From a virus: 64,000 nucleotides of DNA. How positions within the stretch are numbered: position 1 is the stretch's first letter; each line of letters begins with the position of its first letter. A program made the translations under genes and the position numbers. The notes beneath the pieces are model-generated. The model searched no databases, was not told the DNA's origin, and saw only the letters and a list, made by a program, of their open reading frames with translations. Shown piece after piece: positions 1 through 64,000 of this stretch. The stretch covers positions 1 through 64,000 of IMG/VR virus record IMGVR_UViG_3300044712_000982; one strand, written 5' to 3'.

Positions 1-119
1 GGTGCTCGGTGCTCGGTGCTCGGTGCTCGGTGCTCGGTGCTCGGTGCTCGGTGCTCGGTGCTCGGTGCTCGGTGCTCGGTGCTCGGTGCTCGGTGCTCGG
101 TGCTCGGTGCTCGGTGCTC
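1..119. repeat. 17 tandem copies of the 7-mer GGTGCTC
   Basis: Seventeen perfect head-to-tail copies of GGTGCTC run from the first base to 119, and the array may continue beyond the window. On the minus strand the unit is GAGCACC. Because 7 is not a multiple of 3, any frame through the array reads the same heptapeptide (E-H-R-A-P-S-T in rotation) with no stop. The array lies inside the 3' part of the leftward gene that starts at 517. An assembly artefact at a contig end is possible. Confidence 0.95.
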
Positions 120-517
120 TCCAGGTGGTTCTTGATGGCGCGGTTCGCGGCGGTAATCGCGCCGTCCGCGAGGTTGTAGCGCGTGGTGTTTACCTCGGCC
201 CCGGATGGCTGCCACCAGCGCCAGTAGTTGCCGGCCAGATGAACAATGACAACCCTTGCGTCACCTCTGAGCATCACGTACCGGCCTTCGTCGGTCACCC
301 ACACGTGCCCGTCGGGCGCTCCGGCGTTGGCAGTGTCGAGCACGGACCGGATAGCCGGATGCTCGGTGCCCGGCTCGCCCGCGCTCGGGCTGGTTGCGGT
401 GAGCTTGGCGAGGCTTTCCGCGATCGACACCAGCGCGTGCGCGTTAGCCACGTCCGCCTCGACGTGCTTGATCGTGTGCATGGCGAGTATTGCTTTCGCC
501 GCTGCAATGTGGTCCAT
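1..517 (-). CDS. Hypothetical protein with heptapeptide-repeat tail (3' end outside window)
   Basis: An open leftward frame starts at ATG 517, with AAGGAG 6-7 nt upstream, and runs off the left edge, giving about 172 visible residues. It begins MDHIAAAKAILAMH. A helical N-terminal half (about residues 1-60) is followed by a segment rich in V, W and Y (about residues 60-130) and then by the 7-bp array translated as EHRAPST repeats. I recognise no family. It is the last visible member of the leftward run 1065-787-517. Copy-number change in the array would alter both tail length and the downstream frame. Confidence 0.7.
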   Translation of the reverse strand, partial: MDHIAAAKAILAMHTIKHVEADVANAHALVSIAESLAKLTATSPSAGEPGTEHPAIRSVLDTANAGAPDGHVWVTDEGRYVMLRGDARVVIVHLAGNYWRWWQPSGAEVNTTRYNLADGAITAANRAIKNHLESTEHRAPSTEHRAPSTEHRAPSTEHRAPSTEHRAPSTEH

Positions 518-526
518 AGTTCTCCT

Positions 527-787
527 TCAGGCTGCGATCTGCTGGCTTGCGGTGGTCTGGCTGATGGTGCGGGCGTGGGTCCAGCCGTTGATGGTGGGGC
601 GGCATCCCACGATGCGCTTGCAGGGCCCGTCGCCCAAAAGCGGCTTCACCCATCCGCGCATGGCGGCGGCCCTGATCTGGGTGTCGGTGAGCCGGCCGGT
701 TGGGACGCCGTGCACTACGGGGGCGCCGCGGTCGATGGTGCCGCCGACCCCGGCGAGCAGGATCGCGATGGCCTGAGACTCGGACAT
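527..787 (-). CDS. Hypothetical 86-aa phage protein
   Basis: The start is taken at ATG 787, where the protein begins MSESQAIAILLAG; the open frame upstream is arginine-rich and looks non-coding. The product is small and soluble, with a conserved-looking middle (TDTQIRAAAMRGW) and a C-terminal half containing CKRIVGCRPTINGWTHA. No family is recognised. It lies 9 nt upstream of the next leftward gene (517) and overlaps the end of the gene starting at 1065, so the three probably form one operon. Confidence 0.65.
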   Translation of the reverse strand: MSESQAIAILLAGVGGTIDRGAPVVHGVPTGRLTDTQIRAAAMRGWVKPLLGDGPCKRIVGCRPTINGWTHARTISQTTASQQIAA

Positions 788-1065
788 GTGGAGGCGTACT
801 CGACGGTGATCCGGTACACGCCGCGCGTCTCGGTGAGCCGGACGATGACGTTGCCGGCCGCGATGTTGCGGGTGTCGGCGGGCTCGACGACGGGCTGGAG
901 CTCGTCGGTGGTGGCGAACCACGGAGCGCGGTCGGCCGGGTCGGCGGGCTCTATGTCCCAGCGGTTGTTGCTGCCGGACCAGCCGGTGAGGATGACGCGG
1001 ACGCCGGTGGGGAGGTAGATGGCCTCTGCGCCGATCTCGTATCCGGTGGTCGTCGTCTGCGTCAT
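715..1065 (-). CDS. Hypothetical protein, first gene of leftward operon
   Basis: ATG 1065 begins MTQTTTTGYEIGAEAIYLP. Residues 10-90 look like a small beta-rich domain (GVRVILTGWSGSNNRWDIEP, then a second half ending in VYRITVEY). The last 25 or so residues overlap the next gene by 73 nt and have the S/P/R-rich composition of an out-of-frame stretch, so the natural end may have been nearer residue 92. There is no Shine-Dalgarno. A TTGACA/TAAGAT promoter ends 7 nt before the ATG, so the mRNA is probably leaderless. No family is recognised. Confidence 0.6.
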   Translation of the reverse strand: MTQTTTTGYEIGAEAIYLPTGVRVILTGWSGSNNRWDIEPADPADRAPWFATTDELQPVVEPADTRNIAAGNVIVRLTETRGVYRITVEYASTCPSLRPSRSCSPGSAAPSTAAPP

Positions 1066-1153
1066 GCCTAAGATCTTAGGCCGATGTTCCTACTCCTGTC
1101 AAGGAATCTAGGCATACTTGCCTAGGCCAAGGAACTATGACACGATAGGTGAC
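1066..1153. promoter_or_regulatory. Divergent promoter region with two palindromes
   Basis: Leftward promoter: TTGACA (complement of 1097-1102), 18-nt spacer, TAAGAT (complement of 1073-1078), then 7 nt to ATG 1065. Rightward promoter, weaker: TTGCCT (1119-1124), 16 nt, CACGAT (1141-1146), then 7 nt to ATG 1154. A 16-bp perfect palindrome GCCTAAGATCTTAGGC (1066-1081) covers the leftward -10. A second dyad, CTAGGCA-N4-TGCCTAG (1108-1125), covers the rightward -35. Both dyads contain CCTA/TAGG and look like operator sites for one protein. Confidence 0.7.
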
Positions 1154-1381
1154 ATGACCACGTTGAAGGACATCGTCAAGGCATACAAGGCCATTGACGT
1201 AGCACGAGAAAGGTACCGGCAAACGCTGCGTGACGGACTCGAAAATGGCGTGCAACAGGTCGATGTTTGCAGGGCGCTCGACCGCACCCGAGAGAGCGTC
1301 CGTCGCGACGCGATGACAGAGGAGGAACTGGAGCAGGCCCGAGAGGCCGACAGGCGCCGGAAAGCGCAACGAACCCTGTAG
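1154..1381 (+). CDS. Small helix-turn-helix protein
   Basis: A 75-aa helical, basic protein starting MTTLKDIVKAYKAIDVA at ATG 1154; an in-frame ATG at 1118 would fall upstream of the predicted transcription start. Residues 28-55 (VQQVDVCRALDRTRESVRRD) read as a helix-turn-helix of the kind found in small actinomycete DNA-binding proteins. The tail is charged. It is transcribed alone between two leftward blocks, from a promoter covered by a dyad, so it may regulate its own divergent region. Its ligand and target are unknown. Confidence 0.65.
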   Translation: MTTLKDIVKAYKAIDVARERYRQTLRDGLENGVQQVDVCRALDRTRESVRRDAMTEEELEQAREADRRRKAQRTL

Positions 1382-1390
1382 TACCAGCAC

Positions 1391-1627
1391 CTAAACCCCC
1401 GGATGACGCACCGACGGCAAATCAGACACGCCATCCAGGGGCCGACGAGAGGAAGCCGTCGCGGCGCCCATGCTGACCGGGGTCGTTGCCTTGCGGCCCA
1501 CGATCAGACCGAGTCTGGCGAGCACGGCGAGCGTGCGCGGGTTGTGACCGCCGTCCAAGCCGGTAGCGATCAGTCCGAGCGTGTCCCGCTGAGCCTCGGT
1601 CAACGCATCCATGTCCAACGTTGCCAT
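1391..1627 (-). CDS. Hypothetical 78-aa protein
   Basis: It begins MATLDMDALTEAQRDTLGLIA. Residues 8-47 resemble a short helical, winged-helix-like segment (TLAVLARLGLIVGRKAT); the tail is low in complexity. It overlaps the upstream leftward gene by one base (TAATG), indicating translational coupling. No function can be assigned. Confidence 0.6.
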   Translation of the reverse strand: MATLDMDALTEAQRDTLGLIATGLDGGHNPRTLAVLARLGLIVGRKATTPVSMGAATASSRRPLDGVSDLPSVRHPGV

Positions 1628-1899
1628 TACTTCACCTCCGCGATCCCGAGTCGGCCCAGTACGCGCGCCGCACGGGCGCCATCCTCGACCTGCCGGCGCA
1701 GCATCGTCAGGTTGCCGGCAATCTCATCGTCGGCCGCCTCGTAGCCGGCAACGTTCGGGACGACCAACGACATCTCGTGCCGGTCGTCAGAGTCGCGTTT
1801 CAGCCGCTGATAGCCACCGTCACCAGACCGATGCCCAACAACCGTCCAGCCCTCGGCCACGAGCGCCGCAACCAACACGGCCGGATCAACCTGCGTCAT
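1627..1899 (-). CDS. Hypothetical 90-aa protein
   Basis: It begins MTQVDPAVLVAALVAEGWTV and ends in a helical, charged segment (RRQVEDGARAARVLGRL). It is a small alpha/beta protein without a recognised motif. Its start overlaps the end of the gene at 2156 by 4 nt (ATGA), so it sits in the middle of a coupled leftward operon that starts at 2973. Confidence 0.65.
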   Translation of the reverse strand: MTQVDPAVLVAALVAEGWTVVGHRSGDGGYQRLKRDSDDRHEMSLVVPNVAGYEAADDEIAGNLTMLRRQVEDGARAARVLGRLGIAEVK

Positions 1900-2156
1900 C
1901 GCGCACCATCCGCAGCGGCATCGTCAGCCGGCTCGACCTCGGCGTCACCGAAGCAAAGATCGTCGATGTCGAGGCTCCACGGCGGATCGCCGCTGGCCGG
2001 GTCGTAGTTGGACGTTGTGTATCCGCTACAGCAAATACACAGTCCAGCCGACGCGGCTGACTCCGCCTTCTCTCGGGCTTCGTCTTCGCTGCCAGCGGCG
2101 ACCGTCACAACCATCGTCGCCGTGGACCTGGCCGTCACCTTGTAGATCCTCGTCAT
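1896..2156 (-). CDS. Hypothetical 86-aa protein
   Basis: ATG 2156 begins MTRIYKVTARSTATMVVTVA and is preceded by AGAGAGG. The N-terminal half is a beta-alpha fold in which a strand-rich segment is followed by SEDEAREKAES; a Cys pair (CICC) is near residue 48, and the C-terminus is acidic (DIDDLCFGDAEVEPADD). The pattern resembles small phage proteins of unknown function. The larger open frame upstream belongs to other genes. Confidence 0.7.
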   Translation of the reverse strand: MTRIYKVTARSTATMVVTVAAGSEDEAREKAESAASAGLCICCSGYTTSNYDPASGDPPWSLDIDDLCFGDAEVEPADDAAADGAR

Positions 2157-2160
2157 CGCG

Positions 2161-2313
2161 CTACCTCTCTCGCTGCTCGTTGATCGCGGCCTGTCGTGCC
2201 GCTGTTCGGGTCCGACGGCGCCTGGTGCGCCGGTCCTGGTGCACGCCGGCCGCACCCGACCGGCGCCGCTCCAACTCGGCGGCGACCCGGGCAGGATTCC
2301 GGCCGGGGCGCAT
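2161..2313 (-). CDS. 50-aa arginine-rich protein
   Basis: A short gene, ATG 2313 to TAG 2161, beginning MRPGRNPARVAAELERRR and ending in AARQAAINEQRER. It is extremely basic and helical. Its start follows the preceding gene's stop as TGAGATG, and its stop lies 4 nt before the next start, so both boundaries are consistent with a real member of the operon. It could be a nucleic-acid-binding peptide; no family is recognised. Confidence 0.6.
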   Translation of the reverse strand: MRPGRNPARVAAELERRRSGAAGVHQDRRTRRRRTRTAARQAAINEQRER

Positions 2314-2314
2314 C

Positions 2315-2516
2315 TCAGGTCACGCTCACTGTGCGCATGACGAACTGCAACAGCTCGTCGTACGAGCCGCACCACCGCCTTCTCGGCGAAGTCGGTCGCG
2401 GCGTCCGAACCGACCTCGCGGCGGATGGCTCTGGATACGGCCCCGATGACCATGAAGGCGTTGCTGTCCAGCCCCGTCGACAGGTGGACGGTCACGTCCG
2501 GGTAGGTGATCTCCAT
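2315..2516 (-). pseudogene. Frameshifted small phage gene (DVTVHLS...GSYDELL family)
   Basis: ATG 2516 begins MEITYPDVTVHLSTG. After about 45 codons (DFAEKA) the coding signal moves to the +1 frame, where GSYDELLQFVMRTVSVT ends at TGA 2315, overlapping the next gene. Many actinophages carry a small protein with exactly this N-terminus and a GSYDELL...MRTV ending (recalled, not searched). The 202-nt span is one base too long for an intact gene; the break lies near 2366-2382. It could be a one-base insertion, a sequencing error or a +1 programmed shift. Translation in frame 0 would instead run into the gene ending at 1896. Confidence 0.65.
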
Positions 2517-2553
2517 CGTGGGTCTCGCTTTCTCGCGCCGTAGCGCGGGGAGG

Positions 2554-2973
2554 TCAGGCAATCGAGCCGTGCTGGGCGTCCAGCAGGGCTTCCATCTCGG
2601 CCTCGGTCTTGCCGAGGTAATGGGCGACGGCCTCGATGAGGTCGGAGCCCGGGTCGAGTCGCGTGCGGAGCCACTCGGTCAGCTCGTCGCGCGTCATCGG
2701 CTGCGGGACGTGGATGCCGATCGCTGCGAGTGCCGCGAAGCCGTCCGGGGTGGCCGGGATCTGCATGCCCTGGACTTCCTTGCCGCGCGGGAAGCGCCAC
2801 GCCACTGGTCCGGTGCGGGCGATGAGTCCGGCGTCCTGGAGCTTGTATGCGGCGGCGGTGACGGTTCGGTCGCTGGTCTCGAATGCGCCGCGGTCCGAGC
2901 GCCAGAGGCTGCCGGTCGCGGCGGCGTGGAGGGCGTCGATCTGGGTTCCGCTGAGCTTCTTGGCGTTCGTCAT
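2554..2973 (-). CDS. Winged-helix-like protein, first gene of leftward operon
   Basis: A 139-aa product starting MTNAKKLSGTQIDALHAAA at ATG 2973. Residues 8-60 look like a winged helix: TDALHAAA-type helix, SDRTVTAAAYKLQDAGLI recognition region, then a wing around PVAWRF. The C-terminal part is acidic and helical (LGKTEAEMEALLDAQ). It is predicted to be leaderless: TTGCGG, 17 nt, TAGCGT, 7 nt, ATG. It may regulate its own operon or the divergent gene at 3080; this is inference. Confidence 0.7.
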   Translation of the reverse strand: MTNAKKLSGTQIDALHAAATGSLWRSDRGAFETSDRTVTAAAYKLQDAGLIARTGPVAWRFPRGKEVQGMQIPATPDGFAALAAIGIHVPQPMTRDELTEWLRTRLDPGSDLIEAVAHYLGKTEAEMEALLDAQHGSIA

Positions 2974-2980
2974 GGGAAGT

Positions 2981-3073
2981 ACGCTACAACGTGCGTTGCG
3001 AGACCGCAAGCCATCTAGCGCTACCCACAAGGGTGAACAGAGGACTTGACCGCCACAACACGCGCTGTATAGT
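2981..3073. promoter_or_regulatory. Divergent leaderless promoters
   Basis: Leftward: TTGCGG (complement of 3004-3009), 17-nt spacer, TAGCGT (complement of 2981-2986), 7 nt, ATG 2973. Rightward: TTGACC (3046-3051), 16-nt spacer, TATAGT (3068-3073), 6 nt, ATG 3080. In the rightward case the GGAGG at 3074-3078 would lie upstream of the predicted transcription start, so it would not be in the mRNA. Confidence 0.75.
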
Positions 3074-3079
3074 GGAGGC

Positions 3080-3397
3080 ATGACGAGCACGCAGGTAGCA
3101 CTCCAGGTAGCCCACAGACTTCCCCCATTCTCCGTGCCGAGCGAAGACCACCCGCTCCACCCGCTCGTCATCCACTACCTCACGCTCCGAGAGATGGCGC
3201 GCGACGCTGACAGGCAGTGCGAAACTATCGCCCCCACCCCGTACACCATGGCCGGCGACCACCCCGCCGACGCCCTCACCGGACACGACCGAGACCACTA
3301 CATGTGGCTCAAGCACAAGCGCGACAACTGCACCCACGCCGCCAAAATGGCACACCGCGCACTTTGCGCCGTCGTCGACAACCTCGGAGGACTGTGA
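3080..3397 (+). CDS. Hypothetical 105-aa protein
   Basis: The product begins MTSTQVALQVAHRLPPF. Two helical stretches (residues 36-50, containing LVIHYLTLREMARDAD, and 75-104, containing HKRDNCTHAAKMAHRAL) flank a histidine-rich linker. No domain is recognised. It is the first gene of a long rightward operon of accessory genes (3080-7358) joined by 4-nt overlaps. Confidence 0.65.
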   Translation: MTSTQVALQVAHRLPPFSVPSEDHPLHPLVIHYLTLREMARDADRQCETIAPTPYTMAGDHPADALTGHDRDHYMWLKHKRDNCTHAAKMAHRALCAVVDNLGGL

Positions 3398-3531
3398 TGC
3401 CAACGAACAACATCATTCCCCGCAGCGATCGTGCCGGAATCGGGTGGCGCTGCACGGACTGCGGCGCATCATGGTCCGGACCGCGAGACCATACATGCGC
3501 AAACAGTAGGGGCGAACATGGCCGGAAGTGA
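3397..3531 (+). CDS. 44-aa zinc-ribbon-like peptide
   Basis: The start overlaps the previous stop as TGATG. The sequence includes WRCTDCGASWSGPRDHTC, that is C-x2-C...H-x-C, a plausible zinc knuckle. The last 14 nt overlap the next gene. Such one-knuckle peptides are common in actinophage accessory regions; partner unknown. Confidence 0.55.
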   Translation: MPTNNIIPRSDRAGIGWRCTDCGASWSGPRDHTCANSRGEHGRK

Positions 3532-3742
3532 CAAGATACTCACCGTCACCGAGGTGGCCGTACTCCTCGGAATCACCGAAGGCACATGGCGGGGCTACGT
3601 CTCCCGCGCGCGCCGTAGCCCCGGGATCAACCCGGCCCCACAGCCCCTGCCGGGCGACTCCGACCCTGTCACCCACCGCCCACGCTGGCGCCGCTCCGTC
3701 GTCCTTGAATGGAACGCCCGACGCCCAAAGGAGAAGCCATGA
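3518..3742 (+). CDS. Excisionase/MerR-type HTH protein
   Basis: 74 aa starting MAGSDKILTVTEVAVLLG. Residues 8-30 (LTVTEVAVLLGITEGTWRGY) form the first two helices of the HTH_17 (excisionase/MerR-like) fold, and the C-terminal part has the PRWRRSVVLEWNARRP pattern usual in this group. It may bind DNA as a transcription factor or as an architectural factor. There is no integrase nearby to support an excisionase role. Confidence 0.7.
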   Translation: MAGSDKILTVTEVAVLLGITEGTWRGYVSRARRSPGINPAPQPLPGDSDPVTHRPRWRRSVVLEWNARRPKEKP

Positions 3743-4182
3743 CCGAGATGCGTAGCGCGCAAGCCCCCGGCTTTAGCTGTGGGGGGGATGTCAACGAGAC
3801 CCCATGGCCCATCGACCACGAAGGTCAGACCGTTCTCGTCGAGGCCGCCGTCTACGCGCTACCCGACCCCGACGACGAAGATCCGGACCGCTACTACACG
3901 TTCGACATCCCAACCGGAAACGGACTCCGCACCCTCGCGACCATCCGCGCCGACCACGTCCGCGACCACGTACACCGCATCCCCGAACCGCCAGCCGAAC
4001 CCACCATGGTCCGCGCGGACCGGCTGGCCGGCTTCGAGGTCGAGCTGTTCGGCGGCTGGTACAGCGTCGAGACCGTCACCGACGCCGGAGACGGCTTCGT
4101 GACAATCAACCTGCACTGCGAGTCGATGATCGTCACCCTCAACGGCGGCGACCTGATCCCCGCGAGACTCCCGGAGGAATAG
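3739..4182 (+). CDS. Hypothetical 147-aa acidic protein
   Basis: ATG 3739 begins MTEMRSAQAPGFSCGG, with GGAG upstream (AAAGGAGAAGCC). The protein is acidic and beta-rich (DHEGQTVLVEAAVYALPD, later ADRLAGFEVELFGGWYSVE), possibly two similar small beta domains. No family is recognised. It ends with TAG and is followed 2 nt later by the next start. Confidence 0.6.
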   Translation: MTEMRSAQAPGFSCGGDVNETPWPIDHEGQTVLVEAAVYALPDPDDEDPDRYYTFDIPTGNGLRTLATIRADHVRDHVHRIPEPPAEPTMVRADRLAGFEVELFGGWYSVETVTDAGDGFVTINLHCESMIVTLNGGDLIPARLPEE

Positions 4183-4184
4183 TC

Positions 4185-4616
4185 ATGCCAGCCGATCCCA
4201 ACCTTGCCGGTCGCGTCATCTCCGGCGCACCCATGTCCGTCGCTGAACTCGCCAACTGGATCAACACCGCCGAGCACGGCGAGTTGCGCGCCGCACTCCA
4301 CCGCATCGCCGACATCGCCACCGGACCAACCCCACGTTCGGCCGGGACACTCGTTGTCGCCGAGTCACCGGCCGGATCAGACGAGGACTCCACCGCCTAC
4401 GAGTGGTACGACGGATCCGACGACGACCCCGACGACCGGCCAGGCTGGTACGACGTCACCGGACGCGAATTCGGGCCGCGCAACCTGCACGAGATCCGCT
4501 ACCCGCACGGCTCCGAGCAGGCCAGCGACGACCCGCCACCATTCGAGCGGGAAGTCGACGGATGGTGGGCACACAACTCGGGCATCATCACGGCCATGTG
4601 CGGAGGTGTGGCGTGA
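4185..4616 (+). CDS. Hypothetical 143-aa protein
   Basis: It begins MPADPNLAGRVISGAPMS and has GGAGG 9 nt upstream. The first 50 residues are helical (SVAELANWINTAEHGELRAA); the second half is acidic and rich in Asp-Asp pairs and Trp. No domain is recognised. It overlaps the next gene by 4 nt (GTGA). Confidence 0.6.
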   Translation: MPADPNLAGRVISGAPMSVAELANWINTAEHGELRAALHRIADIATGPTPRSAGTLVVAESPAGSDEDSTAYEWYDGSDDDPDDRPGWYDVTGREFGPRNLHEIRYPHGSEQASDDPPPFEREVDGWWAHNSGIITAMCGGVA

Positions 4617-4861
4617 CCACGCCAGGCGTCCGCCCAGGCCAGACATGGGAGGCCATCGAGCCGCCCGGGTGCAACTATCGTGCCCTGATCAACGTCACGG
4701 CCGAACCAGACTCGGACGGGTGGGTAGCTGGCGTCTACCAGTGGCAGTACCGAACCGCCCACGGGACGTGGGTCGACTGTATCGGCCCGGGAGCGCCGCG
4801 CCGGACCCGCATCAAGGCGGAGAGCCTCGGCCGCCGATACCAACTCTTGGAGGAATCGTGA
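4613..4861 (+). CDS. Hypothetical 82-aa protein
   Basis: GTG 4613 gives MTTPGVRPGQTWEAIEPPG; GGAGG lies just upstream. It is a compact beta-rich sequence (AGVYQWQYRTAHGTWVDCI) ending ...SLGRRYQLLEES. The opening PGQxW and the RLxRxYxL ending recur in the gene at 5374 (VLPGQVWTR...LNRLYRLDGS), so the two may share a domain. Confidence 0.6.
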   Translation: MTTPGVRPGQTWEAIEPPGCNYRALINVTAEPDSDGWVAGVYQWQYRTAHGTWVDCIGPGAPRRTRIKAESLGRRYQLLEES

Positions 4862-5028
4862 ACCTTAGATCATTGCTGGACCGGCTGGAGTACGAACGCG
4901 GCAGCGACCACGAGGACGACGAGGTGCTGTTGATGACGCCCACCGGGCGCCGCTACGAGATCCTGTCGCTCAATTGGGACGACAAGCACGGGCACTGGGT
5001 GCTCATCGGCGATCGGGCAGAAGCGTGA
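4858..5028 (+). CDS. Hypothetical 56-aa protein
   Basis: GTG 4858 (overlap GTGA) gives MNLRSLLDRLEYERGSD. An acidic helix is followed by two strands (EVLLMTPTGRRYEILSL, HWVLIGDRAEA). Coupled on both sides. No function can be inferred. Confidence 0.55.
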   Translation: MNLRSLLDRLEYERGSDHEDDEVLLMTPTGRRYEILSLNWDDKHGHWVLIGDRAEA

Positions 5029-5387
5029 GCGAGCCGACGCTTCCGCCCGGACTGCTCGACTACCTGGCGATCAGCGACCAGCGGCGCGCCGACGACGTCA
5101 CGGCAACGCTCGCCGCGATGACCGAGATGGGGCGAAGGCTCTTCCGTGAGGCCGCCGTGATGGGCTACGTCTGCGGCGCGCCGTCCATGCCCGGCGGGCA
5201 CAACGTCGAGATCCCCGGCGACAGGTGGATCGTCGAGCACGTGGTCACGTGCATTCGCGGCAACCTCAGCAACGACCTGTACCCGATCACCAACAACCTG
5301 ACGCGCCGCTGCGAAACATGCGGCAAACGGGCGCTCGACTGCGGCCACCCATGGCCACGCGATAAAGGAGACGATGATGGAGACTGA
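5025..5387 (+). CDS. Hypothetical 120-aa protein with C-terminal Cys cluster
   Basis: GTG 5025 gives MSEPTLPPGLLDYLAI. The N-terminal 45 residues are helical (QRRADDVTATLAAMTEMG). The C-terminus has CETCGKRALDCGHPWP, a C-x2-C...C-x-H zinc-knuckle pattern. No family is recognised. The gene ends 14 nt into the next one. Confidence 0.6.
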   Translation: MSEPTLPPGLLDYLAISDQRRADDVTATLAAMTEMGRRLFREAAVMGYVCGAPSMPGGHNVEIPGDRWIVEHVVTCIRGNLSNDLYPITNNLTRRCETCGKRALDCGHPWPRDKGDDDGD

Positions 5388-5964
5388 CACCGTTTTGCCT
5401 GGCCAGGTGTGGACCAGGAACAATGAAGAATTAACGTTGGACGATGGAACCGTTCGTCAAATCCGCGAAATTTTCATCGTATCCGAGGTGGCAAGCAAAG
5501 GAATTATCGGCGAGTTCCAATCGCAATACCGAGACATGCCGCATGGAGAATGGGTCAAACGCGGAGGGCGTCGCCAGACGACAACCGTCGAGCGGCTCAA
5601 TAGGCTGTACCGGCTCGACGGCAGCGCCTGGCCCAACCCGAAACCGCCCGCCGCCGAGCAGCAGCGCGAGACCGAATCTGCCGCCGATACCATGCGCAAC
5701 GCCGCCACCCGGCTGCGGCGAGCCGTCCTCGCCATCAACGATGCCGCCGCCGAATGCGGACTCGTCGAACACGACATCGACGAGGCGTACATGTATCTTG
5801 CCAACGTCAGACCCGGGCTGTTCCGCGCAGCCTCCAGCGTTGTCGGGCCGAAGTCGATGCTCAAGCTCGCCGACCTGATGGACGGGCACGCCGATGAGGC
5901 CACCGAGATCGGCCCGGATCACCGGGCGCTCGCCGTAGCGCGGTCGATTCTCGGAGGTAAGTGA
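5374..5964 (+). CDS. Hypothetical 196-aa protein
   Basis: Preceded by AAAGGAGACG. Residues 8-75 form a beta-rich domain that starts PGQVWTRNNEELTLDDG and ends VERLNRLYRL, resembling the product at 4613. Residues 95-195 are helical (RLRRAVLAINDAAAEC, SMLKLADLMDGHADEA). The 5' half is visibly less G+C-rich than its neighbours, which hints at a separate origin for that domain. Confidence 0.65.
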   Translation: MMETDTVLPGQVWTRNNEELTLDDGTVRQIREIFIVSEVASKGIIGEFQSQYRDMPHGEWVKRGGRRQTTTVERLNRLYRLDGSAWPNPKPPAAEQQRETESAADTMRNAATRLRRAVLAINDAAAECGLVEHDIDEAYMYLANVRPGLFRAASSVVGPKSMLKLADLMDGHADEATEIGPDHRALAVARSILGGK

Positions 5965-6335
5965 TGGGATACGCGATCATCAAGACAACGCGCGACCGGG
6001 ACGAATACGTTCTGTACTCCAGTAGTAGCGACACGCCCGTATTCCTGGGTACCCGTGCCGAAGTCATCACAGAACTCGGCGGCGATGTCACCACCAACCG
6101 GTGCCCGACATGCCGGCAGTGGAGTCCACGTTCCACCGTCCTACAGATGATGGAATGGGCCGACGAATATGGATCGTCCACCCACCTTGTCGGCCGCTGG
6201 GGCGACAGCGAGATCCGATATGGGCAGCATGGGCTGATGCGTCGTGAGGATCTGGCTCGCGTGGTCGAACTTCTCTCCGAATGTCGCGAAGATGAGGTGT
6301 TGGCGATGCTCAGTCCATTCGAGGTGACGTCGTGA
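5964..6335 (+). CDS. Hypothetical 123-aa protein with CxxC
   Basis: ATG 5964 is used because GGAGG lies 7-8 nt upstream; the in-frame GTG at 5961 is the alternative. It begins MGYAIIKTTRDRDEYVLYS and contains RCPTCRQW (a single C-x2-C) near residue 48; the C-terminus is helical and acidic. No family is recognised. Confidence 0.6.
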   Translation: MGYAIIKTTRDRDEYVLYSSSSDTPVFLGTRAEVITELGGDVTTNRCPTCRQWSPRSTVLQMMEWADEYGSSTHLVGRWGDSEIRYGQHGLMRREDLARVVELLSECREDEVLAMLSPFEVTS

Positions 6336-6454
6336 CCGCCGTGTGGATCATGTTGGGGGTGGTCGTGACCGGCTGCGCGACCATGGCTGGCGTCCTCGCC
6401 TGGTCGACGATCGTCGTGCGCCGCGACCGCAATGCAGAGGACGGCCGCAAATGA
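6332..6454 (+). CDS. 40-aa single-pass membrane peptide
   Basis: GTG 6332 overlaps the previous stop (GTGA) and TGA 6452-6454 overlaps the next ATG. The peptide begins MTAVWIMLGVVVTGCATMAG and has one hydrophobic segment of about 22 residues followed by VVRRDRNAEDGRK, a positive-charge flank typical of an N-out membrane anchor. It is clean on both boundaries, so very likely real. Confidence 0.6.
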   Translation: MTAVWIMLGVVVTGCATMAGVLAWSTIVVRRDRNAEDGRK

Positions 6455-12647: not shown

Positions 12648-12777
12648 CGATCGATCATCGCATGTAGACGTGTGAATAAGTGAGCGAAGTTTGGCCACCT
12701 TTGAGGACCCGTAACACTTCAGGTGCGAATCTCTTGGAAATCCGCTGGGATTCGCTGGCGTCCGCTAGACTTGGCTC
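12648..12777. promoter_or_regulatory. Divergent operator/promoter region of the switch
   Basis: Rightward -10 TAGACT (12766-12771) ends 6 nt before ATG 12778; leftward GATGAT (complement of 12654-12659) ends 6 nt before ATG 12647. Between them are the dyad GCGAATC (12725-12731) / GATTCGC (12749-12755) and three half sites TCCGCT, TTCGCT, TCCGCT spaced 10 nt (12741, 12751, 12761) that cover the rightward promoter. These are likely operator sites. Confidence 0.6.
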
Positions 12778-12990
12778 ATGACCGGGACACGAACACTCGC
12801 CGAAACGGTCAACGACCTGCGCAAACAGCGCGGACTCAGACAATCCGACCTCGCGCGGCAGGCCAACCTGTCGCCCAGCTACGTCAACGAGATTTGCGGC
12901 GGACTGAAGGTCAACCTTTCGGCCAAAACCCGCGACCAACTCGCCAGAGCGCTCAACGTCCAACCGGACGCACTCGGCGACGTCGCATGA
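12778..12990 (+). CDS. Cro-like Xre-family HTH protein
   Basis: 70 aa beginning MTGTRTLAETVNDLRKQRGL, with the HTH core LRQSDLARQANLSPSYVNEI and helices 4-5 in NLSAKTRDQLARALNVQPDA. It is just the DNA-binding domain, the size of Cro-type antirepressors. It is divergent from the 156-aa repressor. It has no Shine-Dalgarno and a -10 element 6 nt upstream, so a leaderless mRNA is predicted. Confidence 0.75.
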   Translation: MTGTRTLAETVNDLRKQRGLRQSDLARQANLSPSYVNEICGGLKVNLSAKTRDQLARALNVQPDALGDVA

Positions 12991-12991
12991 C

Positions 12992-13024
12992 AAAAAACGA
13001 GCGCCGCGGCTGCATCCGCGGCGC
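12992..13024. terminator. Strong hairpin after the Cro-like gene, oriented as a minus-strand terminator
   Basis: GCGCCGCGG (13001-13009) and CCGCGGCGC (13016-13024) form a 9-bp stem with a 6-nt loop. Six A residues precede it (12992-12997), so the U tract exists only on the minus strand. It would block leftward transcription entering the switch. A 19-codon ORF (12987-13046, MTKNERRGCIRGAHHSTIK) overlaps it, with an ATGA overlap at its start; I do not call it a gene. Confidence 0.55.
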
Positions 13025-13059
13025 CCATCACTCAACGATCAAATGACCTGGAGGGTCGT

Positions 13060-13257
13060 GTGAATACTAGCAAGATTCACGACCGTGACAATGATCAGTT
13101 CGTCGCACGGATCGAAGCCCTCGGGCTCGACCCCGACGAGATCGTCGAACTCGACCTTGGTTGCCACTCGGACCCTGCCGACGACGAATGGCACCAGGGC
13201 AACCCGCGAACCACGCTCGACCCGTCGTCGGTCGGCTACGGACGGGGCCGGCGATGA
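13060..13257 (+). CDS. Hypothetical 65-aa acidic protein
   Basis: GTG 13060 follows GGAGGGTC. It begins MNTSKIHDRDNDQFVARIEA and continues as an acidic helix (LGLDPDEIVELDLGC) with a disordered Gly/Arg tail. First gene of the early operon that runs to 18303. No family is recognised. Confidence 0.6.
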   Translation: MNTSKIHDRDNDQFVARIEALGLDPDEIVELDLGCHSDPADDEWHQGNPRTTLDPSSVGYGRGRR

Positions 13258-13646
13258 TCGGGCTCACCGTCGCCGAGGCCACAATCGCCGCGACGGCGAT
13301 CGACGCACTCAACCCCGACGCTCTCGACAGCTTCCTCGCTGAACTCCCCGAGGACGTGCGCGCGGCGGCCGGTGGCGTTGTCGCACGTGCACGCGCAGCC
13401 CGCCTGATGACCGCTGGTGAGGCGGAGACCGTCGCGGAGACCGCGGCGACCGTCCAACGCGTCCGTGATCTCCACGCTGCCAGCAGGAAGGCTGCCGGGC
13501 TGTACGTGCTCATGCTGCAAGCCACCGGCCCCGCCGCCACCGATTGCGGCGCGTCGGTTGCTGGGGCGGCGCGGATCCGACGGTGCGCAGAGGCCGCACT
13601 CGCCGAATACGACCGGCTCACGCCAGAGACGGCGGGTGTGCGGTGA
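13254..13646 (+). CDS. Hypothetical helical 130-aa protein
   Basis: ATG 13254 overlaps the previous stop (ATGA). It begins MIGLTVAEATIAATAIDALN and is Ala-rich and almost entirely helical (GEAETVAETAATVQRVRDL). No motif is recognised. Confidence 0.55.
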   Translation: MIGLTVAEATIAATAIDALNPDALDSFLAELPEDVRAAAGGVVARARAARLMTAGEAETVAETAATVQRVRDLHAASRKAAGLYVLMLQATGPAATDCGASVAGAARIRRCAEAALAEYDRLTPETAGVR

Positions 13647-14050
13647 AACTCCGCCAGCGTGCCCGCCAGGTGCTCGCAGATGCCCCGGCGTCGCCGATCC
13701 GAACCGTCCCCGAACTGCTTGGCGCTGTTGCCACCACCGACCGCGACGAGCACGTTTCAGCGGCGCGGGTCGAGATCGAGACCAGGTCGCTGCGCGCCGA
13801 GATGGAGCGGCTCGCCGACCGGCTCTCAACGGTGATCGCTGAGGCGTCGCGGCTGCGTGAGGCGTGGGAGTCGCTGCTCACCGATCACGGACCGCGCCGC
13901 ACCGGTACCCGATCGGGCCGGCAGGTGTGCCAAACCTGCCGCATCGGTTTCGACGCCGACTCGCAGCGGATGGTGTCGGCCATCTATCCGTGCCCGACGG
14001 CGCGTGCCGCTCTCCGGGCGCTCGGCATGAACGAAATGGGGTTGTCGTGA
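13643..14050 (+). CDS. Hypothetical 135-aa protein with coiled coil and CxxC
   Basis: GTG 13643 gives MKLRQRARQVLADAPASPIR. Residues 40-75 form a coiled-coil-like helix (EIETRSLRAEMERLADRLST). CQTCRIG near residue 94 and a later C suggest a zinc site. Coupled to both neighbours by GTGA overlaps. Function unknown. Confidence 0.55.
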   Translation: MKLRQRARQVLADAPASPIRTVPELLGAVATTDRDEHVSAARVEIETRSLRAEMERLADRLSTVIAEASRLREAWESLLTDHGPRRTGTRSGRQVCQTCRIGFDADSQRMVSAIYPCPTARAALRALGMNEMGLS

Positions 14051-14463
14051 GCGTCGCAAGTATCGCGATTCCGCCGGTCGAGCGGGTCACGCCCGTCAGG
14101 TTCGTCGACCACGCGCCCGTCTACGCCGAGGTCGCCGAGTGGGCCACCTCGCCGAGCGGGCTCGGCATGGACCCCGACCAGCTACCGGCCGTCGAGGCGC
14201 CACCGGAGTGGGTCACCACTAGCGACTCCCCGACGGTGCGGGCGTCCGCTCCGGTGCCGCGCGAAGAGCGCACACAGGTCGTCGTCGTTGCCGACCCCAT
14301 CCGCCCCGGCCAGTGGGTCGCACATCGGGCCGGGCGGTTCTCGGACGACCCGGCGGCGTGCGGCGCCGGGCACGGGTATCTCGCCGACGCCAACGAGTAC
14401 GAAGACCGCTGGTGCCAGGACCCGGCATGCACCGGCTTCACGTGGTTCGGGGGTGCGTCGTGA
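14047..14463 (+). CDS. Hypothetical 138-aa protein
   Basis: GTG 14047 gives MSVASIAIPPVERVTPVRFV. It is mostly extended and Pro-rich, with a C-terminal ADANEYEDRWCQDPACTGFT segment. No domain is recognised. Overlaps on both sides place it in the operon. Confidence 0.55.
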   Translation: MSVASIAIPPVERVTPVRFVDHAPVYAEVAEWATSPSGLGMDPDQLPAVEAPPEWVTTSDSPTVRASAPVPREERTQVVVVADPIRPGQWVAHRAGRFSDDPAACGAGHGYLADANEYEDRWCQDPACTGFTWFGGAS

Positions 14464-14693
14464 GATACGTGACCATCGACTTCCGGCTTCTCGTGTCAGT
14501 CGCGTTCGCAGTGCTCGCTGCTGGCCTGCTGTCGCTCACTTCCGGCCGTATCTCGTTCGCCACGCCATTTGAGGCGCTGCTGGTGCCGGCTCTGATCGGC
14601 GCAGCCTGCGGAATCGGGGCGTTTGCGGCGTGGCCTGCGTTCATCGGCTGGTACTGCGGCGTCGACCCGCTCGACGCGGAGGTGACGTCGTGA
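14460..14693 (+). CDS. 77-aa two-span membrane protein
   Basis: GTG 14460 gives MRYVTIDFRLLVSVAFAVLA. Two hydrophobic segments (about residues 9-27 and 39-62, the second ending FAAWPAFIGWYCGV) indicate two membrane spans. No family is recognised. It is unusual as a membrane gene within an otherwise cytoplasmic early operon. Confidence 0.6.
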   Translation: MRYVTIDFRLLVSVAFAVLAAGLLSLTSGRISFATPFEALLVPALIGAACGIGAFAAWPAFIGWYCGVDPLDAEVTS

Positions 14694-14911
14694 TCGACGT
14701 GACCGCCATGGTCGACGCGTTGCTCGGCGAGCACTGCGCCGACTGCACCTCTGAGTGCTGCACCCGTTGCGTCGCCGACTATCGGCTCGCCGGGCTCCTC
14801 GGCGAGGTCGGGGCGGCATACGGCGCGGGGGCGACGATCAGCCTGATCGGCGACCGGCACCCGGCCGTGATGGCCACACTCACGCCGTCACAGCGGAGGG
14901 CCGCCGCATGA
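14690..14911 (+). CDS. 73-aa Cys-cluster protein
   Basis: GTG 14690 gives MIDVTAMVDALLGEHCADC. The cluster HCADCTSECCTRCVADY (five Cys in 14 residues) could bind zinc or an iron-sulfur cluster. The rest is helical. It lies immediately before the exonuclease gene. Confidence 0.55.
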   Translation: MIDVTAMVDALLGEHCADCTSECCTRCVADYRLAGLLGEVGAAYGAGATISLIGDRHPAVMATLTPSQRRAAA

Positions 14912-15792
14912 CCGCCGTCCTCGAACCGCAGATAGTCGGACCGCCGACAGCCATCACCGATCCGGAGACTGACCGGCGCTACTACCTGCATCCCGTCACC
15001 GGCGAACGCTTCGTCTCGGTAACGACAGTGCTCAGCATTATCGAGAAGCTCGCGCTCCCGTACTGGTACGGGAAGATGGCCGCCGACGCAGTGCTTGACA
15101 ACATGTTGGCGCTGGTCCGATCGATCCACGTACAGGCGTGTGCGCCCGACGACATTCGCTGCGGTCGGTGCCTTTCATGTCTGATCTCAACGATCCGCAA
15201 CGCCGGCAACAACGAGCGCGATGCAGCCGCCGACCGCGGAACACGTTTCCACCACGTCGCCGAGCACTACGCGCTAACCGGCGAGATCATCCCACATGAC
15301 GACGACATCGCGGGGAACGTCTTTCATTTCCTCAGGTTTGTCAACATGCACAAGGTTACGTTCCAGGCGGCAGAGGTCACTGTTATCGACCGCGACGACA
15401 TGACCGGGGGAACCCTCGACACCGTCATCACCTGCGGATGGATGCCGCCGAAGCACCGTGACCTGATTGGCGTCCCGCTCTACGCCGACTACAAGACCGG
15501 ATCCCACATCTACGAGCAGGCCGCATTGCAGTTAGCGAAGTACCGCCGATCGCAGGCAGCCCTCCTGCCCGATGGGACCGAAGCGCGAATGCCAGACGGG
15601 CATTCCGAGGTAGGTCTATCTATACAGATAAGGCCAGACAACTTTTGGGTGCGGCCGGTCGCCGTCTGCGAGCAGGCGCACGCCAAGTTCCGCCACGCGC
15701 TCGCATTGTGGCGCGACATCAACGAGCCAGATTTGGATCTCGTTGGACGCGCCATGTACAAGCCCCGCCCCAAGCCCGCCACCACGGCGTGA
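14908..15792 (+). CDS. RecB/Cas4-like PD-(D/E)xK exonuclease
   Basis: 294 aa. The nuclease core is visible: RGTRFHHVAEHYAL (motif I His, near residue 113), GGTLDTVIT (Asp, near 175), YADYKTGSHIYEQAALQLAK (D-x-K plus the QxxxY-type helix, near 195). This is the RecB-family arrangement used by phage recombination exonucleases that resect double-strand ends. Four Cys in the N-terminal third (CAPDDIRCGRCLSC) may hold a metal cluster as in Cas4/AddB. It probably works with the SSB (21607) and the RusA-like resolvase (17299). Confidence 0.8.
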   Translation: MTAVLEPQIVGPPTAITDPETDRRYYLHPVTGERFVSVTTVLSIIEKLALPYWYGKMAADAVLDNMLALVRSIHVQACAPDDIRCGRCLSCLISTIRNAGNNERDAAADRGTRFHHVAEHYALTGEIIPHDDDIAGNVFHFLRFVNMHKVTFQAAEVTVIDRDDMTGGTLDTVITCGWMPPKHRDLIGVPLYADYKTGSHIYEQAALQLAKYRRSQAALLPDGTEARMPDGHSEVGLSIQIRPDNFWVRPVAVCEQAHAKFRHALALWRDINEPDLDLVGRAMYKPRPKPATTA

Positions 15793-15800
15793 GGAGAACT

Positions 15801-16964
15801 ATGCCACTCATCGACACCCAACGCCGGCTCGGCCGCACCGGAGCAATCCGGCTCGGAAACCGGATACCAACCGGCGGAACCGGCCGCAACGGGAAACCCA
15901 AGACCCGCCCGAACAAGCTCGACACGTTCCGCGTCACCTCGCCGCACCGCGTCGTCGCCGACGCCGTTTCTCAGCTGTTCGGCGGAACCGTCGCCCAGTG
16001 GTCCGGTCCGTCCGGCCCCGAATTCGAGGTCATCACCACTGTCCGCGAGCTGCCCATCCTGGTGCCGCGGCAGAACATCGACCCCAACTACGAGATGTGG
16101 GGCAACCGATTTAAGTCCCGGCTGTGTGACGGCGCGACCGAGCGACTCCGGGGAACGCCGTGCCTGTGTCGCCGGTTTGACAACCATGAGCATTCGTGGT
16201 GGAAAGGTGTCTGCGGAGTCTGCGGGGTATCCGAGTCGTGGCGCGGCGAGCCGCACGAGCACGACTACGAGAGCGGATTCTGCGTGACCTGCGGATGCCG
16301 CCGGCCGTGCAAGCCGACCACCCGCGTCAACGTCATGATCCGTGGCGTGCCGGCGTCCGGCGTATTCAAAGTTGAGTCACATGGCATCAACGCTGCGGCC
16401 GAGTTGCCCGGATTCGCCGACATGATCAGCCAAGCCCCGGTGCCGCTCCCTGCGCGTCTGACCATGCGCTACGTCGACTCGCTACGGCTCGTCGTCAAGC
16501 CCGGCGGAGCCGAAACGACCGAGTCCCGCAAGTACTGGGTGCCCGAACTCAATTTCGACTGGCTTACGCCAGACATGGCCTACGCCGGCAGCGGACAACT
16601 GGAGCAGGCCGCTCGGGCGCAACTGGAGATCTCCGGGCCGCAAACCCTTCAGGCGATCGGTGCGGCGCCAGAGCGTCCGGCGGACGATACGCGCCAGGAC
16701 GACGATCAGAAACTGACGCCATCCAAGGTCGCCGAGATCGCCGTGAAGTGCACCAACGTCGCCCAGGTGCAGCAGCTTTGGCGCGAGGCTGCCGCAGACG
16801 GCGTACTGAACCTCGAAGTGTCGGACATGCTGACCGCGCGGGCCGCCGAACTCACCCCGAATCAACCGGCCCGGGGGAAGCAAGACGACGACGAGCCCGT
16901 TGATGCGGTCATCGTCGATGAAGATGAATGGCCGGACGTCGCGCCGATCGGCGGTGCGGCATGA
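15801..16964 (+). CDS. phiC31 gp3-like protein (recombination directionality factor family)
   Basis: 387 aa, GAGGAG 6 nt upstream. It begins MPLIDTQRRLGRTGAIRLG and continues with the family signatures KLDTFRVTSPHR, GGTVAQWSG, ELPILVP, RCDG-like LCDGATE, PCLC, and KPTTRVNVMIRGVPASGVF followed by SHGINAAAELPG. In phiC31 and relatives gp3 converts serine integrase to excision; homologues also occur in phages without such an integrase, where their role is unknown. The acidic C-terminal 90 residues are extra. No serine integrase is visible in this window. Confidence 0.75.
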   Translation: MPLIDTQRRLGRTGAIRLGNRIPTGGTGRNGKPKTRPNKLDTFRVTSPHRVVADAVSQLFGGTVAQWSGPSGPEFEVITTVRELPILVPRQNIDPNYEMWGNRFKSRLCDGATERLRGTPCLCRRFDNHEHSWWKGVCGVCGVSESWRGEPHEHDYESGFCVTCGCRRPCKPTTRVNVMIRGVPASGVFKVESHGINAAAELPGFADMISQAPVPLPARLTMRYVDSLRLVVKPGGAETTESRKYWVPELNFDWLTPDMAYAGSGQLEQAARAQLEISGPQTLQAIGAAPERPADDTRQDDDQKLTPSKVAEIAVKCTNVAQVQQLWREAAADGVLNLEVSDMLTARAAELTPNQPARGKQDDDEPVDAVIVDEDEWPDVAPIGGAA

Positions 16965-17302
16965 CCACCGACGACATCCGTACCCACGTCGACCCGCCGG
17001 GCGCCCGGACCACCTACGACGGGACGCTCCCTGTCGCGATCCGGCCGCGCAGCACCGACGCGGTCGCCGAACTCCACCGGCTGATCGACGGACGGGATTT
17101 CGCGACGGCGGTCAACCTGGTCGCCGACGCCCGGCGGACCGCTACCGAGGCCACCCGGACCGCCGATGCGCTCGCCGCGGTGTGGAACGAGCGTGGCCCA
17201 GCTGGCGACGCCCGCGGATGGCCCGTCGCGGTCGACATGCCCAACCCGGTCAACGTGCGGTCGGAGCGGCAGGTCGATGACGTCTGGGGGTCGGTGGCGT
17301 GA
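16961..17302 (+). CDS. Hypothetical 113-aa protein
   Basis: ATG 16961 (overlap ATGA) begins MTTDDIRTHVDPPGARTTYD. A helical centre (DAVAELHRLIDGRDFATAVN) is followed by a C-terminal strand region. It occupies the position between the gp3-like protein and the resolvase. No family is recognised. Confidence 0.55.
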   Translation: MTTDDIRTHVDPPGARTTYDGTLPVAIRPRSTDAVAELHRLIDGRDFATAVNLVADARRTATEATRTADALAAVWNERGPAGDARGWPVAVDMPNPVNVRSERQVDDVWGSVA

Positions 17303-17760
17303 GCACGTCGAGGCTGGCCGGTGCCACGGCGCCGGCCAGCACCACCCACACCCTCCACATACCGGTGCCGTCACGGTGGCTATCGGCCAACGACCGTATC
17401 GACCGGCGCCGAGGAACCCCGGACCGCCAGGCGTGGCGCGAAGCGGGCCGGACGTATGCGGTACAGGCCAGGCTGCCGCGCATGCTGCCGGCCGTACACA
17501 TCATCGCCCGGTGTCACGCCACAGACGCGCGACGCCGAGACGTCGGGAACCTCTACCCATCGGCGAAAGCGCTCGTCGATGGGCTCGTGGACTACGGGCT
17601 CATCCCCGACGACGACGACCGCCACCTGATCGGGCCGGACATGCGACGGGGTGCGCAGGTGTCGAAACGGCAGTACCCGGGGGGCGGGCTCATAGTCGTC
17701 ACGATCGTCGAACTTGCCGACGTGATCGAAATCGGGCAGCACGAGGTGATTGCGGCGTGA
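17299..17760 (+). CDS. rusA: RusA-like Holliday junction resolvase
   Basis: 153 aa, GTG start. It shows the RusA layout: an N-terminal strand with PVPSRWLSANDR, then RRDVGNLYPSAKALVDGLVD with the conserved Asp/Asn-Pro-Lys positions, and YGLIPDDDDRHLIG carrying the catalytic acidic cluster. RusA cuts four-way junctions during recombination and before packaging. It lies in the same operon as the exonuclease. Confidence 0.85.
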   Translation: MSTSRLAGATAPASTTHTLHIPVPSRWLSANDRIDRRRGTPDRQAWREAGRTYAVQARLPRMLPAVHIIARCHATDARRRDVGNLYPSAKALVDGLVDYGLIPDDDDRHLIGPDMRRGAQVSKRQYPGGGLIVVTIVELADVIEIGQHEVIAA

Positions 17761-17939
17761 GCCCAGACGAACAACTCATGGTCGCGAGGCGGCGCCTGTC
17801 CGCAGCCGAGGCCCGTATCCAGTGCGCCATCGGGCGCTGCGAGGAACGCGTCCGGGCGCTGAGCGCTGAGCGCAACGGCGACGGGGTCGACGCGGTGTTG
17901 GAAGTCCTCGCCGAACTCACAAGAAAGGCAACACCGTGA
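17757..17939 (+). CDS. 60-aa helical protein
   Basis: GTG 17757 gives MSPDEQLMVARRRLSAAEAR, a single long amphipathic helix region with one Cys (CAIGRCEER), likely a coiled-coil dimer. Coupled to the resolvase by a GTGA overlap. Confidence 0.5.
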   Translation: MSPDEQLMVARRRLSAAEARIQCAIGRCEERVRALSAERNGDGVDAVLEVLAELTRKATP

Positions 17940-18130
17940 TTAATCCGGAGGCGCTGCTCACGCCGGCCGAGGTCGCGGCACTGTTTCGGGTCGATCCGAA
18001 GACTGTCCGGAAATGGGCGATCAACAAGAAGATCGGCGCGATACGTACACCCGGTGGCCATCGGAGATACAAGGCCGCCGAGGTGTACGCGATCCTCGGC
18101 CTCGAATCCGATCCGCAGGCTACGCCGTGA
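17936..18130 (+). CDS. BldC-like MerR-fold DNA-binding protein
   Basis: 64 aa, GTG start. LLTPAEVAALFRVDPKTVRK followed by WAINKKIGAIRTPGGHRRYK is the MerR/BldC winged HTH with the diagnostic GGHRRY wing. BldC proteins are one-domain developmental regulators of actinomycetes that bind DNA cooperatively as head-to-tail oligomers. A phage copy may act on the host or on phage promoters. Confidence 0.8.
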   Translation: MINPEALLTPAEVAALFRVDPKTVRKWAINKKIGAIRTPGGHRRYKAAEVYAILGLESDPQATP

Positions 18131-18303
18131 TCGCCCGGCTGCGGGCATGGCTACGCACCCGGCCGTGCATGTGCGGACAGGGCTGCGGGCTGCGCTGCAA
18201 CCCGCACGACGACCGCGACGGGGCGCTACACCACAAGTGCCCGACGTGGAACAAGAGCGTCATCAAGCCGCAGCACTCGCCGCAGCACGCAAAGACGAAT
18301 TGA
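18127..18303 (+). CDS. 58-aa Cys-rich protein
   Basis: GTG 18127 gives MIARLRAWLRTRPCMCGQGC. Six Cys (CMCGQGCGLRCNPHDD and later HKCPTW) plus His suggest two metal sites. Last gene of the 13060 operon. Function unknown. Confidence 0.5.
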   Translation: MIARLRAWLRTRPCMCGQGCGLRCNPHDDRDGALHHKCPTWNKSVIKPQHSPQHAKTN

Positions 18304-18304
18304 G

Positions 18305-18365
18305 GTTGGTGGCGCGGCTGCACCCTGCCGACGGCACACCGTCTACGGACCGCGCCACCACCCAA
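18305..18365. repeat. Imperfect inverted repeat between operons
   Basis: GTTGGTGGCGCGG (18305-18317) pairs with CCGCGCCACCACCCAAC (18349-18365) with a short bulge, and an inner GACGG/CCGTC hairpin closes it. It lies just before the Gp37/Gp68-type gene. There is no T tract, so it may be a processing or attenuation structure rather than a terminator. Confidence 0.5.
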
Positions 18366-18382
18366 CACGAGGAGAATATCGA

Positions 18383-19267
18383 ATGTCCGACGGAACACGA
18401 ATCGCCTGGACCGAAGCGACATGGAACATTGTCACTGGCTGCACGCGCTGCTCAAGCGGCTGCCTCAACTGCTACATCGCCAGCACCCCGCCATTCCGCA
18501 TGGTCGGCCGCCGCTTCGACCACGACGGAATCGGCGGAACTACCGGCGTCATACTCCACTCCGACAGGCTCGGCATCCCGCAGCGCTGGCGTAAGCCGCG
18601 CCGGATCTTCGTCTGCTCACTCGCGGACCTGTTCCACGACGACGTACCACCCAGCTTCATCGCTGACGCATTCGCGGTCATGTCGATCTGCCCGCAGCAC
18701 ACATTTCAGGTACTCACGAAACGCCACGGCCGACTGAAGACGCTGCTCACGTCGAATGCGTTCTGGCTCCTCGTCAACCGGGCACGCGAGATACGCGGCC
18801 ACGGCGACCTGCCCGGCATCGGCCCTCGCGTGCTCCCCAACGTGTGGATCGGCGTGAGTTGCGAGGACCAGGCGGCAGCGAACCTGCGGATCCCGGCGCT
18901 GCTCGACACCCCAGCGATGGTCCGGTGGGTATCTGCCGAGCCGCTGCTAGGACCAATCGACATGGACCGCGCCGACCGGGACGTGCTCCACGACGGCGGG
19001 ATTGACTGGGTTGTCATCGGCGGTGAGAGCGGAGCGAAGGCGCGTCCGTGCCGGGTCGAGTGGATCCGGTCCCTCGTCGGGCAGTGCGCCGACAGCGTTC
19101 ACACCAAGCCGTTCGTGAAGCAACTCGGGTCGGTCCTGGCGCAGTCCACGCTGATTGATGGGAAGTCCATCTACCGCAGCGATCCGAAGGGCGGGAAGTC
19201 CGAGCACATGCCGGCCGATCTTCGGGTTCGCGAGTACCCGCACGTCGAGGCGGTGGCGTCGTGCTGA
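18383..19267 (+). CDS. Phage Gp37/Gp68-family protein (DUF5131)
   Basis: 294 aa, preceded by GAGGAG. The opening IAWTEATWNIVTGCTRCSSG followed by CLNCY is the family hallmark, a CxxC..C cluster like that of radical-SAM enzymes; later GESGAKARPCRVEWIRSLV and KPFVKQLGSV also match. The family is widespread in phages and its biochemical role is unproven; an iron-sulfur enzyme is likely from the Cys pattern. Confidence 0.85.
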   Translation: MSDGTRIAWTEATWNIVTGCTRCSSGCLNCYIASTPPFRMVGRRFDHDGIGGTTGVILHSDRLGIPQRWRKPRRIFVCSLADLFHDDVPPSFIADAFAVMSICPQHTFQVLTKRHGRLKTLLTSNAFWLLVNRAREIRGHGDLPGIGPRVLPNVWIGVSCEDQAAANLRIPALLDTPAMVRWVSAEPLLGPIDMDRADRDVLHDGGIDWVVIGGESGAKARPCRVEWIRSLVGQCADSVHTKPFVKQLGSVLAQSTLIDGKSIYRSDPKGGKSEHMPADLRVREYPHVEAVASC

Positions 19268-19476
19268 CCGCCCCGCCCGGATATCGGCAGATCGGCACGC
19301 TCATGGGCCGTGACGGCGCCATGGTCATCGCCTACCAGGCCAACAACGGCTACGGCTACCGGTGCGACCCGGCCACCGGTTGCGGTGCTGCGGCGACCGG
19401 TTGGGCCACCCAGGACGCGATCGAACGCCGCGCCGTCGCCCACCTCAACATCCACGGAGGGCAGGCGTCGTGCTGA
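19261..19476 (+). CDS. Hypothetical 71-aa protein
   Basis: GTG 19261, overlapping the previous gene by 7 nt. It begins MLTAPPGYRQIGTLMGRDGA, with a central YGYRCDPATGCGAAATGW (one Cys pair). Small alpha/beta protein with no recognised family. Confidence 0.55.
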   Translation: MLTAPPGYRQIGTLMGRDGAMVIAYQANNGYGYRCDPATGCGAAATGWATQDAIERRAVAHLNIHGGQASC

Positions 19477-19760
19477 CCGCCACGCAACTCGCCGCGCAAC
19501 TGGTCGCCGACATGCCGGAACTTGAAGGCCAGGACGTCACGATCGGCGACGCGATCGTACTCATCACGACCGAGACCGCCATCGCCGAATGGATCGCCTG
19601 GCACCTGCACGGCGACACCGACGGCGACACCATCTCCTGCTGCTGCGGCTGGACACCGAACCAGGCGATGTCGGCCGACGAGCAGATCACGGCGCTCGAC
19701 GGGCACACCGCCGAAGCTCGTGCCGCGTTGCTCGCCGGGATCGGCGGTGATGCGCGATGA
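19470..19760 (+). CDS. Hypothetical 96-aa protein with CCCGW motif
   Basis: GTG 19470 gives MLTATQLAAQLVADMPELEG. Its opening MLTA and ending context echo the preceding gene, but the bodies differ. The segment TISCCCGWTPNQAMSADEQI is typical of small actinophage zinc-binding proteins. No function is known. Confidence 0.55.
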   Translation: MLTATQLAAQLVADMPELEGQDVTIGDAIVLITTETAIAEWIAWHLHGDTDGDTISCCCGWTPNQAMSADEQITALDGHTAEARAALLAGIGGDAR

Positions 19761-20179
19761 CCCCCGGCACCTTCGCGGCCATCTTCGCGGCCCTCTACGC
19801 CGGCCACGTCGTCGGTGATCTCGTCGTGCAAACACACTGGCAGTCACAGCACAAGGCCGAACGGTCGTGGCGCGGCGTCGTCGCGATGGCCGGGCACCTC
19901 GCCGGATACGCGACAACCCAGATCGTGGCGCTCATTGCCGTCACGACGGTCGGCGCCAGATTCGGGCTGGCAGCGTCGATCGCGGGACTCGCGTTCTCGG
20001 TCAGCAGCCACGGGTTCATCGACAGGCGTTGGCCGGTCGTATGGATCCTCGACCGGACCGGCAGCGCCCAGTTCGCGCGCCTCGCATCGGGTGGCGTCAA
20101 CGGTGCATTCCAGGCCGATCAGGCGCTCCACGTCGGCTGCTGCTTCATCGCCGCGCTGATAATGGGGTGGCTGTCATGA
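19757..20179 (+). CDS. DUF3307-type membrane protein
   Basis: 140 aa, ATGA overlap. The sequence YAGHVVGDLVVQTHWQSQHK at the N-terminus and GAFQADQALHVGCCFIAAL at the C-terminus are the two conserved His/Asp-containing ends of DUF3307 membrane proteins, with two or three membrane spans between (AGYATTQIVALIAVTTVG, LAASIAGLAFSVSSHGF). Found in several actinophages; function unknown. Confidence 0.75.
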   Translation: MTPGTFAAIFAALYAGHVVGDLVVQTHWQSQHKAERSWRGVVAMAGHLAGYATTQIVALIAVTTVGARFGLAASIAGLAFSVSSHGFIDRRWPVVWILDRTGSAQFARLASGGVNGAFQADQALHVGCCFIAALIMGWLS

Positions 20180-20739
20180 CTGACCCGATCGCCGGGCTCG
20201 GACAGATCCCCGGTGGTGTGGCGTGCGCCACCGGGCACCGCCCGCAGCACCTGCCGCCAGGGTCCACCAACTGGATCCGCACCGCGATGCTCCGGCTCAC
20301 CCGCGAGTTGCGCGAGCACCACGGCGTCACCACGGCGCGGACCGGCATGGCGTTGGGCGCCGACATGATGTGGGCGTGGGCCGCGCACATCACCGGGCTG
20401 ACGATCCACGCCGACATCCCATTCGTGCAGCAGCCGGACGTTTGGCCACGCAGGCACGACCGCGAGTACTGGACGAAGACCCGCGCGAGGGCGTCGTCGG
20501 AAACCATCTACGGCGACCTCGCGGGGCTGGAGGGGGACGACCGGAAGCGCCTAGCGATACGACTCCTGCATGCCCGCAACGACGGCATGCTCGCCGGCTC
20601 GAACATCGTCGTCGCACTGTGGGACCCGGACGTTGTGACTGGCGGCACCGCGTCTGCGGTGCGTAAGGCGCGCCAGCTTGGTCTGCCGATTGTGCACGTC
20701 AATCCGGCCGCGATGACCGTCACTCTGGACGGCGTGTGA
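20176..20739 (+). CDS. SLOG-superfamily protein (YspA/YpsA-like)
   Basis: 187 aa. VACATGHRPQHLP at residue 14, then ARTGMALGADMMWAWAAHI, IPFVQQPDVWP and GSNIVVALWDPDVVTGGTAS (near residue 150) are the nucleotide-binding loops of the SLOG Rossmann fold. SLOG proteins bind nucleotide-derived ligands and occur in DprA and in several phage-defence sensors. Here it may sense or process a nucleotide; substrate unknown. Confidence 0.8.
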   Translation: MTDPIAGLGQIPGGVACATGHRPQHLPPGSTNWIRTAMLRLTRELREHHGVTTARTGMALGADMMWAWAAHITGLTIHADIPFVQQPDVWPRRHDREYWTKTRARASSETIYGDLAGLEGDDRKRLAIRLLHARNDGMLAGSNIVVALWDPDVVTGGTASAVRKARQLGLPIVHVNPAAMTVTLDGV

Positions 20740-20948
20740 TGGCCCGCCGCCTCGCTGCGGTACCGGCGGACACCGGCGCGACGCCAGGCATGTGGATTGG
20801 CGCGTCGTACGCGCTCGGGCGGTTAGTGTCGGCAGACGAGCCATATCAGCACATATGCGGCAGGTTCTTCACCGGTCGAGTGACTGGCCAGGAATTCAAA
20901 TTGTTTTCTCGCGACTGTTTCGCGTGTGGCATCGGGGAGATCGAGTAA
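20739..20948 (+). CDS. Hypothetical 69-aa protein
   Basis: ATG 20739 begins MARRLAAVPADTGATPGM and ends RDCFACGIGEIE with one CxxC. It ends with TAA overlapping the HNH gene's start. The last 60 nt already show the lower G+C of the HNH insert, so its C-terminus may have been altered by that insertion. Confidence 0.55.
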   Translation: MARRLAAVPADTGATPGMWIGASYALGRLVSADEPYQHICGRFFTGRVTGQEFKLFSRDCFACGIGEIE

Positions 20949-21607
20949 TGGTGGCCAAACACTGCTGCGCGTGCGGATGTGGTCAACACCCGGCCAACCA
21001 TCAAGCCGAGTACGTCAGGGGGCATCGTCCACACACTGTGAAGCTGTGTCGCGTGATTGAATGCGACCGCCATGTAAATCCACATGGTGCATTCGATCTA
21101 TGTAAATATCACTATGATCAATTCAGGGCATACCTGAGGAGGAAGCAAAACCCACCCATTACAGCGATCGAACGTTTTATGCGAAACGTCATTCAGGTAA
21201 ATGAATGCTGGATCTGGAAAGGTAGTTGTGATGGTAGTGGCTATGGGATGTTCAGCGATCGCAGCCGCAGCAAATGGTTGATGCGATCGCACCGCTGGTC
21301 ATACGAGTATTTCGTATCCGACATACCGGACGGACTCGAACTCGATCACCTATGCCACACCAATGACGCAAACTGCGCCGGAGGCGTGTCATGCCCACAC
21401 CGTCGTTGCGTCAACCCATGGCATCTAGAACCCGTCACGAAGGAAGAGAACGCACGTCGCAGCAATAAGCCCAAGCGATCCAGTTGCCCACATGGACATG
21501 AATACAGTACCGAGAATACATACATAAATAAGCTCGGTAGACAAGTTTGCAGAACGTGCGCAAAGCGTTCTCAGCAGAGATACGAGCAGCGACGGAAGGT
21601 GGCATAA
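20948..21607 (+). CDS. HNH endonuclease, A+T-rich insert
   Basis: 219 aa. Core: HRWSYEYFVSDIPDGLELDH then LCHTNDANCAGG and CVNPWHLEPVTKEENARR, the D-H...N/P-W-H pattern of HNH nucleases with structural Cys; CPHGHEYS...CRTCAKR adds a zinc site, as in free-standing homing-type endonucleases. The DNA is clearly less G+C-rich than the genes on both sides. It sits just 5' of ssb, and its own stop overlaps the ssb start. Probably a recently arrived selfish or packaging-associated nuclease. Confidence 0.85.
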   Translation: MVAKHCCACGCGQHPANHQAEYVRGHRPHTVKLCRVIECDRHVNPHGAFDLCKYHYDQFRAYLRRKQNPPITAIERFMRNVIQVNECWIWKGSCDGSGYGMFSDRSRSKWLMRSHRWSYEYFVSDIPDGLELDHLCHTNDANCAGGVSCPHRRCVNPWHLEPVTKEENARRSNKPKRSSCPHGHEYSTENTYINKLGRQVCRTCAKRSQQRYEQRRKVA

Positions 21608-22083
21608 TGGCGGGCGACACTCCGATAACGATTCATGGCAACATTACGGGCGACATCGATCTACGCTTTACACCAAGCGGTGCCGCGACATGCAAGTTCA
21701 CCGTCGCGTCGACACCACGACGCTTCGACAAGAACGCGAACACATGGGTCGACGGCGACCCGCTGTTCATGCGCTGCACCGCATGGCGGCAACTCGCAGA
21801 GAATATCGCTGAGAGTACCGGCAAGGGGTCCCGAGTCATCGTTTCTGGCAATCTCAAGCTGGAGCGATGGGAAAGCAAGGAAGGCGAAAAAAAATCCGCG
21901 CTCGTCTTGGAGGTCGACGACTTCGGGCTGTCGCTGAAGTTCGCGACAGGGAAGGTGCAGCGCATGGCGCGCACATCCGGCGGTGGCACGTCTGGCGGTG
22001 GCAGCGCGGCTGCTGGTGACGATCCGTGGGCGTCGTCGAAGCCAACCGGCGGGTCGGGCTTCGACGACCAGCCGCCGTTCTGA
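21607..22083 (+). CDS. ssb: Single-stranded DNA-binding protein
   Basis: 158 aa. Residues 1-115 are an OB fold with the SSB signatures ITIHGNITGDIDLRFTPSG, FTVASTPRRFDK, FMRCTAWRQLAENIAES and KGSRVIVSGNLKLERWESKE. A Gly/Ser linker leads to the acidic tip DDQPPF, which in SSBs docks partner proteins. It coats ssDNA in replication and recombination. The upstream Shine-Dalgarno (GGAAGG) lies in the HNH gene. Confidence 0.95.
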   Translation: MAGDTPITIHGNITGDIDLRFTPSGAATCKFTVASTPRRFDKNANTWVDGDPLFMRCTAWRQLAENIAESTGKGSRVIVSGNLKLERWESKEGEKKSALVLEVDDFGLSLKFATGKVQRMARTSGGGTSGGGSAAAGDDPWASSKPTGGSGFDDQPPF

Positions 22084-22102
22084 GCTGCTGAGACGTTGCG
22101 TG

Positions 22103-22120
22103 GGCCGGGGTGACCCGGCC
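22103..22120 (+). terminator. Terminator-like hairpin after ssb
   Basis: GGCCGGG (22103-22109), GTGA loop, CCCGGCC (22114-22120), followed by TCGCCTGTTT. Short, strong stem with a weak T tract. Confidence 0.6.
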
Positions 22121-22150
22121 TCGCCTGTTTGATCCACAACATAGACGGGG

Positions 22151-22429
22151 ATGATCATGAGAGTTTTGAGGCGAACACCAGGACACCCAGACGAATGGCG
22201 CACCCAAGGCGCCTGCCAAGGACAAGACCCACTCCTGTTCTGGCCAGACGACGAACGCGGCAAAACCCGCGAACACATCAACAAGCAAGCCAAAAGCATC
22301 TGCAGCGAATGCGACGTCCTCCACAAATGCTTCGCATGGGCCATCCGCAACGAACGATACGGAACATGGGGCGGCCACACCGAAGAAGAACGCTCAAAAA
22401 TACGGCGCAAAGCAGGGGCTGCCGCATGA
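22151..22429 (+). CDS. WhiB-family iron-sulfur regulator
   Basis: 92 aa. GACQGQDPLLFWPDDERGK, then CSECDVLHKCFAWAIRNER and GTWGGHTEEER give the four conserved Cys (C-x(n)-C-x2-C-x5-C) and the G-[TV]-W-G-G turn of Wbl proteins, which carry a 4Fe-4S cluster and bind the sigma factor region 4. Phage Wbl proteins (for example TM4 WhiBTM4) can alter host division and superinfection. Either ATG 22151 or ATG 22157 may be used. Confidence 0.93.
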   Translation: MIMRVLRRTPGHPDEWRTQGACQGQDPLLFWPDDERGKTREHINKQAKSICSECDVLHKCFAWAIRNERYGTWGGHTEEERSKIRRKAGAAA

Positions 22430-22788
22430 GACCAACAGCAAATCCGAGACCGCGATGCCGATGCGGCAATCTCGCGCGGCTCGACTACGACACGTGCTGG
22501 GGCTGCTGGACACCACCCAACGACACCGTCAACGGCGAGCCCGAATGGCTGCCGCCAGATTGTGACGCCGCCGACGAACCAAACGCACTACCGGCCGCAG
22601 CACGCAGACAAGACCGCCGCATCAACCGGCCCATCGCCGACGACGACCGGGAACGAATCATCGCAGCATGGCAACAAATCCCGACCCTTGCCCACGTCGC
22701 AGCAGCCACCCACCGGTCCACCACCACCGTCGCGAAGATCCTGCATGAGTCCGGCATCCGCCCACTCCGAACCAAGGCAACGCCGTGA
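22426..22788 (+). CDS. HTH protein with N-terminal zinc ribbon, 120 aa
   Basis: ATG 22426 (overlap) begins MRPTANPRPRCRCGNLARLD; CRCGN...CWGCW is a zinc ribbon. Residues 72-118 (DDDRERIIAAWQQIPTLAHV, then HRSTTTVAKILHESGI) form an HTH. It resembles the C-terminal halves of its neighbour at 22785, so the two may be diverged duplicates. Confidence 0.6.
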   Translation: MRPTANPRPRCRCGNLARLDYDTCWGCWTPPNDTVNGEPEWLPPDCDAADEPNALPAAARRQDRRINRPIADDDRERIIAAWQQIPTLAHVAAATHRSTTTVAKILHESGIRPLRTKATP

Positions 22789-23228
22789 ACTGCCCACTCT
22801 GCGGATGCGAGATGACACAGCTCATCGGCGACGTGTGTCCGCTCTGCTGGATCCCGCCACTCGCCCACCGCGCCCCCGACGCCCGTCCGGCGAAGAGACC
22901 ACCGAAACGCACCAGCGCCGCCGAGGTGGCAGAGATCATGCGACGCCACGCCGCAGGGCACTCCCCCGCCAGGATCGCCGCCGCGCTCGGCCGCGCCTAC
23001 TCGACGGTGTGCATGATCCTCGGCGACCAGCACCAGCGCCGTGTGCGGGTGCCCGTCGACAAGGCGGAGACACGCAGGATCATCGCCGCCTACGGCCGTC
23101 CAGGCGCAACCGTCAAAACGCTCGCGCCTGTGTTCTGCCGCGACCAGGCGACTATCGCCGCCGTGCTACGGGATGCCGGGGTGCTGCGCTCGGTGGGCGG
23201 CGACCGCAAAACACGGAGGAGCAGTTGA
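22785..23228 (+). CDS. Zinc ribbon plus two HTH units, 147 aa
   Basis: GTG 22785 gives MNCPLCGCEMTQLIGDVCPL, a C-x2-C...C-x2-C ribbon. Two HTH segments follow: SAAEVAEIMRRHAAGHSPAR (residues 43-75) and KAETRRIIAAYGRPGATVKT (93-135), each ending in an STV/ATIAAVL recognition helix. DNA-binding; target unknown. Confidence 0.6.
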   Translation: MNCPLCGCEMTQLIGDVCPLCWIPPLAHRAPDARPAKRPPKRTSAAEVAEIMRRHAAGHSPARIAAALGRAYSTVCMILGDQHQRRVRVPVDKAETRRIIAAYGRPGATVKTLAPVFCRDQATIAAVLRDAGVLRSVGGDRKTRRSS

Positions 23229-23476
23229 ACACACCACCAAATCCAATCAAGTCGATCAACATTCGGCTTGGGGTGGCGGCCCGGCGCCGCCAACTCCGCG
23301 AACAACTCGGACTCACGCCGCAACAACTCGCCGCGCGGATCTTGGTTACGCCGCAACTCCACGTCAGCGCAGAAACCCTGACCGACTGGGAGAACGCCGC
23401 CTACTGGCCGATGCCCGACGTGTCCGAGAAGTGGCGGCAGGCACTCCGCAACGCACAACGACGGAGGCGACGTTGA
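23225..23476 (+). CDS. 83-aa Xre-like protein with TTG start
   Basis: TTG 23225 overlaps the previous TGA (TTGA). Residues 10-80 (LGVAARRRQLREQLGLTPQQ, then SAETLTDWENAAYWPMPDVS) fit a divergent Cro/Xre HTH. The coupled TTG start is the only plausible one. Confidence 0.55.
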   Translation: MNTPPNPIKSINIRLGVAARRRQLREQLGLTPQQLAARILVTPQLHVSAETLTDWENAAYWPMPDVSEKWRQALRNAQRRRRR

Positions 23477-23619
23477 ACCGACTCGGCCCGAACGATCGCG
23501 AACCCGGCGACTCCCCCGGATCCCGGATGTGGCACGCCGCGCACGGATATGACTGCACGGCGCCGTGCCGGCATCGACCCGAACTGGTCGACGACGCAGA
23601 GGACGGCGAGGGGTCGTGA
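23473..23619 (+). CDS. 48-aa hypothetical peptide
   Basis: TTG 23473 overlaps the previous stop (TTGA). The sequence includes MWHAAHGYDCTAPCRHRPEL, a possible His/Cys metal site, and an acidic tail. Position and overlaps support it; function unknown. Confidence 0.45.
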   Translation: MNRLGPNDREPGDSPGSRMWHAAHGYDCTAPCRHRPELVDDAEDGEGS

Positions 23620-23834
23620 CCTACGTCGATCCGGTCGTCGCCGCGCTGACAGCCGAACGCAAACGCCGACGCTGGACACACGAACAGCTCGCGAAACGCG
23701 CCCGCGTCGGGAGAAGCACCATCTCCCGCTTCGAGGCCGGGCGGCACTCGCCGACGCTCGTGGTGGTACGCGCCATCGCAACGGCGCTGGGGCGGAACAT
23801 CGCGCTGCCGGAACAGCAGGTGATACGCGAGTGA
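23616..23834 (+). CDS. 72-aa Xre-family HTH protein
   Basis: GTG 23616 gives MTYVDPVVAALTAERKRRRW. TTHEQLAKRA-type helix 2 (HEQLAKRARVGRSTISRFEA) and helix 3-5 (HSPTLVVVRAIATALGRNIA) are a canonical Xre domain. Last gene of the rightward early run; it ends in front of a convergent gene. Confidence 0.7.
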   Translation: MTYVDPVVAALTAERKRRRWTHEQLAKRARVGRSTISRFEAGRHSPTLVVVRAIATALGRNIALPEQQVIRE

Positions 23835-23890
23835 GGTGGACACGCACGTGTGGCCCGGCCGGATGGTCGGGCTATGCGGCGTTGCAGGGG

Positions 23891-24130
23891 TCAGACCGGT
23901 TTTCCTTCGGCGATTCGCTTCGCGCGCGTGTCTGCGCGCCATCTCCGGATCGGCCCGCGCTTCTTCCCGGGCAGAGGTGTTGCCGGATGCTCCGCGCGCC
24001 ACTCCATGTAGTCCCGGATGTCTTGAGCGCGGCCGAGGTCTCCTGTGACCTCGGTGTAGGCATCGAAGATCGGCGCGGGTACGCGGAAGCGACGGACGTC
24101 GGTCGTTGTCTTCTCCGCTTCCTCGGACAT
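23891..24130 (-). CDS. 79-aa RHH-like small protein, paralogue of 28036-28239
   Basis: ATG 24130 begins MSEEAEKTTTDVRRFRVPAP and contains DIRDYMEWRAEHPATPLPGK then KRGPIRRW. The same order of motifs (strand, LRxY-EWR, P-TPLPG-RRGP) occurs in the gene at 28239. The short N-terminal strand (VRRFRVP) followed by helices suggests a ribbon-helix-helix-type DNA binder. Both genes are isolated leftward units with identical promoter architecture. Confidence 0.6.
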   Translation of the reverse strand: MSEEAEKTTTDVRRFRVPAPIFDAYTEVTGDLGRAQDIRDYMEWRAEHPATPLPGKKRGPIRRWRADTRAKRIAEGKPV

Positions 24131-24136
24131 GGGCCG

Positions 24137-24166
24137 AGGGTACGACAGTTGCCCTCCGGATGTCTA
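24137..24166 (-). promoter_or_regulatory. Leaderless promoter of gene 24130
   Basis: On the minus strand: TAGACA (complement of 24161-24166), 18-nt spacer, TACCCT (complement of 24137-24142), 6 nt, ATG 24130. Confidence 0.65.
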
Positions 24167-24261
24167 CAACCGCGACCACATCGACGTCTGGCGTGTGGCT
24201 TGATTTGTGGCACACCAGCAGCTACGTTTGTGGCACCAAAACTGATCACACTGGAGGCAGC

Positions 24262-25418
24262 GTGAGAGACGCCGAACTGTGCGCCGGCTTCGGGGGCTTG
24301 CACCTCGGCCTCCAACTCGCCGGACTCCCCGTCCATCTCGCGTGGTACGCCGAAAACGACCCCGCACCATCCGTCGTCATGGCCACCCACCACCCCGACA
24401 CCCCCAACATCGGCGACATCACCACCGCCAACTGGGACGCAGCCGAACCGGTCGACATCCTCTGCGCCGGATTTCCATGCCAGCCGTTCTCCCTCGCAGG
24501 GAAACGGCGCGGATCAGCCGACGAACGTCACCTCTGGCTCACCGGCGTGCTCCCCGCGATCACGACGCTTGAGCCCGAGGTCTTCTTCGGCGAGAACGTC
24601 CCCGGGCTGCTCACCATCGAACGCGGCGAGGTTTTCCGCGCGATCCTCACCGACCTCACCGCGCGCAACTACACCATCCGCTGGACCACCATCGGCGCCT
24701 GCAAAGTCGGCCTGTGCCACCACCGGCACCGCGTCTTCATCCTCGCAACCCGCCAGATCGGCGAACTCCCACCCGAGTTGGGCATGCCGATCTCGGCCTG
24801 GTCCAGGGGCCGCAGCCGCAACCCGTGGCCGCGCGACGGAGTATGCGCGGGCGGCGAAGTGTGGGACGAACCTACCGACCACTGCCACAAGACCGGCCTA
24901 CTGCCCACCCCGACCGCGACACCGTACGGCAACAACCAGACCGACAGCCCGGGTGCCGCCGTGCGCCCATCACTCGACGCCCTCGCGCCACTCCTACCGA
25001 CGCCACGCGCATCCGACGGCGAAAAGGGCGGCCCGAACCAGCGCGGATCATCCGGCGACCTCGCCCTACCCGCCGCCGTGCAGCCCGAACGGTGGGGCCA
25101 GTACGCCGAGGCCGTGTGGCGACACGAACTCATCACCGGCATGCGCGCACCCGACCCGACCATCACCGGCAAACGCGGCGGACGTCGCCTCAATCCGGAG
25201 CTCACAGAGTGGATGCAAGGGCTACCGGCCGGGTGGATCACCGGCTCGATCCTGCCCGACAAGGACCCGCGTCCGGACCGCATCGACCGGAACGCCGCTA
25301 ACAAGATCGCTGGAAACGGCGTGGCTGTTCCCGCCGTGGCTGCCGCCGTGCGCCGGCTACTCGACCGTGCTGGCTGGGCCGCGCTGCCATCCCAACCCGC
25401 ACCGGAGGTGCAGCATGA
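24262..25418 (+). CDS. C5-cytosine DNA methyltransferase (end uncertain)
   Basis: GTG 24262 follows CTGGAGG. Motifs in order: I ELCAGFGGLHLG, IV GFPCQPFSLAGK (catalytic Cys near residue 73), VI GENVPG, VIII GLCHHRHRVFILA, a target-recognition region (residues 190-340) and X NKIAGNGVAVPAV (near 355). It should methylate cytosine at C5 in one sequence, protecting phage DNA or acting as a solitary Dcm-type enzyme. The end is a problem: the frame has no stop until 26967. I place the end at the ATGA overlap with the next gene (TGA 25416-25418, different frame), which requires a one-base shift near the 3' end. Confidence 0.75.
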
Positions 25419-25918
25419 GCAAGTTTCTATACGCGTTCGGCGCGTCGGTCGCCTACCTCGGCACGATCGTTGCCGCGAACTGGGCCATCGCAACGTTCGG
25501 CGCGGTCCCGGTCGGGTTCGGGCTCGTAGCACCCGCTGCGGTCTGGTTCGCAGGTCTCGCGTTCACGCTCCGGGACCTACTTCACGACGCAGCCGGACGC
25601 TGGGCGGTGCTCGCCGCAACTGCTGTCGGTGCGGTCTTGTCGGCCGCCGTCGCGGGTCCGGCCATGGCGCTGGCATCGGGCGTCGCGTTCGGCGTATCGG
25701 AGCTGGCGGACTTTGCCGTCTATGCCCCGTTGCGCCGTCGCCGCTGGCTCCTCGCCGTGGCCGCATCCAACGCATTCGGACTCGTGGCCGATTCGCTGCT
25801 GTTCCTCTGGCTGGCGTTTGGGTCGCTCGCGTTCCTGCCGGGCCAGATCGTCGGCAAAACCTGGATGACGATCCTCGCCGTCGCAGTCCTCGCAGTGTGG
25901 CGGAGGTGCCGCAGGTGA
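25415..25918 (+). CDS. yhhQ: YhhQ/VUT-family queuosine-precursor transporter
   Basis: 167 aa; ATG 25415 has GGAGG 6 nt upstream. It has four to six hydrophobic spans and the VUT signatures FTLRDLLHDAAGR, SELADFAVYAPLRRR, SNAFGLVADSLLFLWLAFGS and GQIVGKTWMT. In E. coli YhhQ imports preQ0/preQ1. A phage copy next to a DpdA-like enzyme suggests uptake of 7-deazaguanine precursors for DNA modification. It overlaps the flanking genes by ATGA and GTGA, so the three are co-translated. Confidence 0.85.
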   Translation: MSKFLYAFGASVAYLGTIVAANWAIATFGAVPVGFGLVAPAAVWFAGLAFTLRDLLHDAAGRWAVLAATAVGAVLSAAVAGPAMALASGVAFGVSELADFAVYAPLRRRRWLLAVAASNAFGLVADSLLFLWLAFGSLAFLPGQIVGKTWMTILAVAVLAVWRRCRR

Positions 25919-26967
25919 GGCTCTACCTCGGCGTGGACGTCGGCTGGCTCAACCGGCCCGAGATGGCTGGTACGCCGCGCTGCGTCTCCCGCAACCGACT
26001 CGCCGGGCGTCGCAGCATCCAGCGCGCCAACGGGCCGATCCTCATCGACTCCGGTGCTTTCACCGAACTCAAAACCCACGGCCGGTGGCGCATCACCCCC
26101 GCAGAATACGTCGCCGAGGTGCGCCGCTACGTCGCAGCGATCGGGCCAGACAACGTCGTGGCCGTCGGGCCGATGGACTGGATGTGCGAGTCCGTGGTCA
26201 TCGACGGAGGCGTCACGAAAGACGGGCGCTTCGCCGGTACTCGTGCGGCCATCGGCATGCCAGACGCGAGCCTCGACGAGTGCATCGCTGAGCATCAGCG
26301 CCGCACCGTCGCCAACTACCTCGAACTCCGGGCGCTCGCGCCTGACCTGCCGATCATGCCCGTCTTGCAGGGCTCGACCCTCGACCAGTACCTCCGCTGC
26401 GTCGACATGTACCGGACGGCTGGTGTTGAACTGCGCACGGTGCCGCTCGTCGGGCTCGGCTCCGTCTGTCGACGGCAGGCGTCGGACGAGATCGACCTGA
26501 TCGTCACCACCCTCGAATCGCTCGGGATGTCCCTGCACGGGTTCGGCGTCAAGTCCGGCGGACTCGCCGCGTATGGGCCGCTCCTCACCTCCGCCGACTC
26601 GATGGCCTGGTCCTACGGCGCCCGGAAACGCGGCGGCCGGTGCGTCCACGGGCTTGTCAGGTGGGAGACCAACTGTCCCGCGTGGGCTGCCGCGTGGTGG
26701 CGCCGAACCACGGCACGTATCAACTGCGCGCAACCCGCGCTCGACCTTTGGAGTGCCGTCATGACCGTCACCGCCACGTGGACGCGCCCCACGTGCGACA
26801 CCTGCCGCGCGGTCTACACCCCGACCGGCCCGTACTGGGACGGCACCAACGACCGCATCGACGCCATGGCCCGCGCCGCCGGTTGGGGCATTGCCGTTGG
26901 TGTCACCCACGGTGGGCGCCCGTATGCGGCAGCGGCGTGCCCGACCTGCCGCCGTGGTGGTGCATGA
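25915..26967 (+). CDS. dpdA: DpdA-like deazapurine transglycosylase with zinc-ribbon tail
   Basis: 350 aa, GTG 25915 (overlap GTGA). It resembles phage DpdA-type (TGT-fold) proteins: ILIDSGAFTELKTHGRWRIT, YVAAIGPDNVVAVGPMDWMC, LPIMPVLQGSTLDQYLRCVD, VPLVGLGSVCRRQ and LHGFGVKSGGLAAYGPLLTS with a beta-barrel-like repeat of strand ends. DpdA enzymes swap guanine in DNA for a 7-deazaguanine. After residue 280 comes a 68-residue segment from MTVTATWTRPTCDTCRAVYT to ACPTCRRGGA (C-x2-C...C-x2-C), possibly a separate gene starting at ATG 26761 or a real fusion. Confidence 0.7.
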   Translation: MRLYLGVDVGWLNRPEMAGTPRCVSRNRLAGRRSIQRANGPILIDSGAFTELKTHGRWRITPAEYVAEVRRYVAAIGPDNVVAVGPMDWMCESVVIDGGVTKDGRFAGTRAAIGMPDASLDECIAEHQRRTVANYLELRALAPDLPIMPVLQGSTLDQYLRCVDMYRTAGVELRTVPLVGLGSVCRRQASDEIDLIVTTLESLGMSLHGFGVKSGGLAAYGPLLTSADSMAWSYGARKRGGRCVHGLVRWETNCPAWAAAWWRRTTARINCAQPALDLWSAVMTVTATWTRPTCDTCRAVYTPTGPYWDGTNDRIDAMARAAGWGIAVGVTHGGRPYAAAACPTCRRGGA

Positions 26968-27371
26968 TGGGCGGCCAGCGAATCTCCAGCCAGCGGGTCG
27001 CCGAACTCGTCGCCCACTACCGACGGCACCGGTCAGCAGCCGCGGCGGCTCGATCTGTCGAGTGCTCCACAAGCGCCGCGATCAAGCACCTGCGCGCGGC
27101 CGGCATTGGGGTAACGTCGCCACCCCCGCCGGTCCGGACCGTGTGGGTCGACTTCGATAGCGCCGCGTTCTTCGCCGCCGTCGACGATGCCCGGCGCGAG
27201 CGGGGCGTGTCGTGGCGGACCGTGCTCGTCGAGGCCGGCATCAAGGGCGCTTCGTTCATCACCCGGTTTACTGGCGGGCAGACCCCGGATGCCAACAATT
27301 TGGTGCGTCTGCTGGCGTGGCTCGGCACGACCGACATGGGCCCGTACATGCGTAGCCGTGGTGATGCGTGA
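26964..27371 (+). CDS. HTH protein, 135 aa
   Basis: ATG 26964 overlaps the previous stop (ATGA). Residues 8-45 (ISSQRVAELVAHYRRHRSAA, then SAAIKHLRAAGI) form one HTH; residues 62-130 (VDFDSAAFFAAVDDARRERG, then SFITRFTGGQTPDANNLVRL) form a divergent Xre-like domain. DNA-binding; role unknown. Confidence 0.6.
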   Translation: MMGGQRISSQRVAELVAHYRRHRSAAAAARSVECSTSAAIKHLRAAGIGVTSPPPPVRTVWVDFDSAAFFAAVDDARRERGVSWRTVLVEAGIKGASFITRFTGGQTPDANNLVRLLAWLGTTDMGPYMRSRGDA

Positions 27372-27979
27372 TGCCCGTGGCTTTGTTCCCGCCGGTCACC
27401 CACGGCGGCGCCGACCCGCGGCACTACGCCGACGCTGTGCCGCTGACGGAGGCGTTGCGGTGGATGCGCGGCCCGGGTAACGCGCGCTGGCATCGGGTCA
27501 GGTGGGGCGTCCGGCACGGCGACCACGTCAGTTGGTCGTACTGGTGCAACCCCGCGTCGTCGTTCAAGCTCGGCGGCCCGTACCAGCTCGACGAGTTGGC
27601 CGACGGCGAACCGACGTGCGCGAGGTGCGTCGAGCTGGCCGAGCGTCACGACCAGGACGGCATTCCCCTCGACGTCGACCGGTACCGGCAGTGGGCTGAT
27701 CTCGCACGCCGCCCCGCCGTCTGCCCCGGGTCGCGGCGGGCCGAACTGTGCCGGCCCTTTGACGAGACGCTGCGGGTCGGAGTGTGCCTCGCCTGCGGCG
27801 TCACCGAACAGGTCCGGCCGTACAGCGGCTACACCCGGTCCAGCTACGGGCTCGCGCGACACGCCCCGAATTTGGAGTTGCTCGACCCGTGCCCGTGGCA
27901 CGAGTGGCGAGACGTGGTCGCCGTGGGTGAGGCGGCCGGGTGCAGGTGCGGATGGCATCAACGGGAGGCGCTGGAGTGA
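27371..27979 (+). CDS. Hypothetical 202-aa Cys/His-rich protein
   Basis: ATG 27371 (GTG 27368 is possible) begins MPVALFPPVTHGGADPRHYA. Several Cys pairs (PTCARCVEL, VCLACGVTE, CRCGWH) indicate two or three zinc sites. The first 70 residues contain many Trp/Arg. Last gene of the operon that starts with the methyltransferase, followed by a terminator. No family is recognised. Confidence 0.6.
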   Translation: MPVALFPPVTHGGADPRHYADAVPLTEALRWMRGPGNARWHRVRWGVRHGDHVSWSYWCNPASSFKLGGPYQLDELADGEPTCARCVELAERHDQDGIPLDVDRYRQWADLARRPAVCPGSRRAELCRPFDETLRVGVCLACGVTEQVRPYSGYTRSSYGLARHAPNLELLDPCPWHEWRDVVAVGEAAGCRCGWHQREALE

Positions 27980-27996
27980 CGTGTGTATATGCAGAT

Positions 27997-28021
27997 AGCC
28001 CGACCTTCACTAGGTCGGGCT
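27997..28021. terminator. Bidirectional terminator-like hairpin
   Basis: AGCCCGACC (27997-28005), loop TTCACTA, GGTCGGGCT (28013-28021), perfect 9-bp stem between two convergent genes. T tracts are weak on both sides. Confidence 0.75.
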
Positions 28022-28035
28022 GTTGGCGTTGGTGG

Positions 28036-28239
28036 TCAGGCGTTCGCGCTGGTGGACTTGTTCCTCACGACTGGTCCGCGGCGCCGGCCGGGCAGCGGCG
28101 TGCGGGGATTGTCGACGCGCCACTCGATGTAGGCCCGCAGGTCGGCGGCTCTGCCGTGGTTTCCGACGACTCCGGCGTACTCGGCCCACAGCTCGGCGTT
28201 GACGCGGATTCCGCGCATTTCGCTTTCTGTCTTGGCCAC
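28036..28239 (-). CDS. 67-aa RHH-like small protein, paralogue of 23891-24130
   Basis: GTG 28239 gives MAKTESEMRGIRVNAELWAE, with RAADLRAYIEWRVDNPRTPL then PGRRRGPV. It shares the motif order of the 24130 gene. MRGIRVNAELW suits the ribbon strand of an RHH protein. It faces the replication operon across shared promoter DNA, so it may repress 28372; inference. Confidence 0.65.
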   Translation of the reverse strand: MAKTESEMRGIRVNAELWAEYAGVVGNHGRAADLRAYIEWRVDNPRTPLPGRRRGPVVRNKSTSANA

Positions 28240-28245
28240 GTCTTG

Positions 28246-28336
28246 AGGGTAGCTGGACTGGTCAAAGAGGTCAACAAGTGGTCATACGAACAGTTGTACA
28301 TCACAGCTTGACTGACTTGTCATTTAGCAATACATT
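28246..28336. promoter_or_regulatory. Divergent promoters of 28239 and the replication operon
   Basis: Leftward: TTGACC (complement of 28269-28274), 17 nt, TACCCT (complement of 28246-28251), 6 nt, GTG 28239. Rightward: TTGACT (28308-28313), 17 nt, TACATT (28331-28336), leader of about 29 nt, Shine-Dalgarno GGAG/GGGG, ATG 28372. Both are close to consensus. This A+T-richer 100 bp separates them. Confidence 0.75.
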
Positions 28337-28371
28337 TGTGTAGTCGATCACGGAGCGAGGGGAACCGCCCG

Positions 28372-29271
28372 ATGGCACGAACGGAAGCGCCGCAGGACCT
28401 GAGGCCGTACGTCCGGGTCATGACGGACCTGCCGCTTCACCCCAAACTGGCGCCCCTCGACAACCCGGCCGCCGGATGGACCTACGTCGTCTCGCTCTGC
28501 TACTGCGGCCAGAGCCTCACCGACGGGCACTTCCCCGTCGCCGCCGTGTTACGTCTGGCCGGCACCGACAAGGACGTGGCGGAGGCACTTGTCGAGCAGG
28601 GACTATGGCACTTGCCAGGACACGACTGCGAAGAATGCGACCAGCCGCGCTCCGGGCAGGCCGTCGTGCACGACTACCTCAAACACCAGCGGTCATCGGC
28701 CGAAGCGCGCGACCTGAGCGAAAAGCGCCGAGAGGCAGGTCGACGCGGGGCAAAGGCCCGATGGGGATCACGATCCGACGATGCCGACATGGCAAATGCT
28801 ATGGCAAATGCCATGCCAAGTGCTGAGCAAGTGCCATGGCAAAACGATGGCAACGTGATGGCAGAGGAGAGTAGAGGAGAGAAGAAGAGAGAAGAGAAGA
28901 ACAAGAAGACTTCGTCTTCTTCTCGTCGGAGAACCGACGAGCCTCCTCGACCAGACGTCGACCGACTCTGCGCACATCTCGTCGACAAGATCGTCAGCAA
29001 CGGCTCTCGGCGTCCGACCATCACGAAGGCATGGCGGGATGCCGCCCGACTCATGCTCGACCGCGACGGCCGCACCGTCGAGCAGGTGATCAAAGCCATC
29101 GACTGGTGCCAGCGTGACGAGTTTTGGCGCGTCAACATCCTGTCGATGCCGACCCTGCGCGAAAAGTACGACCGACTCCGACTCTCGGCGCAGCGCTCAG
29201 CCACCAACCAACCGTACGAAAACCCTCAAAACGAAGACGATTACGACGCGTGGAAAGGACCAAAGCCGTGA
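28372..29271 (+). CDS. Replication initiator (lambda O/DnaD-like)
   Basis: 299 aa. The N-terminal 110 residues form a winged-helix domain (YVRVMTDLPLHPKLAPLDNP ... GHFPVAAVLRLAGTDKDVAE). Residues 135-195 are encoded by DNA repeats and a purine tract (MANAMANAMPSAEQ, then EEKNKKTSSSSRRR). The C-terminal domain (TITKAWRDAARLMLDRDGRT, then VNILSMPTLREKYDRL) is DnaD-like and probably contacts the helicase loader. The order O-like, DnaC-like, DnaB is a standard phage replication module. Confidence 0.8.
   Translation: MARTEAPQDLRPYVRVMTDLPLHPKLAPLDNPAAGWTYVVSLCYCGQSLTDGHFPVAAVLRLAGTDKDVAEALVEQGLWHLPGHDCEECDQPRSGQAVVHDYLKHQRSSAEARDLSEKRREAGRRGAKARWGSRSDDADMANAMANAMPSAEQVPWQNDGNVMAEESRGEKKREEKNKKTSSSSRRRTDEPPRPDVDRLCAHLVDKIVSNGSRRPTITKAWRDAARLMLDRDGRTVEQVIKAIDWCQRDEFWRVNILSMPTLREKYDRLRLSAQRSATNQPYENPQNEDDYDAWKGPKP
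28789..28909. repeat. Candidate replication origin: 12-bp iterons plus purine tract
   Basis: Tandem 12-mers ATGGCAAATGCT (28789), ATGGCAAATGCC (28801) and ATGCCAAGTGCT (28813), then decayed copies at 28825, 28836 and 28847. A long purine run follows (28861-28909) and then an 8-bp inverted repeat AAGAAGAC/GTCTTCTT. Iterons inside the initiator gene followed by an easily melted tract is the lambda-type origin layout. Confidence 0.7.
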
Positions 29272-29864
29272 CATCCACGGAGACCTTCGACATGGTCGGA
29301 CTGCGGACCGAACAGGCCCGCCATAATCTCGCCAAGATCCCCGTCATGTTCACCGACGAGATCGACATCCACCCCGAGATCCGGGCATGGGTCGACAGCT
29401 ACGCCGGCGACCCACAGACAACCCCGTCGATCGTCCTCTCCGGTCCGACCGGAGTCGGCAAGACCCACCAGGCATACCAGGCGATCCGCGAAGCCAGCCG
29501 AGCCCGCGCCGCAAACGGCAAGGCAACCTTCTGGCTCGCCACCAGCCACCCCGACCTCAACGCCACCCAACGCGTTGGCGCCGACCCAGACACCTCGCCA
29601 ACCGTCGCCCTCGCCCGCTACATCAACGTCGACCTCCTCCTACTCGATGACGTCGGGGCGGGCAAGCAGACCGACTGGACTGCCGACACGCTCTACCGGC
29701 TCATCGACCACCGGTGGTCGAACCTGCGCCCAACGATCTACGCCACCAACCTCACCCCAAAGCAGATCACCGCGACACTCGGCGACCGCGTCGCATCCCG
29801 CATCGCCGACGCCATCCAGGTCATCATCAAGGGCGACGATCGACGCTGGGGGCGCGCCCGGTGA
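29268..29864 (+). CDS. DnaC-like AAA+ helicase loader
   Basis: 198 aa, GTG start overlapping by 4 nt. Walker A GPTGVGKT (residues 59-66), Walker B LLLLDDVGAGKQ (near 125) and sensor 1 YATNLTPKQI (near 162) are intact; a late Arg (GDRVASRI) fits the arginine finger. It loads the DnaB helicase at the origin, with ATP. Confidence 0.85.
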   Translation: MTSTETFDMVGLRTEQARHNLAKIPVMFTDEIDIHPEIRAWVDSYAGDPQTTPSIVLSGPTGVGKTHQAYQAIREASRARAANGKATFWLATSHPDLNATQRVGADPDTSPTVALARYINVDLLLLDDVGAGKQTDWTADTLYRLIDHRWSNLRPTIYATNLTPKQITATLGDRVASRIADAIQVIIKGDDRRWGRAR

Positions 29865-31240
29865 CCGCCACGATCCAGCCACAGACGGTTCCGGGCGAGG
29901 CTGAGCGGTGGGAGTCGCAACGCTACGACCTTGCCGCCGAGCGGGCAATCCTCGGCTGCCTCATGCTCAACCCCACCACCATCGCCGAAGCTGAGGCAAA
30001 ACTCGCCAAGGACGCGTTCTACCGGCCGATCCACGGCAAAATCTTCGAAGCCGTCGCCGAACTCGCAGCCGAAGGCAAACCAACCGACGCGATTGCGGTA
30101 GCCGCCCGGCTCGCAGACCGCGGCTACCTCGGCGAGGTCGGAGGCGGCCCGTACCTGTGCGAACTCATGGAATCCGTGCCGCTCGTCGCGAACATCGGCC
30201 ACTACATCCGCATCGTCGCCGGGCTCCACCAACTACGGATACTCCGCTCAACCATCGACTACGCCTCCCAGCTCCTCTCAGCCGCCAGCCACGACGAAGC
30301 CGACCAGGTCACCCAGCAGATCCTCGACAGGATCGTGGACACCAACCGGGCCACAACCAGCGACGACGGACCAAAACCATGGTCCGAACTCGTCGGCCCG
30401 CTACTCGACGAGATCGAAGCCCGAGGTCAGCGCACCCCGGAAGAACAAGCCGAGCACGTCATCACAACCGGCTGGACCGACGTCGACCGGCAACTCTGCG
30501 GCGGCGGCAAACCAGGCCAACTCATCGTCATTGCCGGACGCCCTGGATCAGGAAAGTCGATCTCGGCCATGTGCTGGGCGCAGCACGCCGCCATGGACCA
30601 GGGCATACCCGCCGCCGTGTTCTCCCTCGAAATGGGCAAGACAGAACTCGGCTGCCGGCTCGCCGCAGCGGCCACCGGAGTGCCGCTACACAAGATCGAC
30701 GCGGGCGACCTCGACGACCGCGACTGGGTGAAACTCGGTCGATGGGCTGGCGACACCAGCACGGCGCCGCTATTTATCGACGACACCCCAACCATGACAG
30801 TGGCCGACATACGGGCTAGGTCGCGGAGACTCAAGCAGCAACACGGCATCCGCATGATCGTCGTCGACTATCTCCAGCTCGTCTCATCCGGCAGAGCCGA
30901 GAACCGTCAAGCCGCCGTTGCCGCGATGAGCCGCGGATTCAAACTCCTCGCGAAAGAACTCGAATGCGTCGTCATCCTCGTCGCGCAACTCAACCGCGGG
31001 CCAGAATCACGACAGGACAAACGCCCCGAGGTATCCGATCTCCGCGAGTCCGGAGCGATCGAGGCCGACGCCGACACGGTGATCCTCGTCCACGCCATGG
31101 ACAGCAACGACAGCCCCCGAGCCGGCGAAGTCGACCTGATCATCGGCAAACAGCGTGGCGGGCCGACCGGCACGCAAACTCTCGCAGACCAGCGGCATTT
31201 CACACGCTTTGTCTCGATGGCGCTGGAGGATGCGCCGTGA
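29861..31240 (+). CDS. dnaB: Replicative DNA helicase DnaB
   Basis: 459 aa, GTG start. The N-terminal primase-interaction domain (RYDLAAERAILGCLMLNP) is followed by the RecA-like motor: H1 IAGRPGSGKS (residues 224-233), H1a VFSLEMGK, H2 IRMIVVDYLQLVSSG, H3 VILVAQLNRGPESR and H4 LRESGAIEADADTVILVH. All are intact. A hexamer unwinds the fork for phage replication. Confidence 0.95.
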   Translation: MTATIQPQTVPGEAERWESQRYDLAAERAILGCLMLNPTTIAEAEAKLAKDAFYRPIHGKIFEAVAELAAEGKPTDAIAVAARLADRGYLGEVGGGPYLCELMESVPLVANIGHYIRIVAGLHQLRILRSTIDYASQLLSAASHDEADQVTQQILDRIVDTNRATTSDDGPKPWSELVGPLLDEIEARGQRTPEEQAEHVITTGWTDVDRQLCGGGKPGQLIVIAGRPGSGKSISAMCWAQHAAMDQGIPAAVFSLEMGKTELGCRLAAAATGVPLHKIDAGDLDDRDWVKLGRWAGDTSTAPLFIDDTPTMTVADIRARSRRLKQQHGIRMIVVDYLQLVSSGRAENRQAAVAAMSRGFKLLAKELECVVILVAQLNRGPESRQDKRPEVSDLRESGAIEADADTVILVHAMDSNDSPRAGEVDLIIGKQRGGPTGTQTLADQRHFTRFVSMALEDAP

Positions 31241-31395
31241 CCACGTCAGATCAGCGCCGCAAGGAGATACCGCGCGGGTCATTTCCGGACCGGCGACCAG
31301 TCAACGGCCACTATCCCGACTGCCCATACGGCCACCTCGGCGGGAACCCGGATACCTGCGGAATCTGCCAAGCCATCACCAAGGGGAAAACGTGA
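31237..31395 (+). CDS. 52-aa Cys-containing peptide
   Basis: GTG 31237 gives MTTSDQRRKEIPRGSFPDRR, then YPDCPYGHLGGNPDTCGICQ: C-x3-H...C-x2-C, a small zinc-binding site. Overlaps both neighbours. Function unknown. Confidence 0.5.
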   Translation: MTTSDQRRKEIPRGSFPDRRPVNGHYPDCPYGHLGGNPDTCGICQAITKGKT

Positions 31396-31715
31396 ACTGG
31401 TTTCCGACTGCCGCCGAGGTCGAGGCAGACCGGCGCGCGGCATCCCCAACCCCGTGCACCAGCGGCGGAGCCCCAACGAACTTCGCCGAGAAATGGCGCT
31501 ACCTGCCCGGCGGAACCGTCGTCCACGCAGTCGGCCCCGACCACCGCCACGCCACCGGACTCAACGCCGACGCCGAATGCGGCTACGGCCCGTGGGACCC
31601 GTGCGACTGGCGCGGCACCGGCTCGCAGTCCGAATACGAAACCGCCGACCGGCTCCCACCCTGCACGCGATGCCTGCGCGCCATGGGCCTCAACCCCGCC
31701 GCCTACCGCAACTGA
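31392..31715 (+). CDS. Hypothetical 107-aa protein
   Basis: GTG 31392 gives MNWFPTAAEVEADRRAASP. Central AEKWRYLPGGTVVHAVGPD and ending PPCTRCLRAMGLNPAAY; three more Cys lie upstream. Possibly a zinc-stabilised small domain. No family is recognised. Confidence 0.55.
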   Translation: MNWFPTAAEVEADRRAASPTPCTSGGAPTNFAEKWRYLPGGTVVHAVGPDHRHATGLNADAECGYGPWDPCDWRGTGSQSEYETADRLPPCTRCLRAMGLNPAAYRN

Positions 31716-31736
31716 CCCACGCAAAGGAGACACCCA

Positions 31737-32534
31737 GTGAGCCCGCCCACCGTTATCCCGATCCCAGACATCAAGATCGGGGGCCGATACCGTCGCTACG
31801 GCAACATCACGCCGCTCGCCGCCGACGTGCGCCGTAACGGCATCCGGCACCCGATCATCGTCACCAGCAGTGGACAGCTAGTGGACGGCTGGCGCCGCAT
31901 TCAAGCCGCAACCCGTTGCGCCGCAACGGAAATCATCACGATCGAGTCGGACAGCATCCCCGAGATCGCAGACATCATGGCAGGGATGCCTGCTGGCGAG
32001 CAGTGCCGGTTCAGTGACCTGATGCGCCACATCGACCTGATCTTCGAGTTGGATGCGAACGACGCGGAACGTCGCAGGATCGCCAACTCATCGTCGGCGG
32101 GACGTGGCGAACGGCGTGGCGGGAACGTCGGCGGGGCGCGGGGGTGCGCGTGCCGGATGCTGCGGATCTCGTTTCCGACATATGGGCGTGCCCGCTACCT
32201 GTGGGCGCGAGCTAGCAACAACCAGCAACTCGTCGCCGATCTCGATGCCGGCAAGATCAGCGTCAACCGGGCCTACGACATTGTCCGCGCGGCTGATCTT
32301 GCCGCGCGTCAATCGGCGACGGCCACAGATCGGCCGGACATGGCATCCCAACTCGGGGCGGTCAAAATGATCGCGGCCCAATGTGAGGGCATCGCCCACG
32401 GCATCCGCAGCCTCGGGATGATCTCCGAATCACCAGAGGACGCTGACCGGCTCACCCGACGCCTGAAGGCGAGCCGGTCAGCCATCACCAAGTTGATCAA
32501 CCAACTCAACCGGAAGGAAACCAACCATGCCTAG
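31737..32534 (+). CDS. ParB-like nuclease/DNA-binding protein
   Basis: 265 aa, GTG start, AAAGGAG 9 nt upstream. Residues 5-55 match the ParB/Srx fold (IPDIKIGGRYRRYGNITPLA, then NGIRHPIIVTSSGQLVDGWR). The middle contains RMLRISFPTYGRARYLWARA and a helical HTH-like part; the C-terminus is a coiled coil. ParB-fold proteins in phages act as CTP-dependent or nuclease-type proteins. The next gene has a second ParB-like domain. Confidence 0.7.
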   Translation: MSPPTVIPIPDIKIGGRYRRYGNITPLAADVRRNGIRHPIIVTSSGQLVDGWRRIQAATRCAATEIITIESDSIPEIADIMAGMPAGEQCRFSDLMRHIDLIFELDANDAERRRIANSSSAGRGERRGGNVGGARGCACRMLRISFPTYGRARYLWARASNNQQLVADLDAGKISVNRAYDIVRAADLAARQSATATDRPDMASQLGAVKMIAAQCEGIAHGIRSLGMISESPEDADRLTRRLKASRSAITKLINQLNRKETNHA

Positions 32535-33294
32535 TGTGGAGCAAATCCCAGCCAACCGCCTCAAGGTCCCCACGAAAATCCAGCGGCGACTCGACGTCAA
32601 GCGCGTCGAAAAGATGCTGGAAGAGTTCGACCTCGACGCCGTCGGCGCACTCACCGTGTCGCGCCGCGGCGGGGACCTCCTGGTCGTCGACGGTCAACAC
32701 CGGGCCGAGGCGCTCCGGAAATCCGGCAACGGATCGACCCCCGTCCAGTGCATCGTCTACGACGGGCTCACCGAGCAGGATGAGGCGAAACTGTTTCGCC
32801 TCGCCAACAACACGAAGCGACTCGGCCCGATCGACCTGTTCAAGGCCCGCGTGATCGAAGGTGACACCACCGCATGTGACATCGACAAGATTCTGAAGGC
32901 TCGAGGCTGGAGGGTCGGATTCGGCGGCGACGGCGGATCATTCGGGGCGATCGCGGCCTTCGAGCGGATCTACCAGGTCGACCGGAGCGTCGCCGTCAAC
33001 ACGATCAACGTCCTGACCGCCGCGTTCGGCATGACTCCGGCCGGAGTCAACGGCGCCATCATTACCGGCGTCGGCAACGTCATCGCCCACTACGGTGAGC
33101 AGCTCAACATCAACTCCCTGGCCACACGGCTCGGCCGAATCGATCCGGTCGAACTGCGGGCATCGGCGCAGACCCTTTCGAGGTCGCGAGTCCGGAGGGT
33201 AAGCATTTCGAGCGCACTGTCCGGGCTCGTAGTCGAGGAGTACAACGCCAAGCCGAGATCCGAATCCACGCGACTGCCCGACTGGCGCTACTAG
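32527..33294 (+). CDS. Second ParB/sulfiredoxin-fold protein
   Basis: 255 aa. It begins MPSVEQIPANRLKVPTKIQR. LTVSRRGGDLLVVDGQHRAE (residues 43-62) is the VDGQHR box of the ParB-like family, and later FRLANNTKRLGPIDLFKARV matches phage relatives in which it follows replication genes. It lacks an obvious HTH. Likely works with the preceding ParB-like protein, with which it overlaps by 8 nt. Confidence 0.75.
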   Translation: MPSVEQIPANRLKVPTKIQRRLDVKRVEKMLEEFDLDAVGALTVSRRGGDLLVVDGQHRAEALRKSGNGSTPVQCIVYDGLTEQDEAKLFRLANNTKRLGPIDLFKARVIEGDTTACDIDKILKARGWRVGFGGDGGSFGAIAAFERIYQVDRSVAVNTINVLTAAFGMTPAGVNGAIITGVGNVIAHYGEQLNINSLATRLGRIDPVELRASAQTLSRSRVRRVSISSALSGLVVEEYNAKPRSESTRLPDWRY

Positions 33295-33377
33295 CAACCA
33301 CCATCCGAGCGACGTCGAGCCGGAGTCGCTTCCTGGGGACCCTGAAACATCAGTACCCACACCAACCCACCAACAAC

Positions 33378-33419
33378 CCCCGTGCGCCCGCCAGGGACGC
33401 CCTCAGCAGGCGCACGGGG
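33378..33419 (+). terminator. Strong hairpin after the ParB-like pair
   Basis: CCCCGTGCGCC (33378-33388) and GGCGCACGGGG (33409-33419) form a perfect 11-bp stem; an inner AGGG/CCCT helix closes the loop. No T tract, so it may be a processing or Rho-assisted site. Typical of the end of an operon. Confidence 0.6.
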
Positions 33420-33441
33420 CCGACGTGAAGGAGCACGACCC

Positions 33442-33723
33442 ATGCCAGACACCAACGACGACGCCCGCCGAGCCGCACGATCCCGACTCACCGCCGCCCA
33501 ACGCGAATACGACGCCGCCATCAACGCCGTCCTCGCCGCCAACCACGGACCCGGACCCAACGCGGCACGCGACGCGCGACGCGCCGCACGAGCCGCGAAA
33601 ACACCCGGGGTTGCAGGGAAGGCTGCGGGAGTGGTCGTGGGAGGAGCGATGCTCGTGCTGTTCACCCTCGCCGTAGCGTTCGGCGCCGGGTGGAACGCAA
33701 CGAAGGCGGTGTGGGGCGAGTGA
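33442..33723 (+). CDS. 93-aa single-pass membrane protein
   Basis: ATG 33442 follows GGAG. It begins MPDTNDDARRAARSRLTAAQ, an Ala/Arg-rich helical cytoplasmic part, followed by one membrane span (residues 62-85, KAAGVVVGGAMLVLFTLAVA). No family is recognised. Confidence 0.6.
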   Translation: MPDTNDDARRAARSRLTAAQREYDAAINAVLAANHGPGPNAARDARRAARAAKTPGVAGKAAGVVVGGAMLVLFTLAVAFGAGWNATKAVWGE

Positions 33724-34034
33724 CGTCCTCCAAGGGCCCGATCACCGACGCCGAGCGCAAGGAAATCCTCGACCTCCACAAGTAGGGCCTCAGTGTCATG
33801 CAAATCGGAATGCGGATATCCAACCCGCGTGGCCGCTCAGCGATAAGTCGAGCCGGCTACGAGCCGATAGTGAAAAACCAATCCGCAGTCGAACAGCGAT
33901 TTTCGCCAGAACGGCTCGACGCGATAGCGGCAGCGATCGAATCGCGTGAACTAAACATCACCCGCGCGGCGGCCGAGTTGCAAATGTCGCGGGGCGCAGT
34001 GCATCGGTGGCTGAAACGGCGGGGGCAGACGTGA
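33720..34034 (+). pseudogene. HTH gene interrupted by an in-frame amber codon
   Basis: GTG 33720 (GTGA overlap) encodes 21 residues, MTSSKGPITDAERKEILDLH then K, followed by TAG 33783-33785. The same frame continues GLSVMQIGMRISNPRGRSAI to TGA 34034 and ends in an HTH (NITRAAAELQMSRGAVHRWL). EILxLHxxGLS is a common start of small Hin/resolvase-type HTH proteins, so the two parts were one 104-aa protein. The 3' part may still be made from ATG 33798. Confidence 0.65.
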
Positions 34035-34264
34035 GTCGGGTCGTCTGTCGATATCCTGGCTGCTCAGCCGTGCTGACAGACCCGATCAGCGTCGCCCGCG
34101 GATGGGGCCCGAAACACGATCCCGACCAGGCTGCGCGACGAGCACTGAAACCGCCAGCCGTGCGGCGCCCGAGAATGCCCGACACGCCAAGGAAAGGTGA
34201 CGTCGACGGGCAAGACGATTTACTAGAACTACTACGAGAAGAAGGGCACGGAAATGCAGATTGA
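34031..34264 (+). CDS. 77-aa zinc-ribbon protein
   Basis: GTG 34031 gives MSRVVCRYPGCSAVLTDPIS (C-x4-C), then a basic Pro-rich middle and an acidic helix DGQDDLLELLREEG. Its end overlaps the DUF397 gene by 11 nt. Unknown function. Confidence 0.5.
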   Translation: MSRVVCRYPGCSAVLTDPISVARGWGPKHDPDQAARRALKPPAVRRPRMPDTPRKGDVDGQDDLLELLREEGHGNAD

Positions 34265-34478
34265 ATGGCGAAGATCGACGAAATACAAGGAAGCGCACTG
34301 CGTCGAGATCGGCGCCATCGGGCGGCGCAGCACCAAATGTGAGTCGCACCATTGCGTGGCCGTCGACAGGCCCGCAGTCGACCAGGTTCACATGCGCGAC
34401 TCGAAAAACCCGGACGGGCCGGTGCTGACGTTCGGCGCCGGGGCGTGGCGGGTGTTCCTGGCCGGACTGAAGCGCTGA
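34254..34478 (+). CDS. DUF397 protein
   Basis: 74 aa. The family pattern is clear: EWRRSTKYKEAHCVEIGAIG, then VHMRDSKNPDGPVLTFGAGA and WRVFLAGLKR. DUF397 proteins are nearly restricted to actinomycetes and usually sit beside an Xre regulator of the Scr1 type, with a proposed toxin-antitoxin-like relationship. Here no Scr1-type partner is adjacent; the nearest regulator is the broken HTH gene at 33720. Probably acquired from a host. Confidence 0.85.
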   Translation: MQIEWRRSTKYKEAHCVEIGAIGRRSTKCESHHCVAVDRPAVDQVHMRDSKNPDGPVLTFGAGAWRVFLAGLKR

Positions 34479-34586
34479 CGGCGACTGGCCCCCTCCCAGC
34501 CGATTCACGGCCGCGTGACCTGCGCAAACGATGATCGTCGCGCTACCATCTGCACCAGTCGCACAACCCGGAAACTGGGGGCATAG

Positions 34587-35297
34587 ATGGGCATAAACGG
34601 GCGGCCGCTCTGCGCAACCAAATGCGCCATCCCCCGCCGCCACACCGACGGCTGCAACAACAACCAATGCCGCGGCTGCCTCCCCGCACCCGCAGCCGAC
34701 GGACTCAACCTCTGCCAACACCACGCCGACCGCATCCCCACCGACGCACGCAAAGCCGCCGACCTCCACGACGCCATCCTCGACCGCATCACCAGCGGCA
34801 GCCACGAAGAGCACGAGCGGACGTCCGGGGGCGAGAAAGGGGTCGGCCTATCGCTAGACCCCGCCGCGGTCGACGCCCGCGACAACATCCGGGCCGTGCT
34901 CGTCGGCTGGTGCCGACTCATCGCCGAGGAGCGCGGATTCGCCCTACCGGCCAATGATGTGACCGCGATGGGCGCCTACGTCGCCCGCTCCGGACAGTGG
35001 CTCGCCGCACACCCAGCCGCAGCCGATGCATCAGCCGAACTCGCCGAACTCGTGTCCCGCGCGCACCCGATCGCCTACCCGTCCGGCGTCCGAACCATCG
35101 AAATCGGGCCATGCCCGCACGACGGATGCGACGGCACCGTCAAAGCCCGGATGCGCGCCGCCGACAGCATGTTGCCGTCCGAGCTGGCGTGCAGCGCCGA
35201 GGAAGAGCACGTGTGGCCCGCCTACGAATGGCGGAGGTTCGGCCAGATGGTCGCAGGCAGAAGCGGATACCAGCAGGTGCCGCAGAAAGCCGCGTAA
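34587..35297 (+). CDS. Zinc-ribbon protein, 236 aa
   Basis: ATG 34587 follows TGGGGG. It begins MGINGRPLCATKCAIPRRHT; the first 45 residues hold six Cys and several His (CRGCLPAPAADGLNLCQHHA). A helical central domain (residues 85-165) resembles the alpha-helical region common to phage proteins next to terminases; CPHDGCDGTVKARM (near 172) adds a second zinc site. Function unknown; it may assist DNA packaging or regulation. Confidence 0.65.
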   Translation: MGINGRPLCATKCAIPRRHTDGCNNNQCRGCLPAPAADGLNLCQHHADRIPTDARKAADLHDAILDRITSGSHEEHERTSGGEKGVGLSLDPAAVDARDNIRAVLVGWCRLIAEERGFALPANDVTAMGAYVARSGQWLAAHPAAADASAELAELVSRAHPIAYPSGVRTIEIGPCPHDGCDGTVKARMRAADSMLPSELACSAEEEHVWPAYEWRRFGQMVAGRSGYQQVPQKAA

Positions 35298-35307
35298 AGG
35301 GGGCGCC

Positions 35308-35514
35308 GTGGTCACCTACATGACAGTCCAAGCGGTGATATCCATCTACTGCGTCAGGAAATCCTACGTCTACCGCATGGCCAGCGAGCACCACTGGCGA
35401 CGATATCGGCACCCCGACGGTGGCGTCAGATACCGATGGGAAGACGTCGACGACACGCTGAGCGGCGGCGCTGCTGGACGGCACGACCGGGCATCAGGTA
35501 AAGTCCGAGACTAA
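35308..35514 (+). CDS. 68-aa MerR-like HTH protein
   Basis: GTG 35308 after AAAGGGGG. MTVQAVISIYCVRKSYVYRM then HHWRRYRHPDGGVRYRWEDV has the HTH and the wing (DGGVRYRWEDV) of excisionase/BldC-type proteins. It is the last gene before the terminators that separate early from late genes, a common place for a late-gene regulator. Confidence 0.65.
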   Translation: MVTYMTVQAVISIYCVRKSYVYRMASEHHWRRYRHPDGGVRYRWEDVDDTLSGGAAGRHDRASGKVRD

Positions 35515-35542
35515 TCCTGGGCGATGTGTCCCCAGGGACGAC

Positions 35543-35569
35543 GGCCCGGCTCAATGAGCGCGGGCCTTT
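35543..35569 (+). terminator. Intrinsic terminator at the early/late boundary
   Basis: GGCCCGGCTC-AAT-GAGCGCGGGCC folds into a long hairpin (35543-35566) followed by TTTC. A second, smaller stem CCTGGG/CCCAGG lies just 5'. Confidence 0.8.
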
Positions 35570-35577
35570 CACATACT

Positions 35578-35604
35578 CCGGTCCGCGACCCCACTGCGGA
35601 CCGG
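35578..35604. repeat. Second perfect hairpin upstream of terminase
   Basis: CCGGTCCGC (35578-35586) and GCGGACCGG (35596-35604), perfect 9-bp stem, no T tract. With the preceding terminator it makes 35515-35650 a gene-free, symmetric region directly before the terminase genes, a plausible place for cos/pac recognition. Confidence 0.6.
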
Positions 35605-35650
35605 CCATACCGGCAGGCGACGGCCGGGTGAGGGATGGTGAGAGGGGCCG

Positions 35651-35884
35651 GTGAGGGAGATTCGCCGACCCCTCGCCCTCGCAACCACCACAGCGATCGG
35701 GGCGGCAATCCTCACGGCCGGCATCGCCAGCATCGGTGAGCCGGTCGACATGCCACACTCGGCAGCGATGATCGGCGCACTCGGGATCCTGTGGGGCGCA
35801 CAACTCCTGATATGGCCCGGACGCAAACGAGGAGGCAACATGAACGCCTCCAATAACCACATGCGCAACGCCAATGGCAGTTGA
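35651..35884 (+). CDS. 77-aa two-span membrane protein
   Basis: GTG 35651 gives MREIRRPLALATTTAIGAAI. Two hydrophobic segments (residues 9-28 and 38-55) are followed by a hydrophilic tail. It precedes terminase and overlaps it by 11 nt. It could be a lysis-related or superinfection protein, but nothing specific is seen. Confidence 0.5.
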   Translation: MREIRRPLALATTTAIGAAILTAGIASIGEPVDMPHSAAMIGALGILWGAQLLIWPGRKRGGNMNASNNHMRNANGS

Positions 35885-36506
35885 CCGCAGGCACGGCTGC
35901 GATAAATGCGGCCAGCCACACCCGAAATGCTCGGCTCACCGAAAAAGCGACGGACAGCCGTGCGGACGTCAACCAATGCGCGGCTTGAACGTATGCCGGC
36001 AGTGCGGCGGCGGTGCGATCCAGGCCAGGAACGCGGCGAAAGCACGGCTTACCGAAGCCGCTGCGGCGAAGGCAATGGACACATACGGACTCCCGGTCGA
36101 GGTCAATCCGGTTGATGCGCTTCTCGCCGAGGTTCACCGCACGGCCGGGCATGTGGCTTGGCTCGGGCAGCGGATCAAGGCGCTGCAAGAATCCGAATTG
36201 GTATGGGGCAAGACGGAGCAGGTCAGTAAGACCGCGACCGAATTTCCCGGTACCGATACGACTGAGGGCGCGGTGCCGAATGCGCTCCTCAAGTTGTATC
36301 AGCAGGAACGTGCACACTTGGTCGGGGTGTGTAAGACGGCGATTGCCGCTGGCTTGGATGAGCGGCGGGTGCGGCTGGCCGAGTCGCAAGGGGCGATGAT
36401 CGCGCAGGTGATCCGCGCAATCCTCGGCGACCTTGACCTGTCGGCGCAGCAGCAGTCGATGGTTGCCGAGGTCGTGCCGCGGCATTTGCGGATGCTCGCG
36501 GCCTGA
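35874..36506 (+). CDS. Terminase small subunit
   Basis: 210 aa. An N-terminal zinc-binding region (CDKCGQPHPKCSAHRKSDGQ, then CGRQPMRGLNVCRQCGG) typical of actinophage small terminases is followed by a helical central domain (VDALLAEVHRTAGHVAWLGQ ... ALLKLYQQERAHLVGVCKTA) and a C-terminal oligomerisation helix. It recognises the packaging start on phage DNA and precedes the large subunit by 14 nt. Confidence 0.85.
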   Translation: MAVDRRHGCDKCGQPHPKCSAHRKSDGQPCGRQPMRGLNVCRQCGGGAIQARNAAKARLTEAAAAKAMDTYGLPVEVNPVDALLAEVHRTAGHVAWLGQRIKALQESELVWGKTEQVSKTATEFPGTDTTEGAVPNALLKLYQQERAHLVGVCKTAIAAGLDERRVRLAESQGAMIAQVIRAILGDLDLSAQQQSMVAEVVPRHLRMLAA

Positions 36507-36520
36507 TCGGTGGTGGTGGC

Positions 36521-38011
36521 GTGACTGCGGTCCTGTCGCCGTGGGAGGCTGCGGCGCGACTGTTCGAGCCGAGGCGTCCGGTGGAGCCGTGCTCGTGGCC
36601 GTCGCCCGGTGCAATGGCGTGTGATCTTGACGCTCGGACGGTGCAGACTGCTGCGCTGAATCTGATTGATGATGCGCTTGTCGATGTCGCTAACGGCGAG
36701 TGTTTGCGGCTGATGATTTCGATGAGTCCTCAAGAGGGCAAGTCTGAGAGGACGTCTCGGCGTTTTCCCTTGTGGGCGTTGCGCCGTAATCCGAATTTGC
36801 GGATCGCGATTGTTTCGTATGCTCATGGTGTCGCGCGGCGTTGGGGTCAGTTCATCCGCGACGACATCGTTAACCACGGCGACAAGCTTGGTTTGGCTGT
36901 TGATCCGTCGTCGTCTGCGGCGCATGAGTGGAAGCTCGACGGGTACGACGGCGGGGTCTATTGTGTCGGAATCAAAGGTTCGCTGACATCACGTGCCGTC
37001 GATCTGCTCATTATTGATGACCCATATAAGGATGGGGAACAGGCCGATTCGGCGGCCTGGCAGGAAACCGTCCGTGACTTCTGGACCGAAGTCGCAATTC
37101 CCCGGCTCGGGCCCGGTGTCGCCGTGGTCATCATTCAAACAAGATGGCGGCACGATGACCTGTCCGGCTGGCTGAAAGACCGCAACGACGGGGTTGCCTG
37201 GCGCGTCATCAACATCCCAGCCCAAGCCGACCATCGGCCCGAACTCGGCGAGGCCGACCCACTCGGCCGAGAGCCCGGCGAATACATGGCTTCCGCCCGC
37301 GGCCGGACCCCCGAACAATGGGAACAACGTCGCCGGGAGGTCGGCGAACGCTCTTGGAACGCGCTTTTTCAGGGGCGGCCAACGCCGGGCGAGGGAGGGC
37401 TGTTCCAGCGGTCCTGGTGGCGCCATTTCGACGCGATGCCGGCCTACCGGGCACCTGCGGGGACATGGCACGCCGACGCCGATCAGGTCATCCAATCATG
37501 GGACATGACATTCAAGGACACCAAAGGTTCCGACTACGTTGTCGGGCAGGTGTGGGCTCGCCGTGGCGCACAGGCGTGGCTCCTCGACCAGGTGCGCGAC
37601 CGCATGGACTTCACCGCCACATGCAAAGCCGTCGAAGCGCTGTCGGCGAAATGGCCGCAGACGACGGCAAAACTGGTCGAGGACAAGGCCAACGGCCCGG
37701 CCGTGATATCCCAGTTGCGCATGCATGTTCCGGGACTGATCGCCGTCGAGCCCGGAGGGTCGAAGTACGCCCGCGCGTCGGCTGTGGCGCCGCTGGTCGA
37801 GGCGGGAAACGTTTACATTCCGACGGCCGCGGTCGCGCCGTGGGTCGGATCTTTCGTTGAGGAGCTAGCCGGGTTCCCGGCGGCAAAGCATGACGATCAG
37901 GTCGATGCCGCGTCGCAGGCGCTGTCGAGGCTGATGCTCGGCGTTTCGGGTGTCGCATCGAGCGAGTGGCTGAATGCATACAAGAATGCATACAAGGATG
38001 CTGCTGGATGA
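36521..38011 (+). CDS. Terminase large subunit
   Basis: 496 aa, GTG start. Walker-A-like SPQEGKS (residues 69-75), Walker B LLIIDDP (162-168) and the coupling motif region VVIIQTRWRHDD are followed by an RNase-H-type nuclease: SWDMTFKDTKGSDYVVG, LVEDKANGPAV and KHDDQVDA supply the three acidic clusters. It is the ATP-driven packaging motor and genome-cutting nuclease. G+C in third positions is lower in its first 150 codons. Confidence 0.95.
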   Translation: MTAVLSPWEAAARLFEPRRPVEPCSWPSPGAMACDLDARTVQTAALNLIDDALVDVANGECLRLMISMSPQEGKSERTSRRFPLWALRRNPNLRIAIVSYAHGVARRWGQFIRDDIVNHGDKLGLAVDPSSSAAHEWKLDGYDGGVYCVGIKGSLTSRAVDLLIIDDPYKDGEQADSAAWQETVRDFWTEVAIPRLGPGVAVVIIQTRWRHDDLSGWLKDRNDGVAWRVINIPAQADHRPELGEADPLGREPGEYMASARGRTPEQWEQRRREVGERSWNALFQGRPTPGEGGLFQRSWWRHFDAMPAYRAPAGTWHADADQVIQSWDMTFKDTKGSDYVVGQVWARRGAQAWLLDQVRDRMDFTATCKAVEALSAKWPQTTAKLVEDKANGPAVISQLRMHVPGLIAVEPGGSKYARASAVAPLVEAGNVYIPTAAVAPWVGSFVEELAGFPAAKHDDQVDAASQALSRLMLGVSGVASSEWLNAYKNAYKDAAG

Positions 38012-38021
38012 CGGGGGGTGA

Positions 38022-40643
38022 ATGGTGGGGCGTCGCCGTACCCGTAGTCAGCGCACGGTCGTGAAGGCCGCCGCACCCACGATCACCCCGGCCGGCACGT
38101 TCACACCACAGCAGGTGCTCGGGTTGATGCAGGCCGCCCGAAGCGGGCAGGTCACGGGCGCGTTGGTGCCGCTGCCGCGGGTTGAGCCGCAGGTGGCGTT
38201 CGGGCCGGGCGTACCGCTCATCCCGGGCGCAATCGACCCGGTGCAGCCGTCCGGCCGCCCACTTCCGCGCCGCAACGAATATCCGGTCACGGCGAACCTG
38301 CCGGGCGTCACGGATCGGCTGGTGCCGTGGTCCGTGCTGCGCGACGCGGCAGAGCGCATCCCGCTGTTCCGCAAGTGCATCGAGATCCGCAAGAAGGAAG
38401 TGGCGACGGTCGAATGGACTGTCGCCGTCACCAAGGACGCCGTCAATGCGGCGCGTGAAGTCGACGGCGGGTCGAAAGTCGAGGTTGAGAAGGCGCTGCG
38501 GGAAAGGCTGGCGCCGGAAATCTCGCGGTGTACCGAGTTTTGGAGCGAGCCCGACCGGGACCAGGGGTACGCGTTCTCACGGTGGGTGACCGCCGTCCTC
38601 GAAGACCATTTGGTGTTGGATGCGATCGCGCTGTTTCCGCGTCGGACTCGGGGCGCGGTTGCCGGGCTCGGCAAAGACCTGTACGCGCTAGAATGCATCG
38701 ACGGCAGTACGGTGAAGCCGTTGCGTGACCATCGTGGTGGTCGGCCGTTGCCCCCGAATCCGGCGTTTCAGCAGATTCTGCACGGATTCCCGCGCGGCGA
38801 ATTCGTCGCCGATGTTGACGGCGACGGGAACGTCATCAACGGGTACACTGCGGACCGGCTGATTTATCTGCGGTCCAACGTCCGATCGTTCACCCCGTAC
38901 GGGCTGTCGGCCGTCGAGCAGGCGCTGATGGACGGCGACCTGTACCTGAAGCGCATGCAGTGGATGGGCTCTGAGTACACCGATGGCGTCATGCCCACCG
39001 GATGGCTCAAGCAGGACGGGTCAATGCTCGGCTGGACGCCGCAGCAGGTCATGGACTTCGAGCGGCAAATCAACGACGTCTACGGCGGCCAGTCCGCGAT
39101 GCGGCACAGGCTCCGTGTCCTGCCGCCGGGGATTGAGCCGGTCGAATCGACGGACGTGGCCGAACGGTACCGGCCCGAATACGACCTGCACCTGATCAAG
39201 TTGGTTGCGGGACATTTCGACGTCACCATTGCCGAATTGGGCTTCACGGAGCAGGGTGGCCTCGGGTCCACCGGGTGGCATGAGGGCCAGGCCGACATAC
39301 AAAACCGGCGCGCCACCCGCCCCGACATGCAATGGCTACAGGAAACCCTGACCGACATTTCGCGTCGACACATCGGCATGCCCCGAGAGTTGGAACTCAA
39401 ATTCTTGGGCTTCGATTCCGAGGATGAGGCCGAAGCGGACACGGTCACCCAGAACAGGGTGTGCACCGCGCGGATGACCATCAATGAGGCGCGCGACCAG
39501 ACCGGGCAGCCGCGCCTCGACATCCCCGAAGCCGACATGCCGCTACTCATCTCCGGGAACAACGTCACCGTCCTCGAAGGTGCCGCCGATCGGGCTGCGG
39601 CCGGCGCGGAACTCGCACAGCGGGCCATCGTGGGTAAGCAGCCCGCGGAAGACGATGACGGAGAGTCGCCGGCCCCACTGGGCGCCACATCCGACACCGA
39701 GGATGCCGACAGCCCGCCGAAGCCAGCCGCCGCCGAAGACGCCGAAGCGGAGAAGTCCGTCAAAGCGGAGATCGGCGCGTACCGGCGTTGGCTCCGCAAA
39801 GGCCACACCTCGCGCCCATTCGTCGCCGCCCACCTCACGAAGGCCGACATCGCCACCTACGGACTCGACCCGGCCACCATCACCCCCGCCGCAGGGCGTG
39901 ATGCCGACCCAAAAGCGTGGCCCGGGTGGTCCCGGGACCGGCAAACCGCCAACCACTGGGCGCCCATCCTCGCGCAGGCTTTGACTGGGGCACTGCCCGA
40001 TAGCCTCACGGCCGACTACCGGCAGACCCACCCCGACGCGTCCGAGACCGAACCCGCCGAACAGTGGCTCGACGACCGCCGCGGCAAAGTCACTGCCACA
40101 CTCGCCGCGGTACTCATTCCGCTGATGCTCGACGGCGCAGTCATCGGCGCACTGTCCACACGCGCCCTCGCCGCCAGCGGCACCGCAGCCGGGGCGATCG
40201 CCTCAGTCGACTGGCTTGGCTGGCGCCCGGGTGACACCGACCGGGCACGGCAGATCCTCGCCGCCACCGGCGTCGACACGGCGATAGTCGAGGCCGAGTC
40301 GCGACGTGCCGCGCAACAACTCACCGCGGGCAGGCTCACGGCAGCAGCTGCTGCGATCGCGGCCGGCACGAGCATCACGGCAGCGCTCAACGCGTCGCCA
40401 TGGGCCGCCATGGTCGCACTGACCGAGGTTGGTCGCGCTGCTGAAATCGCGGCGGCAGTGATCCAGCCGGCAACCGGGATGCGCCACCAGCGGTGGTATC
40501 TCGACCCGCGGGTGGACAACTGCCCCATCTGCATCGAAAACGCCGAATCCGGCCCGCTGCCCGTTGGCGTGGCGTGGCCATCCGGGCACATCCGCCCGCC
40601 CGTCCACCCCTGGTGCCGCTGCCATCTCGGAGGAGCCTCGTGA
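38022..40643 (+). CDS. Portal protein fused to a MuF-like domain
   Basis: 873 aa, GTG/ATG region after GGGGGTG. Residues 80-530 are the portal ring (FRKCIEIRKKEVATVEWTVA, YALECIDGSTVKPL, GLSAVEQALMDGDLYLKRMQ). Residues 540-650 are an acidic linker. Residues 700-873 are helical and end in DNCPICIENAESGPLP followed by HPWCRC, the MuF signature of minor head proteins. The portal forms the DNA channel; MuF domains are internal head proteins. In many phages these are two genes. Confidence 0.9.
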   Translation: MVGRRRTRSQRTVVKAAAPTITPAGTFTPQQVLGLMQAARSGQVTGALVPLPRVEPQVAFGPGVPLIPGAIDPVQPSGRPLPRRNEYPVTANLPGVTDRLVPWSVLRDAAERIPLFRKCIEIRKKEVATVEWTVAVTKDAVNAAREVDGGSKVEVEKALRERLAPEISRCTEFWSEPDRDQGYAFSRWVTAVLEDHLVLDAIALFPRRTRGAVAGLGKDLYALECIDGSTVKPLRDHRGGRPLPPNPAFQQILHGFPRGEFVADVDGDGNVINGYTADRLIYLRSNVRSFTPYGLSAVEQALMDGDLYLKRMQWMGSEYTDGVMPTGWLKQDGSMLGWTPQQVMDFERQINDVYGGQSAMRHRLRVLPPGIEPVESTDVAERYRPEYDLHLIKLVAGHFDVTIAELGFTEQGGLGSTGWHEGQADIQNRRATRPDMQWLQETLTDISRRHIGMPRELELKFLGFDSEDEAEADTVTQNRVCTARMTINEARDQTGQPRLDIPEADMPLLISGNNVTVLEGAADRAAAGAELAQRAIVGKQPAEDDDGESPAPLGATSDTEDADSPPKPAAAEDAEAEKSVKAEIGAYRRWLRKGHTSRPFVAAHLTKADIATYGLDPATITPAAGRDADPKAWPGWSRDRQTANHWAPILAQALTGALPDSLTADYRQTHPDASETEPAEQWLDDRRGKVTATLAAVLIPLMLDGAVIGALSTRALAASGTAAGAIASVDWLGWRPGDTDRARQILAATGVDTAIVEAESRRAAQQLTAGRLTAAAAAIAAGTSITAALNASPWAAMVALTEVGRAAEIAAAVIQPATGMRHQRWYLDPRVDNCPICIENAESGPLPVGVAWPSGHIRPPVHPWCRCHLGGAS

Positions 40644-40924
40644 TCGTTCATCCCACGCCGTTTGCGGCCTCGGGTGTCATCGCCACCACCGCCAAGCGGT
40701 ACGCCGGATTTTCGGTCCGGGAGACCGCCGGATCAACCGCGACCGTGCGGGTATGGGACTCCGCAACAGGCGCTACCGGCGCCGTGATGGAGGAGATCGC
40801 GCTCGTCGCGTACGAGTCAGCTCGCGAGTACTACCCGGCCGGCATCACCACATCGGGCCAGACCGGCATCTACGTCGAGGTCGTGTCCGGCACGGTCACC
40901 GGATCGATCCGCAGGGAGGCATAG
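40640..40924 (+). CDS. Small head/virion protein, 94 aa
   Basis: GTG 40640 gives MIVHPTPFAASGVIATTAKR. TAKRYAGFSVRETAGSTATV, VRVWDSATGATGAVM and GIYVEVVSGTVTGSIR form a beta-sandwich-like domain found in several actinophage head operons (recalled). It may decorate the capsid. Its stop overlaps the next start. Confidence 0.6.
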   Translation: MIVHPTPFAASGVIATTAKRYAGFSVRETAGSTATVRVWDSATGATGAVMEEIALVAYESAREYYPAGITTSGQTGIYVEVVSGTVTGSIRREA

Positions 40925-41373
40925 TGGCGCGGCAGATCACCGACGCGCAGAAGGCCGCCGCAGTCCAGCGCGTCAAGTCCGGCGAATCCAAGGCTGCTGT
41001 TGCCCGATCCCTTGGCGTGTCCGGCCCGACCGTCACCAACTGGATCAACGCCGCCGCCGCCGAGCAAGCAGAAGCCGCACCGAAATCTGAGGCGTCACGT
41101 TTCGCACCCCCAGCACCGGCAGAGGTCGTACCCCCGCCAGCGCCCGCGCCCAAACCGGTCGTCCCGGGTGACGTCGCACCGCCCGCCACGCTCGCACCCA
41201 TCCCCGGGCCGCAGCAGGCACCCACCCCGACCGTGGTCGCCGCACCCCCAGCACCCGTCCCGACCATCGCCACGCGCGACGAAGTCTGCGGCATGTGCCG
41301 GCCACCGCAAGGTGTGCACCCGTGCGCGACGTCATTCACCTGTGCGCACGGCCATTGGGTATTGCACCTCTGA
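40924..41373 (+). CDS. HTH plus Pro-rich linker plus zinc-knuckle protein, 149 aa
   Basis: GTG 40924 gives MARQITDAQKAAAVQRVKSG; residues 8-45 (ESKAAVARSLGVSGPTVTNW) are an HTH. Residues 55-120 are Pro/Ala-rich and disordered. The end EVCGMCRPPQGVHPC...CAHGH is a Cys/His cluster. A DNA-binding protein inside a head operon is unusual; it could regulate late genes. Confidence 0.6.
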   Translation: MARQITDAQKAAAVQRVKSGESKAAVARSLGVSGPTVTNWINAAAAEQAEAAPKSEASRFAPPAPAEVVPPPAPAPKPVVPGDVAPPATLAPIPGPQQAPTPTVVAAPPAPVPTIATRDEVCGMCRPPQGVHPCATSFTCAHGHWVLHL

Positions 41374-41374
41374 C

Positions 41375-41420
41375 CCGGGCCTGACGTTGCGCGTCGGGGG
41401 ACGGGCGGACTCAGGCCCGG
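41375..41420 (+). terminator. Hairpin between head genes and the sugar cassette
   Basis: CCGGGCCTGA (41375-41384) and TCAGGCCCGG (41411-41420), perfect 10-bp stem with a 26-nt loop. No T tract. It marks the 5' boundary of the epimerase/glycosyltransferase block. Confidence 0.6.
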
Positions 41421-41460
41421 CCCCCAATCAAAAGCCGTCCCCCACAGAGAAAGCGGAATC

Positions 41461-42408
41461 ATGCGCGTTGGAGTCACCGGCGGAGCCGGATTCATCGGCG
41501 GTCACGTCGTGGCCGAGTTGCGGGGCGCCGGCCACGACCCGATGGTGTTCGATACGCGTGGCCGCATCGCCCACGGCGCACCGGTCATGATGGGCGACGT
41601 CCGCGACGCAACAGCCGTCACCGAGTTCGCAGCCCACGTCGATGCGATCATCCACCTTGCGGCGGTGCTGGGCACGCAGGAGACGATCACCAATCCGCGC
41701 CCGTCGGCCGAAACAAACATCATCGGCGCGTTGAACATCTTCGAAGCCGCAGCCCAGTACTCGCTGCCGACCGTCTATGCGGGCGTCGGGAACCATTGGA
41801 TGCGCAACCACGGAACCGGCGCCTACACCATCTCGAAGACGGCCGCCGAGGACTTTGCGCGCATGCACAACGCCTACCGCGGCGGGCGCATTACCATCGT
41901 CAGGCCCGTCAATGCCTACGGCTGCGGGCAGTCGGTAGCCGCACCGTACGGCTCGTCGAAGGTCCGCAAGATAACCCCCGCGTTCGTGTGTCGAGCATTG
42001 ACCGGTGCGCCCATCGAGGTCTACGGCGACGGCACCCAAATCAGCGACATGGTCCACGTATCCGACGTCGCCCACGCCTTCGTCGCCGCCATCGACCACA
42101 CCGCGCAGCATGGCGCCACCGTCAAGCCCGTCGAAGTCGGGCCGCCCACCAGCCACACCGTCAACCAGGTCGCTGAGCTGGTCATCAAGGCCGCCGCCGA
42201 CCTCGGATACCCGCCCGTCGAACTGACACACCTGCCGATGCGGCCCGGAGAAGTCCCCAACGCCGTTGTGTCCGCCGACGTCTCGACCCTCGCGCAGGTA
42301 GGCATCGACCCGGGCGCATTCGTGCCGCTCGACGCGGGTATCTCCGGAACTGTCGCATGGTTCGCCGAGCACTGGCTCCCCGGCTACCTCGCCAGCCGGT
42401 CGTCATGA
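41461..42408 (+). CDS. NAD-dependent sugar epimerase/dehydratase
   Basis: 315 aa, extended SDR family. It has TGGAGFIGGHV (NAD-binding, residue 6), IIHLAAVLGTQ, NIIGALNIFEAA, the YTISK catalytic Tyr-Lys, and RPVNAYGCGQ with a substrate-loop region. It probably makes or converts a nucleotide sugar for the three downstream glycosyltransferases. AGAAAG upstream gives only a modest ribosome-binding site. Confidence 0.9.
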   Translation: MRVGVTGGAGFIGGHVVAELRGAGHDPMVFDTRGRIAHGAPVMMGDVRDATAVTEFAAHVDAIIHLAAVLGTQETITNPRPSAETNIIGALNIFEAAAQYSLPTVYAGVGNHWMRNHGTGAYTISKTAAEDFARMHNAYRGGRITIVRPVNAYGCGQSVAAPYGSSKVRKITPAFVCRALTGAPIEVYGDGTQISDMVHVSDVAHAFVAAIDHTAQHGATVKPVEVGPPTSHTVNQVAELVIKAAADLGYPPVELTHLPMRPGEVPNAVVSADVSTLAQVGIDPGAFVPLDAGISGTVAWFAEHWLPGYLASRSS

Positions 42409-42608
42409 TGCCGCAGCTCGGCGAGGCCTACCGCTATCAGCCGCAGGGCATGACTGGCCATCCGGCATACGGGGTGCACGTGACCGTCGTCGGACTGATC
42501 CTCGACACGGCGACCGGAGCCAAGAAGATCCGCGTACACGGCCCGGACGGTGTCTACGAACCCACCGCCGACATCTTCGCCCGCGACTACTGGGGCCCAC
42601 TCGCGTGA
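42405..42608 (+). CDS. Hypothetical 67-aa protein
   Basis: ATG 42405 (ATGA overlap) begins MMPQLGEAYRYQPQGMTGHP, a beta-rich domain containing VTVVGLILDTATGAKKIRVH. It lies between epimerase and the first glycosyltransferase. No family is recognised. Confidence 0.55.
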   Translation: MMPQLGEAYRYQPQGMTGHPAYGVHVTVVGLILDTATGAKKIRVHGPDGVYEPTADIFARDYWGPLA

Positions 42609-43609
42609 CCCGCATCCACTTCTGGTGCGCCGACGAAGCCGGGCAGGCGTTCTGGCGCATGCAACTGCCAGGCGAAGCACTACGGCGCCGCGGCCACCAC
42701 GTCACCATCGGGCAGGCGTTCACCGTCGAACGACAGGGCGAGGCCGACGTGGTTGTGGGGCCGCGGATCTGCGAGCCGGCACCAACCGCCGTGTGGCAGC
42801 GACTAGCGGCTGAGGGACGCGCGCTCGTCTACGACGTCGACGACGATTACCTCAACGTCGATTCGACCAACGCGGACGCCGTCGTCTACTACGGCGACCC
42901 AGGACGCCGCGCTCGGATGATCGCCAACATCGAGGCAGCCACCGCCGTCACCTGCGTATCGCAACGCCTCGCCGACACCTACCGTCGCCACAATCCGAAC
43001 ACGGTGGTCGTGCCGAACGGGCTCCCCGCTCACGTGCTCGACTGGCGGCATTCCAGCCTCGGCCCGGTCACGCTCGGATGGGCCGGATCGAGCTCGACGC
43101 TCCCGGAGCTGGAGTTGATCGGCTCCCGGGTACGGCGATTCTGCGACCGCAACGCTGGCGTGCGGGTCCGCACCGTCGGTGTCTGGCCCCGGGACCTCGC
43201 ATCAGTTGGACTGCGCAGCGACGCCGTCGAATACGTCGGCTGGCGGACGCCCGGCGAAGAATACCTGCGGGCGTGCCAAGGGTTCGATGTGTGGCTGGCC
43301 CCGTACCGATCCACCGAATTCAACAGGTGCAAGGCTGCGACGAAAGCGATCGAGGCTGCCGCACTCGGTATCCCCATCATCGCATCGGCGATCGAACCCT
43401 ACGAGCGGTTCGTGGAGCACGGCGTGACCGGTTTCCTGGTCCGCCGAGACCACGAATGGGACGGGTACATGCGGCAACTCGCCACTGACATCGACCTGCG
43501 TACGGCGATGGGGAAGGCCGCCCGCGACAAGGCTCGCAGCAACACGATCGAATCAATCGCGCCACAGTGGGAGGCGGCAATGGGCATCACCGCAGGGGTT
43601 GCGGCGTGA
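42605..43609 (+). CDS. GT-B glycosyltransferase (family 4-like)
   Basis: 334 aa, GTG start. N-terminal Rossmann half with DVVVGPRICEPA and ALVYDVDDDYLNVDSTN; C-terminal half with TLGWAGSSSTLPELELIGSR, AVEYVGWRTPGEEYLRACQG and KAIEAAALGIPIIAS (nucleotide-sugar E-x7-E-like region), then HGVTGFLVRRD. Retaining GT4-type enzymes use nucleotide sugars. The target may be a virion protein or phage DNA. Confidence 0.85.
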   Translation: MTRIHFWCADEAGQAFWRMQLPGEALRRRGHHVTIGQAFTVERQGEADVVVGPRICEPAPTAVWQRLAAEGRALVYDVDDDYLNVDSTNADAVVYYGDPGRRARMIANIEAATAVTCVSQRLADTYRRHNPNTVVVPNGLPAHVLDWRHSSLGPVTLGWAGSSSTLPELELIGSRVRRFCDRNAGVRVRTVGVWPRDLASVGLRSDAVEYVGWRTPGEEYLRACQGFDVWLAPYRSTEFNRCKAATKAIEAAALGIPIIASAIEPYERFVEHGVTGFLVRRDHEWDGYMRQLATDIDLRTAMGKAARDKARSNTIESIAPQWEAAMGITAGVAA

Positions 43610-44481
43610 GCGTCAACGGGCGCCCGACGATCGCGTGGACCCCTTGGGGGCGGAAGGTCACGACGTCGCTGCTGTATCGGCACCTGGCGCGTGACCACCG
43701 ACGCGGCATTGTCGACGCCTGGTACCTGTACATGAATACCGACCCGGATCAGGTCGGTGATGTTGCCTACGCGCACGAACTGGCCGCGTCGCACGACTGG
43801 ATTCACCTAGTCCACCGCCCGGCCGATGTTCCCGTCCTGTCGCCAAAGCAGCGCATGACCGGATTTGCCTACCGCTATTTCACGAATGCCGACGCGGTGT
43901 ATGTGCGGCTCGACGATGACATCATCTACATCCACGAAGATGCCATCACAACACTCGTGAATGCGAAACTTCAACAAGAATCGGTGCTGTGCGCATTCCC
44001 GATGACATGGAACAACGCCATTGTCTCGCACTTCGCGCAGCAGTACGGCAAGATACCCCGCGACTGGGGCACCGTCGGCATGTACTGCATGGACCCGATC
44101 GGGTGGGCTAACGGCCAATTCGGAATCAGGATCCACAACCTCCTGCTGGAGAAGATCGAGCAGGGCCGTGTAGGTGACCTGTACCTGTACCAGGACGTTC
44201 CACTCCCGCCCGCCACCCAATTTTCCGTATCATGCTTCGCTACGGCCGGCAGCGACTACGCGATACTCCAGCCGCCCGGATTCCTCGGCTACAGCAACGA
44301 CGCATACGGATGGGCCGAGGAAGAGAACTTCCACACCATCGAATGGCCGCGTCGCACCGGCAAAGTCAACATGCTCATCGGCAACGCGTTGGTCTCCCAC
44401 TACACGTTCGGGCCGCAACGCCAGGAGATCCTCGCAACCGACATTCTCGACCGCTACCGGGCGATCGCCGAGGCGCAATGA
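43606..44481 (+). CDS. GT-A-like glycosyltransferase
   Basis: 291 aa, GTG start. YVRLDDDIIYIHEDAI (near residue 103) has the D-x-D metal site expected of GT-A enzymes, and GYSNDAYGWAEEENFHTIEW is a likely acceptor/catalytic region. The N-terminus (TIAWTPWGRKVTTSLLYRHL) is typical of phage-encoded transferases with no named family. It is coupled to both flanking transferases. Confidence 0.75.
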   Translation: MSVNGRPTIAWTPWGRKVTTSLLYRHLARDHRRGIVDAWYLYMNTDPDQVGDVAYAHELAASHDWIHLVHRPADVPVLSPKQRMTGFAYRYFTNADAVYVRLDDDIIYIHEDAITTLVNAKLQQESVLCAFPMTWNNAIVSHFAQQYGKIPRDWGTVGMYCMDPIGWANGQFGIRIHNLLLEKIEQGRVGDLYLYQDVPLPPATQFSVSCFATAGSDYAILQPPGFLGYSNDAYGWAEEENFHTIEWPRRTGKVNMLIGNALVSHYTFGPQRQEILATDILDRYRAIAEAQ

Positions 44482-45242
44482 GCAGCAGCGGCCGAACCGA
44501 ACCGGCCCCCCTCAAAGTCGGCGTATGCGTGCCAGTACTCAACTCTCTGCCGTGGATCGAAAACCTGATCACGTCGATCGAGGCGCAAACCTACCAGCCA
44601 TTCTGCCTGTATTTTGTGGTCGACCGGAACGCGGACGGTACCGACGATGGCACCTGGGATTTCATGTCCTGCCGGTGGGGCAACTACAGCCTGACTCGCA
44701 ACGATGTCCATCTTGGCTGGCCGGCGTCACTGAATCGGGCAGCCTTTTTCGCCGTCGACCACGGTTGCGATGCGTTGTTCGTTGCGAATGCGGACGATTG
44801 GCTTCGCCTCGACTGCCTCGAAAAGGCGGTTGCCGCACTACCGGGATACGACTGGGTGAATGTGTACGGCCAGCAGGTCGGCGGCCGGGACGTGGTCATG
44901 GAGTCGATTCCGCCGACGTCACTGGCGGAGCTGACGACACACACGCCGTGCACCAACTTCGCCCTCATCACGGCCAAAGCGTGGCAGGAGGTTGGCGGGT
45001 ATGCCGAAGACCTCGGTCTTGCTGGGCTTGGCGCGGGCTATGAGGACTGGGAATTTTGGGTTCGCATGGTCAAAGCCCGGCTGCGCGGCAATGTGGTGAA
45101 AGAGCCGCTCTACTACTACCGCATGCACGAAGGCCAGCTGCACAGGCTGACCACGGCGCGGCACGCCGAAGCCGTGGATCTCATCATGCGGCGGCACCCC
45201 GACTTGGCGCGGATAGCACGCAAGCGGCGCAACGGCGACTGA
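44478..45242 (+). CDS. Family 2 glycosyltransferase
   Basis: 254 aa. Start KVGVCVPVLNSLPWIENLIT (GT2 nucleotide-binding strand), FVANADDWLRLDCLEKAVAA (D-x-D) and GLGAGYEDWEFWVRMVKA (the ED/WE catalytic-base region) are classical GT2 features. It ends the sugar cassette 4 nt before the next gene. Confidence 0.85.
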   Translation: MSSSGRTEPAPLKVGVCVPVLNSLPWIENLITSIEAQTYQPFCLYFVVDRNADGTDDGTWDFMSCRWGNYSLTRNDVHLGWPASLNRAAFFAVDHGCDALFVANADDWLRLDCLEKAVAALPGYDWVNVYGQQVGGRDVVMESIPPTSLAELTTHTPCTNFALITAKAWQEVGGYAEDLGLAGLGAGYEDWEFWVRMVKARLRGNVVKEPLYYYRMHEGQLHRLTTARHAEAVDLIMRRHPDLARIARKRRNGD

Positions 45243-45246
45243 GGGG

Positions 45247-46158
45247 GTGACCATGGCCGGCGAACACTCGGAAGACTGCGCAAACGCGACCGGCAAGATT
45301 TGCGTCTGCTCATGCCGAGGATCGATGCACGGCATGGCCCATACCGATGGACACAACGCTCACGTGTCCAGGCTCGCCGAAGTCACCATGCCAGACGACG
45401 GCAGCACGCCAGTGGAACGGGAAAAGCATCCAGTCATCGTCGCGCAGGTCGACAACGACGCCGACCACTTCATCCGCCATGAAGAGGACCAGTCCGAACG
45501 ACTCAATCTCAATGCGCTCAGCGACGACGAACTTATGGCCGAGTTCAACGCGGCGGCCGAACGGGGAGACGACGCGGCGGCACAGCGCATCTTCGATGAA
45601 ATGGGTTGGCGTGAACAGAACATGGACACGCCAACCGGCGACGCGGGCGGCGGCGAGGACGGATGGCTTTCCGGCGGCAGCGACCTCGGCCATTGGAATG
45701 ATCAGTCCGCGCCCGAGGACAGTCGCGTTGACGATCTGGTGGCTCGCGGTTGGGACTATCTGGAAGCCTACGCGGAAGTCCACGACCTAAATCCGGAACA
45801 GTTGCGCCGCGACGAGGCATCGTCTGCGGTTGAGCGCGGAGTTGGCGAAACGCTGGAACGATCGGTCCGGCGACAGTACGACGAGTAGGTCAACCTGCAA
45901 TACATTGCAGCCGAGACCGCCGTTCGGGGCCACATGCTCTCGCGTGAAGGTAAACGCGCCAACGTCGATCCGATAACGCTGTTCTCTGGCCCAACGGCTC
46001 GTGCCAGGAAGCACGCATCCGAAGACCTGCTCCGATGGTGGGCGGATAACGGAAGGATGACGTACGCCGAGTTTCGCGCCCAGATTCTTGGTCGGGAGTC
46101 CGACGTGGAGTCGGCCAAGAAAACGCGCATGCAGTCGAACGCGAAGGACTTCATCTGA
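45247..46158 (+). pseudogene. Head-region gene interrupted by an in-frame amber codon
   Basis: GTG 45247 (or ATG 45253) encodes 213 residues: Cys/His-rich start (CVCSCRGSMHGMAH), acidic centre, and ending VERGVGETLERSVRRQYDE, then TAG 45886-45888. The same frame continues VNLQYIAAETAVRGHMLSRE to TGA 46156, with SGPTARARKHASEDLLRWWA. QYDEW-V-LQY occurs unbroken in related phage proteins as I recall, so TGG to TAG is likely. The downstream part retains a TGATG overlap with the protease gene. Readthrough would yield about 303 aa. Confidence 0.65.
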
Positions 46159-48071
46159 TGGCCAAATCGAAGCAGCCGTCAGCTGACGCGACTGACATCA
46201 TGCACGCGCGTCGTCTCGGCGTTTTCGCGGGGCGTCGTGGCTTGGCGGTCACGAGTTGTCCATTTCGGGCGGACGGCGATGCGCGACAGAGGGCGTTGTC
46301 GCTGGCGTGGGTACGCGGATTCCTGTCGGTGCGTGGTGGCGAAAGTGTCTCGTATGAATCAGATGAGGCGGCCAACATCGGGGCCGTCGAAAAAAGCGAC
46401 GGAGCGGTTATGACTGATGTTGCCTACGCTTGGGCGCCTATCACTAAGACCGTCAAGCAGGACGACGGAACGCTGATGGTGTACGGGCCTGCCATTTCGA
46501 CTGACCTTGACAGCGATGGCCAGCGATTCAGCCAGGAATTTATCGATAAGGCTATGCCTGCGTGGCTAAGGGACGGGGCTAACGTCAGAGAACAGCACGA
46601 CCCGAAACGGGCCGTTGGAGTAGGTGTTGGCCTTACTCGCGGCGACGACGGGGCGCAGCTTCTTGCGGCGAAGGTCGTCGACTCCGAGGCAATCAAGAAG
46701 GTCGACCACAAGGTTCTTCGTGGATTCAGTGTCGGGGTCCGTGAGCCGCGCATTGTCATGGGGAAGGCTGACGCGCCCGGCGGGGAGATCGTGGGGGGCC
46801 GGGTAATCGAAGTGAGCCTCGTCGATAGACCAGCCAACGGTCGATGCCTATTCGAAATGGCCAAGGCCGACGGTTCCGGCGCACTTCAGCCCATCGATGA
46901 CCCGAAGGTGGTCGAGCACGACGACACCCCGGACGCAACCAAGTCCGATGTGCCGGACGTCGAGAAGCGTGACTTTCCCGCGAAAGAGCGCGAAGAGGCC
47001 GCCGAATCCGGCGAGGCAATGAAGGACGGCGCCTACCCGGTCAAGTCGAAGTCCGATCTCCGCAACGCCATTAAGGCGGTCGGTCGAGGCGGCGCCGACC
47101 ACGACGCGATCCGCCGGCACATCATCGCCCGCGCGAAGGCGCTCGGACTCACCGACATGATCCCCGACAACTGGGGGCCGGACGGCGCACTCAAGGGCTC
47201 CGAGAAGACGGAATCCGCGGACGGCATCCTCAAGGCTCTCGCCGATCTCGACCTCGCCAAGGTCGACGGGGAAGGTCCGCGTGACGAGTCGCAGGATCTC
47301 GCCGGGGCACGTGACGCGCTCGGGTGTCTCGCCGCGCTGATCCAGCACGAGGCGCAGTCGCTGGGCATGGGCCAGTTCGACGAGGCCATCGACATCCAGA
47401 TCCTGCTGCGCGCGGTCGATGCGCTGCGCTGGTTCGTCGAGCGAGAGCAGGCCGAAGCCGCAGGCACCGCGGCGGCAGCCGTTGCCATGCCAGCCGTGGT
47501 GGAGATGTCGGACGCACCGGACCTCACCAAGTCCGACGAGCCCGAGACGACGACCCCACCGGAGGAGCAGTCGCCCGCCGTGACCGACGAATCGGCCGAC
47601 GTAGCTACTCCAGAGACCCCCGCCGACCCGGCCCCACAGTCGGAACCGGCGGTCACGAAGACCGACGTACCGACCCTGACCAAGGCCGACGTCGCCGACC
47701 TGATCAAAACCGCAGTTGCGGAGGCCACGACTGCCGCCGAACAGCGCGAAAAGGACCTCATCGTGAAGGTCGACGCGCAGGCCGCAGCCCTGGCAAAGGC
47801 AACCGAGCGGATCGACGCCCAGTCGGCGGACCTCACCAAGGCGCTCAGCGAGTTGGAGGCGGTCAAGGCGCTGCCCGAGCCTGGCGGGCCGGTGCTCACG
47901 CGCACCGCCGTGCAGGACCAGGCGGCACGCTATTCGGATGCCGATCTGCTGAAGGCCGAGGCGGCGAAACTTTTGCAGAAGGCCGACGGAATGGCCGACC
48001 TCACCCTCCGCGAGGGTTACCGCGAGCTGGCAGAGAAGAAGCTCGCGCAGGCCGCCCAGATCGCCATCTGA
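46158..48071 (+). CDS. Prohead protease fused to scaffold, with N-terminal RMF-like domain
   Basis: 637 aa. Residues 10-60 (MHARRLGVFAGRRGLAVTSC then PFRADGDARQRALSLAWVRG) resemble ribosome modulation factor. Residues 85-235 are an HK97-type prohead protease (SDGQRFSQEFIDKAMP, REQHDPKRAVGVGVGLTRGD, GFSVGVREP, VIEVSLVDRPANGRC with the catalytic His and Ser regions). Residues 240-637 are acidic and helical, including a long coiled coil (about 520-600), as in scaffold domains cleaved during head maturation. Confidence 0.85.
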   Translation: MAKSKQPSADATDIMHARRLGVFAGRRGLAVTSCPFRADGDARQRALSLAWVRGFLSVRGGESVSYESDEAANIGAVEKSDGAVMTDVAYAWAPITKTVKQDDGTLMVYGPAISTDLDSDGQRFSQEFIDKAMPAWLRDGANVREQHDPKRAVGVGVGLTRGDDGAQLLAAKVVDSEAIKKVDHKVLRGFSVGVREPRIVMGKADAPGGEIVGGRVIEVSLVDRPANGRCLFEMAKADGSGALQPIDDPKVVEHDDTPDATKSDVPDVEKRDFPAKEREEAAESGEAMKDGAYPVKSKSDLRNAIKAVGRGGADHDAIRRHIIARAKALGLTDMIPDNWGPDGALKGSEKTESADGILKALADLDLAKVDGEGPRDESQDLAGARDALGCLAALIQHEAQSLGMGQFDEAIDIQILLRAVDALRWFVEREQAEAAGTAAAAVAMPAVVEMSDAPDLTKSDEPETTTPPEEQSPAVTDESADVATPETPADPAPQSEPAVTKTDVPTLTKADVADLIKTAVAEATTAAEQREKDLIVKVDAQAAALAKATERIDAQSADLTKALSELEAVKALPEPGGPVLTRTAVQDQAARYSDADLLKAEAAKLLQKADGMADLTLREGYRELAEKKLAQAAQIAI

Positions 48072-48090
48072 CCACATCAACCAATTCCGG

Positions 48091-48113
48091 AACCCCCCAG
48101 AGTGCGGGGGTTT
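48091..48113 (+). terminator. Intrinsic terminator between scaffold and major capsid genes
   Basis: AACCCCC (48091-48097) / GGGGGTT (48106-48112), loop of 8 nt, followed by TTC. It probably separates or tunes transcript levels of protease/scaffold and capsid. Confidence 0.7.
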
Positions 48114-48135
48114 CTGCATGTCTGGAGACAACATC

Positions 48136-49902
48136 ATGGCTCTGCCTCCCGTCGAAAACCTGTTCGGCGGCGCACCGGATGCGCCGCGGCTGTCCCCCGC
48201 CGAGGTCGCGACCCGCTTCGACGAATTCCTCAGCAAGGTCGATTCCGCGCCGCAGCGGACGATCACCCGCGAGGAGGCGGCGGCGCTCGGATCCGGATCG
48301 TCGGTCAGCTTCGACGCGCCCGAGACGCCGTACGCGTCCCTGACGAAGGCGCTCGCTGCGCCCTCGATCGTCAAGTCGATGTCGGCCGAGTCGCTGGCCA
48401 GTGTCACGGCGACGCTGGAGCAGCTCAAGGCGCAGGTCCCGGATCTGGCGAAGGACATCAGTCTCACGTCGCCGGTGTCGACGGGTCTGGTCGCGTTCGA
48501 CCTTGAGGCCCCGGCGAAGATGCTTACGCCCCGGCCGACGCCGCTGCGGAACCGGGTGATCCGGCGCAAGGGTGTCGGCACGTCGCACCGATTCAAGAAG
48601 ATCACCGGGTTCACGGGTACCGGCACTGGTGGTGTCGGCGTGCTCCGTCCGGGCATCGCATCGACGACCCAGACCAACTTCGCCGTATCCGGCTCCTCGA
48701 ACGCCCTGTACTACAACCGTGGGCCGAAGATCTCCTACGCCGGTGAAGACGTCGTCGTCCCCTACATCCAGTTCGGCGTATCCGACGAGGTGACGTGGGC
48801 CGCGCAGTACTCCGGCCAGGGCTACCAGGACATTCGGCAGCTCTCCCGCACGTCGCTGCTCTACAGCTCGATGCTGATGGAGGAGCGCGTTCTGCTCTAC
48901 GGCCGCGGCACCGCCTCCGGGTTCGCGGGCGTCCTCGCCGCGCCGACCGGTGTTGCTGTCACCGCGCGGACCGCAGCGAGCAACGAGACCGCCCTCACCT
49001 CGGGCACCTACATCTATGTGCGGGTGTGCGCGGAGATGGGCGACTTCGGACTGTCGCAGGCGTCGGCGGTCGCCTACAACGCGAGCCCGACCACCACGGG
49101 CCAGGTCGTTGACGTCACGTACACCCTGCCGGCCGGTGCGACCGGCGCGCGGGTGTTCGTCACCTCCAACACCTCCGCCTCCGACCCGGGCGATGCGTCG
49201 AAGTACCTGTACGCCACACGGTCCGGGTACAACACCACGGCGATCCACGGGACCCTGCCTACCTCCGCGAGCCCGGCCGTCACCGCATGGACCGACGCCC
49301 GCGGCGTGGCCATCAACCTCACCAGCGCCGACGGAGGCAGCGCCGACGCCAACGAGTACGACGGACTGTGGGCCTACTGCTCCGGCACCTCGGCCGGCTA
49401 CACCAACACGCTCAACACGACCCTGTCGACCACATCACCCGGGTCCGAGTGGCAGACCGGCTTCGCATCGATGTACGACAGCGTGAAGGCCGACCCGGAC
49501 CGGATCATGATGTCCGGGCAGGACCGCAAGCAGCTCTCCGAGGCGATGCGGTCGGGCGGCTCCAACTCGGCGTACCGGCTGACCGTCCGGCAGGACGAAC
49601 TGACCGGCGTCAGTCTCGGTGACGTCGTGACGACCATCTACAACGAGGTCACCGGCAAGGCCGTGGACATCGAGGTGCATCCGTGGCTGCCGCAGGGCAA
49701 CAGCCTGATCGTGTCGGACACGCTGCCGATGCCCGACTCGCAGGTTTCTGAGGTCTTCGCCGTGTGGAACGTGCAGGACCTCATGGGCGTGGACTGGCCG
49801 GTGAACCAGTTCGCGTACGAGTCGTCGTCCTACTGGTACGGTACCGCGATCTGTTACGCCCCCGGATGGCTCGGCTCCATTTCCGGCATCAAGAAGTCCT
49901 GA
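48136..49902 (+). CDS. Major capsid protein (HK97 fold) with inserted domain
   Basis: 588 aa from ATG 48136, chosen because TGGAG lies 9 nt upstream; ATG 48118 has no ribosome-binding site. The N-terminal 110 residues form the delta/scaffold arm. HK97-type P and A domains follow: NRVIRRKGVGTSHRFKKITG, SYAGEDVVVPYIQFGVSDEV and QLSRTSLLYSSMLMEERVLL. Residues 275-400 are a Thr/Ser/Gly-rich beta insertion (TYIYVRVCAEMGDFGLSQAS ...). The end with FAVWNVQDLMGVDWPVNQFA is the A domain. Confidence 0.93.
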   Translation: MALPPVENLFGGAPDAPRLSPAEVATRFDEFLSKVDSAPQRTITREEAAALGSGSSVSFDAPETPYASLTKALAAPSIVKSMSAESLASVTATLEQLKAQVPDLAKDISLTSPVSTGLVAFDLEAPAKMLTPRPTPLRNRVIRRKGVGTSHRFKKITGFTGTGTGGVGVLRPGIASTTQTNFAVSGSSNALYYNRGPKISYAGEDVVVPYIQFGVSDEVTWAAQYSGQGYQDIRQLSRTSLLYSSMLMEERVLLYGRGTASGFAGVLAAPTGVAVTARTAASNETALTSGTYIYVRVCAEMGDFGLSQASAVAYNASPTTTGQVVDVTYTLPAGATGARVFVTSNTSASDPGDASKYLYATRSGYNTTAIHGTLPTSASPAVTAWTDARGVAINLTSADGGSADANEYDGLWAYCSGTSAGYTNTLNTTLSTTSPGSEWQTGFASMYDSVKADPDRIMMSGQDRKQLSEAMRSGGSNSAYRLTVRQDELTGVSLGDVVTTIYNEVTGKAVDIEVHPWLPQGNSLIVSDTLPMPDSQVSEVFAVWNVQDLMGVDWPVNQFAYESSSYWYGTAICYAPGWLGSISGIKKS

Positions 49903-49917
49903 CGTCCGTCAATGTGT

Positions 49918-49941
49918 TGGGGGTGGCTTCGGCTGCCCCCA
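49918..49941 (+). terminator. UUCG-capped hairpin after the capsid gene
   Basis: TGGGGGTGGC-TTCG-GCTGCCCCCA, 10 bp with two G-U pairs. No T tract follows, so it may stabilise the capsid mRNA 3' end rather than terminate. Confidence 0.6.
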
Positions 49942-49960
49942 GTACGCCGAAAGGGGCTCT

Positions 49961-50224
49961 ATGGCAACGCGCATGTGCATGCCCGACAACGCCTGCCGTG
50001 GAATATCCGTCGAGGGCGCACAAACGGGCGGCACCACCCACTACAGCGGCCACATCGTTGACGTCGACAATCCGCGCCACGTCCGGGCGCTGCGATCCAT
50101 GGGTGCGTTCGTGGCGTCCGCTACCGGCGCCCGCGCAACCGGCGGATACGCCTGCCTCAACTGCGGATTCCAGTCGTATTTCAAAGCGTGTTCCCGCTGC
50201 GGCGGCGAATGCGTCCCGGCCTGA
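49961..50224 (+). CDS. 87-aa zinc-ribbon head protein
   Basis: Preceded by AAAGGGG. It begins MATRMCMPDNACRGISVEGA; the C-terminal GGYACLNCGFQSYFKACSRC is a four-Cys ribbon. The central VDVDNPRHVRALRSMGAFV resembles the conserved motif of small capsid-adjacent proteins in actinophages. Role unknown. Confidence 0.65.
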   Translation: MATRMCMPDNACRGISVEGAQTGGTTHYSGHIVDVDNPRHVRALRSMGAFVASATGARATGGYACLNCGFQSYFKACSRCGGECVPA

Positions 50225-50238
50225 TTTGAGGGGGTGCC

Positions 50239-51120
50239 GTGCTCACATCACCATACGTGTCGGTCAAAGAGTTCCGCGCGGCGCCGACATTCCTCGATTC
50301 GGAGAATCTGCGGACCGGACAGTCCCCGGACTATCAGGACGCCGAACTGCTCAACGTGTTGCTGCGAGCCTCGGCGTGGGCCGACAATTTCGTCTCGGCC
50401 GGCGGGTTCGCAGCGCATACCCGCACAGACCAGCTTCGTGCCCGGTCGGACAGGTACGGGCGGCTACGACTCAACCCCGACCACATTCCCGTCGCCGCCG
50501 TCTCGTCGATCGCGTACGGCGCGACAATGAGCAACCTGACGACTCTCACCAGCCCGACTGTGTGGATCGAGGACGAGCGACAGGTTGTTGCCGAACTGGC
50601 CGGGGTTTCAGCGTGGTCGGGTGCGCTGCAATTCGGCGCACCAATGTCCAGTGACCTATTTGTCCGCTGGACATACACAGCCGGATATGTGACAACGAAT
50701 CTCGCGGCATCAACATCGGCTGGCGCAACGTCGATCACCGTCGCCGACGCGACTGGTATCACCGTCGACACGGTACTGCGACTGTGGAACCCGGGCAAAG
50801 AGGAAGCGGTCACCGTCGACGCGGCGTATGTCGCCGGGTCAACGACGGTCCCGCTCACTGCCGCAACGACGTACGCCCATGCCGTCACGGCAGGCGCGGG
50901 CGGCGTCATCGGGGTTTCCGCGCTGCCCGCCGACGTCCACCAGGCCATCATCAACTACGCGGTGGCGCTGCTCATGCGGCCCGATACAACCGCCGAAGAC
51001 CAATTTCCGTCAACCACGGTCACATCGACGACCCGCCGTGACGACCCGCGGCGTGACGACGCGGCCGGGCTGGTTACTGAGGCGAAACGGATCCTCCGCT
51101 CGTACCGTAAGGCCCGCTAG
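50239..51120 (+). CDS. Head-tail adaptor
   Basis: 293 aa, GTG start. The helical ends (YVSVKEFRAAPTFLDSENLR, then DVHQAIINYAVALLMRPDTT and AKRILRSYRKAR) match gp6/gp15-type connector proteins that bind below the portal. A beta domain is inserted between residues 150 and 225 (SITVADATGITVDTVLRLWN). Position after capsid supports the call. Confidence 0.7.
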   Translation: MLTSPYVSVKEFRAAPTFLDSENLRTGQSPDYQDAELLNVLLRASAWADNFVSAGGFAAHTRTDQLRARSDRYGRLRLNPDHIPVAAVSSIAYGATMSNLTTLTSPTVWIEDERQVVAELAGVSAWSGALQFGAPMSSDLFVRWTYTAGYVTTNLAASTSAGATSITVADATGITVDTVLRLWNPGKEEAVTVDAAYVAGSTTVPLTAATTYAHAVTAGAGGVIGVSALPADVHQAIINYAVALLMRPDTTAEDQFPSTTVTSTTRRDDPRRDDAAGLVTEAKRILRSYRKAR

Positions 51121-51650
51121 TGACAGCAGCATCGGTCCTCAACCAACTGTGCGTCTACTTCGGTGGCGCCTACGACGACGACAGCCGCTCGTACCGTTCG
51201 CCGCAGGTCGACGGGCTCGGCGCGGTACGGCGCGCATTCTCGAAACGCGTCGACCACGTCGACTACGTACTCGACGACATTGCCGACAGTGGCGCGCTCA
51301 TGGTGGTGCAACTATCGCACGGCGATGAGCGTCGGGTCGCGTTCGGTGGTGCCACATCCGGTGTGAAGCGGCGCCATTTTCAGGCTGACCTTCACGTCTT
51401 TGTCCGATCAACTGCCGCTTTCGCGGAGGACGCGCACGATTTCACGCTCGGGCTCCTCGACGGAATCATCGAGCGCGTGCATGCGGATCGGACATGCGGC
51501 TCTGGCGGGTTCGAAAACGGCGGGTTTCAGGTCGGCGAGGGCGACGCCCCCACGTTTGAGTGGGATTTGACGCCGGCCGAGACGGCTGCGGAGTTGACGA
51601 AACTGTACCTGCACATTGTCACTGACGTACTCGAATACGTGCAGGCTTAA
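51120..51650 (+). CDS. Tail terminator protein
   Basis: 176 aa, GTG start overlapping TAG of the adaptor gene. It starts MTAASVLNQLCVYFGGAYDD, with ALMVVQLSHGDERRVAFGG and RRHFQADLHVFVRSTAAFAE, an alpha/beta fold like phage tail-terminator (gpU-like) proteins. Position between adaptor and tail tube gene agrees. Confidence 0.65.
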   Translation: MTAASVLNQLCVYFGGAYDDDSRSYRSPQVDGLGAVRRAFSKRVDHVDYVLDDIADSGALMVVQLSHGDERRVAFGGATSGVKRRHFQADLHVFVRSTAAFAEDAHDFTLGLLDGIIERVHADRTCGSGGFENGGFQVGEGDAPTFEWDLTPAETAAELTKLYLHIVTDVLEYVQA

Positions 51651-51667
51651 ATCCTCGGGGAGAATCC

Positions 51668-51922
51668 ATGTCGCGCGCCAAACGTGCGCCGGTCGATGCT
51701 GCGCCACTGGCCGAGATTGCCGAAATGTCTGACCGTTTCGAGGGCGTTCCGCGCTGGAAATACGTCGGTACAGAGCGGCGGATCTATACGAATGTGCCGG
51801 TCACGGTCGACCAGGGTGATGTGATGCCGCATGCAGAGATCCCCGCCGAGGATGGCTGCTGGGAATCTGCCACCGGCGACTACAACCGACTGCCCGACAA
51901 CTACACGATTCCGGGGGTGTGA
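51668..51922 (+). CDS. 84-aa hypothetical tail-region protein
   Basis: It starts MSRAKRAPVDAAPLAEIAEM; FEGVPRWKYVGTERRIYTNV then VTVDQGDVMPHAEIPAEDG is a compact beta domain. Similar small genes lie beside the tail tube gene in many actinophages; no function is known. Confidence 0.6.
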   Translation: MSRAKRAPVDAAPLAEIAEMSDRFEGVPRWKYVGTERRIYTNVPVTVDQGDVMPHAEIPAEDGCWESATGDYNRLPDNYTIPGV

Positions 51923-52947
51923 CCGTGCCGAACCCGACCACGTTCAGCAGCCAGAAGCAATTCATTGGCGTCGCGAAGGAAACGACACAGGGCACGGCCA
52001 TACAGCCAACCCACACGATGCTTGTCGAAAAGTTTGAGCCCGAGGATCAGATCACGTGGCTCGATGACACGTCGTTGCGTGGGTCGATGCCGGAACTGTA
52101 CGGGCGTGTCCTCGGACCACAGAAGGTCGAATGGTCGCTGTCTGGAAACTGGTATCCGGACACCTTCGGTTTCCTCGCGAACAACATTCTCGGGGATATC
52201 GCCACGACCGGGGCTTCGGCGCCGTATGCGCACGCCATGTCGACGCTCAACACTGGTACGTCGCAGCCCGGATCGTTGACGATCACCGACTATCAGGGCA
52301 CCCCGGCAACATACCCGGCCCGCACCTACGCCGGCTGCTGCCTGTCGGAGTTGACGATCAAGGGCAACGCAGAGTCGTCGCTGATTCAGGTTGAGGCGAA
52401 GGGTATCGGCTGGGGGCCGTCTGCGATTGCTGGTGCGACGCCGACGTCGTCTCCGTCGACGGAGGTGGCGTTTGCGGCGTGGCGAACGGCGCTTGGTATT
52501 GCCGGTGCCGCGTCGGGTGGGACGCAGGTCAAGACGGTGGGTGAGTGGGAGGTGGCGATCAAGCGGGATTTGCAGCCGATTTACACGGCGCAGAATTCGT
52601 CGTCGCCGTACTGGATTCACCGCGGCAAAATCGGCGTTTCGGGCAAGCTCAAGTTTGTGGTTGCGGCGGATGAGACTCCGTTGACGTACATGTTGAACAA
52701 CACGCAGCCACGTGTCGAGTTGACGTTCAACAATGCGCTCGCGTCGTCGGCTTCCGGCTACCGCGCCATGACGATGAACATGACGAATGCCGCGTTCAAG
52801 ACGTCGAAGATCGACCGCGGTTCGTCGGCGGTCGGCTACGAGACCGAGTTCGACGCGATCGCGAACACGACCGACGCTGGCGCGTCGGCGGGATACTCCC
52901 CCATCAAAATCACACTCAACAACGCCATCGCCGCATCAACCTACTAG
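51919..52947 (+). CDS. Major tail tube protein
   Basis: 342 aa, GTG start (GTGA overlap). PTTFSSQKQFIGVAKETTQG, GRVLGPQKVEWSLSGNWYPD, LSELTIKGNAESSLIQVEAK and FDAIANTTDAGASAGYSPIK are characteristic of actinophage tail tube proteins, beta-sandwich subunits stacking into the tail. It ends in TAG 22 nt before the chaperone gene. Confidence 0.85.
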   Translation: MTVPNPTTFSSQKQFIGVAKETTQGTAIQPTHTMLVEKFEPEDQITWLDDTSLRGSMPELYGRVLGPQKVEWSLSGNWYPDTFGFLANNILGDIATTGASAPYAHAMSTLNTGTSQPGSLTITDYQGTPATYPARTYAGCCLSELTIKGNAESSLIQVEAKGIGWGPSAIAGATPTSSPSTEVAFAAWRTALGIAGAASGGTQVKTVGEWEVAIKRDLQPIYTAQNSSSPYWIHRGKIGVSGKLKFVVAADETPLTYMLNNTQPRVELTFNNALASSASGYRAMTMNMTNAAFKTSKIDRGSSAVGYETEFDAIANTTDAGASAGYSPIKITLNNAIAASTY

Positions 52948-52968
52948 TCGCACAGCACGGAGCAGCCA

Positions 52969-53346
52969 ATGAGCACTGAAGGCACCATCGTCCGCCGCAT
53001 CGACCTGCCGTCGGGTGGGTGGGTCGAGTTCCGCGACCCCAGCTCGATCCGCGCGAAGCACAAGCGGAAGGTCATGCGTGGTATCGACAACCCGGAGAAG
53101 CAGGCGGCGGCGGCTCTCGATCTGACTGAGGGTATCGCAGCGATGTTCATCGAACGCTGGGACATTCCGGAACTGCCGAATCTGCCGCTGCCGATCGACG
53201 ACCTGAACGTGTTCGATCTGCTCACCGTGGCCGACTACGACGCGATCGTCGACGCGGCACGTCCGGCAATCGTCCTGTTCTTCCCGACGTCCACGCCCGA
53301 CGATGCGGGAACACCGGGGACCCCTACGCTGCCCGCCAGCGGCTGA
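52969..53346 (+). CDS. Tail assembly chaperone, short form
   Basis: 125 aa. It starts MSTEGTIVRRIDLPSGGWVE; an acidic, helical gpG-type protein. The conserved LLTVADYDAIVDAARPAIVL precedes the frameshift site. Together with the frameshifted longer form it coats the tape measure during tail assembly. Confidence 0.85.
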   Translation: MSTEGTIVRRIDLPSGGWVEFRDPSSIRAKHKRKVMRGIDNPEKQAAAALDLTEGIAAMFIERWDIPELPNLPLPIDDLNVFDLLTVADYDAIVDAARPAIVLFFPTSTPDDAGTPGTPTLPASG

Positions 53347-53570
53347 GGGCACAGCTCACTGGCGGGGATGTTCGTTTGCCGGTCTCCGGTGAGGAGCGGT
53401 GGATGGATGAGGCGGCCTACTATCACGGGTTCGCGAAAGAATACGGCTGGACCCCGGATCAGGTCGATAATGCCCCGGCGCTGCTGGTTGACCGGATGAT
53501 GATTGTCGCCCATACGTGCCACGAGATTGAGGCCGAGCGAAACAAGCCGTCACTCATTCAGGGGCGCTAA
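52969..53570 (+). CDS. Tail assembly chaperone, -1 frameshift product
   Basis: A -1 slip at CCG-GGG-ACC (53314-53322) joins the short form to the frame DPYAARQRLRAQLTGGDVRL then PVSGEERWMDEAAYYHGFAK, ending at TAA 53570, for about 200 aa. On slipping, the P-site GGG can re-pair perfectly with GGG. The G/GT type frameshift is conserved in nearly all long-tailed phages. The exact slip codon is inferred from the G run. Confidence 0.75.
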
Positions 53571-54001
53571 TGGGTTCGGTGAAGAACCTCCGCGAAGTGA
53601 ACGCGGGGCTCAACAAGCTGCGCCGCAAGGGCGACCGGGCGGCCCGCAAGTCCGGGAAGAACATTGCCGGCGATGTGCAGCTCGTCGCGCGGGCGCTGTT
53701 GACGTCGCGGTCGCATCCGCGGGGCACGAAAACGCCGTCACCGCCGTGGACGCCACCAGCGATGATTTCCGGGGATTTGGCGCGGTCGGTGTTGGTGGTT
53801 GGCCCGACCGGTGGCGCTGAGGGCTATGTGCATCACAAGGTCGGGCCGACTGGCGTGCAGGGCCGCATCCAAGAGTTGGGTGGCGTGACCGGCGCCGGAT
53901 ATCGCACGAAACTGCCGCCCCGGCCCTATTTGCTGCCGGCGTGGCGTCAGGTCAAGCAGTGGGTTCCGCGGATCGTCGAGGACGCCTGGCGGTCGAGTTG
54001 A
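53570..54001 (+). CDS. HK97-gp10-like minor protein
   Basis: 143 aa, TAATG overlap. The N-terminal helix (VKNLREVNAGLNKLRRKGDR) is followed by a beta domain (DLARSVLVVGPTGGAEGYVH, RPYLLPAWRQVKQWVP), typical of gp10-like head-tail proteins. These usually precede the tail terminator; here the gene lies between chaperone and tape measure, an unusual place. Confidence 0.65.
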   Translation: MGSVKNLREVNAGLNKLRRKGDRAARKSGKNIAGDVQLVARALLTSRSHPRGTKTPSPPWTPPAMISGDLARSVLVVGPTGGAEGYVHHKVGPTGVQGRIQELGGVTGAGYRTKLPPRPYLLPAWRQVKQWVPRIVEDAWRSS

Positions 54002-54013
54002 TGGGGGTGCGTC

Positions 54014-64000: not shown

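Follow-up and report, generated by a model that had tools for sequence, protein, structure and literature searches.

The DNA analysed here (the window, 64,000 nt) is part of a 106,285-bp IMG/VR virus record, which may itself be a fragment. A preliminary description of the window had placed a block of three genes, encoding a methyltransferase, a YhhQ-like transporter and a DpdA-like transglycosylase, at positions 24262-26967, and we find all three there, with Pfam matches above the cut-offs. The first gene (24262..~25414, + strand, GTG start) encodes a Dcm-type C5-cytosine DNA methyltransferase. This assignment is based on its match to Pfam PF00145 DNA_methylase (E=6.7e-38) together with motifs IV (PCQPFS), VI (ENVPGL), VIII (RHRVF) and X (AGNGVAVP); motif IX (LNPELTEWM) can also be read, and the protein matches a PHROG annotated as DNA methyltransferase (E=1.5e-59).

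The second gene (25415..25918, + strand, ATG start) encodes a 167-aa membrane protein predicted to be a 7-deazapurine transporter of the Vut_1/QPTR family (YhhQ-like, COG1738; PF02592, E=2.6e-9; phrog_4899, E=9.3e-38), whose score of 38 bits exceeds the curated Pfam cut-off for Vut_1 of 27.2. A candidate ribosome-binding site read from the sequence, GGAGGT (25404..25409, + strand), lies 5 nt before its start. The protein is homologous to the preQ0/preQ1 transporter YhhQ of E. coli (QPTR, COG1738; PMC5372724), with which it has its Pfam family in common, and 13 columns, including N22, D54, D99 and D126, are invariant across the phage set and YhhQ. It is, however, shorter than the E. coli protein (221 aa), to which it is ~28% identical.

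The third gene (25915..26967, + strand, GTG start) encodes a predicted DpdA-family guanine transglycosylase of 350 aa (PF23859, E=2.1e-59; phrog_1279), which scores 201.4 bits against a curated Pfam cut-off of 27. It has a candidate ribosome-binding site of its own, GGAGGT (25902..25907, + strand, from reading the sequence), 7 nt before the start, and this start overlaps the stop of the transporter by 4 nt (GTGA, 25915-25918). The two genes had been described as co-translated; the overlap and the GGAGGT at Shine-Dalgarno distance for each gene bear out the arrangement, and because of them coupled translation itself is plausible. In an alignment of 23 sequences, DpdA residues D45, D88, Q152-G153, G180 and D228 are invariant, and the catalytic-type motifs DSG, D..CE, QG, GxG and the ADS aspartate are conserved; by motif, we take the invariant residues to correspond to those of tRNA-guanine transglycosylases (TGTs). 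The window DpdA is nearest to the DpdAs of 'singleton' mycobacteriophages. It carries a C-terminal Cx2C...Cx2C extension (26761..26964, + strand; ~68 aa, residues 283-350) that is present in none of the other 22 aligned DpdAs and begins at an ATG; in the DpdA of another locus (L013), a Cys-rich segment is found at the N-terminus instead. The codon-position GC of the extension is still coding-like, its pLDDT is under 50 in the AlphaFold model, and it is possibly a fused neighbouring gene.

Profile searches of the 106,285-bp record gave no match to QueC (PF06508), QueF, QueD/PTPS (PF01242), radical SAM/QueE (PF04055) or FolE (PF01227), and positive controls for these searches matched in the expected bacteria. 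The lack of preQ0 biosynthesis genes described for the window thus extends to the whole of this possibly fragmentary record, in which the FolE/QueD/QueE/QueC de novo pathway (group 2 of Hutinet 2019) is absent. A megablast search of the window against GenBank phages gave no match, and hence the virus has no close isolate among them. The host appears to be an actinomycete, judging from the terminase, whose best isolate matches are mostly phages of Brevibacterium, Arthrobacter and Glutamicibacter (with one Microcystis phage among them), from a DUF5753 regulator in the record, and from the dnaN region of the record, which resembles Nocardia and Nonomuraea replicons. Among the 197 Actinomycetes genomes searched, just 4 had QueC at full length (E<1e-60) and two more had a weaker match; the remaining matches were low-scoring and mostly partial. 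PreQ0 could therefore seldom come from hosts of this kind.

The neighbourhood of the transporter was surveyed in IMG/VR with the transporter as the sole query, blind to its neighbours, which yielded 69 loci (~35 clusters at 85% identity). To call TGT-like neighbours, we used the window DpdA, as well as GenBank-phage neighbours annotated as DpdA-like, to build HMMs. By this measure, a TGT-like gene lies beside the transporter at 67 of the 69 loci and in 34 of the 35 clusters at 85% identity, with gaps of 5 to 622 bp between the matched domains; in the bacterial-genome control, the same query had a TGT-like neighbour at 1 of 80 loci. The partners fall into three TGT-like families: A (PF23859, as in the window), B (phrog_15826) and C (phrog_887). 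Among the pairs listed, six of family A have the exact 4-nt overlap (the window, L002, L004, L017, L035 and L039). One of the two exceptions, L102, is cut by the end of its contig. The other, L061 (242-1989), is a phage contig that encodes the transporter, a deaminase, DUF6884 and a fragment of QueC, and no member of the three TGT families; it may hold a further enzyme type. An apparent exception in GenBank, the 'phage' MT837598, was set aside as bacterial DNA (GlnE, ferrochelatase, GrpE). The pair is also found in the GenBank phages StevieRay, Majeke, Aoka, RHph_N3_2, RHph_X2_30, phiLM21 and Pam5, and in all six actinomycete plasmids examined (Streptomyces, Embleya, Nocardia). StevieRay and Majeke are Mycobacterium phages with a family B partner, and M. 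smegmatis mc2 155, on which they grow, is reported to lack preQ0 genes (PMC6884629); Aoka is an Arthrobacter phage. Mycobacterium phage Brusacoram (L211), a relative of StevieRay, offers a natural control: at a single breakpoint, it has lost the TGT-like gene and everything beyond residue 60 of the transporter. The pair is therefore dispensable there.

The type of partner changes often on a 132-row transporter tree (8 changes for family A, 9 for B and 6 for C), and no fewer than 4, 5 and 4 of these changes, respectively, are required by well-supported branches. Sister transporters can have differing partners, as in L031 (C) and L032 (A) or L037 (A) and L046 (B), and the gene order of the pair also flips between loci. 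The pairing has been re-formed repeatedly, a pattern that shared descent alone would not give and that points to a functional bond. We are highly confident that the transporter and DpdA work together as a functional unit.

The neighbours of the pair also bear on its cargo. QueF reduces preQ0 to preQ1. In Aoka, a QueF-like gene (PF14489, E=8.7e-7) lies between the transporter and the TGT, and L041 and L043 have QueF in the same place. Its presence inside the module implies a supply of preQ0 and ties the cargo to this base. Among 49 transporter records, QueD exceeded the cut-off in none and QueC in one. By guilt by association, with a TGT neighbour at 67 of 69 loci and QueF in three modules, the phage transporter would import preQ0 or preQ1; as judged by sequence, preQ0, preQ1 and queuine are indistinguishable as candidate cargo.

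The explanation that we consider probable is that the transporter and DpdA form a salvage module, with 7-deazaguanine modification of DNA as its most likely outcome. During infection, the phage transporter would be placed in the host membrane and import an external 7-deazapurine base, most likely preQ0 and possibly preQ1. DpdA, made from the overlapping start, would then swap guanines of the phage DNA for the imported base by TGT-type base exchange. The importer would replace the four-enzyme preQ0 synthesis pathway of other phages, and modification would depend on environmental supply. Enterobacter phage EC151 has the full preQ0 pathway as well as a transporter (PMC8310023), so the importer does not serve solely as a replacement. 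Salvage is the best-supported reading, given that the two genes are paired almost universally in mobile elements, that this pairing has arisen repeatedly, and that three phages have QueF between them. Our data directly establish the gene content, the overlap of the starts, the TGT fold of the model, the conservation of catalytic-type residues and the recurrence of the linkage, whereas preQ0 as the substrate, DNA as the target and protection from restriction as the benefit are inferred. In the literature, we found no modified base reported for any element with this exact transporter-transglycosylase pair. The preliminary description had the phage either importing or stealing host 7-deazaguanine: if the host is an actinomycete, stealing is less likely than import from outside, given the scarcity of QueC in that class.

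Searching the PDB with sequence profiles of families A, B and C yielded chance-like matches only, and an alignment of E. coli Tgt with family A was of low probability and confined to the N-terminal DSG region. As the PDB searches were uninformative, a comparison of folds was needed. The AlphaFold model of the window DpdA (pLDDT 79, mostly over 90 in the barrel) has a TGT-type TIM-barrel fold. Its first match in Foldseek is 7ui4, the DNA preQ0 insertase DpdA (E=9e-8), followed by human TGT and another TGT. In VIA-align, all 50 entries listed belong to the TGT family, at Z ~17-18 over ~245 residues, and include tRNA TGTs as well as DpdA, so the fold alone cannot tell a DNA from a tRNA target. 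Family B, which includes Aoka gp40 and StevieRay gp54 and whose phrog_15826 is labelled 'unknown function' in PHROGs, gave a confident TIM-barrel model (pLDDT 89); TGTs match it at Z 14.7, on a par with pyruvate kinases, which reach up to 15.5. By hhalign, family B is related to family C (E=3e-6), and no connection of family A to either was found. The enzymes of B and C are short, mostly ~185-230 aa, and lack the C-terminal part of tRNA TGTs.

The common fold, with tRNA TGTs at the same Z as DpdA, is the starting point of the strongest alternative, in which the pair modifies host or phage tRNA and not DNA: queuine or preQ1 would be imported and inserted into tRNA by the TGT-like enzyme, tuning translation during infection. 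TGT is present in 43 of the 197 Actinomycetes genomes, and the DNA activity of the DpdA subgroup to which the window protein belongs is putative, both of which fit a tRNA target. We nonetheless regard it as unlikely, as the best Foldseek match is a DNA enzyme, the family is named DpdA in Pfam, and the small size of the B and C enzymes and the missing C-terminal part set them apart from tRNA TGTs.

Salvage directed at DNA could also involve a different base. Under this second alternative, the two genes do work together, but what is imported is some other purine or modified base, and the DNA modification is something other than preQ0 or preQ1. COG1738 is a heterogeneous set of transporters whose substrates vary and may include queuine or other purines (PMC5372724, PMC11130926). 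The window itself has no QueF gene; against this, three other phages have QueF, an enzyme acting on preQ0, within the module. To our knowledge, all TGT-family enzymes characterised so far use 7-deazaguanines, and on both counts we find a different cargo improbable.

The methyltransferase frame has no stop of its own ahead of the transporter start. It is open from 24106 to 26964, out of frame across the transporter and in frame into DpdA, and the closest stop codon belongs to a different frame, namely the TGA within the ATGA at the transporter start (25416). When the transporter was recoded with the codon usage of this genome, the same frame stayed open in 22% of trials, and the corresponding frame is likewise open in many GC-rich phage transporters; at a chance of 22%, the open frame is odd but not extraordinary. 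The missing stop may reflect a small insertion, a deletion or a sequence or assembly error near the end of the gene, or the gene may give a long read-through product; under either reading, the start and ribosome-binding site of DpdA are its own. For this reason, and because it is not unusual for a frame other than that of the transporter to stay open across it, we gave a true fusion of Dcm and DpdA a low rating. That the module is silent or decayed in this phage, its block damaged or misassembled, is very doubtful: the open frame 1, the stopless methyltransferase and a DpdA that runs 68 aa beyond its usual end as a stray C-terminal fusion would fit such decay, but the transporter and DpdA are full-length with their ribosome-binding sites and all invariant residues, and the opening has the stated probability by chance and is common in GC-rich relatives.

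Neither a transporter nor a DpdA was found in the flanks of any of the 18 methyltransferase-query loci (L104-L121), and the methyltransferase was rejected as a member of the module on this basis. It is probably an independent protective gene beside the pair and not part of a conserved unit. The earlier idea that the phage combines a deazapurine with cytosine methylation therefore loses its footing, the methyltransferase not being a recurrent neighbour of the pair.

Phage 7-deazaguanine DNA modification is known from CAjan, Rosebush and 9g, in which DpdA occurs with FolE/QueD/QueE/QueC (Hutinet 2019, PMC6884629). These phages, like the present one, carry a DpdA-family transglycosylase, with 7-deazaguanine in DNA as the expected product; this record, in contrast, has no biosynthesis gene and couples an importer to the transglycosylase instead. 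A preQ0/preQ1 transporter beside a biosynthesis cluster was reported for Pantoea phage Vid5 (2018, PMC6266253) and Enterobacter phage EC151 (2021, PMC8310023), and the authors proposed salvage. Both combine a Vut_1 transporter with DpdA/Tgt, as here, but EC151 carries four preQ0 biosynthesis genes, and Vid5, to go by its citation in PMC8306585, three of the four, whereas here the transporter and transglycosylase stand alone. Phages that have DpdA and no preQ0 genes, again as here, include Orion and 7-11 (group 3, Hutinet 2019, PMC6884629) and MED16 (PMC8306585), and it is mycobacteriophage enzymes that the window DpdA most resembles. Unlike the window, these three have no reported transporter (PMC6884629, PMC8306585). 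Orion, whose DpdA is reported as one of the 'singleton' mycobacteriophage enzymes, has no source of preQ0; its DNA was measured as unmodified in M. smegmatis, which weighs against the DNA-modification reading, and YhhQ was uncorrelated with any phage group in the same study (PMC6884629). The order Vut then PF23859 DpdA recurs on plasmids of Streptomyces sp. QHH-9511, S. janthinus JCM 4387, Embleya NBC_00896 and Nocardia NBC_01377, although these are plasmids (possibly phage-plasmids) and not a virus record; our literature search found no study of this actinomycete plasmid pair. Phage preQ0 transporters were thus already known (Vid5, EC151, Hutinet 2019), and the distinction here is that an importer and a transglycosylase take the place of de novo synthesis. 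What we provisionally regard as new is that, away from biosynthesis clusters, the transporter is linked almost universally, and through repeated re-formation, to three TGT-like families, together with the control in bacterial genomes, the occurrences on plasmids and the scarcity of QueC in hosts.

Phages with DpdA only have been puzzling, as many lack the means to make the substrate, some of their hosts do likewise, and the one mycobacteriophage tested was unmodified. A coupled importer offers a concrete and testable answer, namely an external origin of the base. Should this hold, the modification would be hidden on standard laboratory media, the restriction resistance of a phage would vary with its microbial neighbourhood, and three enzyme families, one of them labelled 'unknown function' in PHROGs, would gain a predicted role. 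More tentatively, and a little short of what we would call probable, the importer and transglycosylase could constitute a widespread, repeatedly assembled system of phages and plasmids in which genome modification and restriction resistance depend on a nutrient scavenged from other microbes, with the short B and C families as further DNA-guanine transglycosylases.

An Embleya plasmid (L203) resembles the window in having cytosine methyltransferase genes, two of them, upstream of its transporter-DpdA pair; unlike the one in the window, they are not adjacent to the pair. Elsewhere in the window, positions 9046-10650 encode a TROVE-domain (Ro60-like) protein (E=5e-18). Further along the record, at ~71.5-72.7 kb (L027:7519-8652), is a phage-encoded DNA polymerase III sliding clamp (DnaN), and at ~72.9-74.9 kb (L027:8900-10873) an N6/N4 DNA methyltransferase that is apparently split by a Hint/LAGLIDADG intein.
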